Shown here one piece after another: positions 1 through 64,000 of a DNA stretch of 64,000 bases (position 1 is its first letter; every line of letters begins with the position of its first letter). A model generated the notes under the pieces. It ran no database searches, was not told where the DNA came from, and worked only from the letters and a program-made list of their open reading frames with translations. The DNA comes from Ignavibacteria bacterium (GTDB lineage Bacteria; Bacteroidota; Ignavibacteria; Tepidaquicellales; OLB5): positions 197,970 through 261,969 of the forward strand of contig JAFLBX010000001.1 of assembly GCA_017303675.1 (NCBI GenBank), given 5' to 3'. Made by a program: the position numbers and the translations under genes.

Positions 1-3000
1 TTTTTGCGAATACATCATTACATTCTGCAAGATATCCGTATCTGAATACATTTTTAACCTGTTCATCAATCGGCAGCTTTGTGGAAATTGGTTCAAGGAA
101 CTCAAATCTCCAGATACCTTCAGTACTTTGTTTAACAAAAGCCCTGTATCTTTCTTCACTGTTCCTTAACGCTTTTTCAGTTTCTTTACGTTCAGTAATA
201 TCGCTGTAAATTCCGTAAACACCAATTTGGTTCTCTTCCAAAGTAATAGGATATGCAAGTACTGATACATCCACTGTACTTCCGTTTTTCCTCTTTCTTT
301 CAGTTTCCCTGTGAATAATTTCTCCCTTAAGCACAAATAATGTCATTTGGGTTGCCTGCTCAAGCATGCTTTCAGGCACAATTATATCATTAAGGGTTTT
401 TCCTTTAATTTCATCAGCGCTGAACTGGAACATACGCTCAAACCCTTTATTAGCGTTGAGTATCCTGTCTTGATTATCCAAAACCACAATACCTTCCGGC
501 GAGTTTTCAAACAGCTGCTGGAAATATGATTTTTGCAGCAGTATTTCCTGCTCAGCTTTCTTTCTTTCAGTGATATCCCTGTAATTAAGAACAATTGCAC
601 CGATGGAAGGATCATTTATCAGATTATGAGCAGTTGCTTCATGCCAAGCTGAAAGTCCGCTGCTGTTTTTTAACCTGAACTGAACGTTGTTTACAATTTT
701 ACCTTCCTCAGATAACGTTTCTTTAAAAAGCTTTTCAGCGATTGGCCTGTCTTCATCATTGATAAATTCATATATATTTCTGCCGATATAATCTTCCAGG
801 TCATATCCCAATAATTTTGTGACAGAAGGACTTGTGTAGATTATTTTTCCTTCCTGGTCAACAAGAGAAATAAGATCTGTAATATTTTCTATAAGAGCTT
901 TAAATCTCTTATCTTTTTCAGTAAGTTCAACTTCGGCTTTTTTACGTTCTGTTATATCAATGCAGATCTGGTTTATTGCAACAGGAGTATTAAAATGGTC
1001 AAATTCCGCATACAGATATGTATCAAGCCAAATTACCGATTTATTCCTGTTTATTATCCTGTATTCAATATGCTGCGTGCCGCTGTATTTATCAGCAGCC
1101 CATTCTTTATAAAAGTTAAATACTTTTTCCCTGTCATCCGCATGTATCATTTCTACTAATTGGCTGTCACTAAGGTTATTATACTCTTCCATAGAGTAAC
1201 CTGACTGCCTGATAAACTCACTGTTCACAAAATCATACGCCCCTGAATTCAGTAATACCCTTGTTACTGCAACCGGCGCATTTGCCGCAAGGTTTTTGTA
1301 TTTATTTTCATTTTCTATGATCTTTTCCTGGGCTTTTTTCTGCTCAGTTATATCTATACATATCTGGTTTATGGAAACAACATTTCCATTTTCATCAAAA
1401 TCTGCAAATAAGAATGTATCTACCCAAATTAATTCACCCAGGCGGTTAAAAGTCCGGTAATCAATATGCTGTGTATCTTTGTATCCGGAATTTCTCCAGT
1501 TATTGAAAAATTCTCTGACTCTTTCATGGTCTTCCGGAAATGCCATGGCTTTCAACTGTTCAGGTCCAAGAGCATTATACTCTTCCATTGTATACCCGGT
1601 CTGACGGGTAAATTCATCATTGACATATTCATATTTCAGAGTATCGGCAGATATTCTTGTTACAGCAATAGGCGCGTTAGCTGCAAGGTTTTTATATTTC
1701 TTTTCACTTTCAAGTATTGTGAGCTCAGCTTTTTTGCGTTCAGTTATATCAATACATATTTCATTCATCATAACAGCTCTGCCTGCATCATCAAAATCAG
1801 CATAAATAAATGTATCAAGCCATATTAGCTCTTTTTTAAGGTTGAAGATCCGGTAATCAAAATGCAGCATTCCTTTAAAGCCGTTTTTCTTCCAAAGGTC
1901 ATAATTATCCTGAACTTTTTTTCTGTCTTCAACATAAATTATATTCGTCTTTTCAGCCCTTGAAAGATGGCTGTATTCTTCAACCGAGCATCCCATTTGC
2001 CGCGCAAATTCATCGTTGGCATACTCAAAATCATTTGTAGTCATAGAAAATCTTGCAACGGATACAGGTGCATTTTGTGCAAGATTTCTGTATTTCTTTT
2101 CACTTTCAAGCAGAGCTATCTGAAATTCCTTGTTAGGAGTAATATCTCTGCAAATAATGAACAATTCTTTCGGAATACCGTTAATATCTGAAATTAACCT
2201 TGTACTTTCATTTACCCAAATAACAGTTCCGTCTTTGCGAAGTTTTCTGAACTCAAGTTTTGCGCTTTCAAGTTTTTTAGAAAAAATTTCACTAATTCTG
2301 TCAATAACCAAGTCCCTGTCATCCGGGTGAACTACTTTCCATACTTCATTGCCAATAAGTTCATCTATCTCATATCCAAGATATTCAGCGCCAAACCTGT
2401 TAACTGACTTCACTTTACCTGTTGGAGATATTGAAAAATACATATCCGGGGCGCTGTCATACAGGTCCTGGAATCTTTTTTCACTTTGCTTTACGGCCTC
2501 TTCTGCTTTTTTTCTTTCAGTTATATCACTTGCAATACCAATATGCGCAACTGTTTTACCGGCATCGTTTTTCAGTATTGAAGTAGAAAGATAAACCGGG
2601 AACTCTTTGCCATCTTTAGTCCGGTTTATTAATTCACCCTGCCACCCGCCATTTGCGGTTTGTTTTATTATTTCATTATTTATATCAGGCGGATTGTGAA
2701 CACTTCTTATAAATGTTATCGGTTTTCCAAGTGCTTCATCTTTGGTGTAGCCATAAACTCTTTCGAAAGCATCATTCACAAAAATAATCTTGCCGTCAAG
2801 ATCCGTAATACTTACACATTCAGATATGCCTTTTACAGCCATAGCAAGCATATCAATTTTTTCCTGAGCCAGCTTGCGTTCTCTGATATCTCTTACGAAT
2901 AACTGAACAACTTCTTCATCAAACAGCCTGATAAGCCGCATACTTATCTCAACATCTACAAATGCGCCGTCTTTGCATTTATACTGCGTTTCAAACTGGT

Positions 3001-4015
3001 AATTCCCTTTTTCTTTCAATGAAGAATAGATCATAAAGGTGTTATCAATGATATTTTCATTTATAAGCTCTGAAAATCTCATTTTTGAAAGCTCTTCTTT
3101 GGTGTAACCAAGAAGCTTACTTGCCTGGTTATTTACGGAAATTATCCTTCCGTTGAGTGATTGAACAAAAATAGCATCCGTCGCGTAATCAAACAGGTTA
3201 CGGAACTTTGTTTCGCTTTCTTTAAGCGCATTTTCGGCAACTTTTCTTTCGGTAATATCCTGAATAATAAGGACAGCGCCGGTTATTCTGCCTTTATCAT
3301 CCCTTAATGGAGAGGAGCTGTGATCAATTGATACTTCCCTGCCATCCCTTGCAATCAGTACAGTATGGTTACTTCTGCCTATTACAATGTTTTCCTGCAA
3401 TACCCTTTCTATCGGATTTTGCACAGGTTCTCTGGTTTCTTCATCCAGCAGTATGAGCAGTTCGTATATTCTTTTTCCTGCAACTTCATTTAAAGACCAG
3501 CCGGTTAGCATTTCAGCAACCGGATTAAGGAATTTAATAAAACCATATTCATCTGTAACAATAACCGCATCACCAACACTTTTTAATATTGCACTCAGCC
3601 AGCGTTCGTTTTCTTTCAGCTTGGTTTCCATTTGGTGCTTATAAAGCGCCATTTCTATGCTTGAACGCAGGTACCTTTCTTCAAACGGTTTTAAAATGTA
3701 ACCTAAGGGTTCTGTCATTTTAGCGCGCTTTAAAGTGCGGTCATCTTCATATGCTGTTAAATAAACAATAGGGATATTATATTTTTTTCTTATTTCTGCG
3801 GCTGTTTCAATTCCGTCAATATCACCCTTCAAAACAATATCCATCAATACAAGGTCAGGGCGCAGTTCCTCAGCTCTGAGGATCGCCTCTTTTCCTGTAA
3901 AGACAACATCAGGTACTATATACCCAAGACCTTCAAGACAATTCTTAATATCCTGGGCAATAATACCTTCATCTTCAACAACCATTATACGCGGGGTACC
4001 ATTAAGGTTTGTCAA
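1..4015 (-). CDS. Response-regulator receiver + ten tandem PAS domains, multi-sensor signalling protein (3' end outside window)
   Basis: Partial gene running off the left edge; about 1338 codons are visible. My own translation of the minus strand gives an N-terminal CheY-like receiver (residues about 5-125; acidic pair in VVEDEG, phospho-acceptor Asp59 in LVLMDI, Lys in LKPFEER). It is followed by ten PAS domains of about 120-130 residues, most ending in the PAC signature DITERKKAE. The last PAS is still open at position 1, so an output domain, most likely a histidine kinase, should lie beyond the window. No membrane segment is visible, so it is probably cytoplasmic. PAS 5-7 (about 2115-930) resemble one another closely. 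Start: TTG at 4015, preceded by AAAGAGGG at good spacing; the first in-frame ATG is at 3985 and would cut into the receiver. The ligands of the PAS domains cannot be predicted from this. Confidence 0.85.
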   Translation of the reverse strand, partial: MTNLNGTPRIMVVEDEGIIAQDIKNCLEGLGYIVPDVVFTGKEAILRAEELRPDLVLMDIVLKGDIDGIETAAEIRKKYNIPIVYLTAYEDDRTLKRAKMTEPLGYILKPFEERYLRSSIEMALYKHQMETKLKENERWLSAILKSVGDAVIVTDEYGFIKFLNPVAEMLTGWSLNEVAGKRIYELLILLDEETREPVQNPIERVLQENIVIGRSNHTVLIARDGREVSIDHSSSPLRDDKGRITGAVLIIQDITERKVAENALKESETKFRNLFDYATDAIFVQSLNGRIISVNNQASKLLGYTKEELSKMRFSELINENIIDNTFMIYSSLKEKGNYQFETQYKCKDGAFVDVEISMRLIRLFDEEVVQLFVRDIRERKLAQEKIDMLAMAVKGISECVSITDLDGKIIFVNDAFERVYGYTKDEALGKPITFIRSVHNPPDINNEIIKQTANGGWQGELINRTKDGKEFPVYLSTSILKNDAGKTVAHIGIASDITERKKAEEAVKQSEKRFQDLYDSAPDMYFSISPTGKVKSVNRFGAEYLGYEIDELIGNEVWKVVHPDDRDLVIDRISEIFSKKLESAKLEFRKLRKDGTVIWVNESTRLISDINGIPKELFIICRDITPNKEFQIALLESEKKYRNLAQNAPVSVARFSMTTNDFEYANDEFARQMGCSVEEYSHLSRAEKTNIIYVEDRKKVQDNYDLWKKNGFKGMLHFDYRIFNLKKELIWLDTFIYADFDDAGRAVMMNEICIDITERKKAELTILESEKKYKNLAANAPIAVTRISADTLKYEYVNDEFTRQTGYTMEEYNALGPEQLKAMAFPEDHERVREFFNNWRNSGYKDTQHIDYRTFNRLGELIWVDTFLFADFDENGNVVSINQICIDITEQKKAQEKIIENENKYKNLAANAPVAVTRVLLNSGAYDFVNSEFIRQSGYSMEEYNNLSDSQLVEMIHADDREKVFNFYKEWAADKYSGTQHIEYRIINRNKSVIWLDTYLYAEFDHFNTPVAINQICIDITERKKAEVELTEKDKRFKALIENITDLISLVDQEGKIIYTSPSVTKLLGYDLEDYIGRNIYEFINDEDRPIAEKLFKETLSEEGKIVNNVQFRLKNSSGLSAWHEATAHNLINDPSIGAIVLNYRDITERKKAEQEILLQKSYFQQLFENSPEGIVVLDNQDRILNANKGFERMFQFSADEIKGKTLNDIIVPESMLEQATQMTLFVLKGEIIHRETERKRKNGSTVDVSVLAYPITLEENQIGVYGIYSDITERKETEKALRNSEERYRAFVKQSTEGIWRFEFLEPISTKLPIDEQVKNVFRYGYLAECNDVFAK

Positions 4016-4274
4016 TTGAAAACCCTCTTTTCGACATATTTATTTTTCAATATTACGTATATTTATTTGAACCATTGAAATTTGGTTCCTATATTATCTG
4101 CTCTCTTTCTGCTATTTTACCCTACTTGTTATAATGAACCTTATAAAATTTTAAATTTCGAGCAATAAGTTAACATTTATACGGTATAGCTTCAATACCG
4201 CCTAAACGTTACTTAAAAAGATTTATTTTAATATACTTTACCTTCTCCATATTTGCTGTTAAATTTGTAACAAT

Positions 4275-5399
4275 ATGCTGAAAAATAACAATAATTTTAA
4301 CATTTTAATGTCTTGCGGCTCATATTCCTGGGGTGGTCTTGAAATGATAACGCTTGAAACAGCAAAACATTTAAGAGAAAATGGGTTAAATGTTAAAATA
4401 TTATGTTCAAAAAGCTCAAAACTTGAAGATGAAGCCCAAAAAAGCTCTTTTGCAACTATTTCAGTTTTTGGTAAAAACAAACAGATACCTTCTTCTATAA
4501 TAGAACTGAAAAAGATTTTAAAAAATTCAGAAATTAACGTAATACATTCACACCATTCCCATGACCTGTGGGTATTGACTCCTGCATTAAATTTTTCAGG
4601 CAGCATGGCAAAACTTTTTTTAACGAAGCATATGGCAAGCGGTATCAAAAAAAATGATATGTTCCACCGTTACCTATATAAAAGAATTAACAAAGTGTTT
4701 GCAATTTCAAGTTACATAAAAACGAGCCTCTTGAATACCACCCCTTTGAATAGCGAAAAAATTATGTTGTTGCCCGTTGGAATTGATTTGCAGAGGTTTG
4801 ACCGGAAAAAATATGATACTATGCATCTGAAAAAATTTTTAAACATACCAAATGATAAAATTATAATAGGTATTGCCGGCAGAATGACCCCCGGAAAAGG
4901 CCATGAAGAATTTCTGGAAGCTGCAGGAATACTAAACAAAGAATTTCCGGGCATGCTTTATTTCCTGGTAATAGGTAATGCAAGTTATGGAGAAGAAAAA
5001 TATGAGGAAGGAATTCTAAAATTATCAGAGAGCCTTGGATTGGATAATATCAAATTTACCGGGTACACTCCTGAGCCGGAAAAATTAATGTCGGTACTTG
5101 ATATTCTTTCATTCCCTTCTCATGATGAATCTTTTGGAAGAGTTTTGCTTGAAGCAATGGCGCTGGAGATCCCTACAGCCGCCAGCGGATTTGCGGGAGT
5201 ACTTGATATAACAGTTGAAAATGAAACTGGTCTTCTATTTGAACCAAAGAACTCAAAAAGCCAGGCTGAAGCCCTGGCGAAACTGATCACGAACGAAGAG
5301 ATAAGAAAGAAATTTGCGGTTAACGGCAAAAAACGGGCGGCAGAAATATTCAGTTTTGATATAATGATAGAAAGCTTAATTAAACAATATAAAATGTAA
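4275..5399 (+). CDS. Glycosyltransferase family 4 (GT-B fold)
   Basis: 374 residues, cytoplasmic or peripheral, no signal peptide. The N-terminal GT4 half has an early Gly-rich donor-loop region (SYSWGGLEM, residues about 15-24) and HSHHSHD at about 95-101. The C-terminal Rossmann half begins near residue 195 (GIAGRMTPGKGHEEF) and carries the E-x7-E motif ESFGRVLLEAM near residue 285-297. The family transfers sugars from nucleotide-activated donors to lipid or polysaccharide acceptors; the acceptor here is unknown. It is followed after one base by a Nudix hydrolase gene, so the two are probably co-transcribed. A PelF/RfaB-like role in surface glycans is possible but not provable from the sequence. 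Confidence 0.88.
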   Translation: MLKNNNNFNILMSCGSYSWGGLEMITLETAKHLRENGLNVKILCSKSSKLEDEAQKSSFATISVFGKNKQIPSSIIELKKILKNSEINVIHSHHSHDLWVLTPALNFSGSMAKLFLTKHMASGIKKNDMFHRYLYKRINKVFAISSYIKTSLLNTTPLNSEKIMLLPVGIDLQRFDRKKYDTMHLKKFLNIPNDKIIIGIAGRMTPGKGHEEFLEAAGILNKEFPGMLYFLVIGNASYGEEKYEEGILKLSESLGLDNIKFTGYTPEPEKLMSVLDILSFPSHDESFGRVLLEAMALEIPTAASGFAGVLDITVENETGLLFEPKNSKSQAEALAKLITNEEIRKKFAVNGKKRAAEIFSFDIMIESLIKQYKM

Positions 5400-5400
5400 T

Positions 5401-5874
5401 ATGGGTAAAAAAAGGATCAGTGCAGGTTTACTAATGTACAGAATTAAAAACGGGGTACCCGAAGTATTTCTCGCACATCCGGGCGGACCGTATTTCCACA
5501 AAAAAGATGAAGGACACTGGAGTATACCAAAAGGCGAACCTGAAATTGAAGAAGATATTCTAGTTACTGCGATGCGTGAATTTAAAGAAGAAACAGGAAT
5601 TAATCCTGTCGGAAATCTCATTCCCCTGGGTTCAATAATGCAAAAAGGCGGCAAAGAAGTGTTTGCATGGGGTTTTGAAAGCGATCTCCCGCCGAATTAC
5701 GTTCATGAATGTAATTTTTTTGAAGAGGAATGGCCGCCCAATTCCGGTGAATACAGGGAATTTCCGGAAGTAGATAAAGTTTCTTTCTTTACGATCGAAG
5801 AGGCAAAACAAAAGATAAAAGCAGCGCAAATTCCGCTTATTGACAGGCTCCTTGAGGAAATTAAACGAAATTAA
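5401..5874 (+). CDS. Nudix hydrolase, diadenosine-polyphosphate/NTP type
   Basis: 157 residues. The Nudix box G-x5-E-x7-REUxEExGU is intact: it starts at the Gly of KGEPEIEED and runs to REFKEETGI (residues about 40-63), with the metal-binding glutamates in place. The N-terminus (SAGLLMYR, then HPGGP and GHWSIPKGE) is typical of the YfcD/AP4A-hydrolase-like cytoplasmic group that removes nucleoside diphosphate-linked moieties. The substrate is not predictable. The ATG lies one base after the stop of the glycosyltransferase gene, which indicates translational coupling. Confidence 0.88.
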   Translation: MGKKRISAGLLMYRIKNGVPEVFLAHPGGPYFHKKDEGHWSIPKGEPEIEEDILVTAMREFKEETGINPVGNLIPLGSIMQKGGKEVFAWGFESDLPPNYVHECNFFEEEWPPNSGEYREFPEVDKVSFFTIEEAKQKIKAAQIPLIDRLLEEIKRN

Positions 5875-5899
5875 GAGGGCGGTGATTTCCAATCATCTA

Positions 5900-6424
5900 T
5901 TAATTATTCCACTCATCTCTTAATAGTGAATATAAATAGCCATCCCAATACTCATCATTATATTTTGTACACTTTCTTTTTAAACCTTCTTTTTTGAATC
6001 CAAGCTTTTCGTAACATTTTATCGCCGGTAAATTAAATGAATATACATTCAATTCGAGCCGTGTAATTCCAATTTCATTAAAAGCTAAACGAATTGTATA
6101 TGAAATAAGCTTATTGGCTATGCCTTGTGAGCGGAATGCTTTATCTGTAAAGATCCTGCATAAGCTTGCTGTTTCATTATTTCTTGAAATTGCCCCAAGT
6201 TCACACATTCCCGCAATGTTACCTTTGCTGTCAACTGCTTTAAAGATCATCCTGTTCGGTTCAGGTTCTTTGGTTGCTGCAAAATATACTTTTAGCTGCT
6301 CAAGAGTTAACGGAAAGTCAAATACCGGACCGCACCACTCAAGCATTGTTTTTTCATCTTCTGCCCATGAAATTAGTTTTTCAAGGTCACTTTCCAATAA
6401 CGGTACAATTTTTATTTCTTCCAT
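5900..6424 (-). CDS. GNAT N-acetyltransferase
   Basis: 174 residues of a single GNAT domain. The acetyl-CoA pyrophosphate-binding loop is recognisable (RSQGIANKLISY, about residues 113-124, the R/Q-x-x-G-x-G/A pattern), followed by the family C-terminal YEKLGFKKEGLKRK. It resembles the RimJ/RimL branch and could acetylate a protein N-terminus, an amine metabolite or an antibiotic; the acceptor is not readable. It starts five bases after the stop of another GNAT gene in the same direction, so the pair forms a two-gene operon. Confidence 0.85.
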   Translation of the reverse strand: MEEIKIVPLLESDLEKLISWAEDEKTMLEWCGPVFDFPLTLEQLKVYFAATKEPEPNRMIFKAVDSKGNIAGMCELGAISRNNETASLCRIFTDKAFRSQGIANKLISYTIRLAFNEIGITRLELNVYSFNLPAIKCYEKLGFKKEGLKRKCTKYNDEYWDGYLYSLLRDEWNN

Positions 6425-6429
6425 ATTTA

Positions 6430-6894
6430 TTACCTGTTAAGCCATTTTGTCATAATATTTCTATTATGAGCAATAAATCCTTTTTTGCTGTAGAGTTTTT
6501 GAGCTGTTTGATTTAAATGTTCAACTTCAAGCCTAAGTGCTTTATATCCTTTGCCTGCTGCATAATTCAAAGCGAAATCAACTGCCTTAGCTCCAATACC
6601 CTTTCCGCGAAAAGCCTCTTCTATATATAGTTCATCTATGAATGCTGTTTCACCTTTGAACTCAATGCTAAAAAATGCTGTTATTGATATATATCCTGCC
6701 AGATTATCATTATAATATATCAGGAACACAGCTCCGAATCTGTCATTATTAACTAATTCTTTAAGTGCATTCGATACATCGGTTTCAACAAATTCCGTGT
6801 TTTCAGTCGCATATAATTTCCCGATCATTTCCGTAATTTTTGGTATATCTTCCGGGTTTGCTGAGCGAAAATCAATATTTAATTTTTGAGGCAA
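6430..6894 (-). CDS. GNAT N-acetyltransferase
   Basis: 154 residues, GNAT fold. Motif A is clear at about residues 94-106 (EEAFRGKGIGAKAVDFA), and the C-terminal LNQTAQKLYSKKGFIAHN is the usual beta6/alpha4 segment. It differs from its downstream neighbour (different N-terminal half), so these are adjacent members of one superfamily rather than a recent duplication. Substrate unknown. First gene of the two-gene minus-strand unit; the gap to the divergently transcribed yqgE-like gene is about 160 bases and must hold both promoters. Confidence 0.85.
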   Translation of the reverse strand: MPQKLNIDFRSANPEDIPKITEMIGKLYATENTEFVETDVSNALKELVNNDRFGAVFLIYYNDNLAGYISITAFFSIEFKGETAFIDELYIEEAFRGKGIGAKAVDFALNYAAGKGYKALRLEVEHLNQTAQKLYSKKGFIAHNRNIMTKWLNR

Positions 6895-7057
6895 ATGATC
6901 TGTTATTTTTTATTGTGTTTTGAACTTCAGGCTCATAATTTCAATAACAAAAGTGGATATAATTTACAATACATTCAATTTCAGAATTTATACCAAATAA
7001 ATCCGGTTATTTAATATTCACAGATTTCATATTATATTGTAAAACATTAACAGAGAA

Positions 7058-7612
7058 ATGACAATAAATCCTGAAAAAGGCAAAATACTGATATCCGAAC
7101 CCTTTTTAAATGACCCCAATTTCAAAAGGACAATAATATTGTTAACTGAGCATGGAGATGATGGTTCAGTTGGATTTGTGATGAATAAACCCACAGATTA
7201 CAGAATTCATGAAGTCATTGAAGATTTCCCCGTATTTGATTCAGTTGTTTATTATGGCGGACCTGTTCAATTAAACACCCTTCAGTTCATTTACAGGGGA
7301 GAAAATGTAATTGAAGGCTCAATTGAAATCTCTCCCGGACTTTATTGGGGAGGAAGCTTTGATATACTCAAAGCCTTAATAACATCAAATGCTGTTGATG
7401 CTTCTGATTTCAGGTTCTTCCTGGGATATTCCGGCTGGATCGAAGGACAAATTGAAGATGAATTAAAACTGAATTCATGGATAGTGGCAGATACAACAAT
7501 TGAAAATATTTTTTCTGATGAACCGGATAAATTATGGCGTGAAACTCTAAAAGGTATGGGTAAAAAATTCGCAATTCTTGCAAGCTTCCCTGAAAACCCC
7601 AGTGTAAATTAA
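7058..7612 (+). CDS. YqgE/AlgH family protein (UPF0301)
   Basis: 184 residues, the usual length for the family. Recognised from the N-terminal KGKILISEPFLNDPNF, the GSVGFVMNKPT segment (residues about 35-46), YYGGPV near 66 and LFLGYSGW-like FFLGYSGWIEGQ near 126. YqgE/AlgH proteins are small cytoplasmic proteins of poorly defined biochemistry; AlgH was linked to alginate regulation in Pseudomonas, but that does not transfer here. It stands alone, followed after 21 bases by an unrelated membrane protein that may be co-transcribed. Confidence 0.9.
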   Translation: MTINPEKGKILISEPFLNDPNFKRTIILLTEHGDDGSVGFVMNKPTDYRIHEVIEDFPVFDSVVYYGGPVQLNTLQFIYRGENVIEGSIEISPGLYWGGSFDILKALITSNAVDASDFRFFLGYSGWIEGQIEDELKLNSWIVADTTIENIFSDEPDKLWRETLKGMGKKFAILASFPENPSVN

Positions 7613-7633
7613 ATATAAACTATCATTACATAA

Positions 7634-8095
7634 ATGTACACTACATTACTATCGCTTCATTCAGTATTCCGCTGGCTTATTGTTATTGGTGTAATTTATA
7701 CTTTATACCGTGCATATACAGGCTTAGCAGCCAATAAAACATTTACATCTGCTGATGCAAATACAAGGAAGTATACAGTAATAGCTGCTCATATACAACT
7801 TCTTTTGGGTTTGGCATTATATTTTTTAAGCCCGATGGTTCAATATTTCATGAGCAATTTCAGCGCAGCCGTAAAAATTAAAGAAATGCGGTTTTACGGA
7901 ATGGAACATTCGATAGTGATGTTTCTTGCAATAGTTTTTATAACTATTGGCTCAGCAGTTTCAAAGAAAAAGGATACTGACCTGGCAAAATTCAAAGCCC
8001 TGGCAATATGGTTTACTATTGCGCTGATCCTGCTGCTGTTAATGGTTCCCTGGCCAATTTCACCTTTTTCAATGAGGCCCTGGTTCAGATTTTAA
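7634..8095 (+). CDS. Small integral membrane protein, four predicted TM helices ('cytochrome B'-like in Bacteroidetes annotation)
   Basis: 153 residues. Hydrophobic stretches near residues 12-30, 48-68, 93-112 and 124-142 suggest four membrane helices. It begins SLHSVFRWLIVIGVIYTLY and has conserved-looking His9, His53 and His97 at helix boundaries (HSVFRW, AAHIQLLL, MEHSIVMF), which would suit heme or quinone binding. Homologues are often labelled cytochrome B in Bacteroidetes genomes; I would not take that as proof of function. Its stop codon overlaps by a few bases the end of the convergent metallophosphoesterase pseudogene. Confidence 0.75.
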   Translation: MYTTLLSLHSVFRWLIVIGVIYTLYRAYTGLAANKTFTSADANTRKYTVIAAHIQLLLGLALYFLSPMVQYFMSNFSAAVKIKEMRFYGMEHSIVMFLAIVFITIGSAVSKKKDTDLAKFKALAIWFTIALILLLLMVPWPISPFSMRPWFRF

Positions 8096-9240
8096 GGGAT
8101 AAAACTCAGATTTATCACAACTATCTCCGGTCTGTTTCCGGTCCTTATCGGCGGACCCCATGTGCCTAAGCCGCAGCTTACGTAGAAATGAGTACTTCCT
8201 TTTTGTTTATATCCCATACTTACTTCGTAAATCTTTTTAGTGATAAAATTGAAAGGCCATAACTGCCCGTGGTGTGTATGCCCGCTTAGCTGAAGATCTA
8301 TACCGTTTTTTTCAGCTTCTTCAAGGCGTACAGGCTGGTGGTCCATTAATATTACAGGCAAGGTTCTGTCAACTCCTTCAAGAAGCTGGTTCAGCGGCTT
8401 GCGGATTATTCCCGCAAATCCTTTGGAAGCACGGTCTTCCCTGCCAACCACGTAAAAAGAATCAGCAATTTTAACAGTATTATCCCGCAATTCTGTAATT
8501 CCGTGCTCTGTTAAATATTTTATTGAAGGCTCAACACCTCCAATATATTCATGATTACCGGTTACAGCAAATATTCCGTATTTCGCTCTCAATGCCCGCA
8601 GATCCTCACCGCAATTTTGTTTAATAACAGATTCAATATCCTCATCAACAACATCTCCCGGTAATAGTATTAAATCAGGTGATTGTGAGTTAATAATATC
8701 AACATATTTTCTGAGCCGCTTCCTGTTTATTATTGTTCAAAGGTGAATATCTGAAGCTGCAACTACCCTGAGTGATTTAAGTACTCCGGCTTTTTTATTG
8801 ATCTTTATATTTAGTTTTTTTATTAAGGGACTTGCTGCATTCAAATATCCCGATATTACTATAAGTATTACAACAGTATTCACCCCAATAAAAAAGTACA
8901 AATTGTATTCCGGTGAAATGAAAGAAGCTGGCAATATGCCGAAAATAAAATTTAGTAACCGCAGCAAATCTGCTGCTAGAACAAACAACAGATAATAAAC
9001 CATTGCCCCCAGCCAGAAGGAACCTATCCACACAAAAAAAGCAGAAACTGAATTCAGGAATTTCCTTTCAAGAAACCTGCCGATAATATAAGCCAGGTAC
9101 AAAAACAGAAAAATTAGAGAATAAACTGACCTGAAATTTTCAGGAAGGGCATGTAAACCGGTAATGTAAATGTAATAATTGACCAGCGTATAAACGCTTA
9201 GAACTATTGTGATAAATACAGCAAATTGAGATTTTTTCAA
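8092..9240 (-). pseudogene. Metallophosphoesterase (YkuE/YaeI-like), interrupted by one in-frame TGA
   Basis: Two open segments in the same frame, 9240-8737 and the continuation to 8092, form one protein of about 382 residues. The first 167 residues give four or five membrane helices and the start of the phosphoesterase domain, ending in VVAASDIHL. A TGA at 8739-8737 follows, then reading continues in frame as TIINRKRLRKYV, LLPGDVVDE, VTGNHEY, LMDHQP and LSGHTHHGQLWP, which are the remaining metal-binding motifs. Family members read SDIHLG, so a single GGA-to-TGA change explains the stop; no frame change is needed. Intact relatives are membrane-anchored phosphodiesterases, some acting on UDP-sugar-lipids. 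An internal start (8592) would lack motif I and be inactive. A sequencing error is the main alternative. Confidence 0.85.
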
Positions 9241-9302
9241 GAAAAATAATGTAGTTGGTATTAGTTAAGACGGAAGATTAAACTTTTTATTTTACGAAAT
9301 TC

Positions 9303-9335
9303 ATTCATCCGATGACTCTAATTCATCGGATGAAT
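9303..9335. terminator. Perfect 13-bp stem-loop between thioesterase and metallophosphoesterase genes
   Basis: attcatccgatga (9303-9315) pairs with tcatcggatgaat (9323-9335) around a 7-base loop. It lies directly after the thioesterase stop. No T-run follows on the minus strand, so it may act as a weak terminator, an mRNA 3'-end stabiliser or an attenuator. Confidence 0.5.
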
Positions 9336-9338
9336 TTC

Positions 9339-9752
9339 TCATAAATTCAGAATAATATAATTTACCTGTGCAACAGCAACATGGGTATTATTAATGTCAT
9401 ACAGATCTACAGCTACAGGGGCAAGAGTTCTGCCGTGTTTGATAACTTTCGCAATTGCCCGCACATCTGTTCTGCATGCTGCCAGAAAGCGTATATTCAT
9501 ATCTGTCGTTGTGATCTTTGCATCTGCACCGGTAAGTGTAAGAAGCGCGAACGCGCTGATGGAATCAGCTACTGTCATTAGTAAACCGCCGTGAAATGAC
9601 TCGTATATTCCATCGTACTGTTTTTGATGTTTTACAATGGCTTCACAGATACCGTTATCCATTTCAAAAAACTCAAAGCCCAGTGTATCAACAATCGGAA
9701 TTTTTTTTATGCGGGCAAGCACATCCTGCCTTATTATTTTTTCTGTCTTCAC
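9339..9752 (-). CDS. PaaI/YigI-type hotdog-fold acyl-CoA thioesterase
   Basis: 137 residues, a single hotdog domain. The active-site region FHGGLLMTVADSISAFAL (residues about 53-70) carries the HGG-x-x-x-x-x-D signature in which the Asp and Gly residues support hydrolysis of acyl-CoA thioesters. The second half, AKITTTDMNIRFLA, is the usual central strand (TTDMNIRFL). Cytoplasmic; acyl specificity unknown. It stands between two hairpins, so it is probably transcribed on its own. Confidence 0.85.
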   Translation of the reverse strand: MKTEKIIRQDVLARIKKIPIVDTLGFEFFEMDNGICEAIVKHQKQYDGIYESFHGGLLMTVADSISAFALLTLTGADAKITTTDMNIRFLAACRTDVRAIAKVIKHGRTLAPVAVDLYDINNTHVAVAQVNYIILNL

Positions 9753-9760
9753 AATTTTTC

Positions 9761-9787
9761 ATAAAAAAAGAGTGATTATCTCACTCT
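9761..9787 (-). terminator. Rho-independent terminator after livH-like gene
   Basis: On the minus strand AGAGTGA-GATAA-TCACTCT is followed by a run of six or more T. It lies about 50 bases past the permease stop and just ahead of the thioesterase start, separating the two units. Confidence 0.75.
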
Positions 9788-9794
9788 GAACTTA

Positions 9795-9825
9795 ATCACC
9801 GGACAACTTGGGGTCATCCGGTGAT
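9795..9825 (-). other. Second stem-loop in the livH 3' region
   Basis: atcaccgga (9795-9803) pairs with tccggtgat (9817-9825). It sits between the permease stop and the terminator at 9761-9787. There is no T-run of its own, so it is probably an mRNA stabilising hairpin. Confidence 0.5.
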
Positions 9826-9838
9826 CTATGAATAATAC

Positions 9839-10750
9839 TTAAACTTTTTCAATTTCTTTTTTACCTAAAATACCTGTTGGCTTAAAGAGCAGAATTAGTA
9901 TCAGTATACCAAACGCAATTGCATCGCGGTAAGTAGGCGAAATGTAACCGGTAACGAATGTTTCAAGCAGTCCTATTATCATACCGCCAAGCGCTGCGCC
10001 GGGTATATTGCCAATTCCGCCAAGTACAGCCGCAACAAATGCTTTTAATCCGGGCAGAATGCCCATAAGCGGATCTATACTTGGATAATTTAAACCATAC
10101 AGGATACCGGCAGCGCCTGCAAGCGATGAACCAATTATAAACGTGAAGCTGATAACTGCATTAATATTAATTCCCATTAAGCTTGCAGCAGTTGGATTAT
10201 ATGAAACTGCCCGCATAGCTGTTCCGATCTTGGTTTTCATTACAATAAGCCTTAAGCCAACCATCAGCAAGCCTGCTGTAACAAGAACAACCACCGGGTT
10301 TGAGCCGATAACTGCACCGGAAAGATTTATCAGAGGTTTATTTTCCAGAAGTGAAGGGAATGATTTCGGATCTGCGCCGAAAACAAGCTGACCGCCGTAT
10401 TCAAGAAAAAGCGAAACACCAATAGCGGTTATTAGAATAGTAAGCTTTGGTGATTTCCTGAGCGGTTTATAAACAAGCTTTTCTACTGAAAAGCCAAGAG
10501 CACCGGTAATTATCATAGCGCCAAGCATGATAAGTATAGCCATTCCGATAGAAGCAGCCCCTGAAACTGATGCGAATGCGAAAACAATTCCCAGGTAATA
10601 CCCCGAAAACGCTCCTATCATAAATACATCACCGTGCGCAAAATTTATAAATCTCAGGATACCGTATATCATTGTATATCCAAGCGCAATAAGAGCATAA
10701 ATGCTCCCAAGTGATAGCCCGTTAAAAACCTGCTGTATGAATTCAGTCAT
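9839..10750 (-). CDS. livH: Branched-chain amino-acid ABC transporter permease, LivH type
   Basis: 303 residues with about eight membrane helices. The N-terminus FIQQVFNGLSLGSIYALIALGYTM and IYGILRFINFAHGDVFM are diagnostic of LivH permeases of the HAAT family; the EAA-like loop AMRAVSYNPTAASLMGIN is near residue 180-200. It forms half of the inner-membrane channel importing Leu/Ile/Val or a related amide. The second permease (LivM) and the ATPases (LivG, LivF) are not in this window, so the transporter genes are split. It follows a periplasmic-binding lipoprotein gene on the same strand, with a four-helix-bundle gene between them. Confidence 0.9.
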   Translation of the reverse strand: MTEFIQQVFNGLSLGSIYALIALGYTMIYGILRFINFAHGDVFMIGAFSGYYLGIVFAFASVSGAASIGMAILIMLGAMIITGALGFSVEKLVYKPLRKSPKLTILITAIGVSLFLEYGGQLVFGADPKSFPSLLENKPLINLSGAVIGSNPVVVLVTAGLLMVGLRLIVMKTKIGTAMRAVSYNPTAASLMGININAVISFTFIIGSSLAGAAGILYGLNYPSIDPLMGILPGLKAFVAAVLGGIGNIPGAALGGMIIGLLETFVTGYISPTYRDAIAFGILILILLFKPTGILGKKEIEKV

Positions 10751-10790
10751 TTTAAAAAGTGAAATATTGAAATATCGAAATAGTGACTAA

Positions 10791-11150
10791 TCATTTTCTG
10801 TTTGATTTTGCTGTTTTTCTTGATACAGCCATGATCTTTGTTAATTCTATTGTTTCATTGTACAAAGGAAGTAATTTCTTTTCAGAGACAATTTCGGATT
10901 CCATCAATAATTCCATCCAAAATGCTGATTCATCAGCTTCTTCTACAACTATAGATAATTTAGAATAAAACTCGGCACTAGACCTCCCGCGTGTCGCAGC
11001 TCTAAAGTTAGCTCCCACAGAACATCCCGATCTTAACAACTGTTTTCCAATTACTCTGGCTTCATCTGACTTAGGAAGTGATTGGAATAATTTTATTATC
11101 CTTAAAGCATATCTTTTCGTTCTATCTCTCAATTCATCATTGAATCCCAT
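10791..11150 (-). CDS. Four-helix-bundle protein (23S rRNA intervening-sequence protein family)
   Basis: 119 residues, all helical in appearance. It matches the family pattern: N-terminal RTKRYALRIIKLFQSLP, then VIGKQLLRSGCSVGANFRAA and RSSAEFYSKLSIVVEEADES, then WMELLMESEI. This family was first seen in insertions within 23S rRNA genes and is widespread as stand-alone genes of unknown function; oligomers bind nucleic acid in some models. It lies between the livK-like and livH-like genes in the same direction (40-base gap to livH, 96 to livK), which suggests insertion into a transporter operon. Confidence 0.85.
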   Translation of the reverse strand: MGFNDELRDRTKRYALRIIKLFQSLPKSDEARVIGKQLLRSGCSVGANFRAATRGRSSAEFYSKLSIVVEEADESAFWMELLMESEIVSEKKLLPLYNETIELTKIMAVSRKTAKSNRK

Positions 11151-11246
11151 TGCAATAACCTTTCTATATTTTTAAGATTAAAAAAGAAATCATGGCAAAT
11201 ATAAGCTCTACTATTTCTCTATTTCATTATCTCACCATTTCGCCAG

Positions 11247-12386
11247 TTATGGAGAAACTGTTTCCTTAAACTTAAATTCGCCGCCTTTAATTTCCAGTAT
11301 TACCGCAGGTTTTACAGCATTACGCTGTTCGTTAATGGATATCTTACCTGTAACACCAAGAAAATCTTTTATCTTTGCCAGCTCATTTTTTACTTTTTCA
11401 GGTTCAGTGGTTCCGGCTTTTTTCATAGCTTCAAACAGTATCAAGCCTGCATCGTATGCAAGGAAGGCCATAGCATCAGGCATTGCATTATATTTAGCTT
11501 TATACTTTTTGATGAATTCCTGGATCTTTGGATCAGGATTTTCTGTGGAAACATGTGTAGAAAAATAACATCCTTCAAGAGCGTCTTTGGCTTTGCCTTC
11601 TGTCAGCTTTTCTGATTCCCATCCGTCACTCCCGATAAGCGGAACTGTTAAGCCTATTTCACGAGCCTGGATAGAAATTAAGTTAACATCAGTGTAATAT
11701 GCAGGAATAAATATTGCTTCAGGGTTTTTAGCTTTTATGGATGTAAGCTGAGCCTTAAAATCCTTATCACCGGCAGAAAATGACTGTACTTCAACAATTT
11801 CACCGCCCATGTTCTTAAATTCCTTTTCAAAGAAATCCGCAAGTCCTGTGCTGTATGCGTTCTTTACGTCTTTAAGCAGCGCTACTTTTTTAAGCTTAAG
11901 AGTATTTAATATAAATTTGCTTACTACAGTTGCCTGGAACGGATCAATAAAACAAACCCTGAAAATATAGTCGCCAATTGCGGTAACTTCAGGATTTGTA
12001 GAAGCAGGGGTTATCATTGGAATTTTATTCTGCTGGCAAATAGGCGCGCCGGCTTTGCTGTTTGATGAGGCAACTTCACCTATTACTGCCACAACATTAT
12101 CATTTTTTATTAAGCGCTGTACTACTGTCTGTGCTTCAGAAGGTTTACCCTGGTCATCATAAGTAATTAACTTAACTTTTTTCCCAAGCAGGCCGCCGGC
12201 ATTATTAAGCTCTTCAACGGCAAGTTTCAAACCGTTGGTGGAAGAAATACCGAAAGTTGCGTTTGGACCTGTTAATGAGCCATATTCTCCTATAAGAATT
12301 TCATCTCCGCTGCCTTTATTGCATCCTGATACTGAAAAAATTGCAATTGCCGCTATGGCTATCATACTGAAAAATAACTTTTTCAT
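11247..12386 (-). CDS. livK: Branched-chain amino-acid-type ABC transporter substrate-binding lipoprotein
   Basis: 379 residues. The N-terminus is a lipoprotein signal with lipobox VSGC (Cys22), so the protein is anchored on the periplasmic face. The rest is a type I periplasmic-binding fold of the LivJ/LivK (Peripla_BP_6) group: GEYGSLTGPNATFG, DDQGKPSEAQTVVQ, VIGEVASSNSKAGAPI, PMITPASTNPEVT. It captures an amino acid, peptide or amide and hands it to the LivH-type permease downstream. The ligand is uncertain, since this group also binds urea and aromatic compounds. Confidence 0.9.
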   Translation of the reverse strand: MKKLFFSMIAIAAIAIFSVSGCNKGSGDEILIGEYGSLTGPNATFGISSTNGLKLAVEELNNAGGLLGKKVKLITYDDQGKPSEAQTVVQRLIKNDNVVAVIGEVASSNSKAGAPICQQNKIPMITPASTNPEVTAIGDYIFRVCFIDPFQATVVSKFILNTLKLKKVALLKDVKNAYSTGLADFFEKEFKNMGGEIVEVQSFSAGDKDFKAQLTSIKAKNPEAIFIPAYYTDVNLISIQAREIGLTVPLIGSDGWESEKLTEGKAKDALEGCYFSTHVSTENPDPKIQEFIKKYKAKYNAMPDAMAFLAYDAGLILFEAMKKAGTTEPEKVKNELAKIKDFLGVTGKISINEQRNAVKPAVILEIKGGEFKFKETVSP

Positions 12387-12488
12387 GGGCTTAATATGTT
12401 AAATTTTTAATAGATTAATTATCAATAATACCAATTTTGAGGTTTATATTCAATTAAATAAAAATACCTGATAATTGAGGATATTAAA

Positions 12489-12613
12489 TGTAATCCGAAA
12501 CCCTGTTTAGGTTTAGCTTGAACCGGCGATCCGGGTTACAGGAATTGATTCATTTAGTCCTTAAAATTGTTTTGCGGAATGTCATTTAGATCCTCCACTG
12601 TGCGCAGGATGAC
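12489..12613. repeat. Imperfect inverted repeats in the livK/GNAT gap
   Basis: Two structures: tgtaatccg (12489-12497) against ccgggttaca (12531-12540), and a block from 12581 to 12613 whose ends gtcat/atgac are inverted with gatcctcc/aggat inside. They look like degenerate interspersed intergenic repeats rather than a gene. No terminator T-run. Confidence 0.4.
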
Positions 12614-12628
12614 AAATTTTCGTTAGAA

Positions 12629-13156
12629 CTATAGATCTTTACATAGTGTTTCAAAATATAGCTTCTCCATCGGATCTCCGAACGTATCGGGTCCCGGAAT
12701 GAACTCTTCTATCTCTCCGGTTGATCGATAACCCCGGCGATAATAGTATTCCATAAGTTCAATTCTCCGGTTTATTACCTTCATTTTTATTTTATCAAGT
12801 TTCCAGTTCTCTTTGGTATACCTTTCGCATTCGCTGATAAGAAGCTTGCCTATTCCTTTATCCTGGTAATTAACATCTACGGAAAGCATTCCGAGATATG
12901 AATGGGTACCCGAATTTTCCAGGTGAACGCAGCCTAGTATATTTTCACCATCACAAGCAAGAACAATAATATCATCGTTACGTTCTAGAATTTCTCGGAT
13001 TTTTTCCGCCGTAATTCTTATTCCTCCAAGAAATTCCGCCTCTGTTGTCCACCCTTTTTTGGAATTTTCGCCCCGGTAAACTGAATTTACAAGTTCTGTG
13101 ATCTTTTCAACATCATTAAGTGATGCTTTTTTAAGTTCCAAAGTTTTATTATCCAT
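12629..13156 (-). CDS. GNAT N-acetyltransferase
   Basis: 175 residues of one GNAT domain. Motif A is YQDKGIGKLLISECERY (residues about 115-131). The N-terminal ASLNDVEKITELVNSVYRGE and the C-terminal YYYRRGYRSTGEIEEF are typical. It most resembles small-molecule or ribosomal-type acetyltransferases; the acceptor is not predictable. It is separated from the upstream transglycosylase gene by a clear terminator, so it is probably expressed on its own. Confidence 0.85.
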   Translation of the reverse strand: MDNKTLELKKASLNDVEKITELVNSVYRGENSKKGWTTEAEFLGGIRITAEKIREILERNDDIIVLACDGENILGCVHLENSGTHSYLGMLSVDVNYQDKGIGKLLISECERYTKENWKLDKIKMKVINRRIELMEYYYRRGYRSTGEIEEFIPGPDTFGDPMEKLYFETLCKDL

Positions 13157-13162
13157 TTTTAT

Positions 13163-13195
13163 TTATAAAAAAGGGCAGATCATATAGACCTGCCC
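13163..13195 (-). terminator. Rho-independent terminator after mltD-like gene
   Basis: Minus strand: GGGCAG (13195-13190), an 11-base loop region, CTGCCC (13178-13173), then TTTTTTAT. It lies between the transglycosylase stop and the GNAT start. Confidence 0.75.
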
Positions 13196-13248
13196 ATTAA
13201 AAAAAATTTTTTAGATTAATATTTTTTTGCCTTTTGCTTTTTGCCTTT

Positions 13249-15561
13249 TTACTTTTTTACTATCAGCTTCTGCCCTATTTCAATGGTATCGCCTTTTATC
13301 TTATTCCATTTTTTAAGATCGGCAATTGTACAGTCATACTTATCAGCTATTTTACCAAGGGTTTCTCCTTTTTTAACAGTGTGATATGTAGTTTTAGACT
13401 TGGTTTCTTTTTTCTCTTTTTTAGTTGTTTCCTTTGTTGAGTAAAGCTTTAAAACCTGTCCTTCCTGGATAACATCGCTTTCAAGTCCGTTCCACTCTTT
13501 TATATCAGCTACAGAAACACCATTGGCATCTGCAATTTTTGTCAGGTTATCACCTTCTTTTACAGTGTAGGTTTTTGATTTTTTACTTGATGAAGTTACT
13601 TTTTTATCTGAATAAATTTTCAGCTTCTGGCCTACCATAATTTTATCTGATTCAAGGTCATTCCAGTCCTTTATATCCACTATATCTACATCATATGAAT
13701 CTGCAATCTCTGTCAGGTTATCACCTTCTTTTACTGTATAGGTCTGGTAACTTTGTTTTTTCTTTTTTGTATCTGTGTTTTGTTTCTTTTCCTTCTTTAC
13801 TTCATTATTAACTTCGGGTTCTTTTGTTATCTCAGGCTCTTTTTTTACTTCTGTATCTTTTTTAACATCAGGGTCGTTCCTGTGCTCTTTATTTACAAGC
13901 ACTGTTTCGTTTGTGCCTTCTGAATTGGTTTCTTCAATTACTTCTTCTTTCACAGGATCTTTTGAATTGTTTTCAGTCACATCAATTTTCTTTTCTTCTT
14001 CAACTGAACCGTAAAGCTCCTGGTATTTCTGTTTTGTAAGCCAAACAGAAAGCTTATCTCCCTTTTTGGGATAAATACCGTAATTGATATTATTCCATAC
14101 CCTCAGGTCACTGGGTCGAACTGAATATTTCAGCGAAACATTGTACAGGTCTTCGGTTTCAGCAATGTTATGAAACACCAGCTCACGGTTTGTTGTGCTT
14201 ATTATATATCTTTTATCTTCAACGTGATAATCAGCAACTTTAAAATATGAATAAGACTCTTCATGGTTTACTGATGCTGTACCTTCGTTACCTTCAAAAA
14301 CCGGTTTAAAGCCGTATTTTTCTATGTGGCTTGCTGCTTCATAATTATCTGAAAATTCCTTGAATTTACCTTTGGGAATTTTGATCAGGTAACCGTCTTC
14401 AAAAACCGGGGTAATATCGGTAAGCATTTGTGAATTCAGATCACGAATTGTTTCAACATCAGTATTGCTTAAAGTGGCTATCTCATCTACGGTCAAAGCA
14501 GATTTGATAACAACCCTGTCATACTCCAGCGGCTTGCCCCACTCTATATCAGTAAATCCGTATTTAGCGGGATTGAGGCAAATAAGCGCAACTGCAATGT
14601 ATTGCGGAACGTAGTTGCGGGTTTCTTTAGGCAGGTATTCACGGAGTGTCCAGAAGTCTGTTGAACCTGATTTTTTGATTGCGCTTGTAATTCTGCCCGG
14701 ACCCGCATTATAAGATGCCATTGCAAGATACCAGTCACCAAATGATTTATACAGATCCTTTAAATGCCGGGCAGCTGCATCTGTTGCTTTTTCAGGGTCG
14801 CGCTTATCATCATGGCTGCCATCGTAATACAAACCGTAAGCTGAGCCTGTTGTGGGCATGAACTGCCACAAGCCGATAGCTCCTGCCCAGGAGCTGATCT
14901 TGGGATCAAGACCTGATTCGATCATAGAAAGATAAATAAGCTCTTCCGGTGCGTTATTTTCCCTTAAAATAGCTCTCATCAGGTTGGAATATTTTCCAAG
15001 CCTGAAAAGCCACTTATCCATATATTTTCTGCCGGTTCCGGTGAAGTATGTAATATAATCCTGTACCGGTCCGTTTTCTACAAGCGGTATATCATTACAC
15101 TGGGGAAGCTCATCGGGGTTAAAAGTATTTGTGAAAGATTTCTTTTCTATCTTTTCGTATTTTATACCAAGCTTTGATGCCAGCTTGAAAACTTTGTGAT
15201 TTTCATCAAGATCACCGTGTGCAGTTATATAATCCTGAACAATGCTGGTAGTGAGCTCTTTATAGTCTTTTTCCCATGCAATATGTTTTTCAAGGTTTTT
15301 TGTATCTATTTTATTCAGGTGTTTTAAAGCAGATTCAAACTCTTCACCTGATAATTTTGAATCTGACTGTTCATTGAACTGAAGCGCTTTTGTATAGTGA
15401 ATCCTTGCGTTTTCAAGCGCAGTGTATACACTTACGGAATCCTTTTTCTTTTTCTTATCTGCTGTTTCTTCTTCATCCACGTTAGAACCTCCGCATCCTG
15501 CGAGATACTGAAGTGAGATGAAGGCGAAAAGTATATATAGAAGGCCGGATAGTCTTTTCAT
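13249..15561 (-). CDS. mltD: MltD-like membrane-bound lytic murein transglycosylase with C-terminal LysM repeats
   Basis: 770 residues. Lipoprotein signal with lipobox LAGC (Cys23). The SLT domain lies at about residues 200-330: catalytic Glu in SMIESGLDP, then [31 protein letters not shown] and [12 protein letters not shown] degenerate LysM-like segment lies near 460-510 ([15 protein letters not shown]), followed by a Lys/Glu-rich linker and three clear LysM motifs in the last 170 residues ([42 protein letters not shown]). It cleaves peptidoglycan to 1,6-anhydro-muropeptides in the periplasm while LysM holds the glycan. Family proteins are often shorter (about 450); the extra length is the linker and N-terminal region. 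GGAG lies ahead of the ATG. Confidence 0.92.
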
Positions 15562-15806
15562 ATATTTACTTTCTCCATATTTAAATTAGCTTTTTTACGA
15601 ATTCAGAACCGAATATAAAAATTTGAAGCCATAAAATCAAGTTAAATATTAAATAAACACCGCAATAATCATATATATAACGCAGATAGCTTTAAATTTT
15701 TGTGGTTTTTTAGGAAATTTCAGTAAGATAATTTACTGAATATTACTTATAACCTTTTTATGTTAAACTTGTTCCCTAAGCATACAAATTGGGTATTAAT
15801 TATAAA

Positions 15807-16445
15807 ATGGCAATTAAACATATAGATCTTGGGAATGCTGATTACAAAGAAGTTTGGGACAAGCAAAAAGAAATACACTTAAAAAAACAGGCTGAGCCTT
15901 CAGATGATATTTTATATACTGTAGAACATAACCATGTTTATACATTAGGCAAAACCGGTTCACGCGATCATATTTTAATAAGCGATGAAGATATGAAAGC
16001 AAAGGGTATCTCTTATTATGAAATCGACCGCGGAGGAGATATTACGTATCATGGGCCCGGACAATTGGTCGCATACCCAATTCTTGACCTCAATAATTAC
16101 TACAAAGATACACACCGGTATTTGCGCGATCTTGAAGAAGTTGTAATACTGACATTAAAAGATATCGGTATAGAAGGACATCGTGAAGAGGAATTCACGG
16201 GTGTATGGGTTGGCGAGGAGAAAATATGCGCTATTGGCATTAAAGTTTCCAGATGGATTACAATGCACGGCATTGCATTTAATATTATTACAGATCTTGG
16301 CTATTTTGATAAGATAATCCCCTGCGGAATATTCCATAAAGGAGTTACAAGCATCGAAAAAGTTACCGGTAAAAAAGCGGATTTTGAAAAGATAAAGAAT
16401 TTGTTTGTTAAAAATTTTATGCGAGTATTTGCAATGAAAGAATGA
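15807..16445 (+). CDS. lipB: Octanoyltransferase LipB
   Basis: 212 residues. It transfers octanoate from acyl carrier protein to the lipoyl domains of 2-oxoacid dehydrogenases and GcvH, the first step of lipoate synthesis, in the cytoplasm. Motifs: the substrate-binding RGGDITYHGPGQLVAYPI (residues about 72-89), HTLGK-like VYTLGKTG, GVWVGEEKICAIGIKVSRW with the catalytic Lys, and HGIAFNI; PCGI carries the catalytic Cys. I chose the ATG at 15807; an in-frame TTG at 15789 would add six residues, and neither start has a clear Shine-Dalgarno. A single-gene unit. Confidence 0.95.
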   Translation: MAIKHIDLGNADYKEVWDKQKEIHLKKQAEPSDDILYTVEHNHVYTLGKTGSRDHILISDEDMKAKGISYYEIDRGGDITYHGPGQLVAYPILDLNNYYKDTHRYLRDLEEVVILTLKDIGIEGHREEEFTGVWVGEEKICAIGIKVSRWITMHGIAFNIITDLGYFDKIIPCGIFHKGVTSIEKVTGKKADFEKIKNLFVKNFMRVFAMKE

Positions 16446-16450
16446 TTCTG

Positions 16451-16484
16451 CCCTCCCCCTATTAGGGGGGAGATGGAGGGGGTC
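16451..16484 (+). repeat. G/C-rich palindromic repeat, intergenic copy just after lipB
   Basis: C-rich arm, 4-base loop atta, G-rich arm and a second G-run: ccctccccct-atta-ggggggag-atgg-agggggtc. It starts six bases after the lipB stop. It is one of at least six copies of the same architecture in this window. Confidence 0.7.
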
Positions 16485-16592
16485 ACTTAATTGTTTGTTA
16501 ATCTCAGAAGGATGCGAGCTATTAAAGAGCTCGACTACTGTTAAGAAAATGTTAATATTTCGGAAAATCTAACACAGGCAATTGATCAGAAT

Positions 16593-17885
16593 TTACTTTA
16601 TCAAAACCATTTTTCGGCTTATAGATTTACCGTCTGTATCAAGTTTGTAAAAATACACACCTGAAGGGATGTCGCTGAAATTCAATGATATGCTGTGCCT
16701 GCCGGCGTTTTTAAATCCTTCATTATATCTTCGTATTTCTTTACCTGCGTTATCATAGATCAGTATAACAACTTCGGCATTTGAAGGTATAAAATATTCT
16801 ATCATTGTTTCCGGATTAAACGGGTTAGGGTAGTTTTGAAACAGTTTCATTTCCGTAGGAATATTGGTCCCTGTGTTATTTAATCCAATAATAGAAGCGT
16901 TATATTTAAAGATCTTCCCCCGTTCACCGAAAGCATATCCAATTGTTGGACTTAAGAACTCAACATCATTTACTTCAACCTGTCCCGGTGTTTCAATGCA
17001 CTCCCATCTTGAGCCCGGTTTCATTGAATCAAGATTTACAGCGAACTTACCTGAAAAATTAAGCGCAGCCCACACTTCACCCGGTGTTCTGAATGCGAAG
17101 CCTTCAGCATTCCCGAAACAACCGGTTTGTTCATAAACCCAGTTTGCGCCGGAATTGGACGATACAGCCATAATACTGCCGAGGTCATAATCACCCCCCA
17201 TTACTGCAATTCTGCCATTGCCAAGATCGCGGATCTCATGAAGCGGCTCAGCAGCAACACACATTGAAAACCAGCTTGACCCGCCATTGGTAGTCTTCAG
17301 GAAAACACCCTGCAGGTCCAATACTCCGCCGCAGGCATAGCCCGTTTGCGAATTAATGAACTTGATATCATTTTTAGGAAATAGGTAAAGGCAGCTTGAG
17401 GTATCAATATTACAGATGCTCCAGTTTAAACCTGCGTTGGTGCTTTTGTAAATATAACCGCTGAATCCTGATACAAAACCTGTGGTTTCATTAATAAAGC
17501 AAACTGTTTTTAAAATTGTAGTTGTATCCTGAAAATATGTTTTGCTCCATGTTGTACCTGAATTTGTGGTTCTCAATAAAAAACTTTTATAGGTTGAATC
17601 AAATGATACTATCCAGCCATGAGTTCTTGATATAAATGAGAGGTCTTTGAATTCAGAGCTGAATTCACCTGAATTCTGAACTGTCCAGCTTGTTCCGGAA
17701 TTAGTAGTATTGATGATAGTACCCGAATCACCCACAACCCACCCATAAGCAGTATCTGCAAAATATGCTCTGAACAGTCTTTTTTGAACAGGCGATGGAT
17801 GATCAAGCCAATATACCTGGGAAAAAGTTGATGCAGTTAAAAGTAGAGTTAATATTATAAATTCAGATCGAAATTTCTTCAACAT
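16593..17885 (-). CDS. Secreted Ycf48-like beta-propeller protein with T9SS sorting domain
   Basis: 430 residues. Signal peptide (KFRSEFIILTLLLTASTFSQ). Repeated blades such as GWVVGDSGTIINTTNSGTSW, SFLLRTTNSGTTW, GYIYKSTNAGLNW and VFLKTTNGGSSW are typical of the Ycf48/BNR photosystem-type propeller. The C-terminal 80 residues are a T9SS type A sorting domain (FQNYPNPFNPETMIEY, ending SRKMVLIK), so it is predicted to cross the outer membrane through T9SS and be attached or released. Ligand unknown; the propeller may bind protein or sugar. It stands alone, antisense to its neighbours. Confidence 0.88.
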   Translation of the reverse strand: MLKKFRSEFIILTLLLTASTFSQVYWLDHPSPVQKRLFRAYFADTAYGWVVGDSGTIINTTNSGTSWTVQNSGEFSSEFKDLSFISRTHGWIVSFDSTYKSFLLRTTNSGTTWSKTYFQDTTTILKTVCFINETTGFVSGFSGYIYKSTNAGLNWSICNIDTSSCLYLFPKNDIKFINSQTGYACGGVLDLQGVFLKTTNGGSSWFSMCVAAEPLHEIRDLGNGRIAVMGGDYDLGSIMAVSSNSGANWVYEQTGCFGNAEGFAFRTPGEVWAALNFSGKFAVNLDSMKPGSRWECIETPGQVEVNDVEFLSPTIGYAFGERGKIFKYNASIIGLNNTGTNIPTEMKLFQNYPNPFNPETMIEYFIPSNAEVVILIYDNAGKEIRRYNEGFKNAGRHSISLNFSDIPSGVYFYKLDTDGKSISRKMVLIK

Positions 17886-18145
17886 TATAATTTTTTTTAA
17901 AAATAGCTAAAAAAATAAAATTTTATCAAGTAAAAAACATAAGGAAATAAGGGATAATTTTATCCGCAACATTTAGTAGCTCTAATATACTATCAATAGA
18001 TAAAAGTCATAAATACCAGATAAATATTAAAAATAAACTTGCATTTTTATAATTAATCGCTTAAAATGCGTTACAAAAAATCACTTTTTAATTAACCAAA
18101 CTAAAATCATTTGGGTGTAATTTAATTTATACCCAGGAGGAAATG

Positions 18146-20662
18146 ATGAAACTAAGATCAACACTTTTAATCGTGTGTGCATTGCTTTTCACAGGCAGTG
18201 TAATTTCACAGGATGTACCTGATTGGGTATGGAAAACACCCATGAGCAAAGTATATCCAACAGGTGAGTATTATAACCTGCCTCAGGCACAGGAACAGGT
18301 TAACTACGAAAATCCTAACAAGACTACAAGAGTAGTTAATACAGGCGAAGAGCTTTTAGTACTTCCGCCGAACGTAAGACCGTTCCCCCACACTGCAACA
18401 CAGAGTGAGGTTGATGCGACAACAATGAAGGGCAACGGCTCTTTGATTTTCGCATCATGGAACTCATACGGACCATCATTCTTTGGAACAGGCTTTGCCT
18501 TTTCAAACAATGGCGGAACAAGCTGGACAGGCAGCCACCAGATGTACACACCTAACAGCGGTGACCCCGGTGCAATTATCTGGCCGGCAGGAAGCACATG
18601 GGCAGGCAGACTTGGACTTTCATGTATCCAGGGTTTTGGCCATTCAACAAACAACGGTACTTCATGGGTATTTGATATGAACTTCCCGGGTGCATCAAGC
18701 TTTGATAAAAACTTCTCAGCTGTTGACGAAACAACAGGCAGCCCGTTCTTTGGCCGTGCTTACACAGTATGGACAAACTTCGGCGGCACATTCGTTAACA
18801 GAATAGTTGGTTCTTATTCAACTGATGGCGGTGTAACCTGGTCAGCAGCACAGCCGGTATCACCGGTTCCAGCATCAGGACATCATCAGCAGGGCTGCGA
18901 TGTTAGAGTAGGTCCAGGCGGTGTTGTTTATGTTGTTTGGGCTCATTGCACAACAAACGGACAGAATTCAACAGAAGATCATTTAGGTTTCGCAAGATCA
19001 ACAGATGGTGGTGTTACATGGGTAAATCAGACAAACACAGCTGTTGATGTAAACGGTATCCGTGCATCAAACTTATTCAACGGAATCCGCGCTTCAGGTT
19101 TCCCGCGTTTAGCTATTGATATGACAGGCGGTTCAAGGAACGGCTGGTTATACGCAGTACTCGCTGAAAAATCAGGCGGTCCTTTAACACTCGATGTATC
19201 AGATGTAACTATCTGTATCTCTTCAAATGGCGGAACAAACTGGTCACATTCAAAAGTTAACCAGGATCCTTCAAACGGAAGATACAATTATATGCCTTCA
19301 GTTTGTGTAACTCCTGATGGCGGTGTAAACGTTGGTTATTATGACCAGAGAGGCACTACAGGATTTGTAACAGAATACTGGATGTCACGTTCATTAAACG
19401 GCGGTGCTACATGGACTGACGTTGCAGTAAGTGATCATACTTTCACACCTGCTCCGATCCCGGGTCTTGCAGGCGGTTACCAGGGTGACTATACAGGTAT
19501 GACATTCTCATCAGGTTCAGGAAAAATATTCCCGTTCTGGGCTGATAACTCATCAGGTATTTACCAGGTTTGGACAGTTGGTATCACATACGGTCCTCCC
19601 CCGGCAAACGATGTAGTAGTTGGTCCGTTCTTAAGCTTACCCGGAACAATGACACAGGGTAACACATACCAGATAAAAGGTAAAGTTACAAACGGCGGAA
19701 CAAACGCACAGACAAGCTTACCTATCAGGTTCTCAGTAAACGGAACACTTCAGACAACAAATACAATTGCAAACTTACCTGCCGGCGCAGTTGATTCATC
19801 ATCATTCTCATGGACACCTGCAGCAGGAACATATACACTCAGAATTTTCAGCGGTGCAGCTACCGATGAAAACAGAGCTAACGATACTATCACAACTTCA
19901 GTAACAGTATTCCCGGCCGGTACCGGATTCTCACAGAACCAGTACTGCAGAAACGGTCTTAACATTTTAATTCCGTCACAGGGTTCAGCTCCAAGAGATT
20001 CAATCGTTGTAAACATCGCAAACTCATTTGATGTTGTTGATGTAAACGTAAGAATTGATACCGTATTACATACATGGGATTCAGATCTTACATTCAATTT
20101 AAGAAGAGGTTCAGCAAACGTTAACTTCATTAGTGCAGTTGGCAGTTCTGGTGATAACTTCATAAATACAGTATTAAACGATTCAGCTTCAACACCAATC
20201 AGCAGCGGAACAGCTCCTTTCACAGGAACATTCCAGCCATCAGCACCGCTTTCAGGACTTAACGGACAGACAGTAAACGGTTCATGGGTTCTTGGTATTG
20301 ATGACGGAGCAGCTGGTGATTCAGGTGTATTAAAAGCATGGTGTATAATAGTTACATACAGAAGACTTATCGGCGGTATCGGTACAGTTGAAATTCCGAA
20401 CTACTATTCACTTGCTCAGAACTATCCTAATCCGTTCAACCCGGCTACACAGATCAAATTCTCAGTTCCAAAAGCTGTGAATGTATCATTAAAGATCTAT
20501 GATGTACTCGGTAAAGAAGTTGCAACACTTGTAAACGAAATGAAACAGCCCGGATTCCACACAGTGGATTTCGACGCTTCAAATCTCGCAACAGGTGTAT
20601 ACTTCTACAGAATTGATGCTGGCGAGTTCTCATCAGTTAAGAAAATGATGTTAGTAAAATAA
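18146..20662 (+). CDS. Secreted sialidase-like BNR propeller + CARDB-like + proprotein-convertase P domain + T9SS sorting domain
   Basis: 838 residues. Signal peptide (KLRSTLLIVCALLFTGSVISQ). Residues about 90-480 hold BNR/Asp-box repeats (STDGGVTW twice, SNNGGTSW, SSNGGTNW, SLNGGATW). A CARDB-like beta domain lies at about 487-590, a P-domain-like jelly roll at about 600-735 (NLRRGSANV, SSGTAPFTG), and a T9SS domain with NYPNPFNPATQI at the end. No catalytic sialidase Arg triad could be confirmed, so enzymatic activity is open. Start: AGGAGG at 18135-18140 is 5 bases before ATG 18146 and only 2 before ATG 18143, so 18146 is preferred. Codons are unusually uniform (AAC, ACA, GGC/GGT), which suggests high expression. 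Confidence 0.88.
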   Translation: MKLRSTLLIVCALLFTGSVISQDVPDWVWKTPMSKVYPTGEYYNLPQAQEQVNYENPNKTTRVVNTGEELLVLPPNVRPFPHTATQSEVDATTMKGNGSLIFASWNSYGPSFFGTGFAFSNNGGTSWTGSHQMYTPNSGDPGAIIWPAGSTWAGRLGLSCIQGFGHSTNNGTSWVFDMNFPGASSFDKNFSAVDETTGSPFFGRAYTVWTNFGGTFVNRIVGSYSTDGGVTWSAAQPVSPVPASGHHQQGCDVRVGPGGVVYVVWAHCTTNGQNSTEDHLGFARSTDGGVTWVNQTNTAVDVNGIRASNLFNGIRASGFPRLAIDMTGGSRNGWLYAVLAEKSGGPLTLDVSDVTICISSNGGTNWSHSKVNQDPSNGRYNYMPSVCVTPDGGVNVGYYDQRGTTGFVTEYWMSRSLNGGATWTDVAVSDHTFTPAPIPGLAGGYQGDYTGMTFSSGSGKIFPFWADNSSGIYQVWTVGITYGPPPANDVVVGPFLSLPGTMTQGNTYQIKGKVTNGGTNAQTSLPIRFSVNGTLQTTNTIANLPAGAVDSSSFSWTPAAGTYTLRIFSGAATDENRANDTITTSVTVFPAGTGFSQNQYCRNGLNILIPSQGSAPRDSIVVNIANSFDVVDVNVRIDTVLHTWDSDLTFNLRRGSANVNFISAVGSSGDNFINTVLNDSASTPISSGTAPFTGTFQPSAPLSGLNGQTVNGSWVLGIDDGAAGDSGVLKAWCIIVTYRRLIGGIGTVEIPNYYSLAQNYPNPFNPATQIKFSVPKAVNVSLKIYDVLGKEVATLVNEMKQPGFHTVDFDASNLATGVYFYRIDAGEFSSVKKMMLVK

Positions 20663-20684
20663 CATAAGTAAATATTAGTTTTAC

Positions 20685-20718
20685 AAAGAGGCTCCTGAAA
20701 AGGAGCCTCTTTTTTTTT
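20685..20718 (+). terminator. Strong Rho-independent terminator
   Basis: aaagaggctcct (20685-20696), GAAA tetraloop, aggagcctcttt (20701-20712), then continuing T's. It ends the BNR/P-domain gene. The core ggctcct/aggagcc also forms the terminator at 23343-23370. Confidence 0.93.
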
Positions 20719-20782
20719 ATCAGGGGGTAGAATTATTGTCTCGGCAAAATAACTCTGCAAAAAAATACTCTCCCCCTTTTTA

Positions 20783-20800
20783 TAGTCTCCGCAGGAGGAC
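20783..20800. repeat. Short hairpin agtctcc-gc-aggaggact
   Basis: Small imperfect palindrome in the repeat-filled 498-base gap 20663-21160. Apart from the listed terminator and repeats I see no gene in that gap. Confidence 0.45.
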
Positions 20801-20813
20801 TCTGCATTAATCG

Positions 20814-20877
20814 CCCTCCCCCTGATAGGGGGAGCTGGTCTACGACTCTTCGAGTCTTTGACTTGTAGAGAGGGGGT
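20814..20877 (+). repeat. G/C-rich palindromic repeat interrupted by a nested palindrome
   Basis: ccctccccctgatagggggagctgg is the same sequence as in the copy at 23406-23438 but is split from its final agggggt (20871-20877) by 32 bases (20839-20870). The inserted bases start tctac and end gtagag and contain gactcttcgagtc, so the insert is itself palindromic. Confidence 0.65.
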
Positions 20878-20910
20878 ATTGAACATCGGTCAACCTCATT
20901 GTTTAAATAC

Positions 20911-20960
20911 TAATTTTCATCTTGAGACTGCCGCGTCGCTTCGCTCCTCGCAGAATTCAA
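20911..20960 (+). repeat. 50-base interspersed repeat, copy 1
   Basis: Matches 23461-23510 at about 47 of 50 positions; core gactgccgcgtcgct and gctcctcgcagaattcaa. The reverse complement contains gcgaggagcgaagcgacg, which I recognise as a motif of widespread bacterial intergenic repeats. Confidence 0.8.
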
Positions 20961-20983
20961 ATGATTGTTGAATTGGAATGAAG

Positions 20984-21018
20984 TCACCCTCACCCTACAA
21001 GGAGGAGTTGGGGGGGAT
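20984..21018 (+). repeat. Degenerate G/C-rich repeat copy
   Basis: tcaccctcaccctacaa followed by ggaggagttgggggggat has the same C-arm/G-arm/G-run layout as the better copies but with mismatched arms. Confidence 0.45.
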
Positions 21019-21160
21019 TACCAAATCAATCAATCAATTTAACAAATAATTCGTTCGAATACGGGATTAGCCCATACTAATCACAGCCCATTTTTGAATT
21101 GTAACTTTACAATTCAATTAATAACTTACTTCATTCCCATTAAAAGTAATCCACAATAAT

Positions 21161-23320
21161 ATGAAAAATTTTAAATTTTTTACTGTTTTACTGCTATTAT
21201 TACTCACTTCCGCTGCAAATGCGCAGTTTATGCAGGCCGGCTTATCTGAAAGATTATACAACAAATTAAAGCTCACAGGCAAGAATGATTATGTAAAGAT
21301 CATGATCGTCATGAAAGACCAGGTTGATATATCTGCCCTGGATAAAGAACTATACCGGCTAAATGCCTCTGCAGAATACAGGGCAAAAACTGTAATTACT
21401 TCTTTAATGAATAAAGCAGCATCAACCCAGGGTCCACTGCTTGGTTACCTTGCGGAGAGCTCAATTACAGGTAATGTAAAAAGTTTTAAACCCTTCTGGA
21501 TAACTAATTTTATCTGGGCAGAAGTAAAACCGGATGTAGTATTTATCCTTGCAGGCAGACAGGATATAGCAGAAATGGATATTGATGCAGTTCTGGATTA
21601 CGACAGACCTGTGGCATTTGAACCTGCAGGAGAAAAGGATGCAAGTTCTGAATCAGGATTAAAAGTAATAAATGCACATAAAATGTGGGCAATTGGCATC
21701 ACTGGAGCCGGCAGGCTTGTTATGAATGATGATACCGGTGTTGACGGAAATCACCCCGCATTGAACTATAAATGGAGAGGTGCAACATCATCACCATGGT
21801 ATCATGCATGGATTGATCCCGCAGCAGGAACCCAGTTCCCCAGCGATTGCGACAACCATGGCACACATACAATGGGAATTATGACCGGACGCGCTGGTAC
21901 TGATACAATTGGAGTTGCTCCTGCTGCTGAATGGATAGCTGCTAAAACTATTTGCGCCGGTGATGGAACCAGCAACCATATGACAGCATGGCAATGGGCA
22001 ATGAACCCTGATAGTAATGTAAATACTATAACAGATATGCCTGACGGCATCGGCAATTCATGGCATGACCCGACCGGTGTACCAACCGGCGGCGACTGCA
22101 CAAGCACAATTTATCTCAATGCACTGGCTTCAATGGAAGCCGCAGGTATTGCTATCGTATTTTCATGCGGAAACTCAGGCCCTTCAGCATCTACAATTAC
22201 AAGACCTAAAAATATTAATGTTTCACTTATTAATTCCTTCAGCGTTGGAAATATAAACGGAAATACTGCATACCCATGGGTTATAAACAATACATCATCA
22301 CGCGGACCCGGGTACTGCGGCAATACCGGTAAATTCAGGTTTAAGCCTGAAGTATCAGCACCGGGAACAAGTGTTAGATCAAGTATAAGGAACGGGGCTT
22401 ATGCGAATTTAACCGGAACCTCAATGGCTTGCCCGCATGTAGTAGGCGCCGTAACACTTTTAAGGCAGGCTTTCCCAAACGCTACAGGCAAACAATGCCT
22501 CGAAGCGCTTTACTGGACTGCACTTGATCTTGGAATACCCGGTGAAGATAATGCATATGGTATGGGAGTAATTGATGTTTGGGCAGCTTACCAGTACATG
22601 AAAAACAATATTACACGCCAGCAGAATATAATTATTCTTGATAATGCTACTAATTATGATACAGTTAATGTTTATTTCGGCGGCACTATAACAGATGTTA
22701 ACTTTTCAATGAATTCATTGACTCACTCTAAAACAGGCGACCTTGAATTTTCTATTAAATCACCTGCCGGTACTGAAGTTATACTTTCAAGCAGGAGAGG
22801 CGCAGCCGGTGATAATTTTATCAATACAATATTCAACGATTCTGCAGCAAACCCGATCTCATCAGGTACTGCGCCGTTTACTGGCTCATTCAGACCCGAA
22901 AACCCGCTGAGCGCATTTAACGGACAGAATCCAATGGGTAACTGGATATTCAGGGTAAATGATAATGCAGCAAGTGATACAGGCAGAGTTATGAATTATG
23001 TTATAAATATTTCATATAATGCTACTGTAGGTATAAACAACAACAATAACCTGCCGTTCAGTTTTATTCTTGAACAAAATTATCCTAATCCGTTCAATCC
23101 TTCAACAAGCATTAGATATTCTGTTCCGGCAGCTGGAAATGTTACACTTAAAGTATTTGATGTAGCTGGCAAGGAAGTTGCTATCCTGGTAAATGAGATG
23201 AAGCAGCAGGGAGTATATTCGATCGATTTTAATGCTTCAAATCTTGCAAGCGGTGTTTATTTCTACAGAATAGAAGCAGGCGATTTTACTGATGTTAAAA
23301 AAATGCTTCTTGTTAAATAA
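21161..23320 (+). CDS. Secreted subtilisin-like serine protease (S8) with P domain and T9SS sorting domain
   Basis: 719 residues. Signal peptide (NFKFFTVLLLLLLTSAANAQ). A prodomain-like region covers about 25-150. The peptidase S8 domain has the catalytic triad: Asp in NDDTGVDGNHPAL (about 193), His in CDNHGTHTMGIM (about 232) and Ser in LTGTSMACPHVVGAV (about 423). A P-domain-like module lies at about 495-620 (SSRRGAAGDNFINT, SSGTAPFTG), and a T9SS type A domain (EQNYPNPFNPSTSI) ends KKMLLVK. Predicted to be exported by Sec and T9SS as an extracellular or surface protease. The last roughly 230 residues are clearly paralogous to the preceding gene product. Confidence 0.93.
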   Translation: MKNFKFFTVLLLLLLTSAANAQFMQAGLSERLYNKLKLTGKNDYVKIMIVMKDQVDISALDKELYRLNASAEYRAKTVITSLMNKAASTQGPLLGYLAESSITGNVKSFKPFWITNFIWAEVKPDVVFILAGRQDIAEMDIDAVLDYDRPVAFEPAGEKDASSESGLKVINAHKMWAIGITGAGRLVMNDDTGVDGNHPALNYKWRGATSSPWYHAWIDPAAGTQFPSDCDNHGTHTMGIMTGRAGTDTIGVAPAAEWIAAKTICAGDGTSNHMTAWQWAMNPDSNVNTITDMPDGIGNSWHDPTGVPTGGDCTSTIYLNALASMEAAGIAIVFSCGNSGPSASTITRPKNINVSLINSFSVGNINGNTAYPWVINNTSSRGPGYCGNTGKFRFKPEVSAPGTSVRSSIRNGAYANLTGTSMACPHVVGAVTLLRQAFPNATGKQCLEALYWTALDLGIPGEDNAYGMGVIDVWAAYQYMKNNITRQQNIIILDNATNYDTVNVYFGGTITDVNFSMNSLTHSKTGDLEFSIKSPAGTEVILSSRRGAAGDNFINTIFNDSAANPISSGTAPFTGSFRPENPLSAFNGQNPMGNWIFRVNDNAASDTGRVMNYVINISYNATVGINNNNNLPFSFILEQNYPNPFNPSTSIRYSVPAAGNVTLKVFDVAGKEVAILVNEMKQQGVYSIDFNASNLASGVYFYRIEAGDFTDVKKMLLVK

Positions 23321-23342
23321 TTAGTAATTTTTTCTAAAAATA

Positions 23343-23370
23343 AAAAAGGCTCCTGCAAAGGAGCCTTTTT
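23343..23370 (+). terminator. Strong Rho-independent terminator
   Basis: aaaaaggctcct (23343-23354), loop gcaa, aggagccttttt (23359-23370), then tatttta. It ends the protease gene and is near-identical in stem sequence to the terminator at 20685. Confidence 0.93.
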
Positions 23371-23405
23371 ATTTTACGGGGGTAATTCAATAAGCCCCAT
23401 ACCCT

Positions 23406-23438
23406 GCTCTCCCCCTGATAGGGGGAGCTGGAGGGGGT
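23406..23438 (+). repeat. G/C-rich palindromic repeat, uninterrupted copy
   Basis: gctctccccctgatagggggagctggagggggt: C-arm, gata loop, G-arm, linker, G-run. It lies 36 bases after the protease terminator. Confidence 0.7.
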
Positions 23439-23460
23439 AATGTACCTCGGTCAACCCCAT

Positions 23461-23510
23461 TAGTTTTCATCATGAGACTGCCGCGTCGCTACGCTCCTCG
23501 CAGAATTCAA
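23461..23510 (+). repeat. 50-base interspersed repeat, copy 2
   Basis: About 47 of 50 bases identical to 20911-20960. In both places it follows a G/C-rich palindromic repeat and a cggtcaacc-catt segment, so the whole 3' flank is duplicated. The rest of the gap 23321-23617 shows no gene. Confidence 0.8.
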
Positions 23511-23617
23511 TTAATTAATACTTAAATTAAAATTCTCCTGTATATGAGAATGGGACTTTATAAAAAATATACTTGCATTGTTAATTTAATGTAGAGACCA
23601 TGAGGGAAGAAGGAAAT

Positions 23618-24310
23618 CTATTTCATTAATTTTTTTAAAAGGGTCATATCTTCTGCAGTTGTTATTTTGATATTGAACCTGTAACCGCCAATCACTATAA
23701 CTTTATACCCTGCATTTTCTGCCAAAGAAGATTCATCAGTAAAATCAGTTCGTTTACCTGCTACAATATATGACCTGCTGAGAGTATCGTAACTGAATGC
23801 CTGCGGAGTTTGTATAAGCCAAAGCTCATCCCTTGGAATAGTTTCAATAACAGCATTTTTATTGCATTTTTTGACCGTTTCTGATACTTTTATGCCCGGA
23901 ATTACATCTCCGGTTTTCAAAGCCTCATCTATGAAGTTATTAATAAATGAAACAGGGATATTGGGCCTTGCAGCATCATGAATAACAACAATATCATCCA
24001 CCCTGCAGGTTAACTGGTTAAACGCATTCTGAACTGATTCAAACCTGGTTTTTCCGCCCTCAACAAGTCTTGTTAGCTTTGTAATTTTATTTTTAACTGC
24101 AAGTGAATGCAGGTAATTGAATTTATCAGGTTCAGCAGATACTGTTATGCTCTTTACTTTCTTATTTTTCTGAAAAGCAAGAAGTGAATATAATATAACC
24201 GGTTTTCCATTAAGTGTAAGGAATTGTTTTGCTTTGGCTGCATTTTTATTTTTACTGAAACGCAGGCCTTTGCCTGCAGCAGTAATAATAACGTGAACAT
24301 CTTTTTTCAT
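23618..24310 (-). CDS. ispD: 2-C-methyl-D-erythritol 4-phosphate cytidylyltransferase
   Basis: 230 residues. Third step of the MEP isoprenoid pathway: MEP + CTP to CDP-ME, cytoplasmic. The nucleotide-binding N-terminus is VIITAAGKGLRFSKNK with Lys in AKQFLTLNGKPVI. Further motifs are VVIHDAARPNIP (about 105-116), IPRDELWLIQTPQAFSY (about 160-176) and TDESSLAENAG (about 190). Length is standard. The terminator of queA lies directly upstream, so ispD has its own promoter in the short gap around 24311-24330 or reads through. Confidence 0.93.
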   Translation of the reverse strand: MKKDVHVIITAAGKGLRFSKNKNAAKAKQFLTLNGKPVILYSLLAFQKNKKVKSITVSAEPDKFNYLHSLAVKNKITKLTRLVEGGKTRFESVQNAFNQLTCRVDDIVVIHDAARPNIPVSFINNFIDEALKTGDVIPGIKVSETVKKCNKNAVIETIPRDELWLIQTPQAFSYDTLSRSYIVAGKRTDFTDESSLAENAGYKVIVIGGYRFNIKITTAEDMTLLKKLMK

Positions 24311-24332
24311 TTCAGTATGTGATATTACAAAA

Positions 24333-24365
24333 TAAAAAACCCCGGAAACAAATAATGACCGGGGT
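24333..24365 (-). terminator. Rho-independent terminator after queA
   Basis: Minus strand: ACCCCGG (24365-24359), 13-base loop, CCGGGGT (24345-24339), then TTTTTATTT. It separates queA from ispD. Confidence 0.85.
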
Positions 24366-24399
24366 AATATAAAATATTTATGGTATAAGCATATTTTTG

Positions 24400-25434
24400 T
24401 TAGATGTAAAACATTGAATCGCCGTAGCTGTAAAAACGGTATTTATCTTTTACTGCTTTTTTGTACGCTTTCATAACAAGATCCTTATCTGAAAAAGCGC
24501 AAACCATCATGACCATTGTTGACTGCGGATTATGGAAATTTGTAACAAATTTATCAACAACTTTCAATGTTTGAGGCGGATAAATGAACTTATCGGTCCA
24601 TCCTTTACCTGATCTGATAAACCTGCCTGCAGTCGTATTGGCTTCGAGTACCCTGGCAACTGATGTGCCGCAGGCAATTATTTTCTTTTTATTCTCAATT
24701 GCGCGGTTTACTTCTTCTGCAGTGTAATCAGGTATTTCAAAATATTCTGAATCCATTCTGTGTTTTGTTAAATCTTCAACTTCCACGTAGCGGAATTTAC
24801 CCAGCCCAACATGAAGTGTAACCGGAAGCAGGTTAATTCCCTTTTTTTCTATTTTCCTCAGAAGCTCTTTTGAAAAGTGGAGACCCGCAGAAGATGCCGC
24901 AACAGAGCCTATATTTTCAGCAAAAACCGCCTGGTAATTTTCCCTATCAGCATCAGTAGGCTCGCGTTTTATATATTCAGGAAGCGGTGTTTTTCCCAGC
25001 TTATCGATATATTTCTGAAAATCGCCGCGATAGTTGAATCTGACAATTCTTCCCCTCGAGGTTGTATTATCGATAACTTCGCAATAAAGGTTTTTTGTTA
25101 TGAAAATTCTGTTTCCAATTCTAACTTTTCTCGCCGGGTCAACCAGAACGTCCCATATATTTTCTTCCTGGCTAAGCTGCCTAAGCAAAAAGACTTCTAT
25201 TTTAGCATTGGTCTTTTCCTTGGTACCGAAAAGCTTTGCAGCAAATACTTTGGAATCGTTCAGAACAAGGCAGTCGCCTTCATCCATATAATCAATAATG
25301 TCTTTGAACTTCTTGCTTTCAAGCTCCTTGGTTTTTCTGTTTATCACCATCATCTTCGCTTCATCACGGGGAAGCTTTGGATGCTGGGCAATTAATGTTT
25401 TAGGAATGGAAAATTTAAAATCAGTCGATTTCAT
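24400..25434 (-). CDS. queA: S-adenosylmethionine:tRNA ribosyltransferase-isomerase
   Basis: 344 residues, standard length. It adds the epoxycyclopentane moiety to preQ1-tRNA in queuosine synthesis, using SAM as ribosyl donor. Family motifs: N-terminal FKFSIPKTLIAQHP and PRDEAKMMV; DCLVLNDSKVFAAKLFG; TPLPEYIKR; AASSAGLHFSKELL; LLPVTLHVGLGKFRYV; HRMDSEYFEI; TNFHNPQSTMVMMV. The usual AAPTAGLHF is AASSAGLHF here, a mild change. It starts 27 bases after the eno stop, so eno and queA are probably one transcript ending at the terminator near 24350. Confidence 0.95.
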   Translation of the reverse strand: MKSTDFKFSIPKTLIAQHPKLPRDEAKMMVINRKTKELESKKFKDIIDYMDEGDCLVLNDSKVFAAKLFGTKEKTNAKIEVFLLRQLSQEENIWDVLVDPARKVRIGNRIFITKNLYCEVIDNTTSRGRIVRFNYRGDFQKYIDKLGKTPLPEYIKREPTDADRENYQAVFAENIGSVAASSAGLHFSKELLRKIEKKGINLLPVTLHVGLGKFRYVEVEDLTKHRMDSEYFEIPDYTAEEVNRAIENKKKIIACGTSVARVLEANTTAGRFIRSGKGWTDKFIYPPQTLKVVDKFVTNFHNPQSTMVMMVCAFSDKDLVMKAYKKAVKDKYRFYSYGDSMFYI

Positions 25435-25461
25435 TTATGCTTTCTATATATACGTAATTTA

Positions 25462-26760
<1,299 letters not shown>

Positions 26761-26767
26761 TTAAACA

Positions 26768-26798
26768 CAAATATAATAAATAAACTTCAGCAGAACAA
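26768..26798 (-). promoter_or_regulatory. Bacteroidetes-type promoter for eno
   Basis: Minus strand TTG (26798-26796), 20-base spacer, TATATTTG (26775-26768), matching the TTTG/TAnnTTTG sigma-A consensus of Bacteroidetes. It would start transcription about 15 bases ahead of the eno ATG. Confidence 0.5.
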
Positions 26799-26855
26799 CT
26801 CATTAAAAAGTGTCTAACGTGTTTACGGGAGGCAGCTAAAGGTTAAATTCCGGAA

Positions 26856-28022
26856 TTAATCCTTCGTTTCGCTCCAAAGCTTTTGATGTTCTTCAAGGTC
26901 TTTTTTCCATACTTCCATTCCGCCGTTTGCATATTCGGGGTCGATCTTCTTTGATTGTTTTTCGTAGTATTCAGCAAGCTGAGTTTCACCCAGGAAATAA
27001 TATACTTCCCCAAATGTATCCCATGAGTTGGGGTCGGATGGATTTAACAATGTTTGCAGCCTTGCAAACGAAAGCGCTTTTTTCAGCTCCTTTTTGCGCA
27101 GCAGGCTGTAAACAGTAGAATTAATAATTGATGGCGGAATATTCTTTTTGATAATATCCTGAAGCATTTTATCCTGCTGCTCATCAAGAACATTTTGATC
27201 GGTTTCCATAAAACCTTTAATGATATCTGTGCCTTTGATTCCGTTGTTTACAACATTTTGCAGTCCGTGCATGGGCTGCATATCATTGGGTTCCTTTTTT
27301 TCCTTAGAAAGGCGTATGAGGTAATCAGGGGAAATTCCCTTGGTTGTAAGAAACCTGTGCAGGTCTTCTTCCCTGCCTGTCAGCATTTCTTTGCCGTCAA
27401 CAGGCTCACCTTCCCACTTATTATACATACATGCGCAGTGAAGCACATTTTGCTTTGGCATGTAGAAGAACAGATAATCATCTGTGGGTACATTGGGGAA
27501 ATCCTGTTTGGTAAAACGGTGAGCTGTTATGGAGTTTTTATTGTCGTTTATTACGAGTGAGTCGGTCACAAATATAAAATTTTCAGAATAAGAGCTGATA
27601 GTTACGGTATCAATAAACTTTTTTATTACATCATAATTCTTTTGTGTTGAAACTATTTTTACTCCGGCTCGCAAAAACGGATTCACAGTTGAAACACTGT
27701 GCGGGTGCCAGTGACTGTAAAGGAAATATTTAAGCGGCTTATTGTTGAAATAGGCGTTCAGTGTTCTTAAAATTTTTTCACCTCCATGCTCATGATCTTT
27801 TAGCTCTCTGGCATTTCCTCCCTGGTCTAAAACCGGTGCTTCAATGAGAGCAAGGAAATCTTCAAATTCCACTATGGTACTTTTTGAATTGGAAGAATCA
27901 TAATACATAAAAAATATACCGTTACCGGATTCTTTAATTGTATTTATATCACCTGACTGAGAATAAATTAAAAACGGTAAAACAACAAGCGATAAGCAAA
28001 ATATTTCCAATATTTTTTTCAT
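26856..28022 (-). CDS. Exported metallo-beta-lactamase-like protein with degenerate metal motif and TPR-like C-terminus
   Basis: 388 residues. Signal peptide (KKILEIFCLSLVVLPFLIYSQ). The region around residues 40-210 follows an MBL layout: a strand FFMYYDSSNSKSTIVEFEDFLALIEAP, then LYSHWHPHSVS (103-110), where the family has THxHxDH, then IVSTQKNYD. The Asp and the third His of the motif are replaced (H108, S109), so ordinary two-metal hydrolase chemistry is doubtful. The C-terminal 90 residues are helical and TPR-like (LRKKELKKALSFARLQTLLNPSDPNSWDTFGEVYYFLG). It overlaps the upstream methyltransferase stop by four bases, so the genes are coupled. Confidence 0.65.
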   Translation of the reverse strand: MKKILEIFCLSLVVLPFLIYSQSGDINTIKESGNGIFFMYYDSSNSKSTIVEFEDFLALIEAPVLDQGGNARELKDHEHGGEKILRTLNAYFNNKPLKYFLYSHWHPHSVSTVNPFLRAGVKIVSTQKNYDVIKKFIDTVTISSYSENFIFVTDSLVINDNKNSITAHRFTKQDFPNVPTDDYLFFYMPKQNVLHCACMYNKWEGEPVDGKEMLTGREEDLHRFLTTKGISPDYLIRLSKEKKEPNDMQPMHGLQNVVNNGIKGTDIIKGFMETDQNVLDEQQDKMLQDIIKKNIPPSIINSTVYSLLRKKELKKALSFARLQTLLNPSDPNSWDTFGEVYYFLGETQLAEYYEKQSKKIDPEYANGGMEVWKKDLEEHQKLWSETKD

Positions 28023-28660
28023 TTTACTATGCTTAAAGTTATTCCGTCATCAATTGGCACCAGCAGAGATTCCACTCTGCTATCATTTGCTACAAGCTTG
28101 TTATATGCTATGATCCCCTGTGCTCCGGGTCCTGGGTTAGCATCTATTACTTCACCCCTGCGCAGCGTATTATCAGTAATTATTAATCCCCCGGGTCTCA
28201 CCATGCCGATTACTTTATTAAAATAATTTACACAGTTCTCTTTATCAGCATCAATAAATACAATGTCAAATCTGCTTTCTGCAAGGGTATCAAGTGACTC
28301 TATAGCTTTGCCCAATATCAGCTTAATTTTGCCGTCAAGCCCCGCTTTTTTGAAATTACTTAACGCTTCATCTGCATGTTCTTTTGTAAGCTCGAGTGTT
28401 ACCACTTTGCCTTCCGGCGGCAGGGCTCTTGCCATCCAAATTGTGCTGTAGCCTGTCAGAGTGCCGATCTCCAGCACATTTTTAGCGCCTATCATTTTGA
28501 TGAACATTCCAAGCAGCTTGCCTGTTTCAGGCGATACCTGTATGAGCGGTATTTTTTTGGCTTCAGTATCTGTTACAATTTGTTTTAACAATTCATCTTC
28601 CTGTATAAAAATATCCGTGATATATTTATACAGCTCTTCAGTTAATGGTACACCCTTCAT
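28019..28660 (-). CDS. SAM-dependent O-methyltransferase, caffeoyl-CoA/YrrM type
   Basis: 213 residues, class I Rossmann methyltransferase of the Methyltransf_3 family. SAM-binding motif I VLEIGTLTGYSTIWMA (about 62-77); acidic motif VTLELTKEHAD; FDIVFIDADKENCVNYF (about 131-147), with the metal-binding Asp; LIITDNTLRRGEV with Asp-Asn for the divalent cation. It methylates a catechol-like or hydroxyl acceptor; substrate unknown. The ATGA overlap with the MBL-like gene indicates one operon. Confidence 0.9.
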   Translation of the reverse strand: MKGVPLTEELYKYITDIFIQEDELLKQIVTDTEAKKIPLIQVSPETGKLLGMFIKMIGAKNVLEIGTLTGYSTIWMARALPPEGKVVTLELTKEHADEALSNFKKAGLDGKIKLILGKAIESLDTLAESRFDIVFIDADKENCVNYFNKVIGMVRPGGLIITDNTLRRGEVIDANPGPGAQGIIAYNKLVANDSRVESLLVPIDDGITLSIVK

Positions 28661-28719
28661 ATTAGTTCGGATTTGAGATTTACGATTTCGGATTTATTAA
28701 TATTCTCTTCTGTATTTTT

Positions 28720-28757
28720 GTTTCACATTTGACGTTTGACGTTTCACATTTGACGTT
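28720..28757. repeat. 17-base direct repeat, period 21
   Basis: gtttcacatttgacgtt occurs at 28720-28736 and again at 28741-28757 with tgac between. It is in the short gap between the SPFH gene's stop and the methyltransferase start, so it could be in the methyltransferase leader. Confidence 0.7.
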
Positions 28758-28762
28758 AAACA

Positions 28763-29680
28763 TCAAAATCCGCTTGGCCCGAAAATAAGCGGCATATTTT
28801 TACCGTTCATAATAACCATTTTTGAATTATTGCTCTTTCCAAGCTCAAGTGTTGCTTCTATACCTTTTAGCTGCAGAACCTGGTCTGTGATGCTTTGAGA
28901 AACGATCCTGTTATAGTCTGCAATACCCTGCGCCTCAACTCTTTTACGCTCAGCTTCCTGCTTTTCTTTCTGCAGAACATATACCATCTGCTGCGCGCGC
29001 TGCTCTGAAGCTATTTTTTCATCAATTGCTGCTCTCACTTTTTCCGGCAGTTCAACATTTCTCAGCAATACTCTTTCCAGAATAATACCTCTTCCGTTAA
29101 AAGCATTTTCCAGGTTCTTTGTTACTTCTCTGACAAAATCTTCTCTTTTGATAGAATATATATCAGTTGCTGAATAACCCACAGAAACATCTCTTAAAGC
29201 GGTTCTTATAGCTGGTCTAACAATTTTTTCTGCGTAATCCATACCAATTGTCCTGTAAACCTGCGGGGCATCTGATTCGCTTAATCTGTACCAAATGGTC
29301 AGGTCAAGCTTTAAAGTCAATCCATCACTTGTAAGAGTTGAAATTGCATCGTCATTTTTCTGCTGCCCTTCATCCTGGATAGAGCTCATTGTATATGCTT
29401 GTGTTTTTACATCCATATATTCCACATTTACCAGCGGATTTACAATGTTTAAACCGCTGGGTAATGTCCTGTCCTGTACACTTCCAAATAATAACTGAAC
29501 TCCTACTTCACCCGGACCCACCTGTGCGACACAGGATAAAATGACTGCAATAAAAACACCTATAAATGCTGCATTACGTATCACACCAAAAAGTTTTTGA
29601 GATGCGGTATTTAAAGTGTTTTTACGAAGCTGATGAACAACTAATGCTACAATAAGTAAAAAAATGATCAAGGCTATCAT
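28763..29680 (-). CDS. SPFH/prohibitin-family membrane protein
   Basis: 305 residues. Two N-terminal hydrophobic segments (about 1-16 and 33-50), then an SPFH domain from VGPGEVGVQLLFGSVQDRTLPSGLNIVNPLV to about residue 210, then a charged coiled coil with AEAQ-like repeats (EKQEAERKRVEAQGIADYNRI) and a Gly/Met-rich end. Prohibitin-like proteins form membrane rings that scaffold lipids and regulate FtsH-like proteases. The start is well supported: GAGGAGG lies 8 bases ahead of the ATG. It is monocistronic or leads into the methyltransferase operon. Confidence 0.9.
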   Translation of the reverse strand: MIALIIFLLIVALVVHQLRKNTLNTASQKLFGVIRNAAFIGVFIAVILSCVAQVGPGEVGVQLLFGSVQDRTLPSGLNIVNPLVNVEYMDVKTQAYTMSSIQDEGQQKNDDAISTLTSDGLTLKLDLTIWYRLSESDAPQVYRTIGMDYAEKIVRPAIRTALRDVSVGYSATDIYSIKREDFVREVTKNLENAFNGRGIILERVLLRNVELPEKVRAAIDEKIASEQRAQQMVYVLQKEKQEAERKRVEAQGIADYNRIVSQSITDQVLQLKGIEATLELGKSNNSKMVIMNGKNMPLIFGPSGF

Positions 29681-29795
29681 GATGATTTCCTCCTCTGTTT
29701 AATAAACGAAAAATGGATTAATATTATACAATATTAACCCATTTTGAGTTAAAAAACCCCTGCAAAAATTTTTCTTGTAATATTACATAAAAATT

Positions 29796-30590
29796 TTATT
29801 TATATGCTTTTTTCAGTACTTCTATCATTTCATTATGCAGCGTTTTGCCGTTGGAAGCAAGAATTTGCTTATCATAAACAGAATACTGCCCGCCTTCAAA
29901 ATCTGTTACTTTGCCACCTGCTTCAAGAAGAATTAAATACCCTGCTGCAACATCCCATGCATTCAGGTTAACTTCCCAGAATCCTTCAAATCTTCCCGCA
30001 GCAAGCCAGCAGATATCAAGCGCTGCAGAACCCAGGCGCCGAATAGGAAGGCCCAGCTTAATAAAATTCACAAAATGATCTATACAATGGTCGTAGTTAT
30101 CCTTTGATCCGTAAGGGAAACCGGTTACAAGCAAGCTATCCTTTAAGTTTTCTGTTTGGCTGACCCTTATCTTTTTATCATTCAAAAAAGCACCGCCGCC
30201 CTTTTCAGCATAAAATCTTTCATTGGTTTTGGGCGAATATACAACCCCAAGAATAATTTCGCCTTTATATTCCACAGCTATTGATACAGAAAAAACCGGT
30301 ACAGAGTGTGCGTAATTCACTGTTCCGTCAATCGGGTCAACTATCCAGACATAATCAGAGCTTTTATGCTGATCTCCGCCTTCTTCACCCAAAACGTTAT
30401 GCCCCGGAAAGGAATCATGTATAATTTCTATGATCTTTGCTTCACATTTTTTATCCACTTCTGTTACTAAATCGCTGTAATCACGTTTTCTGCCGATTTC
30501 AAAATCCTTTTCAAAGTATTCAAGCTGAATTCCCGCCGCTGCATCTGCAGCTTTGAACATTACTTCTTTGAGCTTCTTTATATCTTCCAT
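29796..30590 (-). CDS. suhB: Inositol-1-monophosphatase family (SuhB-like)
   Basis: 264 residues, cytoplasmic. Metal-binding motifs are intact: LGEEGGD (about 72-78), WIVDPIDGTVNYAH (about 88-101, the DPIDGT signature) and NAWDVAAGYLILLEAGG (about 213-229). The family hydrolyses inositol monophosphates, fructose-1,6-bisphosphate or histidinol phosphate, and E. coli SuhB also acts with the transcription machinery. It lies directly downstream of the rpsA terminator, so a separate transcript is likely. Confidence 0.92.
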   Translation of the reverse strand: MEDIKKLKEVMFKAADAAAGIQLEYFEKDFEIGRKRDYSDLVTEVDKKCEAKIIEIIHDSFPGHNVLGEEGGDQHKSSDYVWIVDPIDGTVNYAHSVPVFSVSIAVEYKGEIILGVVYSPKTNERFYAEKGGGAFLNDKKIRVSQTENLKDSLLVTGFPYGSKDNYDHCIDHFVNFIKLGLPIRRLGSAALDICWLAAGRFEGFWEVNLNAWDVAAGYLILLEAGGKVTDFEGGQYSVYDKQILASNGKTLHNEMIEVLKKAYK

Positions 30591-30610
30591 TTGAAAATTA
30601 TCCTAAACTA

Positions 30611-30645
30611 AAAAAGCATCCTGCCTTTTCAGGCAGAATGCTTTT
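30611..30645 (-). terminator. Rho-independent terminator after rpsA
   Basis: Minus strand: AAAAGCATTCTGCC (30645-30632), loop TGAAAA, GGCAGGATGCTTTT (30625-30612), one A-G mismatch, then TTAG. Strong stem with a U-tail built into its base. Confidence 0.88.
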
Positions 30646-30667
30646 AATTGTTAATTAACCATTTAAA

Positions 30668-32500
30668 TTACTGAGCCTGTTCTTCTTTTTTTTCTGTTTC
30701 AATCACATCATCAATTTTAAAGTCCACTTCTTCTTTTGTATCAACTGGTGTTTTTGTCCTGTCAATTACATCAGCGAGTGTGAATTTTTTAAGCTTGAAT
30801 TTTGCAGCATAGTTATTAACTTCTGCTTCATCTTTATCTTTAAGATATTCAAGAACTGAAAGTACTATCTTCTTTGATTCTTTATCAAATTCAATTACTT
30901 CAGCCATGAATTCATCACCGGTTTTAAAGAGCTCGCTGAAGTTCTTTACAGGTGTTACTGAAAGCTGTGAAGCCGGAATGAAACCGTCAACAACTGCCGG
31001 TAATTCAACAATAATTCCCTTTTCAATTGCTTTTATCACTTTGCATTTAGCTTCTGTTCCGGGTTTGAACTCATCGGTAAGCTTTTCCCACGGGTTATCT
31101 GTAAGCTGTTTATGGCCGAGTGCAATCCTCTGGTTTTCAACATCTATACCAAGTATTGTAACATCAATTTCCTGCCCAAGCTGTACAAAATCTTCTATAT
31201 TGAAGATCTTCTTTGTCCATGAAAGGTCTGAAATATGAATTAAACCGTCAACACCTTCTTCAAGTTCAACAAACACGCCAAAGTTTGTAATATTGCAAAC
31301 TTTGCCTTTGTGTTTAGAGCCTACCGGGAAGCGGTCTAATAATGACTGCCAGGGGTTAGGTGTAAGCTGTTTTATACCAAGTGAAAGCTTCTTTTCATTT
31401 TTATCGAGGCTCAGAACAATTGCTTCAATTACCTGTCCCATTGTAACAACCTGGGTCGGATTGGTTATATGCTGGGTCCATGACATTTCTGAAATATGAA
31501 TTAAGCCTTCGATGCCTTTTTCTATTTCAATGAATGCGCCGTAATCTGTGATTGATACAACTTTTCCTGAAACTTTATCGCCGATCTTAAGCTTCTCTTC
31601 GATATTTTCCCATGGATGCGGCTGAAGCTGTTTTAAGCCAAGTGTAACGCGTTTCTTTTCTTTGTCGTATTCAAGTACTTTAACATCTATAGTCTCATCT
31701 AGACTAACAACATCGCTGGGGTGATTTATTCTGCCCCATGAAAGATCTGTGATGTGGATAAGTCCGTCAACACCGCCAAGATCAACAAATACACCGAAAT
31801 CAGTTATAGCCTTAACTGTTGAAGTTAATACCTGTCCTGATTCAAGCGTTGCAAGCAGCTTGCCTCTTTGTTCTGACATTGATTCTTCGATGAGAACTTT
31901 ATGTGATACTATTATATTCTCATTTGGATGGTTGATCTTCAGAATTTTGAAGTCCATCATTTTGTTCACAAATACATCGTAGTCGCGGATAGGCTTGGTA
32001 TCGATCTGTGAACCGGGAAGGAACGCATTAATTCCGCCAAGGTCAACAACAAATCCGCCCTTGATACGGCGAACGCATTTACCCTGTATAACAGTATCGT
32101 TCTCTTTCGCAGCAGTGATCTTTTCCCAGTTACGGATAATATCAGCGCGTTTGCGTGAAAGGACAAGCTGTCCTTCGCGGTCTTCGATCTTTTCTACAAA
32201 GATCTCAACTTCATCGCCAATTTTTATGTTATCCGGGTCAGGGAACTCATCGATAGAAACTCTTCCGTCTGATTTGAAGCCGATATCAATTAAAACGTCA
32301 TTGCCTGAAATGGCAACAACTTTTCCTTTTGCTATCTCGTTTTCCTTTATAACATTAAAGGTTTTTTCGTAAAGCTCTATATATTTTTTAAATTCATCTT
32401 CGCTGTAATCTTTGGCAACAAAATCCTTGGTTTTAATTACAGGCGGTTTTACCTCTTCAATCGTTGCATTATCATTAATTGTCTCGTTTGGTGCAGTCAT
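30668..32500 (-). CDS. rpsA: 30S ribosomal protein S1
   Basis: 610 residues with six S1 (OB-fold) domains: GKVVAISGNDVLIDIGFKSDG (about 58), GKCVRRIKGGFVVDLGG (about 140), TVKAITDFGVFVDLGGVDGLIHITDLSW (about 230), GKVVSITDYGAFIEIEKGIEGLIHISEMSW (about 313), GKVCNITNFGVFVELEEGVDGLIHISDLSW (about 398) and CKVIKAIEKGIIVEL (about 483). It binds mRNA leaders and delivers them to the 30S subunit, the main route for leaders lacking Shine-Dalgarno sites, which fits this genome. Acidic, low-complexity ends. A TAATATAAT-like box lies about 50 bases upstream. Confidence 0.96.
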   Translation of the reverse strand: MTAPNETINDNATIEEVKPPVIKTKDFVAKDYSEDEFKKYIELYEKTFNVIKENEIAKGKVVAISGNDVLIDIGFKSDGRVSIDEFPDPDNIKIGDEVEIFVEKIEDREGQLVLSRKRADIIRNWEKITAAKENDTVIQGKCVRRIKGGFVVDLGGINAFLPGSQIDTKPIRDYDVFVNKMMDFKILKINHPNENIIVSHKVLIEESMSEQRGKLLATLESGQVLTSTVKAITDFGVFVDLGGVDGLIHITDLSWGRINHPSDVVSLDETIDVKVLEYDKEKKRVTLGLKQLQPHPWENIEEKLKIGDKVSGKVVSITDYGAFIEIEKGIEGLIHISEMSWTQHITNPTQVVTMGQVIEAIVLSLDKNEKKLSLGIKQLTPNPWQSLLDRFPVGSKHKGKVCNITNFGVFVELEEGVDGLIHISDLSWTKKIFNIEDFVQLGQEIDVTILGIDVENQRIALGHKQLTDNPWEKLTDEFKPGTEAKCKVIKAIEKGIIVELPAVVDGFIPASQLSVTPVKNFSELFKTGDEFMAEVIEFDKESKKIVLSVLEYLKDKDEAEVNNYAAKFKLKKFTLADVIDRTKTPVDTKEEVDFKIDDVIETEKKEEQAQ

Positions 32501-32694
32501 CGTTTATTAAAATCTCCGTTAAAAATAGTTTAATTAATAAAAATCCCCGCCCGCATTATATTAGCGTTCGGAGCGTTAATTTAAGATCCACTTCCGTTTA
32601 GATATAAATTTTGGTGGAAAGACTACAAATATGCTGATTTTTCAGGAGAGTTTCAAGGCAGGGAAAGCGGGTTATTGTGAAGCGTATATTACTG

Positions 32695-34056
32695 TTATTT
32701 CAGTTCTTTAAGTTTCCTTTCCTCTAAAAAGTACTTAAACCTATAGATATTTGGCAAACTCTCATACTTTGTAAGATCTATGCCATTATTAAATGGATGG
32801 CCTACATGTATAATATTGAGCTTCTTAGCATAATTTCTTTGAATTACTTCTTCAAAATAGGTTAAAAATACACCTGACTGCTGATAGCCAAGAGGAATAT
32901 CATAGAATATCAGAGTTGAGTTTTCAGGAAATTCGGAATGAATACTCTTTAGCTGAACCGGGATTGATTTGGCAATTTCACCTGACTCATACCAAAATCC
33001 GGAATTCTGGTATGTAAGCACACCACCATATACAGAATAGAATGCAATTAACAAAATACACACAATTTTCCAAACACTGTTTTTCTTAATCAAAAACGAT
33101 AACCCTGAACCAATTATTATATAGGTGCCGAACATTGAGACAAACGAAAATCTCCCGGCATAACCATCTACAAACAAAAAAGGAATAAATGCCGCAATGA
33201 ACCAAAATAAACCGAATAACAAATATTTCTTCTCCAGCTTAGAAAATAATAAACCTAATATTGACACAACTAAAGCTGTTAAAAAATATGGTTTCGTGAT
33301 AATTTGGAATTTGATCATCTTCACAAAATCAGAAATCATAATATAAGGATCAGTGTTTAAAGCATTGGCCTCAGGCACGCCTGATAAAAAGTAATGCCTT
33401 AAAATCAGATAAACTGCTGATATCGAAATGTAACAAGCAAGAATTAATATACTCTTTTTGGTGAATAATTTTACGCCGCCAAGTATAGAAATAGAGATTA
33501 ACAATAATGGTACGACTATTGTGCTTTCATATGATAACAACGCAAAAGAATAAAACATGCAAGACAGCAAAATATATTTTTTCTGTTCATCAGTTATAAA
33601 TAATTGATAAAAATATAGCGCACCAAAAGAAAAAACTGCACCCAGCAAGACAGTCTGCGCTGATATCCAGCAAACAACTTCGTGGTTACCAAAATAAAAA
33701 ATACATACAATAACTGATATTACTGAAAGGAGAGAATTTTTAGTGAGCCCAAATACCAGTTTGTAAAACAGAAAAGTTAATGTTGAGAAAAGAAGAATAC
33801 TGAAAATATGGAAACCCGTAGGTGAATTTCCAAAAATCAAATATTGTAAATAAAATAATAATCTTGGTATTGGCCTGTAGAGAGCTCCGTGTCCCCAAGG
33901 GCCCCAAAAAGTACGTATAACATCAGTAAATTCTATTGGTTTTATCCAGTTATAATCGTCATTGACAAAATATGCATCAATACAAGGGAGATATAGTATT
34001 GTATATACAACAGTAAGAATTAAAAATAAATAATTTCTATTCAGCTTAAGTTTCAA
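32695..34056 (-). CDS. Polytopic membrane protein, GT-C-like glycosyltransferase
   Basis: 453 residues with about ten or eleven membrane helices. The first lumenal loop has an Asp pair (FVNDDYNW, about 31-38) in the place expected for a GT-C catalytic acid, followed by FWGPWGHGALYRPIPRLLFY. The C-terminal 80 residues are soluble. GT-C enzymes use polyprenyl-phosphate sugars to glycosylate lipids or proteins. Membership is inferred from topology and the DD motif only, not from strong sequence identity. It shares its style with the gene at 49844 but is not a close paralogue. Single-gene unit. Confidence 0.65.
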   Translation of the reverse strand: MKLKLNRNYLFLILTVVYTILYLPCIDAYFVNDDYNWIKPIEFTDVIRTFWGPWGHGALYRPIPRLLFYLQYLIFGNSPTGFHIFSILLFSTLTFLFYKLVFGLTKNSLLSVISVIVCIFYFGNHEVVCWISAQTVLLGAVFSFGALYFYQLFITDEQKKYILLSCMFYSFALLSYESTIVVPLLLISISILGGVKLFTKKSILILACYISISAVYLILRHYFLSGVPEANALNTDPYIMISDFVKMIKFQIITKPYFLTALVVSILGLLFSKLEKKYLLFGLFWFIAAFIPFLFVDGYAGRFSFVSMFGTYIIIGSGLSFLIKKNSVWKIVCILLIAFYSVYGGVLTYQNSGFWYESGEIAKSIPVQLKSIHSEFPENSTLIFYDIPLGYQQSGVFLTYFEEVIQRNYAKKLNIIHVGHPFNNGIDLTKYESLPNIYRFKYFLEERKLKELK

Positions 34057-34110
34057 GTTATGAGTATTAATTGGTAATATTCATTTAAAAGTAGGAAAAT
34101 AAAAGAGATA

Positions 34111-34145
34111 AAAAACCCTCTGTTATTACTTTGTAACAGAGGGTT
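34111..34145 (-). terminator. Rho-independent terminator
   Basis: Minus strand: AACCCTCTGTTA (34145-34134), 8-base loop, TAACAGAGGGTT (34125-34114), then TTTTATC. It ends the TEVH-repeat gene at 34158. Confidence 0.92.
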
Positions 34146-34157
34146 TGTAATTAGTAT

Positions 34158-35522
34158 CTATTTATTAATTATGATTTTATCAGTAAAAATATCATTGCCG
34201 ATTAAGGCACGATAAAAATACACACCAGAAGGTAGATTAGTCCCATCAAAATCAATTTCATAATCACCTTTTTTAGAATACTCATCCATTAATGTTGCAA
34301 TTTCTCTGCCAATTACATCGAATATTTTAATACTTACATAAGATGAACTTCTAACAGAATATTTTATTTTAGTTTTAGGATTAAACGGGTTAGGATAACA
34401 ACTTATTTTGCTTTTAAATAAATCCGTTTGTTTTGATTCAATAACTTCTTTGCTCTCTTTATCAACAGTCCCATACCAAAAAGATGCAGTAACAAAATCC
34501 ATATTATCATACGATTGATCCATTATGCTTGTTGTTTGAAAAAAAAATGATGTATAATTTGACAATCTATTCAAAACATGAATTTCAGTCTTTCCTGATG
34601 AAGTTCCGTTCTTCAAAACTGCATAAACGTCTGGTTGCATAGTATATTGTCCAATACAGCTACCATGCAACATACGGCCTACTAACATTTGTATTTGAGA
34701 TGGATGAGTTGCTGCAAGTGGGGTAATAACATCTGTTAATGAAGTGGCAAAATTATTACCATCGCGTACATGAATTTCAATATTCGTTAGTGCGTCCTGT
34801 ACGTTTGGAGGTGTATTAGCATTATCGATCTCAACATCATCACATACCACTCTTTCATTTCTATAAATCTTAAACATGTATAAATCAGTAATGTTATCAT
34901 AATTATAATCACCTAATGCAAACTGCCACGAATCTTTACAATCTATATAAATTGGCAAAACTGTTGAATAAATGACAGACTGGAAATTAGATTCGCCTGA
35001 TAATATCTGTAATTCAAAATTACCAGAATTGGTATGGAATTTTTTAAGAACCCATAAATCACAAATGTTAGAGCTATAATAGTAGTTAAGATATTTACCA
35101 GCTAAAAAAATGTAGTCATTATTTGTCTCTGCTAAGACAGTACCTGTTTGATTTATATAAGTAGTAAAGTTTGTTCTAGGATCCAAAATATGAACTTCAG
35201 TTTTTCCTGTACCAGTACCCCACTTCTTAATAGCCCATAATGCTGGGTGTTGCTGACTATAGAATCCACTTTGATAATCGCCCGCAGTGAATTGAAATTT
35301 GCCATCATATACCTCTTCGACTGGCGTGACAACATTCACAATATATGAAGAATATGAAGTATTCTTATTCATAACATGTACTTCAGTGTTACCGCCACCA
35401 GTCTGATTTTTTTTTATCCCCCACACATGAGACATTGAGGTGCAATCATTATATTGTGCATAAAATCGCATGCTAAAAATCTGTGTAATCAAAATAAAAA
35501 ATATAATTATTATTGTTTTCAT
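34158..35522 (-). CDS. Secreted protein with FG-GAP-like 'TEVH' repeats and T9SS sorting domain
   Basis: 454 residues from ATG 35522, chosen because AGAGG lies 8 bases upstream and a signal peptide starts at once (KTIIIIFFILITQIFSM); an upstream in-frame ATG at 35588 would add 22 residues. The body has about five repeats of roughly 60 residues. Each has a W/Y-x-x-K-K segment, a T-G-x-G-K/N-TEVH(V/I)-hydrophobic strand and a GDY/GKY turn (TGGGNTEVHVMN, GTGKTEVHILD, NFELQILSG, NIEIHVRDG, SSGKTEIHVLN). GDYNYDNITDLYMF looks like an FG-GAP calcium loop, so a beta-propeller is likely. The end is a T9SS domain (CYPNPFNPKTKI). Function unknown; probably a surface or secreted binding protein. Confidence 0.8.
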   Translation of the reverse strand: MKTIIIIFFILITQIFSMRFYAQYNDCTSMSHVWGIKKNQTGGGNTEVHVMNKNTSYSSYIVNVVTPVEEVYDGKFQFTAGDYQSGFYSQQHPALWAIKKWGTGTGKTEVHILDPRTNFTTYINQTGTVLAETNNDYIFLAGKYLNYYYSSNICDLWVLKKFHTNSGNFELQILSGESNFQSVIYSTVLPIYIDCKDSWQFALGDYNYDNITDLYMFKIYRNERVVCDDVEIDNANTPPNVQDALTNIEIHVRDGNNFATSLTDVITPLAATHPSQIQMLVGRMLHGSCIGQYTMQPDVYAVLKNGTSSGKTEIHVLNRLSNYTSFFFQTTSIMDQSYDNMDFVTASFWYGTVDKESKEVIESKQTDLFKSKISCYPNPFNPKTKIKYSVRSSSYVSIKIFDVIGREIATLMDEYSKKGDYEIDFDGTNLPSGVYFYRALIGNDIFTDKIIINK

Positions 35523-35835
35523 TTTTTTGCCTCTTAAAAAGGAATTTTTATTAATTAAATTTGTTATTAAAATTGTAAAAGCAGACAAAAAGGGGGTAGC
35601 TTCTGTTACATACAGAAGTATAACAATAAAGCATGGCCGCTTATTGGTCTCCCTGAGTCTGCTATTTATTTAAAAACCATGGTGGATTCATACAAGGTAA
35701 GCCCTCCATTATAAAGTTAATTTTTAAAAATTATCTAAAATATGTTTTGTATTGATTAATAAGCGAAAAGTAAATTTTGACAAGGCCATATTTGTATTTT
35801 TAAGTATTAAAAACTAAACATTAAATTTTGAAAAG

Positions 35836-38340
35836 TCAATTCATAAATAACACTTTATAAATTCTTTCCCTAAATCTAATATCGTTGCTTTCATCATATA
35901 ATTTTTGTAATATCTGCCTTGAAGATGGGTCTTTGGCCTTCTCAAGTAAGCCAAGAATAACACCTTGTGTACTTCTTGGGCTATCAAACAGATTATTATT
36001 CAAAAATTCAATTACCTTGGGGTCATTCAGAAAGCTATCCAAACCGCTTATAGCTATATTTCGAACCCTGGAAGTGCTGCCGATCTTACCGTACTTCAGG
36101 AATACATCTTTAGCACGGGGATCATTGGATTTAACAAGAGCTGTAAGCACATTACGGCGGATTATATCGACGTGTGAGTCCATTTCAATATACGGTATCA
36201 CCGCATCATACATCATTTCCCTTTCCAGGATATCAGAAAGCGCGGTAACAGCGTCAGCAGCTGCGTAGTAGCTTGTTTCGCCGGCTATCAGGTTTGTAAG
36301 GAAGTATTGTAATACGGCAATGTTCTCTTTTTCTTCGGGGTGATTATCCAGTATGTTCTTAATATTAAGAAGGTAGGTTCTTCTTACTCTTGGATCACCT
36401 TCATCGATCATATACTTCATAAATATTTCAGTGACTGATCTGTTTTTAGAGCCCGCTATTACTTTTACGGCTTCATTCCTAACGCCCCAGAACTTATCAT
36501 ATCTCATCGTTGTTCTAAGGGCTTCAATGACTTCATCATCATTGATATAATCTTTCAAACCGTTCAGCGCAGTAAGCCTGTCAATTGCATCGGCAGAATT
36601 GTTAAGCTGATAAAGCCAGTCAGCTTTAGGCTTACTGAAATAAAGCTTACACAGGACTTTGTTCCCTTTATTAAAATTAACATTCAGGGGTTTGGAATCA
36701 AGCTTTATAACGTAAGTTTTAATTTCAGAAGTGGTTTCCATCGATAAATTCTGTTTACCTCCTTCGGTAACGATCTCAACGGGAACAGGGGTTTTAAACA
36801 CTGAAGATGAATCCATTCTTTGTACCTGAACAGCAGTTAGCGTTAACTCATTGTTGTTTTCATTGAAGCTGTATTCAACTTTGAACTCAGGCTGGCCTGC
36901 TTTATATATCCATTCTTCGAAGAACCAGCTCATATTAGCCGGCATCCTGTCAAGAAGCGGGTCGTCAATTGCAGTATGCAGTGCATCTGCCAGATCTTTT
37001 GTAACTACAGGCTTGAACTGGTTTTTTGTGATATAAATATTCATGGTTTTCCTGAAATTTTCATCACCAACAAGGTACCGAAGCATATTAAGCACTACAG
37101 AACCTTTATCGTATGTATTGGTTGTTAACCCTTCACGAATATAAATAGGTTTGCGGTTTGTTGAATCAGCCTTAATTGCATCATTTCCGTTCCGGTAAAT
37201 ATTGTAATCAAATTCATCCTTACCCATAAGATGCTCGGTATAAAGACATTGAAAATATGTAGCAAAGCTTTCATTCAGCCATATTTCGTTCCAGTTTTTA
37301 CAGGTCACAACATCACCCCACCACTGATGAGCAAGCTCATGGGCAACCAGGTTGGTTGCATTATAATCAGGTTCAGTTTTTTCATCATATACAGAACCTT
37401 CAAACAGGACAACTGCGCCGGTATTTTCCATACCTCCGTAAATAAAATCCTGCACGGCAACCTGGCGGAACTCATGCCAGGGATATCGAAAGCCGGTATA
37501 CTCTGAAAAGAACTTTAAAATATCAGCTGTTTGTTCGTAAGCGTTTTCTCCCCATTGTTTTTTACCCGGCGGAACATATGAAATTATCGGGATACCGTCC
37601 CAGGAAGTGCTTATTGTATCCCAATTGCCTATCCCAAGCATCACTAAATATGATACGTGAGGTTTATCATTCACCCAGTGCCAGGTGGTATAATTAAGCT
37701 TATCGAATTTATTCTTTAATACCCCGTTTGAAATGGTCTGATACTGACTGCTTACTGTAACTATGATTTCAGTCGTAGCCATATCGTTGGGGTAGTCATA
37801 ACAAGGGAACCAATACCTGTTATCTTCACCTTCGCCCTGGCTCCATACTTCATATCGTTTACCGGGGAATTCTGGAGTTGGCGAAATAAAATATAATCCT
37901 TTTTCAGGATTTGTTGTGTTGTAATTGATAATAAAATTCAGTGTATCGGATAAACTATAGCTGCTATCCAGGTAGATCTTAAGTTTGGTTTTATTGTAAT
38001 CATACTTAAGGGTTTTCAGGTAATATCCTATTCTTTTTGTTTTACCAACATAGCTGATAATCATCGGTCCATTTGGGTCAAGCTCAACATTTTTTATTTT
38101 CATTCCAACAGCATCAAGCTCAAAACTTGTGAAATTTTCTTCTGCTGCTACAAGCTTTATAAAAGCCTTTCCTGTCACAAATTTTTCCTGAAGGTCAACA
38201 GCAATATCCAGCTTTATATGCTGAACGTCAAAATTACTTTTGCGTTCAGTGGGCTCCTGCCCGAACATTTGTGAATAGATATTGTAATTTAATAAGGGAA
38301 GTGTTGTAATCAGAAATACATAAATGTAAATTCTTTTCAT
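35836..38340 (-). CDS. M1 family metallo-aminopeptidase, exported
   Basis: 834 residues. Signal peptide (KRIYIYVFLITTLPLLNYNIYSQ). An N-terminal beta domain covers about 30-230. The catalytic domain has the substrate-anchoring GGMENTGAV (about 302) and the zinc motif VAHELAHQWWGD (about 330) with the third ligand Glu in WLNESFATYFQ (about 353). A beta-sandwich then leads to a C-terminal HEAT-like helical repeat region (about 590-834: AVKVIAGSKNRSVTEIF, DPRVRRTYLLNI, NDPRAKDVFLKYG). It removes N-terminal residues from peptides in the periplasm or outside. No T9SS domain is seen. Followed by two hairpins. Confidence 0.93.
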   Translation of the reverse strand: MKRIYIYVFLITTLPLLNYNIYSQMFGQEPTERKSNFDVQHIKLDIAVDLQEKFVTGKAFIKLVAAEENFTSFELDAVGMKIKNVELDPNGPMIISYVGKTKRIGYYLKTLKYDYNKTKLKIYLDSSYSLSDTLNFIINYNTTNPEKGLYFISPTPEFPGKRYEVWSQGEGEDNRYWFPCYDYPNDMATTEIIVTVSSQYQTISNGVLKNKFDKLNYTTWHWVNDKPHVSYLVMLGIGNWDTISTSWDGIPIISYVPPGKKQWGENAYEQTADILKFFSEYTGFRYPWHEFRQVAVQDFIYGGMENTGAVVLFEGSVYDEKTEPDYNATNLVAHELAHQWWGDVVTCKNWNEIWLNESFATYFQCLYTEHLMGKDEFDYNIYRNGNDAIKADSTNRKPIYIREGLTTNTYDKGSVVLNMLRYLVGDENFRKTMNIYITKNQFKPVVTKDLADALHTAIDDPLLDRMPANMSWFFEEWIYKAGQPEFKVEYSFNENNNELTLTAVQVQRMDSSSVFKTPVPVEIVTEGGKQNLSMETTSEIKTYVIKLDSKPLNVNFNKGNKVLCKLYFSKPKADWLYQLNNSADAIDRLTALNGLKDYINDDEVIEALRTTMRYDKFWGVRNEAVKVIAGSKNRSVTEIFMKYMIDEGDPRVRRTYLLNIKNILDNHPEEKENIAVLQYFLTNLIAGETSYYAAADAVTALSDILEREMMYDAVIPYIEMDSHVDIIRRNVLTALVKSNDPRAKDVFLKYGKIGSTSRVRNIAISGLDSFLNDPKVIEFLNNNLFDSPRSTQGVILGLLEKAKDPSSRQILQKLYDESNDIRFRERIYKVLFMN

Positions 38341-38437
38341 TTCCGGGCTTTTTGATATTAATGATTATACCTGAAATTAAAACCCATGCTTAAAATAAAA
38401 AAGGGGAATTTATCCACTTAAATAGAACTTCAGTAGT

Positions 38438-38481
38438 CGCAGCCTTCAGGCTGCGTATTTAATCGTAAGCTAAAGCTTGCG
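38438..38481. repeat. Paired palindromes between pepN-like gene and ispG
   Basis: cgcagcc-ttca-ggctgcg (38438-38455) and cgtaagc-taaa-gcttgcg (38464-38481), eight bases apart. They could form the 3' end of ispG mRNA, but there is no T-run; they look like a REP-type repeat pair. Confidence 0.6.
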
Positions 38482-38489
38482 GCTGAAAA

Positions 38490-40475
38490 TCAATTTTCCA
38501 CCCAAACACCGTCTTCCTTCATTATCCCAATCAGCTTATCCAACGCATCGGGGTAAGGAATGCCGCGCTCAATAACTTCTTTTCCGCGGTATAGAGTTAT
38601 CCAGTCGGGACCTGAGCCTACGAAGCCGTAATCAGCGTCAGCCATTTCTCCGGGTCCGTTAACAATACAACCCATTATTGCGATCTTTACTCCTTTTAAA
38701 TGGTCAGTGCGTTTTTTTATCATTGCAGTTGTGACCTGCAGATCAAACTGGGTGCGGCCGCAGCTTGGACAGCTTATGTATTCGGTTTTGGATATGCGTG
38801 TTCTTGTTGCCTGTAAAATTCCAAAGCTTATGCGATTGATAACATCAATGTTATTTTCAGCCTTTATCCATATTCCATCCCCCATGCCATCTATAAGTAA
38901 AGCTCCAAGATCAGTTGCGCTGCCTATGGTGAGGTCTTCATCATCTGTACCTGCAGCATAGCTGCGTGAAACTATAACAGGTGTTTCAATTCCCTGCTGC
39001 ATCAGCTCAATTATTACTCTGCGCTCTTCAGCCATTCCGTGCGTATTGTTTGTATTTATTACCAGCACACAGAACTTATCATTTCTAACCGCTTCAAGCA
39101 GCTCGGAAGTAATATCATTTATAGTAACCGAAACGAAATTTATCCTGTATGACTTTCTTTCGGCTGTTAAAAATTGCTCTGGAGTGAATAATGGGAATGA
39201 ATCCGATTTTTCCTCAAGTGTTTTCCAGAAGCTGTAATCAAAAATTTTCTTAAGTGTTCCGGGCAAAGCGTATGGAAGATCTTTTGTGCTAAGATATATA
39301 AAATCAGGCGCTAAGTCTCCGATATTCCATTTATCAAGCTCTTTGGAATAGATGTATGATATTTTTTCAAGTGTTGAAGGCTCTGAATAATTATTTGCAT
39401 CAAGGCTTAATATTACAACAGGTACATGATGATTGCCAATTTTATCCGTCTCAGATGTTTTTCTCCGCTGATATGAAAATGGATCGTATGGGATTTCGGG
39501 TTGCGGATTTAAAATTGCAGAATTAACACGATCAGAAATCTTCAATCCTAAATCAGGAATTGGTTCGTGATGTTCACGGTTATTATATCTTGCAACTATT
39601 CTTTTACAAACGGGAATTTCAAATTCAGGGTCTTCAGTTAATGATACTCTAATGGTATCACCAAGGCCGTCTTCTAAGAGTGTTCCTATACCAACTGATG
39701 ATTTTATTCTGCCGTCTTCGCCATCACCTGCTTCGGTTACACCAAGATGCAGCGGGTAATCCATGCCTTCTTCCATCATCCGGTTTACCAGAAGCCTGTA
39801 TGCTTCAACCATTACCTGCGTATTAGAAGATTTCATGGAAAGTATTAATTCGTGGTAATTATGGTCACGGCAAATTCGTACAAACTCCAGGGCTGATTCA
39901 ACCATTCCGATCGGCGTATCGCCGTACCGGTTCATTATCCTGTCGCTTAGCGAACCATGATTGGTACCGATCCTCATAGCGGTACCGTATTCTTTACATA
40001 TTTTTACAAGGGGTGTAAATGATTCGTATATTCTTTCAAGCTCTTCGTTATAAAGCTCATCGGTAAAGCTGAATACTTTGAATTTCTTTTTATCGGCATA
40101 ATTGCCGGGATTAACGCGGACTTTTTCAACTATCCTTGCAGCAATTTCGGCAGCATCGGGCTTAAAATGGATATCTGCAACCAGAGGTGTGTTATATCCG
40201 CGTGCACGCAGTTCATTTTTGATGTTCTCAAGATTTTTTGCTTCCTTCACTGCGGGAGCTGTAATTCTAACAAGCTCCGAGCCTGCTTCTATCATACGTA
40301 TTGATTGTTCAACAGTACCCGTTGTATCCATAGTATCGGTTGTGGTCATTGATTGTACACGGATCGGATTATTGCCTCCAATTCCCACACTGCCAACCAT
40401 TACTTTACGGGTTTTAAACCTTGAGTACTTTGTTAAAGAGTTACAGTATATTTTAGATGCTGTAAAAATTTCCAT
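38490..40475 (-). CDS. ispG: 4-hydroxy-3-methylbut-2-enyl diphosphate synthase, long Bacteroidetes type
   Basis: 661 residues from ATG 40475. It reductively converts MEcPP to HMBPP in the MEP pathway using a [4Fe-4S] cluster. The N-terminal TIM-barrel half has VGIGGNNPIRVQSMTTTDTMDT, PLVADIHFKPDAA and MRIGTNHGSLSDRIM. The C-terminal cluster half has SCPSCGRTQFDLQ and IMGCIVNGPGEMADADYGFVG (about 600-630), which supply the three Cys and the Glu. Between them is the extra domain of about 230 residues found in Bacteroidetes, Chlorobi and plants. Start: ATG 40475 follows the toxin stop by one base; an upstream ATG at 40505 would add ten residues overlapping the toxin gene. Confidence 0.95.
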   Translation of the reverse strand: MEIFTASKIYCNSLTKYSRFKTRKVMVGSVGIGGNNPIRVQSMTTTDTMDTTGTVEQSIRMIEAGSELVRITAPAVKEAKNLENIKNELRARGYNTPLVADIHFKPDAAEIAARIVEKVRVNPGNYADKKKFKVFSFTDELYNEELERIYESFTPLVKICKEYGTAMRIGTNHGSLSDRIMNRYGDTPIGMVESALEFVRICRDHNYHELILSMKSSNTQVMVEAYRLLVNRMMEEGMDYPLHLGVTEAGDGEDGRIKSSVGIGTLLEDGLGDTIRVSLTEDPEFEIPVCKRIVARYNNREHHEPIPDLGLKISDRVNSAILNPQPEIPYDPFSYQRRKTSETDKIGNHHVPVVILSLDANNYSEPSTLEKISYIYSKELDKWNIGDLAPDFIYLSTKDLPYALPGTLKKIFDYSFWKTLEEKSDSFPLFTPEQFLTAERKSYRINFVSVTINDITSELLEAVRNDKFCVLVINTNNTHGMAEERRVIIELMQQGIETPVIVSRSYAAGTDDEDLTIGSATDLGALLIDGMGDGIWIKAENNIDVINRISFGILQATRTRISKTEYISCPSCGRTQFDLQVTTAMIKKRTDHLKGVKIAIMGCIVNGPGEMADADYGFVGSGPDWITLYRGKEVIERGIPYPDALDKLIGIMKEDGVWVEN

Positions 40476-40476
40476 A

Positions 40477-40761
40477 TTAATAATTTCGTTTCCTGGTATC
40501 AACAATTCTTGAAATTATTAATTTATTATTTAACACTCTATATATGATGTAATTATGCTTTGTGATTAGAAATTTTCTAAGATCTTTTCGTTTATTTGAA
40601 GTACTGCCAATATCAGGAAATTCTTTAATATTTTCAATTACAGTTTGCGTTTTTATATAAAAATCTTCTGCTGCCTGGTTTGACCAATCCAAAGACAAGT
40701 ACTCCAAAATATCATTAAAATTTTTGCCCGCTTTTTTCAACCAGATTACTTCTTTAACCAT
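40477..40761 (-). CDS. RelE/ParE-superfamily toxin
   Basis: 94 residues. Family features: basic N-terminal KEVIWLKKAGKNFNDILEYL, WSNQAAEDFYIKTQ, a LRKFLITKHNYIIYRVLNNKLIISRIVDTRKRN tail with the conserved R-x-x-x-x-K-H-x-Y-x-I-Y-R pattern. ParE members poison gyrase and RelE/HigB members cut mRNA in the ribosome; which applies cannot be told. The gene overlaps the end of its antitoxin by 16 bases and its stop is one base before the ispG ATG. Placement directly ahead of an essential gene is unusual. Confidence 0.85.
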   Translation of the reverse strand: MVKEVIWLKKAGKNFNDILEYLSLDWSNQAAEDFYIKTQTVIENIKEFPDIGSTSNKRKDLRKFLITKHNYIIYRVLNNKLIISRIVDTRKRNY

Positions 40762-41003
40762 TTTTTTGCTTCTTCCATAACCTGTTCATGTGGAATCAAA
40801 TTACTTTCATCTTCACTTTCTTTTATTGAAAGATCAAGATCAGCTTTTTCTTCCGCTGTCAGTTCATCCCACCAGTCACCGCCGGATTTTTCGATATTCT
40901 GCTTCATAACAATAAAATACTCATAAAGCTTTGCAAGCTCTTTCTGATCTTCTATTTCATCTATCAGTTTATGAAAATTCGATTTTAACTCAAGTTGTGT
41001 CAT
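40746..41003 (-). CDS. Antitoxin of the ParE/RelE pair
   Basis: 85 residues, acidic and helical. The pattern QLELKSNFHKLIDEIEDQKELAKLYEYF, WWDELTAEEKADLDLSIKESE and ending EEAKKWLKK is typical of short antitoxins paired with ParE-type toxins in Bacteroidetes: the middle binds the toxin and the first half probably dimerises. No clear helix-turn-helix is visible. First gene of the pair; it starts 15 bases after the rhomboid stop, so it may also be transcribed with the upstream genes. Confidence 0.8.
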   Translation of the reverse strand: MTQLELKSNFHKLIDEIEDQKELAKLYEYFIVMKQNIEKSGGDWWDELTAEEKADLDLSIKESEDESNLIPHEQVMEEAKKWLKK

Positions 41004-41018
41004 TATAATTAACGTTCT

Positions 41019-41978
41019 TTAATGCATCTTTTTGCTTGCTTCAAACAAAATTCGTTTCTCTTCTTCGGTTAAGTTCTGGTAGCCGTCTTTTCCTATCTTA
41101 TCCAGTATCTCATCAATTTTTTCCTGAGTAATTGTTTCACCGGTTTTATCATCCTTTGAAAAATATTCGGCATCGCTGATATCATTACCGCCGCTTACAG
41201 TATTATACTTTTCGTAATACCTGTTCCGGTAAATATTGGTAGGCCTGTTTTGAGTTACCTTGGGTTTTTTATCAAACCTGAACAGGTCATTTACATTATT
41301 ACGGGTAATAAGCAGGTAAATAAAACCAACCAAACCGCCGCCAAGATGAGCAAGATGAGCAACACCTGTGTTGCTTCCAACTGAAAGCAGCTCTATAGCC
41401 ATGTAAATAATTACAAAGTATTTTGCTTTTATGGGGAAAAGGAAATATAAGAAAATTTCCCTGTTCGGGAACAGCATTCCAAATGCTACAAGAATACCGT
41501 ATACTGAGCCTGACGCTCCGACAGTCGGGAGGTTCAGCCCGGTGAATAAAGGAGTAAGGAGTATTGTAGCAAGTCCTGCACCAACCCCGCACATCAGGTA
41601 GTACATCAGGAATTTTTTAGAGCCCCAGATATTTTCCAGCTCCATTCCGAACATCCATAGCGCGAACATATTTAAGAAAAGATGCCAGAAGCCGCCATGC
41701 ATGAATATATAAGTGAAAAGCTGCCACGGGTAAAAAGGAAATACTTCACTGCCTATAGGATTAAGTGCAAAATACTTCAGGAAAAAAACTGAAAGAGGTA
41801 CACCGCCAACTTTGAACCCCGCAAAGATAAAATGCTGGAAAATAAAAATGGCAATGTTGGATATCAGCAGGTATTTAATTACCGGCGGAAAAAATGAGAA
41901 TCCTCCGAACATTGAAGGTCTGTTATACCTCATATTATAATTTCCATACCTGTCTTTTTGTGAATTAATAAATCTCAT
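41019..41978 (-). CDS. Rhomboid-family intramembrane serine protease
   Basis: 319 residues, about six membrane helices between residues 34 and 225, with a soluble C-terminal tail. Catalytic Ser156 in GASGSVYG and His211 in AHLAHLGGG are both present; the L1 loop has WQLFTYIFMHGGFWHLFLNMFALW, the usual rhomboid HxxxxHxxxN segment. It cleaves membrane-spanning substrates within the bilayer. The tail ends with a charged helix (ITQEKIDEILDKIGKDGYQNLTEEEKRILFEASKKMH region), the DUF6576-type tail seen in Bacteroidetes rhomboids. It follows the nucleotidyltransferase gene by 18 bases. Confidence 0.92.
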   Translation of the reverse strand: MRFINSQKDRYGNYNMRYNRPSMFGGFSFFPPVIKYLLISNIAIFIFQHFIFAGFKVGGVPLSVFFLKYFALNPIGSEVFPFYPWQLFTYIFMHGGFWHLFLNMFALWMFGMELENIWGSKKFLMYYLMCGVGAGLATILLTPLFTGLNLPTVGASGSVYGILVAFGMLFPNREIFLYFLFPIKAKYFVIIYMAIELLSVGSNTGVAHLAHLGGGLVGFIYLLITRNNVNDLFRFDKKPKVTQNRPTNIYRNRYYEKYNTVSGGNDISDAEYFSKDDKTGETITQEKIDEILDKIGKDGYQNLTEEEKRILFEASKKMH

Positions 41979-41996
41979 TAATGCTGAAGCAAAAAA

Positions 41997-42728
41997 TTAT
42001 TGTGCTAAATATTTAATTTCTTCCTGCGCCTTTTCAAGATCCTCAGGAAAATCTATTTCCATGCATTTATATTCTGAAACATCAACAGCATACATAGCGT
42101 TCCCCTTATCATACAGCTCCTGGAAGGAAGCTTCGTAGAACTCATTTACATTATTTTCTTTAACTATTTTTCTTTCAAGCACATCGCCAAGCTTAACAAA
42201 AAAATCATATGAAAAGCGTTCTATACCAATTGATTCTCCGTAAGATGCCTTAATATCCAAATGTTTGCCAATATGCTCAATTTTGTTGGCAGTATCAATT
42301 ATAACTTTAATCTCCTCTTCGCTTAAATCATGGCCTCTTTTTACTGCAAGGCAATTTGTTTGAGGAAACTCAAAAAGCTTTGATATTATGCGAAAATCGA
42401 ACAAAATATCGCTATCAAGTAAAACGGAGTCGCCTTTTATGTAATTTTTAGTCATCCAAAGCGAATAGCTGTTATTGTTGTTTTCATAGTCTCTGTTGGT
42501 TAAGTATGTAATATCCAGCCCGGGAAATTTTTCGGAAATATGCTCTTTTATCATATTTTCCCTGTAACCGGTAACCATTACAAAGCTATTAACACCATTT
42601 TTCAGGATATTGTTAATAGTCATTTCAAGCAGGGTTTTACCCCCGGCTTTCAAAAGACATTTTGGTATTTCATCTGTAAGCGGGCGAAGCCGTTTTGCCA
42701 TACCCGCTGCTAAAATTATTGCCTGCAA
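41997..42728 (-). CDS. Nucleotidyltransferase (LicC/sugar-phosphate type)
   Basis: 243 residues, one Rossmann-like NTP-transferase domain. N-terminal AIILAAGMAKRLRPLTDEIPKCLLKAGGKTLLE is the GxGxR-like signature with Lys; SVLLDSDILFD (about 99-109) holds the metal-binding Asp pair. NNNSYSLWMTKNYI and CMEIDFPEDLEKAQ-like ends resemble choline-phosphate cytidylyltransferase LicC and related inositol-phosphate or sugar-phosphate enzymes. It makes an activated precursor for surface lipids or glycans; the sugar or alcohol is unknown. First gene of a minus-strand series that continues into rhomboid, toxin/antitoxin and ispG. Confidence 0.85.
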   Translation of the reverse strand: MQAIILAAGMAKRLRPLTDEIPKCLLKAGGKTLLEMTINNILKNGVNSFVMVTGYRENMIKEHISEKFPGLDITYLTNRDYENNNNSYSLWMTKNYIKGDSVLLDSDILFDFRIISKLFEFPQTNCLAVKRGHDLSEEEIKVIIDTANKIEHIGKHLDIKASYGESIGIERFSYDFFVKLGDVLERKIVKENNVNEFYEASFQELYDKGNAMYAVDVSEYKCMEIDFPEDLEKAQEEIKYLAQ

Positions 42729-42842
42729 TTTCGCTCCTTAATATAAACCACAAAAATACAAAAAATGCATGTTATATACAGTGGATAAATGTTCTTTATA
42801 ATAGAGAAAAAGAATAGCCATTAGATAAATCAAAAACTTTCC

Positions 42843-42850
42843 TATATTTG
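42843..42850 (+). promoter_or_regulatory. TAnnTTTG-type promoter element
   Basis: TATATTTG, 22 bases ahead of the ATG at 42873; a TTAG lies 19 bases further upstream as a weak -33 element. Matches the Bacteroidetes -7 consensus. Confidence 0.4.
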
Positions 42851-42872
42851 AGCTCTCAATTAATAGAAAATT

Positions 42873-43733
42873 ATGGAATTACTGAAAATAATTACGCTTA
42901 TTGTTCAAATGGGAATGCCTCTGACATTTCCGCAAGGTGATGAATCACTGCAGCAGCCGCTGGCTGATAAAATTGAGGTGATCTGCAAGGATGAAAAATA
43001 CCCTGAAGCATCTAAGCTGCATGATATAAAGAACATCACAAAATTCAAAAAAACAAAGCAATCAATATTTACAAAAGAAAACACAAAGAATCTTTATATA
43101 TTCTTAACCCATATTGATTCAACATACCTGTATATCGAAGACTGCGATTACAGTATGCTGAAATTCCTGAGATATAAAACAAATAAACAAAACCTCCAAA
43201 ACAAGGTAGTTGATTCAATGACATACTTTGTGAATGAAGAAAAGCTGAGGCTTGTAAGGTGGAATAACCCGGTAGGGTTCAAGATGTTTGAGAACAATAC
43301 AGTATTTGAAACCACATTTGATACATATACGGAATACTGGGAATGCAGCAACAAGCTGGATTATTCACCCAAGTACCCGTATATATTCCCGAAGCAGACA
43401 CCGCTAAGAAAGAACTATACAGATGAACAGCATGAAGACCTAGCATATATTTTAAAAAATCCCATAATGGTGTTTTCAATCCTGCCGCTGGATGAAATGA
43501 CTTACGACCTGCCCTATAACCTCGAGGCATCTTCGCGCAAGGAAGAGCTTGAAACAAGCTCCGGTAAGAACATTGAAGGTAACGGAATTGACCTGGATAA
43601 CGATAAGATACTTGATGCATTCTGGTACAATGAGGTTCAGGACAGCAAGATTGTTGAAGTTGCAACAAGACTTTATATAAACGTAGAAGGTAAATGGACA
43701 CCGATATGGTATACATATTTCAGAGAAATGTAA
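42873..43733 (+). CDS. Hypothetical protein
   Basis: 286 residues; I do not recognise the family. A short hydrophobic start (LLKIITLIVQMGMPLTF) could be a weak signal peptide. The rest is soluble, charged and rich in Tyr, Lys and Asp, with strand-like segments LYIFLTHIDSTYLYIEDC, YWECSNKLDYSPKYPYIF and LYINVEGKWTPIWYTYF. A calcium-loop-like GIDLDNDKILDAFW near residue 245 recalls FG-GAP/EF-type binding. Codon use is like its neighbours. It starts shortly after a TATATTTG box and is followed after 19 bases by a phosphatase gene, so the pair may be one transcript. Confidence 0.7.
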   Translation: MELLKIITLIVQMGMPLTFPQGDESLQQPLADKIEVICKDEKYPEASKLHDIKNITKFKKTKQSIFTKENTKNLYIFLTHIDSTYLYIEDCDYSMLKFLRYKTNKQNLQNKVVDSMTYFVNEEKLRLVRWNNPVGFKMFENNTVFETTFDTYTEYWECSNKLDYSPKYPYIFPKQTPLRKNYTDEQHEDLAYILKNPIMVFSILPLDEMTYDLPYNLEASSRKEELETSSGKNIEGNGIDLDNDKILDAFWYNEVQDSKIVEVATRLYINVEGKWTPIWYTYFREM

Positions 43734-43752
43734 TTAACAGGAAGAGTATACT

Positions 43753-44421
43753 ATGATAAAAGCAGTAATATTTGATATGGACGGCGTTATACTTGATTCA
43801 GAGCCGTTCTGGAAGGAAGCTGAAATAAGGTTATTCAATTCACTTGGTGTTCCACTCACGGAAGAAATGTGTGAAACAACTACAGGCATGCGCCTAGTTG
43901 ATGTTATAAAGTTATGGCATGAAAAGTATCCGTGGGATTTAAAAGAAAATTCTTTTGAAAAAGTTGGCACTTCAATTGTAGATTCATTAATTGCACTGAT
44001 AAAACAAAAAAGTGTTTTGAATCCCGGTGTAACTGAATTGCTTGAGATGTTCACAGCAAAAAATCTTCCAATGGCAATTGCCTCCTCGAGTGATAAAAGG
44101 ATCATTGATTCTGTAATGAATAAGTTTAATTTAACTAAATATTTCAGGGTTATTCACTCAGCGGAATACGAAGAGTACGGCAAGCCGCACCCGGCAATTT
44201 ATCTTACAACAGCAAAAATGCTGGGGGTTGAACCGCAGTATTGCCTTGCCATTGAAGATTCATTCAATGGTGTTGTATCTGCGGTATCAGCAAGGATGAA
44301 AACTGCAGCTTACCCGGAGAAAACTAACTTTTATAATCCAAAATTCGCGATTGCAGATATCAGGTTCAGGACTCTTAAGGATTTCACCGAAGAAGAATTT
44401 GAAAAATTAAATAATTTATAA
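43753..44421 (+). CDS. HAD-superfamily phosphatase, HxpB/YniC-like
   Basis: 222 residues. HAD motifs in order: I DMDGVILDSEP (residues about 8-18) with nucleophile Asp8 and acid Asp10; II IASSSDKRI (about 111); III Lys in EYGKPHPAIYL (about 146); IV IEDSFNGVVSA (about 170). The cap domain is inserted between motifs I and II, as in beta-phosphoglucomutase and hexitol phosphatase B. It probably removes phosphate from a sugar phosphate in the cytoplasm. It follows the hypothetical gene at 42873 after 19 bases. Confidence 0.9.
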   Translation: MIKAVIFDMDGVILDSEPFWKEAEIRLFNSLGVPLTEEMCETTTGMRLVDVIKLWHEKYPWDLKENSFEKVGTSIVDSLIALIKQKSVLNPGVTELLEMFTAKNLPMAIASSSDKRIIDSVMNKFNLTKYFRVIHSAEYEEYGKPHPAIYLTTAKMLGVEPQYCLAIEDSFNGVVSAVSARMKTAAYPEKTNFYNPKFAIADIRFRTLKDFTEEEFEKLNNL

Positions 44422-44465
44422 ATTTGCTATCACTGTTTTTGCAGAAATAGCAATATAATAGTAGT

Positions 44466-44795
44466 ATGCTTATAGTTGTGGCGGGTCCGTACAACGCAGA
44501 TACTGAAGAGAAGAGATCAACAAATCTTAAGGCAATGAATATTGCCGCTGCTGAAGTATACAGAAAGGGACACATACCGGTTATTGGCGTGAATACATCA
44601 CTTAATGTTGCTGATGAACTCCCGGAACTGGACCGCAAACAGGTTATATCAGATATTTCATTTGCTGTGGTTGAGCGCTGTGATGCTATATTAATGATCG
44701 GTTCATCACCCGGAGCAGATCACGAACGTATGATAATGGAAAAAAAGGGATTGCCCGTTTATTTTTCTGCTGATGAAATTCCGGAGGCAAAATGA
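44466..44795 (+). CDS. DUF4406 protein, nucleoside-deoxyribosyltransferase-like fold
   Basis: 109 residues. The N-terminus LIVVAGPYNADTEEKRSTNLKAMN and the C-terminal half CDAILMIGSSPGADHERMIMEKKGLPVYFS match the small DUF4406 group, which shares the fold of nucleoside 2-deoxyribosyltransferases (the GPY start and the GADHE segment). An activity on nucleosides is only inference from fold. It overlaps the next gene by four bases (ATGA), so they are coupled. Confidence 0.8.
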   Translation: MLIVVAGPYNADTEEKRSTNLKAMNIAAAEVYRKGHIPVIGVNTSLNVADELPELDRKQVISDISFAVVERCDAILMIGSSPGADHERMIMEKKGLPVYFSADEIPEAK

Positions 44796-45517
44796 ATCCT
44801 GACGTACCTTTTTACTCTGATATCTTACTGTTTCTTGTTATAGTAATAATTATCGCTTTTGTTTTTTATTCCCTTAAATTTGCCCTGCACTCAATGAACG
44901 CTCCTGCAGGTAAAATAAAAAAATATTATATAGTTACTGCGGTTATTATTGCAGGCTGGCTTTTCACATCTGCAATGATAGCATTCAACGGAACTCTTTC
45001 AGACTTCACCTCAACTCCTCCAAAACTAATGCTTGTAGTTCTTCCGCCGGTGCTGGCAATAAGTTATTTAAGCAGTTCAACCCGTGTTAATTCTCTTATA
45101 CAGGAAATTCCTTCATCATGGCTGGTTTACATACAATCATTCAGAATACTTGTGGAATTTTTCCTGTGGATACTTTTCACACGAAACATTATTCCTGTAC
45201 AAATGACATTTGAAGGTTTAAATTATGATATTTTAACAGGTTTAAGCGCTCCGCTTGTTGCATACTATGCACTTAGCCAGAATAAATGGCCCAGAATAAC
45301 AGCAGTTCTATGGAATTTAGCCGGATTGCTTCTTGTTACAAACATTTTTTTAGTTGCTTTTCTTTCAACCCCGGGTCCTCTCAGGCAATTTTTTAACGAG
45401 CCGCCTAATACTTTAGTCTCTTATTTTCCTTATGTATGGCTTCCCGCTTTCATTGTTCCTTTTGCGTATTTAATGCATATACTTTCTATTAAACAAATAG
45501 TAAAATTCAACAAATAA
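44792..45517 (+). CDS. Integral membrane protein, about seven TM helices
   Basis: 241 residues, strongly hydrophobic. Helices are suggested near 10-28, 46-66, 78-95, 110-130, 145-165, 172-195 and 210-232. Loops contain NAPAGKIKKYY and STPPKLMLVVLPP. I do not recognise a family; similar unannotated membrane proteins occur in Bacteroidetes. The start overlaps the DUF4406 stop, and the acetyltransferase gene begins one base after its stop, so 44466-46076 is one operon. Confidence 0.75.
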   Translation: MNPDVPFYSDILLFLVIVIIIAFVFYSLKFALHSMNAPAGKIKKYYIVTAVIIAGWLFTSAMIAFNGTLSDFTSTPPKLMLVVLPPVLAISYLSSSTRVNSLIQEIPSSWLVYIQSFRILVEFFLWILFTRNIIPVQMTFEGLNYDILTGLSAPLVAYYALSQNKWPRITAVLWNLAGLLLVTNIFLVAFLSTPGPLRQFFNEPPNTLVSYFPYVWLPAFIVPFAYLMHILSIKQIVKFNK

Positions 45518-45518
45518 T

Positions 45519-46076
45519 ATGGTCCTTCCTTATATAGAATCAGATAGATTGATCCTGCGAACACTTACTGTAAATGATACAGATGAACTCTTTGTTTTCA
45601 GGACGGAAAATGCGGATTTTTTTAAGCCGTGGAGCCCAGAATATCCAACTGGCTACTTCACCAGGGAATACCACCGCAAAAACCTGATACAAATAGAAGC
45701 AGATGTATTAAAAGGCACTCTTGTACAGTTTGGAGTATATCTTAAAACTGATGAAAAAAGGATGATAGGATCTGTAGTGTTCTCAAATATCATAATGGGT
45801 CCGTTTAAATCCTGTTACCTTGGTTACAGGATTGATAAAACCGAAATTAATAAAGGATATGCGACAGAAGCAATAATTGCCGGGTGTGTTTATATGTTCA
45901 AAGAAAAACAACTCCACAGGATCGAAGCAAATATTATCCCCCGAAATACCGCTTCAATAAAGGCGATTAAAAAAGCAGGTTTTACTTATGAAGGATTATC
46001 AAAGAAATATTTGAAGATTAATGGAGTTTGGGAAGACCACCTTCACTATGTGCTTCTGAATGAAGCAGTTGAGTAA
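45519..46076 (+). CDS. GNAT acetyltransferase, RimJ/RimL type
   Basis: 185 residues. N-terminal IESDRLILRTLTVNDTDELF, GSVVFSNI, LGYRIDKTEINKGYATEAI (about 103-121, acetyl-CoA loop) and HRIEANIIPRNTASIKAIKKAGFTYEGLSKKYL are the full RimJ signature. The family acetylates N-terminal residues of ribosomal or other proteins. The target is unknown. Last gene of the operon starting at 44466; it converges with ispH. Confidence 0.92.
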   Translation: MVLPYIESDRLILRTLTVNDTDELFVFRTENADFFKPWSPEYPTGYFTREYHRKNLIQIEADVLKGTLVQFGVYLKTDEKRMIGSVVFSNIIMGPFKSCYLGYRIDKTEINKGYATEAIIAGCVYMFKEKQLHRIEANIIPRNTASIKAIKKAGFTYEGLSKKYLKINGVWEDHLHYVLLNEAVE

Positions 46077-46087
46077 TATAATTTATT

Positions 46088-47329
46088 TTAGTTCAGGTTT
46101 TCTGTGTGAAAAGGTATCAGAGCTTTTTCTACCGGTTCAGCTTCAGGAAAAAACGATACTATCTTCTGCAGAACTTCATCAAGAATTGCATCAGGACAGG
46201 ATGCACCGCTTGTAAGGATTATTTCAGTGGGTTTATCATTATTTGCTTTAAGCCAGTTCTTTGTAGTTGTTTCTTCATTTTTATGAATATTAAAATGGCT
46301 TATCACTTCATCTGAAATTATTTTTTCAGCTCCTGAAATAAAATATACGGGCAGCCTGGTTTCACACAGTTCCACTATATGAGAAGTATTAGAGCTGTTA
46401 TATCCTCCCACAACAATAGCAAAATCTGCATTACCGTTTAGCAAGCCTAAAGTTGCCTGCTGGTTATCATAAGTAGCATAACAAAGTGTATCACTTGTAT
46501 CAGCATAATGATCTTTGATCTTGCCTTCCCCGTATTTTTCTGACATCGCAGACTTGATCATATCAGCGATTGCCTGTGTTTCTGTAGCAAGCATTGTAGT
46601 TTGATTTACAACACCAACATGATCTAGGTCACGGTTAACATCAAACCCGTCAGAATACTTCCCTTCAAACAAAGTATAAAATTCCTTTGCAGGAATTTTT
46701 CCGAGGATAATATCACACAATAATTTCGTCTCTTCGATATTCCTTACAATAAGTGTCGGTGAGTTCTGTTTTGAATGTGAAAATGTCGCTATAGTTTCTT
46801 CGTGGTTATATTTACCGTGAACAATTATTGTATAGCTCTTTTTTCCAAGTGCTTCGGCACGGTTCCAGACTTTTTCCACAAATGGGCAGGTTGTATCATA
46901 CTTGTAAGGATCAATTCCCCTGTTTGCCAGCAATTGCTGAATTTCAATCGTAGTACCAAATGCCGGCACTATTACAATATCCTCTGAATTCAGCTCATCC
47001 CAGGGAATAATCTGCCGGCCGTTATGTTCACGGATAAATTCAACGCCTCTTGATTTAAGATCTTCATTAACATTCGGGTTATGTATCATTTCGCTCAGCA
47101 AAAAAACCCGTTTACCCGGGTTTTGCTCGAGTGATTTGTATGCTATTTCAATAGCGTTTTCTACACCATAGCAAAACCCGAAATGACGCGCAATAAGAAA
47201 TTTAACGGGACCGAAATCAAGAACTGAGGGAGTATAATCCTTTTTCCTGGGATCAGTTATTTTCCGCGCATTTTTTACAACAGATATCACAGGACTGCGG
47301 TAATATATTGGGATATCGAATTTTTTCAC
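46088..47329 (-). CDS. ispH: 4-hydroxy-3-methylbut-2-enyl diphosphate reductase, long type
   Basis: 413 residues, longer than the 310-320 of E. coli but normal for Bacteroidetes/Chloroflexi-type IspH. It makes IPP and DMAPP from HMBPP. The three cluster cysteines are present in ARHFGFCYGVENAIE (about 54), YDTTCPFVEKVW (about 149) and SGASCPDAILDEV (about 377). Other motifs: EMIHNPNVNEDLKSRGVEFI, HGKYNHEETIA, NQTTMLATETQ. It is followed upstream on the same strand by hutU, with one base between the hutU stop and the ispH ATG. Confidence 0.94.
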   Translation of the reverse strand: MKKFDIPIYYRSPVISVVKNARKITDPRKKDYTPSVLDFGPVKFLIARHFGFCYGVENAIEIAYKSLEQNPGKRVFLLSEMIHNPNVNEDLKSRGVEFIREHNGRQIIPWDELNSEDIVIVPAFGTTIEIQQLLANRGIDPYKYDTTCPFVEKVWNRAEALGKKSYTIIVHGKYNHEETIATFSHSKQNSPTLIVRNIEETKLLCDIILGKIPAKEFYTLFEGKYSDGFDVNRDLDHVGVVNQTTMLATETQAIADMIKSAMSEKYGEGKIKDHYADTSDTLCYATYDNQQATLGLLNGNADFAIVVGGYNSSNTSHIVELCETRLPVYFISGAEKIISDEVISHFNIHKNEETTTKNWLKANNDKPTEIILTSGASCPDAILDEVLQKIVSFFPEAEPVEKALIPFHTENLN

Positions 47330-47330
47330 A

Positions 47331-48983
47331 CTATTTAATCATAGGCATTTTAATGCCGAATTTCTTTTCGTTTTCGATTGCCTGTTCGTAACCGGCATCC
47401 GCGTGGCGTACAATTCCCATTCCGGGGTCGTATGTTAACACTCTTTCCAATCGTTCTTCAGCTTCTTTGGTTCCATCTGCCACTACAACCATTCCGCTGT
47501 GGATTGATAAACCAATACCCACACCGCCGCCATGATGAAGTGAAACCCAGCTGGCACCGCCGACCGCATTTAATGCAAAGTTAAGTATTGGCCAGTCTGC
47601 AATTGCATCGCTTCCGTCCTTCATTTTTTCGGTTTCGCGGTTTGGTGATGCGACACTTCCACAGTCAAGATGGTCACGTCCTATAACAATGGGGGCTTTT
47701 ACTTTCCCATCACGCACCAGCTCGTTGAATATTTTTCCCATCTTTGCGCGCTCACCATATCCAAGCCAGCAAATTCTTGCAGGCAAACCCTGGAAGTGAA
47801 CTTTTTCCTGCGCTTTTTTTATCCATCTTGCCAGAGCTTTATTTTCAGGAAATGCTTTTAACACATACTCATCAGTAACAAAAATATCGTTGGGGTCACC
47901 GCTAAGCGCTGCCCAGCGGAAAGGGCCTTTGCCGTCGCAGAAAAGCGGCCTGATGTATTCCGGTACAAATCCCGGGATATCGAAAGCTTCTTTGAAGCCG
48001 TGATTCAAAGCTTCGCCGCGAATGTTATTGCCGTAATCAAACACAATTGAGCCGCGTTTCAGGAAATCATGCATTGCCCTGCAATGCACAACAACTGTAT
48101 CCCTTGAAAGTTTTATATACTTTTCCTGGTCATTTTTTCTCAGTTCCAAAGCCTGCTCTAAAGTCATTCCCATTGGTACATAACCATTCAGCATATCGTG
48201 GGCTGAAGTCTGGTCAGTAACAATATCAGGTATAATATTCCGTTTCAGAAGCTCAGGCAATACTTCTCCAGCATTGCCAACAAGCCCGATAGATTTTGCT
48301 TCCTTGTTCTTTTTCGCTTCTAAAACCCGTTTTATGGCTTCATCAATATCATCTGTAATTACATCGCAGTATCCGGTATCGATTCGTTTTTGAATTCTGG
48401 ATCTGTCAACATCAATTCCAAGAATCACGGCACCGTTCATAGTAGCAGCAAGCGGCTGAGCGCCGCCCATTCCTCCTAAACCAGCTGTAAGGATAAATTT
48501 TCCTGAAAGATCACTGTTGAAATGTTTATCAGCGCAAGCAGCAAAAGTTTCGTACGTGCCCTGCAGGATTCCCTGGGAGCCGATATAAATCCATGAGCCT
48601 GCAGTCATCTGTCCGTACATTGTGAGTCCAAGTGCATCCAGCCTGCGGAACTCATCCCAGTTAGCCCAGGCGGGTACTAGTTGAGCATTTGAGATTATTA
48701 CTTTGGGAGCATTTTTATGTGTTTTAAAAACTGCCACAGGTTTTCCCGATTGAACGAGCAGTGTTTCATCTTCATTAAGTTTTTTCAGCGAGTCAATTAT
48801 CGCATTATAACATTCCCAATTTCTCGCGGCTTTGCCGCCGCCGCCGTATACTATAAGATCATCGGGCCTTTCGGCAACATCAGGATCTAAGTTATTCATT
48901 AACATACGCATAGCGGCTTCTGATATCCAGTTTTTACAGGATATTTCAGAGCCGGTTGGAGCTTTTATTGATCTTTTTGACAT
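47331..48983 (-). CDS. hutU: Urocanate hydratase
   Basis: 550 residues. It converts urocanate to imidazolone propionate in histidine degradation, using tightly bound NAD+. Motifs: [23 protein letters not shown] near the start, [50 protein letters not shown] (NAD region), and [20 protein letters not shown] with the catalytic region after HCRAMHDF. Length is standard. No hutH, hutI or hutG lies near it. A TATCTTTG box lies about 30 bases upstream of the start. The gene is coupled to ispH, whose ATG begins one base after the hutU stop. Confidence 0.95.
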
Positions 48984-49005
48984 AATATTAAATAGGATTA
49001 AGATA

Positions 49006-49013
49006 CAAAGATA
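49006..49013 (-). promoter_or_regulatory. TAnnTTTG-type element ahead of hutU-ispH
   Basis: Minus-strand TATCTTTG 23 bases before the hutU ATG; no convincing -33 TTTG was found. Confidence 0.35.
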
Positions 49014-49069
49014 AGGGTTTTAGAGAATGTTTAACAGGTGTAAAGAGAGCACCTTTTGAACTAAGAGAA

Positions 49070-49834
49070 TTATTTTACTTTCGGCAAATCGAGTGAAGTA
49101 TCAATCTTTTCCTGTTCACGCCAGATAGCCTGGCATGGAAATTTATTTTCATACAGCGCACGGCTCATCATAACAGAATCAACACCGAATTTTTCGAGAT
49201 CCTGAATACTCCTAAGGTCAGCATAGCTGGAGATCCCGCCCGCTGCAGTTACTTTCAGGCCTGTTTCTTCTGCAATTTGTTTTAACCCTTCAATATCAGG
49301 TCCTGTTAATGTTCCGACTCTTGCTACATCCTGGTAAATTATCCGTTCAACGCCAAGTTTTTTCATTCCTAAGGCAAATTCCAGGGCATGTATATTTGTA
49401 ACATTACCCCAGCCATCTTTAACTAAAAAGCCGTTTCTTACATCAACACTTATTGCAACCTTGCTTTTTCCGAATTCATCGAGAAGTTTTTTAATAAGAT
49501 CAATATTATCAATAGCCGAAGTTCCGATTACAATTCTGTATACACCAAGCTCGCGGATCAATTGGTTTGCGATCTCGAAGGTTCTGATACCGCCGCCAAG
49601 CTGAATAGGTACACCAACGTTTTCTGTTATCTCTTTTATCAGCTCATAATTTTTACGTTTACCCGAAACCGCGCCGTCAAGATCGGATATATGAATAACC
49701 TTCGCATTTTCCTTGCGGAAAAGGCGTGCCATATTCAAAGGGCTTTCGGAATAATATACAGTTTTATCCTCAAGCCCTTCGACCATTCTTACTGACCTTC
49801 CGTTTTGTATATCTATTACGGGAATTACGAGCAT
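49070..49834 (-). CDS. HisA-like (beta/alpha)8 isomerase with altered active-site residues
   Basis: 254 residues, full-length HisA/HisF fold: VIPVIDIQNG (Asp8), VIHISDLDGA, PIQLGGGIRT (about 77-85), VIGTSAI (about 102-108), VDVRNG (Asp131), VTAAGGIS (about 195-202). HisA isomerises ProFAR in histidine synthesis. The usual TDIxRDG segment reads YQDVARVG here: catalytic Thr is Gln168 and the conserved Asp is Val173; the phosphate-binding VGRAL is MSRAL. Both catalytic aspartates remain. No other his gene is near it. It starts 9 bases after the stop of the GT-C gene. It could be a HisA with drifted residues or a relative with another substrate. Confidence 0.85.
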   Translation of the reverse strand: MLVIPVIDIQNGRSVRMVEGLEDKTVYYSESPLNMARLFRKENAKVIHISDLDGAVSGKRKNYELIKEITENVGVPIQLGGGIRTFEIANQLIRELGVYRIVIGTSAIDNIDLIKKLLDEFGKSKVAISVDVRNGFLVKDGWGNVTNIHALEFALGMKKLGVERIIYQDVARVGTLTGPDIEGLKQIAEETGLKVTAAGGISSYADLRSIQDLEKFGVDSVMMSRALYENKFPCQAIWREQEKIDTSLDLPKVK

Positions 49835-49843
49835 ATTAATTAC

Positions 49844-51295
49844 TTACTTTGGATTCACTTTATATATTTTAAAATATCGCGGTGAAGTATCTGAAATGCC
49901 AAGACTCGGAAATTTTTTCATAAATTCAGGCTGTAAACTATATTTATCAAATTCCAGTGGAATAAAAATATCATTGGAATCTCTATCAATAACATAATCA
50001 GCCTGAATAAAGTTTAGCAGCCTGTGTGTAACCAGCCTGTCTTCAAGCGGAGTTGACATGATCTTATTATTTAATTCAAGATCACGATTGATCAGAGCAG
50101 CAGCATCAATAATATATCTTTCAGAATAGTAGCCGATTGCCCCAACATCGTTTACAAGTATTCTGGAGCCTGCCGGAGTGTTCTCTTTAAGCCATTTCCC
50201 TTCCGGTATTAGACATTCATTCATACCATAGGTAAAATCGTCTGTACTTGGCTTTACAAATTTATAAAATATAAACTGCGAATAAAATACACAAATAACA
50301 AGAACTGTAACTATAACAATGTTTTTCCTGTATTTTAACAAAGAAACTGACGTTAAGCCGATTAAAATCAAAAATGGTGAAATTATCAGTAAATATCTGG
50401 AAATTATATCCGCGTCTGTAATGATATATAAAAAAACCAGCGAAAACATCCAAATTATAAATGGAGCTAAATTTAATAATTTCTTTTTAGCAAATACTAC
50501 AAAAATTGTTACTGTTGCCAAAAGCATTTCAATCATTGAAGCCCCGGCGAGAGTTTTTGAAATTTCAATTATCTGTGTTAAGAAAATAGCCGGGCTTAGA
50601 GTTAATGTTGATTTTCCCAGGGCAGTATTTGGCGTAAAGGTATCAAAACTAATTTGTGCATAAACAAGAAACGAAACAACAGGAATTGCAGTTAATAGAA
50701 TATATTTGCCTAATTCTAATAAATTCAGTTCATTTTGTTTTAGTTTATTAATAACAATAATGGTGAATAATACCAAGACAAGTACAAAACCTTCAGGTCG
50801 TGTCAAATAAAATAGTCCTAATATAAAAAACATTAAAGAAAAATTTCCGCGGTAATACAAATAGAAAATGAGTACTACTATCAATACAGCAAAACTTGTT
50901 TCCATCCCTGTAAAAGACCATCTTATGAACCAGGCATTAAGGGTAAAAATTGTCATAGCTGCAACAGGCAATATTTCATCTTTGAAGATCAAAGAAGCAA
51001 GCCTGTAAAAAATAAAAATCGCGCAAAGAGCACAGAACAAATCAGCGAATTTAGAAAACCAAAAGGCATTTATCCCAATCATTGTTGGCAAGCTTAATAA
51101 CAAAACCCATAAAGGACTGGTTACACCATAACTCTCTTCTCCGGGATTAAAGGAAAACCCGTTTCCAGCAGCAATATTTTTCGCGTATTGGAGATAGATA
51201 TATGTATCATCCGGGACATAATACACCTTTAAAAAATTACTGTAAATAAAAATCAGAAGAATTGATGTAAATATGTAGAAATTTAATTTTTTCAA
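49844..51295 (-). CDS. GT-C type membrane glycosyltransferase (PMT/ArnT-like)
   Basis: 483 residues, about eleven membrane helices. The first loop has YVPDDTYIYLQYAKNIAAGNGFSFNPGE (about 27-54), the DD motif and Gly-Phe signature of the PMT/ArnT-like group, then GVTSPLWVLLL. The C-terminal domain (about 370-483) is soluble (LKENTPAGSRILVNDVGAIGYYSERYIIDAAALIN). It uses a polyprenyl-linked sugar to modify a lipid or protein outside the membrane. It reads into the HisA-like gene with 9 bases between. Confidence 0.8.
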   Translation of the reverse strand: MKKLNFYIFTSILLIFIYSNFLKVYYVPDDTYIYLQYAKNIAAGNGFSFNPGEESYGVTSPLWVLLLSLPTMIGINAFWFSKFADLFCALCAIFIFYRLASLIFKDEILPVAAMTIFTLNAWFIRWSFTGMETSFAVLIVVLIFYLYYRGNFSLMFFILGLFYLTRPEGFVLVLVLFTIIVINKLKQNELNLLELGKYILLTAIPVVSFLVYAQISFDTFTPNTALGKSTLTLSPAIFLTQIIEISKTLAGASMIEMLLATVTIFVVFAKKKLLNLAPFIIWMFSLVFLYIITDADIISRYLLIISPFLILIGLTSVSLLKYRKNIVIVTVLVICVFYSQFIFYKFVKPSTDDFTYGMNECLIPEGKWLKENTPAGSRILVNDVGAIGYYSERYIIDAAALINRDLELNNKIMSTPLEDRLVTHRLLNFIQADYVIDRDSNDIFIPLEFDKYSLQPEFMKKFPSLGISDTSPRYFKIYKVNPK

Positions 51296-51316
51296 AGTAA
51301 TGTTAATAAGAAAAAG

Positions 51317-51347
51317 AAATAGGGTAACCTGTTTGATTACCCTATTT
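51317..51347 (-). terminator. Stem-loop terminator after PorZ-like gene
   Basis: Minus strand: AAATAGGGTAA (51347-51337), 9-base loop, TTACCCTATTT (51327-51317), then CTTTTTCTT. Also lies just ahead of the GT-C gene start. Confidence 0.8.
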
Positions 51348-51370
51348 AAAAAATTTCACTCAGATAATTT

Positions 51371-53674
51371 TTACTTTCTCACAACCGCAACTTTACCGGT
51401 GCATACCTGGCTTGCATCTTTATTATAACCCGCAATCAGGTATATACCGCTGGAAACAAAATTTCCGTTCAAGTCTCTTCCATCCCATTCAGCAATTCTG
51501 CCGCCCGGAGTTTCAAACTCTGCAACAAGAGTACCGCTGATTGTCATTATCTTGACGGTAGATTCAGAAACAAGCCCATCTATTTTTAACTTGGTATCGG
51601 ATGGAACTAAAAACGGATTCGGTCCGCACTTTATTTTATCACAGGTTTCAAGCGGCTTAACCGCAATAGTATTTAGTGCTACCAATCCTTTTTCCGTTCC
51701 GAAATAGGCAACACCGGTTACCGGCGATACAGCAATACTTAATATCCTGTTAACGGGTAATGGTGAATTGGCTGTATTATACCTTGCCAGTAATGTTGAG
51801 CCATCCGGCGAAACATAAAGCAGACCGTTAGATAATGTACCTATCCACTTATTATTAAGTTCATCAACTGCAATAAACTGAACATTCTCTGTAAGAGGTG
51901 TGCTTATACCGTTTTCAATTAATCTCATTTTTTCCATTGATGGAATTGAACCGGGATTATTTATTACCTGTGAAGGCTCTCTTACAATTACTATCCCGTT
52001 ATCTGTTCCAATCCACACTTCACCGTTCTTTTCAGATACTACATGATTCACGGAGCTGACATCTGACCCCATTAAAGAAGCATTTATCAGGGTACCATTA
52101 GGTGTTGTGCCTTCATTGAAATAAACTATACCTCTTGGCTGGTTTGGAAGATCATTGGGTAATGTCATCCATTTGGTGTTAAAATTATCAATAGCCATGT
52201 TGATTAGTGTTGTAACCGAAGCATTGGAAGGAGTTGGATATGAGAGACATTGATTATTCTCATTAAATTTTACAATTGGCAATGAATTGCTTGGGGCTCT
52301 GTTTATTAACCAGGTATTCCCTCCATTATCTTCCCATATTCCTTCAACAAGTGTAAAATTACCTTCAAGTGATACAAGACACGAATTTTGATTATTATAA
52401 AGGTATACACTATCTCCGCTGATTTTCAATAAACCTGAACCATAACCTCCTGCCCATACTGTATTGCCAAACTTAGAAGCATAAACATGCCTGAAATCGT
52501 TTGCCTGCATCCAGGGATAATCATCGGTTGTAAAATTTTTCCAGCTGTTAAAATTATACCGGTAAACACCTGCGTTCAATCCTCCGGAAACTCCGTATAT
52601 ATTACCGTTTATATCTATAGAAACATCCTGAAACACATTTGAAGCAGGTCCATTAGGAAATATATCAGTATAAACACCATTTCTTAATATTCGTACACCC
52701 TGTTTAACAGTACCAATTAATAAATCTCCTGCGGAATTTACCTTTAATGAATTTACTTCCGTACCGCTTTCAACAAGCTCTAAATTATTAAGGTTACCTG
52801 AACTTACTTTAAATATTCTGAAGTTACCTTTAAATCCTTCATAATTTGTGTAAGCAGAAAAATATAAAGATGAGCCCGATACTGCCATTTTACCTACCGG
52901 ATCATTAAATGGCACTCCATTATACAAAGGATTGTAAGAATTTAATGTGCCATTTTGAAAATACACCATACCGCTATCAGTACCAATGAAAACTTTAGAG
53001 TCAAAATAAGCAAGACAGTTTGACTGGTTATCAAGAAGTACTGAGTTCCCGGTTGTAAATGAATTCCAGTTTGATGCGATAGGAAGGTTATTATTAATAT
53101 TTGCATTAGCTATTCCGTTTTTAGTTGCTGCCCATAGAGTATCATTCACAACCATTATATCATAAACGGGTGTAGGGGCTGCCAGAGTGCCGAAGCGCGT
53201 ATAAGGCTGATCAACAAACTGGAACTGGGGAATATTGAATTTTACAATACAGAACTCTGTTGCAAAGAACATAAGATTATTATATTCATAAAATGCATTT
53301 ATTCTTTTTGAAGGTTCAGTGGAATTCAAAATATCCGTTATTTGCCTCCATGACTGGTCAGAAGTATTCAGCACACTTATCGCGCCGTTAAAAGCTCCTG
53401 CCCAAACGGTTCCGTTGCTTCCAGTAGAAACAGCGGTTAGTTCATTCGACCCTAAACCATCCAGTGAAGTATATTTTTTAACATCAGATGGCAGTGATGC
53501 ATCAAAGCTGAATAAACCGCCTGAAGAAGCTGCCCAAACAGAATTACCTGATAATGAAATACCCTTAACTTCCCTGAGTGAAGTGTATATGTTCCACCCG
53601 CTTCCGGAATTTTGCGGAAAAATATTACCACATACTATAATAAACGCAGTTAGAAATACAAGTTTTTTCAGCAT
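51371..53674 (-). CDS. PorZ-like two-propeller protein with FlgD-like C-terminal domain
   Basis: 767 residues. Signal peptide (LKKLVFLTAFIIVCGNIFPQ). Two-component-regulator-type propeller repeats: VWAASSGGLFSFD, YTSLDGLGSNELTAV, TVWAGAFNGAISVL, TLWAATKNGIANA, DLLIGTVKQGVRIL, EVWIGTDNGIVIV, KWIGTLSNGLLYV, AYFGTEKGLVAL, which are enough for two seven-bladed propellers. The C-terminal 90 residues (CGPNPFLVPSDTKLKI, then GRIAEWDGRDLNGNFVSSGIYLI) are a FlgD-like/T9SS beta domain. This architecture matches PorZ, a cell-surface T9SS component needed for sortase function in Porphyromonas. PorZ identity is inferred; other propeller proteins share the layout. Confidence 0.8.
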   Translation of the reverse strand: MLKKLVFLTAFIIVCGNIFPQNSGSGWNIYTSLREVKGISLSGNSVWAASSGGLFSFDASLPSDVKKYTSLDGLGSNELTAVSTGSNGTVWAGAFNGAISVLNTSDQSWRQITDILNSTEPSKRINAFYEYNNLMFFATEFCIVKFNIPQFQFVDQPYTRFGTLAAPTPVYDIMVVNDTLWAATKNGIANANINNNLPIASNWNSFTTGNSVLLDNQSNCLAYFDSKVFIGTDSGMVYFQNGTLNSYNPLYNGVPFNDPVGKMAVSGSSLYFSAYTNYEGFKGNFRIFKVSSGNLNNLELVESGTEVNSLKVNSAGDLLIGTVKQGVRILRNGVYTDIFPNGPASNVFQDVSIDINGNIYGVSGGLNAGVYRYNFNSWKNFTTDDYPWMQANDFRHVYASKFGNTVWAGGYGSGLLKISGDSVYLYNNQNSCLVSLEGNFTLVEGIWEDNGGNTWLINRAPSNSLPIVKFNENNQCLSYPTPSNASVTTLINMAIDNFNTKWMTLPNDLPNQPRGIVYFNEGTTPNGTLINASLMGSDVSSVNHVVSEKNGEVWIGTDNGIVIVREPSQVINNPGSIPSMEKMRLIENGISTPLTENVQFIAVDELNNKWIGTLSNGLLYVSPDGSTLLARYNTANSPLPVNRILSIAVSPVTGVAYFGTEKGLVALNTIAVKPLETCDKIKCGPNPFLVPSDTKLKIDGLVSESTVKIMTISGTLVAEFETPGGRIAEWDGRDLNGNFVSSGIYLIAGYNKDASQVCTGKVAVVRK

Positions 53675-53779
53675 CTTTTTAAAATTAAGTTAGAGAATGT
53701 GTAGAGGTATTTATCTATAGTCAGAAGAAAAGTTTTTGGATATGTTTTTCACTTATATATATGATGTGTTTAGAGATAT

Positions 53780-54094
53780 TTACATTAAATCATTCAGCGC
53801 CTGTTCAAGCTCACTTTTTGTATGATCATCATTTTGAGACCTGGCAACGAATATTCCTTTTTCGTAGATCTTCCTGGCGGCGGATTCATCGCCAAGCTGT
53901 TCATATGTTTTTCCAAGCTGGTAATATGTAGCTACATAAGCCGGGTCGAGAGCATATATCTCTTCAAAAATATTTTTAGCCTGCTCAAGATCATTTAATG
54001 AAATATACTCGAGACCTAAGGCGTATCGTGCAAATGTATCCTGCGGGTCTGAGGCAAGAATTGCCTTCAGGTTTTCAATTCTTGAATTATCCAT
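53780..54094 (-). CDS. Small tetratricopeptide-repeat protein
   Basis: 104 residues from the internal ATG at 54094 (MDNSRIENLKAIL), preferred because Bacteroidetes relatives start there; an upstream ATG at 54112 would add six residues. Two to three TPR units: DTFARYALGLEYISLNDLEQAKNIFEEIYALDP (about 17-49), AYVATYYQLGKTYEQLGDESAARKIYEKGI (about 50-79). Cytoplasmic scaffold, partner unknown. Single gene between the PorZ-like and PCBD genes, all on the minus strand. Confidence 0.82.
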   Translation of the reverse strand: MDNSRIENLKAILASDPQDTFARYALGLEYISLNDLEQAKNIFEEIYALDPAYVATYYQLGKTYEQLGDESAARKIYEKGIFVARSQNDDHTKSELEQALNDLM

Positions 54095-54175
54095 TTCAGC
54101 TAATTTAAGCAACTTATATTAAAAATAAAAATAATAAAAGTGGAAAAATTTTCAACATTTTGTTAATTATTGCGT

Positions 54176-54460
54176 TTATAAAGGTATTTTTTCGAGATCA
54201 TTTGCAATTTCTATATCTTTTATGGTTATTCCTCCGGCGGAATGAGTAGAAAATGAAACCTCAATTTCAGTGAATTTCATTAAAATATAATCAGGATGAT
54301 GATTTCGTTTCTGGCAAAACCCGCCAACTGATGTTACAAATCCCATACTGGCAGGATAGCTTGAAGTTTTAAATACTTTTTTAATTGAACCATTTTCATA
54401 TTTCCATCCGGGAAGTGCGCTTAATGCATCCAATATCTGTTCCTGTGTTAATTTTTCCAT
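54176..54460 (-). CDS. Pterin-4a-carbinolamine dehydratase
   Basis: 94 residues, standard length. NHHPDYILMKFTEIEVSFSTHSAGGIT (about 55-81) is the family signature, with the His-His-Pro catalytic core; N-terminal LTQEQILDALSALPGWKYENGSIKKVFKT also fits. It dehydrates 4a-hydroxytetrahydrobiopterin when paired with an aromatic amino-acid hydroxylase; none is in the window. In bacteria without one it may serve in pterin cofactor repair. Confidence 0.93.
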   Translation of the reverse strand: MEKLTQEQILDALSALPGWKYENGSIKKVFKTSSYPASMGFVTSVGGFCQKRNHHPDYILMKFTEIEVSFSTHSAGGITIKDIEIANDLEKIPL

Positions 54461-54469
54461 TTTAAATCA

Positions 54470-54492
54470 AGAGCGGGTTTAAAACCCGCTCT
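54470..54492 (-). terminator. Stem-loop after the first S15-type hydrolase gene
   Basis: agagcgggttt (54470-54480) pairs with aaacccgctct (54482-54492), an almost loop-free palindrome; only a weak T-run follows on the minus strand (TTGATTT). Confidence 0.55.
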
Positions 54493-54515
54493 ATATTAAT
54501 TATTTATAATTTTGA

Positions 54516-56489
54516 TTATTTGATAAGTATCATTTTCTTTGTATCAGTGTAACTGCCTGATTCCAGCTTATAGAAATAAACTCCGCTTGAAAATGCTGAT
54601 GCATCAAAGGTAATTGAATTTGTGCCGGCATTTTTAAATTCATTTAAAAGAGTTTTTATTTCTTTGCCTGTAACATCAAATATCTTGAGAGAAACCATCC
54701 CGCTGAGCGGTAAGCTGAAGCTTATAGTTGTCACCGGATTAAACGGATTTGGATAATTTTGGCTGAGTGAAAATTCAAACGGTGATCCATTACCTCTATC
54801 ATTTACTGAAAGCTCATCTGAAGCATTTACCAGAGGAAGATCGATATATGATTTGTTATTCAGATATACATAATTATAACCATTGTTGAGCACAGGCAGC
54901 ACAAAAGGATTAGTTCCTAAAAACCACTGATCATCTGCATGTGTATCCAGATTTGTGATAATTATTTTTATACGGTTGCCTGTTTTAAAAATATGTGAGT
55001 GAGCCTGGCCCTCAAAGTTTGCGGTTCTGCGTGAATTGGCAGTATAATTTCTGTCAGTATAGTTTATCCTGTTGATCAGCTTTTCCTTGCCGTTAGGCAG
55101 AACTTCCAGCACCTGGAAATTATACTGCGTAAACGTTGAAGCTGATGAAATATAATCCAGGTTCACTTTTGGTATGCCAAGCCATTTTTTATCGGAAGTT
55201 AATGCTGTGCTTGTAAAAGCTACGGAGTTCTTTTTGAACTTTGATGTGAATGTTGTTCCGGTGAATTCTTCGTTTACAGCTTCTTCCATTGTTAAACCGC
55301 CTGTAACCTGGTTACGGATCGAAACGCGGGTATTATTATTAGTACCGGCAGAAGTTGTTAATCTTCCGTTAGTATTGAAATAAAGGCGGTACGGCGCTGT
55401 TATGTTCTGCAGAGCTGTTTTTGAGCTGTCATGTTTAAATGTCCAGTACAAGCCGTTTGCGGGGTACATGGTTGAAGCATAATCATAGTTTGCAACAGGC
55501 ATTTTTGAGCCGTTAACATTAAACAGCCAATAGAAGAACCAATCATTGAAAAACTGCATATGCCAAGTATCTTCTGTTGGTGAGTTATCGCCTCCATGCC
55601 CCTGCACAGCTCCAAGGTAAAGCCTGAATGTTGAATTGGTATTAAGAACAGATGCCTTCATTATGCCCGAAGCATTGAAAAATTTATCCTGCCATGATCC
55701 TTCCATTATTAAAGGAACGCGGTTGTTTGAGATTGTTGTCATAAAGTCCCGGTTCTGCGGAAGATAAAACGCCAGGCTATCCCAATACTGTTTCTGCGAT
55801 GAATAGATCCAGTCGCTCATTCTTTCAACCTGGGGAGTGTATCTTGCAGTATCAGGAGTATATTCCACTGTCCATAACAAAGTCATTTTGATACAGCCGT
55901 TTTCGATCCAGCTTGTAGCAAAATTCGGCGGAGCCAATGCAGAAATTATAGTTTTAACATTCATGCCCATAGTGCAGGCCATATAAGGAACAAGCCCTCC
56001 CTGGGAACCGCCCATAACAAGAATATTATCAGGATTAATACCGTTTGGAGTATCCTGTTTAATAAAATTAATGAACTGTATCATATCCTGCGCTTCTGTT
56101 CTTGAAATGAGATTAGAAAGACCGGTGGAATTACCCTGACCCCTCATGCTGAAAGTAGTAGTATAATACCCGTATTCAGCCTGCGCTTTTGCAAACCCTG
56201 CAAGGGTTTCTTTGTTATCTCCGTAACCGTGCACAAAAACTACTGTTGGCCAGCCGCCTGCCGGTGGAGTTCCCTGCGGTATGAATTTCAAAGCATCAAG
56301 TATAGTACCATCACTTAAAGTAACTGTAAAATCTACCCTTGTTACCGGAACAGCATCTGTATTTGAATATTTCGGTAAGAGCTTTAAATAGTCGTAATTA
56401 TCTCTTGCCCGCTTTTGCTGAGAAAGTAAACTTCCCTGAATCAGGAAAACAGCAAGTAAAGCCAAAATTGTAAATTTAGCTGATCTCAT
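54516..56489 (-). CDS. Secreted S15/CocE-type alpha/beta hydrolase with T9SS sorting domain
   Basis: 657 residues from ATG 56489, chosen because a signal peptide begins at once (RSAKFTILALLAVFLIQGSLLSQ); an upstream ATG at 56519 would add ten residues. Alpha/beta hydrolase core: VFVHGYGDNKETLAGF, SMRGQGNST, then the nucleophile elbow VMGGSQGGLVP near 165. The His comes in AVQGHGGDNSPTEDTW. The second half (about 370-570) is the jelly-roll of X-Pro dipeptidyl-peptidase/CocE proteins (KIIITNLDTHADDQW). A T9SS domain closes it (QNYPNPFNPVTTI). Substrate could be a peptide, ester or polyester. Paralogue of the gene at 56872. Confidence 0.85.
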   Translation of the reverse strand: MRSAKFTILALLAVFLIQGSLLSQQKRARDNYDYLKLLPKYSNTDAVPVTRVDFTVTLSDGTILDALKFIPQGTPPAGGWPTVVFVHGYGDNKETLAGFAKAQAEYGYYTTTFSMRGQGNSTGLSNLISRTEAQDMIQFINFIKQDTPNGINPDNILVMGGSQGGLVPYMACTMGMNVKTIISALAPPNFATSWIENGCIKMTLLWTVEYTPDTARYTPQVERMSDWIYSSQKQYWDSLAFYLPQNRDFMTTISNNRVPLIMEGSWQDKFFNASGIMKASVLNTNSTFRLYLGAVQGHGGDNSPTEDTWHMQFFNDWFFYWLFNVNGSKMPVANYDYASTMYPANGLYWTFKHDSSKTALQNITAPYRLYFNTNGRLTTSAGTNNNTRVSIRNQVTGGLTMEEAVNEEFTGTTFTSKFKKNSVAFTSTALTSDKKWLGIPKVNLDYISSASTFTQYNFQVLEVLPNGKEKLINRINYTDRNYTANSRRTANFEGQAHSHIFKTGNRIKIIITNLDTHADDQWFLGTNPFVLPVLNNGYNYVYLNNKSYIDLPLVNASDELSVNDRGNGSPFEFSLSQNYPNPFNPVTTISFSLPLSGMVSLKIFDVTGKEIKTLLNEFKNAGTNSITFDASAFSSGVYFYKLESGSYTDTKKMILIK

Positions 56490-56571
56490 TTTATTCCCTA
56501 CTTTATATAATATTATCATAATTTAATAATAAAGGTATTTTGTTCCAAGACCACGGGATTTATACAATTTA

Positions 56572-56626
56572 AACCCCGTGTAAACACGGGGTTAAATTGG
56601 GATATGCAGTAGTTTGTTACTGCATA
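56572..56626. other. Two stem-loops downstream of the small membrane-protein gene
   Basis: aaccccgtg-taaa-cacggggtt (56572-56593) and tatgcagtag-tttg-ttactgcata (56603-56626, one mismatch). They stand between the 33-residue gene and the next hydrolase gene and could end its transcript. Confidence 0.5.
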
Positions 56627-56644
56627 CCAGGGTAAAGCAAAAAT

Positions 56645-56746
56645 TTACGCTTTTTTGATCTGTTTGTTGCTGTAAAAAAGGTAGCCTAATATTACAAACG
56701 GAAGCAAAAGGAATACAAAAATTACCGGCAATATTAATAGTGACAT
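56645..56746 (-). CDS. 33-residue single-TM membrane protein
   Basis: Minus-strand ATG at 56746, TAA at 56647-56645. The leader reads AAAGAGGAGAGTTAAGAA ahead of the ATG, a good Shine-Dalgarno for this genome. The protein is a hydrophobic helix (SLLILPVIFVFLLLPFVI, then LGYLFYSNKQIKKA), with N-out/basic C-in topology (KQIKKA). Hairpins lie on both sides (56793-56833 upstream, 56572-56626 downstream), so it could be an independent small transcript between the two paralogous hydrolases. I do not recognise a family; small oxidase or transporter subunits such as CydX, KdpF and CcoS are similar in size only. Confidence 0.6.
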   Translation of the reverse strand: MSLLILPVIFVFLLLPFVILGYLFYSNKQIKKA

Positions 56747-56792
56747 TTCTTAACTCTCCTCTTTATAAATATTTTATTCATTTTATCATTTA

Positions 56793-56833
56793 ATCAGATA
56801 TGGATATCCTGAGATCAAGATATCCATTCTGAT
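56793..56833 (-). terminator. Stem-loop after the second S15-type hydrolase gene
   Basis: atcaga-tatggatatc pairs with gatatccat-tctgat (one bulge), loop ctgagatcaa. Lies about 40 bases past the stop at 56872; no long T-run. Confidence 0.55.
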
Positions 56834-56871
56834 AATTTTCATATTTTGTTTAATTTATAATAATCATTTAA

Positions 56872-58908
56872 CTATTTAACAAGTGTCATTTTTCTTATAT
56901 CGGTGAATGAACCTGCAGTAAGCTTGTAGAAATACACACCGCTTGAAAGGTTCTGAGCATTGAACATTACATTATACGAACCGGGGTTTTGCATTTCGTT
57001 TACAAGCGTCTGCACTTCCCTACCAAGCAGATCGTAAACTTTCAATTCAACACGCTGAGCGTCAGCTATGGAGTACTGTATCATAGTGCTCGGGTTGAAC
57101 GGGTTCGGGTAATTCTGTGAAAGGCTGAATGAAACAGGATTATTGTTTCCTTCTGAATTATCCTCTTCGAAAGCCAGATCGAACCTGTGGCCTGCATTTG
57201 TGATAATAGGAAGCTCAACATATGAATTGCTGCTGAGATAAACTGTATGATCTCCGTTTTTCATGGTAGGCAGAACGAACGGATTTGTACCGAAGAACTC
57301 AACATCTGTGTGCGCTTTATCAAGATTTGTAATAATGATCTGGATCTTGCTTCCTGCCTGGAATTTATGTGAATGAGCCTGGCCGCGGAATGTAACCTGC
57401 CTTCTCTGTCCTTTTGTATAATTCCTGTCTGTAAAGTTCGCGCGGTTGATGAATCTTCTTTCGCCGCTTGGAAGCACTTCATATATCTGGTAATTGAACT
57501 GGCAGAATGTCTGTGCTGCTGATTTATAATCAAGCCTTACAACAGGCGCCCCTGTCCATTCAAGCGGAGCTGTTAAAGCGGTTGAAGTGAACTTAACTGA
57601 ATCTTTTTTGAACTTAGTTTCAAAATTCGCTCCTGTAAACTCATCATTAACTGCCTGCTGAAGTGTGTATCCGTTTGTAATCCTGTTCCTTAAAGTAACT
57701 GAATTGCTGCCTGATTGTACTGTGGTTTTTAATACACCGTTCTTATTCAGGTACAGCCTCATCGGAACAGAAGCATTTCTTAATAAAGTTGTGGAGCTAT
57801 CATGTGTGAATGAAAAATAGCGGTTTTCAACAACCGGGAAATGTGTATATGCATACTGGTATTTAGCCTGGTCAAAGATCGGGGTCTGCATTCCCCACAA
57901 AGTCTGGAAGAAGAAATTGTTGAACCAATCCATATGCCAAACATCTTCAGTATAAGATACATCGCTGCCGTGGCCGCGAACTGCGCCAAGATATGAAGTT
58001 AACGGAGCATTTGTAATTTTATCAATGTGGAGCATCCATCCATCAGCATTGAAGAATTTATCCTGCCATGCAGCTTCAACGAGTACAGGTGTTGTAATAT
58101 TGCCCAACCCGTTAACAAAATCCCTGCCGATAGGCATATAATATTTTAAGCTGTCCCAATATGGTTTTGTATCTGCATAGATCCAGTCTGACATTCTGTC
58201 AACCTGACCGTTGTATCTTGCAGTATCAGGGGTATATTCAATTGTCCATAATAATGACATTTTTGCGCAGCCGTTCTCAATCCAGCTTGAAGCGAAATCA
58301 GGGGGAGCAACTGAATTAATAATTGCTGCAACCTGCATTCCTCTGATAGCAGCTATCATAGGAACAGCGCCGCCCTGTGAGCCGCCCATGATGAGAATTT
58401 TTGAAGGATTTGAACCGTTAACTGAGTCACGTTTTACCCATTCAACTATTTCGATCAAGTCGTCTGCTTCAATTGTGCTGATGAGGTTTGATAATCCTCC
58501 TGATAAGCCCTGTCCGCGAACGCTGAAGGTCATAGTATAATAGCCGTATTCAGCCTGTGCACGGCAGAAATCTGCCAGAGTTTCTTTGTGATCGCCGTAC
58601 CCGTGGTGCATTATCACTGTATTCCATCCGCCTGCCGGAGGTGTAACGCCAACCGGAACGTATTTTAAGCAGTCAATAATTACACCGTCACGCATTGTGA
58701 TGGTGAAATCAGTGCGCTGAACTGCAGCGGGATTATCAGTCTGGATCGGGAGTAAATATGAAGGTGTCCATGTGTTAAGGTTTTTTGGTTTGTTCATGAC
58801 CTTTTTGTTCTGGGTATAAGTAACCTCAGAGTAAGCCATAAAAAAAAGAGCCAATGATAAGCATATCATCAATAGTCTCTTTGTATTTCGGGTTTCAATA
58901 GCATTCAT
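56872..58908 (-). CDS. Secreted S15/CocE-type alpha/beta hydrolase with T9SS sorting domain, second paralogue
   Basis: 678 residues. Signal segment at about 11-33 (RLLMICLSLALFFMAYSEVTYTQ). Hydrolase core: IMHHGYGDHKETLADFCRA, SVRGQGLSGG, nucleophile IMGGSQGGAVPM near 170, His in AVRGHGSDVSYTEDVW. The C-terminal jelly-roll (about 400-600) has IQIIITNLDKAHTDVEFFGTNPFVLP. T9SS domain SQNYPNPFNPSTMI. It parallels the gene at 54516 along its whole length (WDSLKYYMPIGRDF against WDSLAFYLPQNRDF), so this is an old tandem duplication. AAAGGA lies 13 bases ahead of the ATG, and a TATATTTG promoter-like element lies at 58992. Confidence 0.86.
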   Translation of the reverse strand: MNAIETRNTKRLLMICLSLALFFMAYSEVTYTQNKKVMNKPKNLNTWTPSYLLPIQTDNPAAVQRTDFTITMRDGVIIDCLKYVPVGVTPPAGGWNTVIMHHGYGDHKETLADFCRAQAEYGYYTMTFSVRGQGLSGGLSNLISTIEADDLIEIVEWVKRDSVNGSNPSKILIMGGSQGGAVPMIAAIRGMQVAAIINSVAPPDFASSWIENGCAKMSLLWTIEYTPDTARYNGQVDRMSDWIYADTKPYWDSLKYYMPIGRDFVNGLGNITTPVLVEAAWQDKFFNADGWMLHIDKITNAPLTSYLGAVRGHGSDVSYTEDVWHMDWFNNFFFQTLWGMQTPIFDQAKYQYAYTHFPVVENRYFSFTHDSSTTLLRNASVPMRLYLNKNGVLKTTVQSGSNSVTLRNRITNGYTLQQAVNDEFTGANFETKFKKDSVKFTSTALTAPLEWTGAPVVRLDYKSAAQTFCQFNYQIYEVLPSGERRFINRANFTDRNYTKGQRRQVTFRGQAHSHKFQAGSKIQIIITNLDKAHTDVEFFGTNPFVLPTMKNGDHTVYLSSNSYVELPIITNAGHRFDLAFEEDNSEGNNNPVSFSLSQNYPNPFNPSTMIQYSIADAQRVELKVYDLLGREVQTLVNEMQNPGSYNVMFNAQNLSSGVYFYKLTAGSFTDIRKMTLVK

Positions 58909-59731
58909 CTTAATAGATGTCCTTTCAGATATAGATTATTAATTAACAAAAAATCTATTCTGCTATTGTATTCCCTACGAATTATCTGATACAAATATAG
59001 CCCTCCGGCTAACCCTAAAACAATCGTAAATGCATGTAAATGCATAATTACCCTTAAAACCCAAATAATCCTCGATTCACTGTATAACGGTAGCCCGATA
59101 TTTTCTAACGTAATCGGGTGAGTTATTTTGTTCAGTATAATTGTGAAAATAACATAATTGCTATAAAGCATTGATATATATGGATTTGGAAAATTGATAC
59201 AAAGGTGTCTCACATATTTCTCAATATTCATATAATACTTTTGTATCGAATTTTGAGACAAAGCCGAATCGATCCAAAATGTCAATTTTGCAGGTGAATT
59301 TGAATTATTACTATGATGAGTAGTCTGGAAAACCCGAAAATCCGTGTAAATTTCAGGCAGCATTATTCTAATTTGTCTCATAAATTGAAGTGAAATATTA
59401 AAAACTCTGCATATTGTGTGATTCCCGTTAAATATTGCAGGAAGTCGCACCAATGGTCGTTTTTCAGTATAAATGAGACAGTGAGACACAACACAAAGTT
59501 CATGTAAGCTAGCGGGAATTAACAAAAATAGAGAATTGATCATATCCGGGTCATAATTGATTATATGCTTTACGCATATATCACAATATAATATATGATA
59601 TTATCATATGCAAGGGGGTGATGTTATTTTATATATATAAATATGAAGTTTTAATGTATTGATTTATATGAATATGACAATTAATATGCATGAATTATCT
59701 TATAAATTAATTTAACTCAGCCTTTTCTTAA
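58909..59731. other. 823-base gap upstream of the restriction-modification gene, with five TGAGACA/TGTCTCA heptamers
   Basis: I see no recognisable gene here. TGTCTCA at 59206 and 59374; TGAGACA at 59254, 59474 and 59482: five copies within 283 bases, against well under one expected by chance. The last 160 bases are extremely A+T-rich. A 212-codon open frame on the minus strand (59543-58905) spans most of the gap but matches no family and overlaps the hydrolase start and its promoter; it is treated as unsupported. Confidence 0.6.
58992..59023 (-). promoter_or_regulatory. Bacteroidetes-type promoter for the 56872-58908 gene
   Basis: Minus strand TTG (59023-59021), 21-base spacer, TATATTTG (58999-58992); transcription would start about 75 bases ahead of the ATG at 58908. 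Confidence 0.45.
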
Positions 59732-62700
59732 ATGACAATAGAGCAATATATTGAAAGCGTTAATAAAAGGTATAGGCTTGGTAATGCAACTGAACACACT
59801 TTCAGAGGTGACCTTCAACAGCTAATAGAAAGCCTTGTACCGGGGATAAATGCAACTAATGAACCGCAAAGACAGGCATGCGGAGCACCGGATTATATCC
59901 TTACCAAAAAAGAAATACCTATTGGTTACATAGAAGCAAAAGATATTGGCGATACTGATCTTGACGGCACAAAAAAAACCGGAAATAAAGAACAGTTCGA
60001 CCGCTACAAAGCCTCATTGGGCAATATAATTTTTACTGATTACATAAATTTCCATTTATACCGTGAAGGCGAATTTATTACTAAAATTGCTATTGCTGAG
60101 TTAACATCTAAAGGTATAAAACCCCTGCCTGAAAATTTTTCAGAATTTACAGTATTTATAAAAAGCTTTACTTCATATACAGGGCAAACGATAAAAGGCA
60201 GTAAAAAGCTTGCAATGATGATGGCTGATAAAGCTAAACTGCTTGCCTTAATAATTGAAAAAGCATTGGCGGGTGATGAAGAAACTCAGCAGAACAGTAC
60301 ATTAAAAGACCAGTTAACCGCTTTTAAGCAGATCCTGATACACGATATAACAGCAAAGGGTTTTGCAGATGTATACGCCCAGACCATTGCTTATGGAATG
60401 TTTGCAGCACGTTTGCATGACCCCACTTTACCAACATTCAGCAGGCAGGAAGCGGCGGAACTGATACCGAAATCAAATCCATTTCTGCGTAAGCTGTTTG
60501 GGTATATTGCGGGACCCGATATTGACGACCGCATAAAATGGATAGTTGACGACTTGACAGAAATTTTCCTGGCATGTAATGTAGAAGAGATACTTGCGAA
60601 TTTCGGCAAGGCTACCAAAACAGAAGACCCTATAATCCATTTTTACGAAACTTTCCTGAGTGAGTATGACCCTAAACTGCGCAAAGCCCGCGGCGTTTGG
60701 TACACGCCTGCACCTGTTGTGAATTTTATTGTAAGGGCTGTTGATGATATTTTAAAAACTGAATTTAACCTGCCGCAAGGTTTAGCAGATAACAGCAAAA
60801 CTAAAATAAAAGTAAATTTACAGGCAACAGATAAACGCTATAAAGAAAATATCAGAACTATTGAAGAAGAAGTTCACCGGGTGCAGATTTTAGACCCTGC
60901 AGCGGGTACGGGTACATTTTTAGCTGAAGTAGTTAAACAAATTTACGCAAAGTTCAAAAGCCAGCAGGGTATTTGGAGCGACTACGTTGAAACTAACTTA
61001 CTGCCCCGCTTAAACGGTTTTGAAATACTTATGGCAAGTTACGCAATGGCGCATTTAAAGCTTGACCTGCTGCTTAAAGAAACCGGCTACAAGCCAACAC
61101 ACCCCTCCTTTGGAGGGGCAGGGGGAGGTCGCTTGAGAGTTTACCTTACCAACAGCTTAGAAGAAAGCCACCCCGAAACCGGAACACTATTTGCGAATTG
61201 GTTAAGTACAGAAGCAAATGAGGCTAATTACATAAAACGTGATACGCCTGTAATGTGTGTAATTGGAAATCCTCCTTATGCTGTAAGTAGTTCTAATAAG
61301 GGCAAATGGATCCAAAATCTAATTTCAGAGTACAAAATAGATTTAAATGAACAAAAAATAAATCTAGACGATGATTATATAAAGTTCATTCGATATGGAC
61401 AGTATTTTATTGATAAAAATGGAAGTGGCATTTTAGCTTATATTTCAAATAATAGTTTTCTTGATGGTATAACGCACCGCCAAATGCGGAATCATCTTTT
61501 AAAAAGTTTTGATAAGATTTATGTTTTGGATTTACATGGTAATAGCAAAAAAAGAGAGGTTAGTCCCGATGGTTCTATAGATCAAAATGTATTTGATATA
61601 ATGCAGGGAGTTAGCATAAATATATTTGTGAAAACTGGTAAAAAAAGAAAAATAAATTTAGGATCCGTTTACCACAGTGAATTTTTTGGCAAAAGAGAGG
61701 ATAAGTATAAAAAACTAAACAAAAATACTATTAAGAATATAAACTGGGTTGAGCTAAATTATACCAGCCCCAATATGTTTTTTGTTCCAAAAAATTTTGA
61801 TGAAAGTAAAATGTATGATTCATATATTAGTCTGGATGATTTATTTTTATTAAAAGGACCAGGTTGTAAAACTGAAAGAGATGGTGTAAATATTAAATTT
61901 AGTTACAGAGACTTAAAAAATATATTAATAGACTTTATTAATTTAGACGAAAATGGTTTAAGAATCAAATATAATTTAAATAAAGATAGTAGAGATTGGA
62001 AAGTAAATTGGGCTAAAAAAGATGTTAAGGATAATTTTAATGATACATTGATTAAAGAATACTTGTACAGACCATTTGACAAAAGATACATTTATTATTC
62101 TGGTATTTCTAAAGGTTTTGTTGGTACACCAGGCTATAAAAGGTTTGCAAATATGCTCAAAGAAAATATTGGTCTAATTTACCCTAGAATGTGTAAAGGT
62201 AGAGGTGGTTTTCAACATGGATTTATTTCAAAGAATATTATTGATGTTGCAAGTGGTGATGCTTTTTCAGGTGCGGGTACTTTTTTCGCCCCATTATACT
62301 TATATCCACTAACAAGCATTCAACAAAATGTTTTAGTATCCAAAGAAAGAACACCAAATCTTAATCCGGAAATTGTAAAGGAAATAGCAGAGAAATTGGG
62401 ATTAACATTTGTGCATGAAAAGACCTCCCCAACCCCTCTAAAGGAGGGGCTCGAGAAGCAAACATCGGCTACCTTGAAGCAAGGTGAGACTTTTGCCCCG
62501 ATTGATATTTTAGATTACATATACGCGGTGCTGCACTCACCAGCATACAGAGAAAAATACAAAGAATTCTTAAAGATAGATTTCCCGAGAGTTCCGTATC
62601 CAAAAGATAAAAAAACATTTTGGAAATTAGTTAAGTTGGGCGGGGAATTGAGGGAAATACATTTGCTTGAGAGTCCCGAGGTAGATAAATTTAAAACTAA

Positions 62701-62986
62701 ATATCCGGTCACTGGTGATAATGTTGTAGATAAGCCAAAATATATTGAGGTAAAATCGGGGGTAGGCAAAGTACATATTAACAGTTCGCAGTATTTTGAA
62801 AATGTACCGGAAGCAGCATGGCATTTTTACATAGGCGGTTATCAGCCTGCACAGAAGTGGCTTAAAGACCGCAAAGGCAGAAAATTAGAGTTTGATGATA
62901 TATTGCATTACCAAAAGATAATTGTTGCATTAACTGAAACGGGCCGGCTGATGAGTGAGATCGATAAGGTGGGGGTAGAGTGGTAA
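59732..62986 (+). CDS. Type ISP/IIG-like restriction-modification enzyme (nuclease + N6-adenine methyltransferase + target recognition in one chain)
   Basis: 1084 residues. N-terminal PD-ExK nuclease: Asp54 in GAPDYILTK and Glu68/Lys70 in GYIEAKD. Then a helical spacer, with no Walker A/B helicase motifs seen. The methyltransferase has motif I LDPAAGTGTFLAE (Asp388) and motif IV GNPPYAV (Asn513), typical of N6-adenine type. The C-terminal target-recognition half ends FYIGGYQPAQKWLKDRKGRKLEFDD, the Type ISP C-terminal domain. One chain would both methylate and cut. Known Type ISP enzymes are about 1500-1600 residues with a helicase; this one lacks it. The stretch 61260-62340 is visibly more A+T-rich than either flank. 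Two palindromic repeats are inserted in frame. A short coupled ORF follows. Confidence 0.88.
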   Translation: MTIEQYIESVNKRYRLGNATEHTFRGDLQQLIESLVPGINATNEPQRQACGAPDYILTKKEIPIGYIEAKDIGDTDLDGTKKTGNKEQFDRYKASLGNIIFTDYINFHLYREGEFITKIAIAELTSKGIKPLPENFSEFTVFIKSFTSYTGQTIKGSKKLAMMMADKAKLLALIIEKALAGDEETQQNSTLKDQLTAFKQILIHDITAKGFADVYAQTIAYGMFAARLHDPTLPTFSRQEAAELIPKSNPFLRKLFGYIAGPDIDDRIKWIVDDLTEIFLACNVEEILANFGKATKTEDPIIHFYETFLSEYDPKLRKARGVWYTPAPVVNFIVRAVDDILKTEFNLPQGLADNSKTKIKVNLQATDKRYKENIRTIEEEVHRVQILDPAAGTGTFLAEVVKQIYAKFKSQQGIWSDYVETNLLPRLNGFEILMASYAMAHLKLDLLLKETGYKPTHPSFGGAGGGRLRVYLTNSLEESHPETGTLFANWLSTEANEANYIKRDTPVMCVIGNPPYAVSSSNKGKWIQNLISEYKIDLNEQKINLDDDYIKFIRYGQYFIDKNGSGILAYISNNSFLDGITHRQMRNHLLKSFDKIYVLDLHGNSKKREVSPDGSIDQNVFDIMQGVSINIFVKTGKKRKINLGSVYHSEFFGKREDKYKKLNKNTIKNINWVELNYTSPNMFFVPKNFDESKMYDSYISLDDLFLLKGPGCKTERDGVNIKFSYRDLKNILIDFINLDENGLRIKYNLNKDSRDWKVNWAKKDVKDNFNDTLIKEYLYRPFDKRYIYYSGISKGFVGTPGYKRFANMLKENIGLIYPRMCKGRGGFQHGFISKNIIDVASGDAFSGAGTFFAPLYLYPLTSIQQNVLVSKERTPNLNPEIVKEIAEKLGLTFVHEKTSPTPLKEGLEKQTSATLKQGETFAPIDILDYIYAVLHSPAYREKYKEFLKIDFPRVPYPKDKKTFWKLVKLGGELREIHLLESPEVDKFKTKYPVTGDNVVDKPKYIEVKSGVGKVHINSSQYFENVPEAAWHFYIGGYQPAQKWLKDRKGRKLEFDDILHYQKIIVALTETGRLMSEIDKVGVEW
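61101..61130 (+). repeat. Palindromic G/C-rich repeat inside the restriction-modification gene, copy A
   Basis: acccctcctttggaggggcagggggaggtc, kept in frame and encoding about PSFGGAGGG (residues about 457-467). The other orientation of the same element is at 62422. Confidence 0.75.
62422..62450 (-). repeat. Palindromic G/C-rich repeat inside the restriction-modification gene, copy B (inverted)
   Basis: The reverse complement, gcccctcctttagaggggttggggaggtc, matches copy A closely. It encodes about TSPTPLKEGL (residues about 897-907), in frame. Confidence 0.75.
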
Positions 62987-63237
62987 ACAAAACGCTACAA
63001 AAAAATCTGGAAATACTAAAGTTTAAAGAAAGTAATAATTACGGTTCAATGGTTGGCTATATTGATGATATCCGTTTCACGGCAATTGAACATCCATTTG
63101 GCAAGGTTTTTCTTTTAACGGCAGATTGCTCAATTACTCGTACAGTTTCACAAATTGAAGAAAATGTAACGGTAGAAGCTGATTTAAAAGAAATAGCAGA
63201 GGTAATGGTAAAAATGTATGAAAAAGTAAAATCATAA
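62980..63237 (+). CDS. Small hypothetical protein coupled to the restriction-modification gene
   Basis: 85 residues starting at GTG 62980, seven bases inside the end of the enzyme gene and preceded by AAGGTGGGGG. Soluble, mixed alpha/beta: a beta-rich first half (YGSMVGYIDDIRFTAIEHPFGKVFLLTA) and a helical end (DLKEIAEVMVKMYEKVKS). I do not recognise a family. The overlap suggests that it is translated together with the enzyme and could be a partner, regulator or immunity factor; it could also be unrelated. Confidence 0.65.
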   Translation: MVNKTLQKNLEILKFKESNNYGSMVGYIDDIRFTAIEHPFGKVFLLTADCSITRTVSQIEENVTVEADLKEIAEVMVKMYEKVKS

Positions 63238-63282
63238 ATACTATTTTTAATAAATTCCGAAATACAATCAGTTTCACACTCT

Positions 63283-64000
63283 CTATTTTAGAAGTATCAT
63301 TTTCTTTATATCTGAAAAGTCCGGTGTAATTATCCGGTAAAAATATATACCACTTGCATGGCTTTCGGCATTCCAATTTATGGAATATACTCCAGGGTTA
63401 AGTACTTCATTAACTAAAACCTCAACTTCTTTTCCGGTTATATCTGTGACAATTATTTTTACCAAATCAGTTTTAGGTAAATCAAAATTAATATTAGTTA
63501 CAGGATTAAAAGGATTGGGAAAATTCTGCATTAATTCAAAATCACCTGGTATTTCATTTGATATTGGTATAATTCCAATTGGGTTAGCTGTTGGATTCTT
63601 TTTGTAATAAATTTCGCCATTGCCATGTCGTAAATCAGTCCACAGAATATTTAATGTAGAATTTGATACAGATAATGAAGTGTTATCAGAACTTAAAAGA
63701 TTATTAGTCAGGAATAAATCTGGATCCCAATTTATACCAGAGTCCGTAGAACGCTTGTAACATACATCAGTATGTCCAGAAGTAGATTTTGAAAAAACTA
63801 TATGCAGCGCATTTCCTGAAACCTCAATAAAAGGTTTTCGTGACGCAACTGTATTTGTAAGTCTCGTATCGGTTCCCCAACTTTCACCGTCATCTGAAGA
63901 AATTTTATAATATATTTCATAATTTGAACTTCTATAGTCATCCCAAGCTACATAAATATATTGACCCGAATGGGAAACAGTTGAATATTGAGAACTGCTG
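63283..64000 (-). CDS. Secreted sialidase/BNR-repeat protein with T9SS sorting domain (5' part outside window)
   Basis: Partial; the minus-strand frame is open from the right edge to the stop at 63283, about 238 residues. My translation shows BNR/Asp-box repeats (SSDDGESWGTDTRL, STDSGINWDPDLFL, then NILWTDLRHGNGEIYYKKN), a short linker and a complete T9SS type A domain (MQNFPNPFNPVTNINF to KKMILLK). It is exported, probably as a surface or secreted beta-propeller. It converges with the restriction-modification locus with about 45 bases between. Confidence 0.85.
   Translation of the reverse strand, partial: SSSQYSTVSHSGQYIYVAWDDYRSSNYEIYYKISSDDGESWGTDTRLTNTVASRKPFIEVSGNALHIVFSKSTSGHTDVCYKRSTDSGINWDPDLFLTNNLLSSDNTSLSVSNSTLNILWTDLRHGNGEIYYKKNPTANPIGIIPISNEIPGDFELMQNFPNPFNPVTNINFDLPKTDLVKIIVTDITGKEVEVLVNEVLNPGVYSINWNAESHASGIYFYRIITPDFSDIKKMILLK

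Follow-up and report, generated by a model that had tools for sequence, protein, structure and literature searches.

Why do five copies of one heptamer, TGAGACA or its complement TGTCTCA, lie within 283 bp ahead of a restriction-modification gene? The question arises in the window, meaning here the whole stretch of 64,000 nucleotides analysed, which comes from an Ignavibacteria genome of 3.65 Mb (G000; C1 and C2 are its contigs and other G numbers are comparison genomes). A preliminary description had placed the heptamers at 59206 (minus strand), 59254 (plus), 59374 (minus), 59474 (plus) and 59482 (plus), with the wider contexts TTnTGAGACAAA and GTGAGACAC common to several of them, and had named the gene downstream as a Type ISP enzyme; all of this holds. 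It had offered three explanations: the heptamers could belong to a mobile or repeat element, they could be bound by a regulator of the locus, or they could be the enzyme's own recognition sequence, used for self-control. It had also proposed a genome-wide count of TGAGACA. That count gives 130 sites in 3.65 Mb, fewer than the 194 of the reversed control, so that genome-wide enrichment is rejected; the window as a whole is not enriched either (7 sites against 6.1 expected). At the genome's own density, 0.010 sites are expected per 283 bp where five are found, and the probability of at least five is ~9e-13 per 283-bp interval and ~1e-8 genome-wide. Similarly tight clusters occur, among 100 sites listed, only at C1:902.7k, C1:1576k and C2:38k, with one further tight cluster at C2:1004.8k. 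All of these are copies of the same element as the cluster in the window, where its parts and neighbours are as follows.

59190..59616, minus strand: whole B-array unit, made up of element B, a type-1 array and a second small heptamer block; predicted transcription runs leftwards, away from the Type ISP gene.
59561..59616, minus strand: element B, conserved and promoter/operator-like (model R1, 52.0 bits, E 1.8e-13).
59608..59613, minus strand: putative -35 hexamer TTGCAT (TTGACA in several other copies of B).
59585..59590, minus strand: putative -10 hexamer TATATT, 17-bp spacer from the -35 hexamer; a generic promoter scan does not flag B in the window.
59563..59579, no strand: palindrome ATATGC-N5-GCATAT at the expected transcription start, near-invariant in 28 copies; probable operator.
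59366..59489, minus strand: type-1 array of ~125 bp, holding the heptamers at 59374 (TGTCTCA), 59474 and 59482 (both TGAGACA); placed by alignment with four other copies.
59190..59262, no strand: second block, holding the heptamers at 59206 (TGTCTCA) and 59254 (TGAGACA) between an inverted pair of GATACAAA.
56872..58908, minus strand: S15/alpha-beta hydrolase peptidase gene, outside the unit and next downstream of it.
59732..62986, plus strand: Type ISP restriction-modification enzyme, outside the unit (Pfam Type_ISP_C, E 2.1e-89; PADLOC REase_MTase_IIG).

Element B lies ~70 bp to the right of the type-1 array, which is partly decayed: its outer left heptamer now reads TATTCTA and one right spacer base is lost. 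A search for homologues of the second heptamer block elsewhere found none. The ~218 bp 5' of the peptidase gene (58909-59126) are conserved across the genus. A 212-aa open frame also runs through the unit on the minus strand (58905-59543), its end overlapping the start of the peptidase gene in an ATGA. Its length is unusual (reached in 0 of 2000 shuffles) and a Pfam search gave no match; as a gene it was rejected, the frame being broken in the conserved part in readable relatives and absent from other units.

That the Type ISP enzyme recognises the heptamers, or is controlled through them, is suggested by their proximity to its gene and by nothing else, and the idea is almost certainly wrong. 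The preliminary description had regarded absence of the cluster beside conserved orthologues, along with a lack of modification, as evidence against it, and such absence is found: G002 carries an orthologue with 95% amino-acid identity (G002:C2:23734), with ~170 bp upstream (window 59562-59731) at 84% DNA identity, and its 6.2-kb locus contains no TGAGACA. Many ATTCTCA/TGAGAAT sites stand there instead, in the same place as the window cluster. The heptamer is also missing from the Type ISP loci of G036, G008 and G028, the other four type-1 arrays are not near restriction-modification genes, and the unit's predicted promoter points away from the Type ISP gene.

The type-1 module has the layout TGTCTCA nn TGTCTCA, core, TGAGACA nn TGAGACA, over ~125 bp, and its copies align end to end. 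Besides the window copy, full-length alignment places it at four sites.

C1:902690-902816: type-1 array.
C1:1576296-1576421: type-1 array.
C2:38368-38493: type-1 array.
C2:1004822-1004947: type-1 array.

Neighbours of these four are a crtI-like gene, tRNAs with clpX, lpxC, and a helix-turn-helix (HTH) gene ahead of atpD. The preliminary suggestion of a mobile or repeat element was essentially right. Four of the five type-1 arrays, that of the window included, lie directly downstream of B, which is ~100 bp upstream; at the fifth the order is B, a gene for a ~300-aa two-HTH protein, then the array. Double heptamers of type 1 form arrays in G000 only, the other genomes searched being at background.

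Element B, ~60 bp long, recurs in members of this genus and was found in no other. Read leftwards, the consensus of a 28-copy alignment is TTGCAT or TTGACA, 17-18 bp, TATATT, a few bp, and ATATGC-N5-GCATAT. We infer from this pattern a promoter of sigma70 type, probably autoregulated, with the palindrome lying where transcription would start. A sequence model finds ~19 copies in G000. The same search gave 1-16 copies for each of nine further members of the genus and no copy in six genomes of the order. Every strong match, read leftwards, runs into an HTH gene or an array. A weak match (E 3e-5) precedes the first gene of a probable prophage at G000:C1:1920000-1930000, a run of terminase-like, portal/head-like and tail-like genes.

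The genes that B precedes encode a two-HTH protein of ~300-384 aa, with four such genes in G000. The protein has no significant family in Pfam, NCBIfam, PHROGs or PADLOC and no sequence relative in the PDB. AF2 predicts two HTH units with good confidence in residues 7-124 and places the C-terminal part poorly. Foldseek searches with two such models gave nothing significant; non-significant matches recur to the DNA-binding parts of IstA, TnsB and Mos1 and to small terminases. The protein has no recognisable catalytic domain, Pfam gave no Y1_Tnp match, and no H-x-H occurs among the invariant alignment columns. Of 245 genomes of the class, 17 carry the family, in this genus, a sister genus and a few further members of the order and class, and a search of named genomes with the type-2 protein matched four Ignavibacteria MAGs. 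Two alpha-HTH genes, G000:C1:1302098 and G002:C9:3919, have no recognised array behind them. A second (beta) subfamily of ~270 aa occurs widely among the genus members, and most of its genes have no array behind them; one of them, G000:C1:647928-648743, has an ATATGC...GCATAT palindrome upstream.

Three HTH genes of G000 are each followed by an array of a different type.

G000:C2:1005442 (1005442-1006302): HTH gene with a type-1 array (TGTCTCA) behind it.
G000:C2:647742: HTH gene with a type-2 array (TTCTCAnnATGAATA palindromes) behind it.
G000:C2:1451287: HTH gene with a type-3 array (CATTCTAATCGGTCAA) behind it.

The pairing is one to one: among HTH-less units, the first array matches those of type 1 only (E 3e-13 to 0.002, the window being weakest), the second those of type 2 only (E to 1e-25) and the third those of type 3 only. 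The same order of HTH gene and array recurs in sister species, with type 2 in G002, G005, G010 and G012 and type 3 in G010, and an HTH gene in G009:C192 is followed by an array of a further type. Wherever a type-2 HTH gene is present, in five genomes, type-2 palindromes are present too, and the 39 genomes that lack the gene have none (Fisher 9e-7 over all genomes, 8e-4 within the genus). Co-occurrence is imperfect for type 3, as arrays are present in G005 and G012 and the type-3 HTH gene was not found there.

Site and protein also appear to have drifted together. In G010, 9 of 12 type-2 arms have shifted from TTCTCA to TTCCCA, against 1 of 52 elsewhere, counts in which the arms are not independent observations, and the array behind G010's own type-2 HTH gene has drifted likewise. 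Alone of five, the G010 type-2 HTH protein carries an Ala to Thr change (A42T) in the predicted recognition helix; in a type-3 pair a parallel change from Ala to Ser goes together with T to C. A residue-base link between recognition helix and site motif is put forward as a hypothesis, because the arms are not independent and G009 does not clearly follow the rule.

These pairings bear on whether the array could instead be a structured non-coding RNA made from B. The array does lie downstream of a promoter-like sequence and its inverted repeats could pair, yet an Rfam search gave no match, and of 32 type-2 palindromes only 8 and 14 show pairing at the two inner spacer positions, which is near chance. 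The half-sites stay symmetric, as expected of a protein site and not of a stem, and array type follows protein type. An RNA of this kind is very unlikely.

Comparison of orthologous sites, in genomes of which several are fragmented assemblies, indicates turnover of the units. The site 5' of the peptidase gene, beside the window unit, is empty in G002 and G003, holds type 2 in G012, types 2 and 3 with B in G005 and G010, and type 1 with B in G000. The region downstream of crtI has no unit in seven relatives. Two units in unrelated surroundings, at C2:220k and C1:1828k, share 94.7% identity over 319 bp. Repeats of GAGCTCCGTAGGAGCGATATGTTTGTAGA, varying in copy number, occur between stacked type-3 and type-2 arrays at C2:219.1-219.6k and C1:1828.7-1829.4k. 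At a PPIase gene the order in G002 is gene, type 2, B and Type ISP gene, and in G000 it is gene, type 2, type 3, B and another gene; on the strength of these two orders, B also marks the apparent junction where the Type ISP gene changed neighbours. No target-site duplication is evident on inspection of unit flanks, with unit ends only approximately placed.

The main rival to a spreading element is a host regulon, in which the HTH proteins would be regulators of transcription like any other, and B with its array the selected promoter and operator of the gene behind (lpxC, clpX, atpD, ffh, the peptidase and others). It accords with the strong conservation of B, with the co-direction of unit promoter and genes in six of seven tandem contexts (our count), and with the synteny of HTH-array loci at ffh (G005, G010, G012) and at a TolB-like gene (G000, G010). 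The syntenic loci fit a regulon. What does not fit is that orthologous sites differ in whether they hold a unit and in its array type, and that almost identical units lie at unrelated loci; the genes behind the units also have no evident function in common. A host regulon is on balance unlikely.

The preferred reading, to which we give a probability of about two in three, is that the window cluster is a type-1 site array belonging to a copy, lacking the HTH gene, of a dispersed element made up of B, an HTH gene and an array. Dispersed copies, linkage of B to arrays, one-to-one pairing of HTH gene and array, co-occurrence for type 2, and presence or absence at orthologous sites are all directly observed. 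The full element would comprise a promoter with palindromic operator (B), a gene for a two-HTH protein and an array of short inverted sites; HTH-less copies, the window unit among them, would have retained B and the array alone, and are best read as REP/MITE-like derivatives. The HTH protein would be expressed from B, and each such protein may bind its own cognate array and the dispersed copies of that array; TGAGACA in the window would then be bound by the product of G000:C2:1005442-1006302. The earlier suggestion of binding sites for a regulator is probably right in kind, the regulator not being one of the Type ISP gene. HTH-less units may travel as non-autonomous passengers in the manner of REPs or MITEs and persist in 5' regions, to which they would add a promoter and candidate binding sites and may change transcription of the gene behind.

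Another conceivable source of the heptamers is a MITE of the usual kind, derived from a known insertion sequence that ends in TGTCTCA, with B and the HTH gene as coincidental neighbours. A 109-bp element with ends TGTCTCAAAA...TTTTGAGACA does occur in many copies in G009 and other genus members, but its core differs, it sits in a palindromic insertion context and it lacks B. G000 yielded no longer element that carries paired heptamers, and B accompanies arrays far beyond coincidence. Such an origin is most improbable, and identity of the window unit with the 109-bp element was rejected, only the TGTCTCA ends being alike. The 109-bp element (22 copies in G009; also in G006) has two inner hairpins and inverted flanks, AGAGGC before and GCCTCT after, and its outer flanks form a copy-specific palindrome, as if it had inserted into hairpin loops or terminators. 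Two G008 loci show the same placement with other cores.

Autoregulated DNA-binding proteins with an adjacent site array are known from plasmid Rep/iteron, partition and small-terminase/pac arrangements. Like these, the element sets a predicted DNA-binding protein gene beside an array of its own putative sites, and the weak fold matches of the HTH protein include small terminases. It differs in lying on the chromosome in multiple copies, many of them devoid of the gene, and in having inverted sites in place of direct iterons, and no replication, partition or packaging genes were seen next to the HTH genes. The closeness to RAYT-REP systems, REP-associated tyrosine transposases with REP/BIME repeats (PMC2817692), lies in a gene beside its own repeat type, dispersed gene-less cognate repeats, protein/repeat co-evolution and several pairs per genus. 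Here the gene adjoins its cognate array on one side only, and gene presence correlates with repeat presence in both systems (here for type 2, 5/5 against 0/39; for type 1 in G000 only; for type 3 imperfectly). In contrast to RAYTs, which a Y1/HUH domain defines (PMC2817692), the two-HTH protein lacks this domain, and membership in RAYT-REP was rejected on that ground. One-sided site arrays with a common promoter/operator B opposite replace the two inverted REPs, and there are ~19 copies per genome against >100. MITEs and RUP-type small mobile repeats (PMC2229807) are likewise short, non-coding, intergenic and dispersed, with inverted sites, and probably derived from a longer element by gene loss; dispersed copies and empty orthologous sites are common to both. 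Unlike them, the unit has no terminal inverted repeat pair bounding it and carries a conserved, predicted promoter at one end: the array ends are inverted and the unit ends in B, no terminal repeats shared with an autonomous transposon are seen, and no transposase with the unit's ends was found. No description of the B-HTH-array element was found in the literature accessible without subscription.

The cluster is a pointer to a family of genetic elements that spread and that had not been described. A broader proposal, possible but offered tentatively, is an as yet undescribed class of self-spreading elements built on a two-HTH protein that is not an enzyme. Protein and site arrays would diversify jointly, fresh site types emerging along with new HTH paralogues, different types stacking beside a fixed B and HTH-less copies spreading through the genome under the cognate protein. 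For the original heptamer observation, a false lead towards restriction-enzyme self-control is removed. An unclassified protein family is named and part of the genus's intergenic repeat content is accounted for. The genus offers a natural series of paired proteins and putative sites, with at least four clear types and drifted forms of these in sister species. At many dispersed sites a single-base change seems to be matched by one in the recognition helix, which makes the co-evolution of protein and site directly testable.
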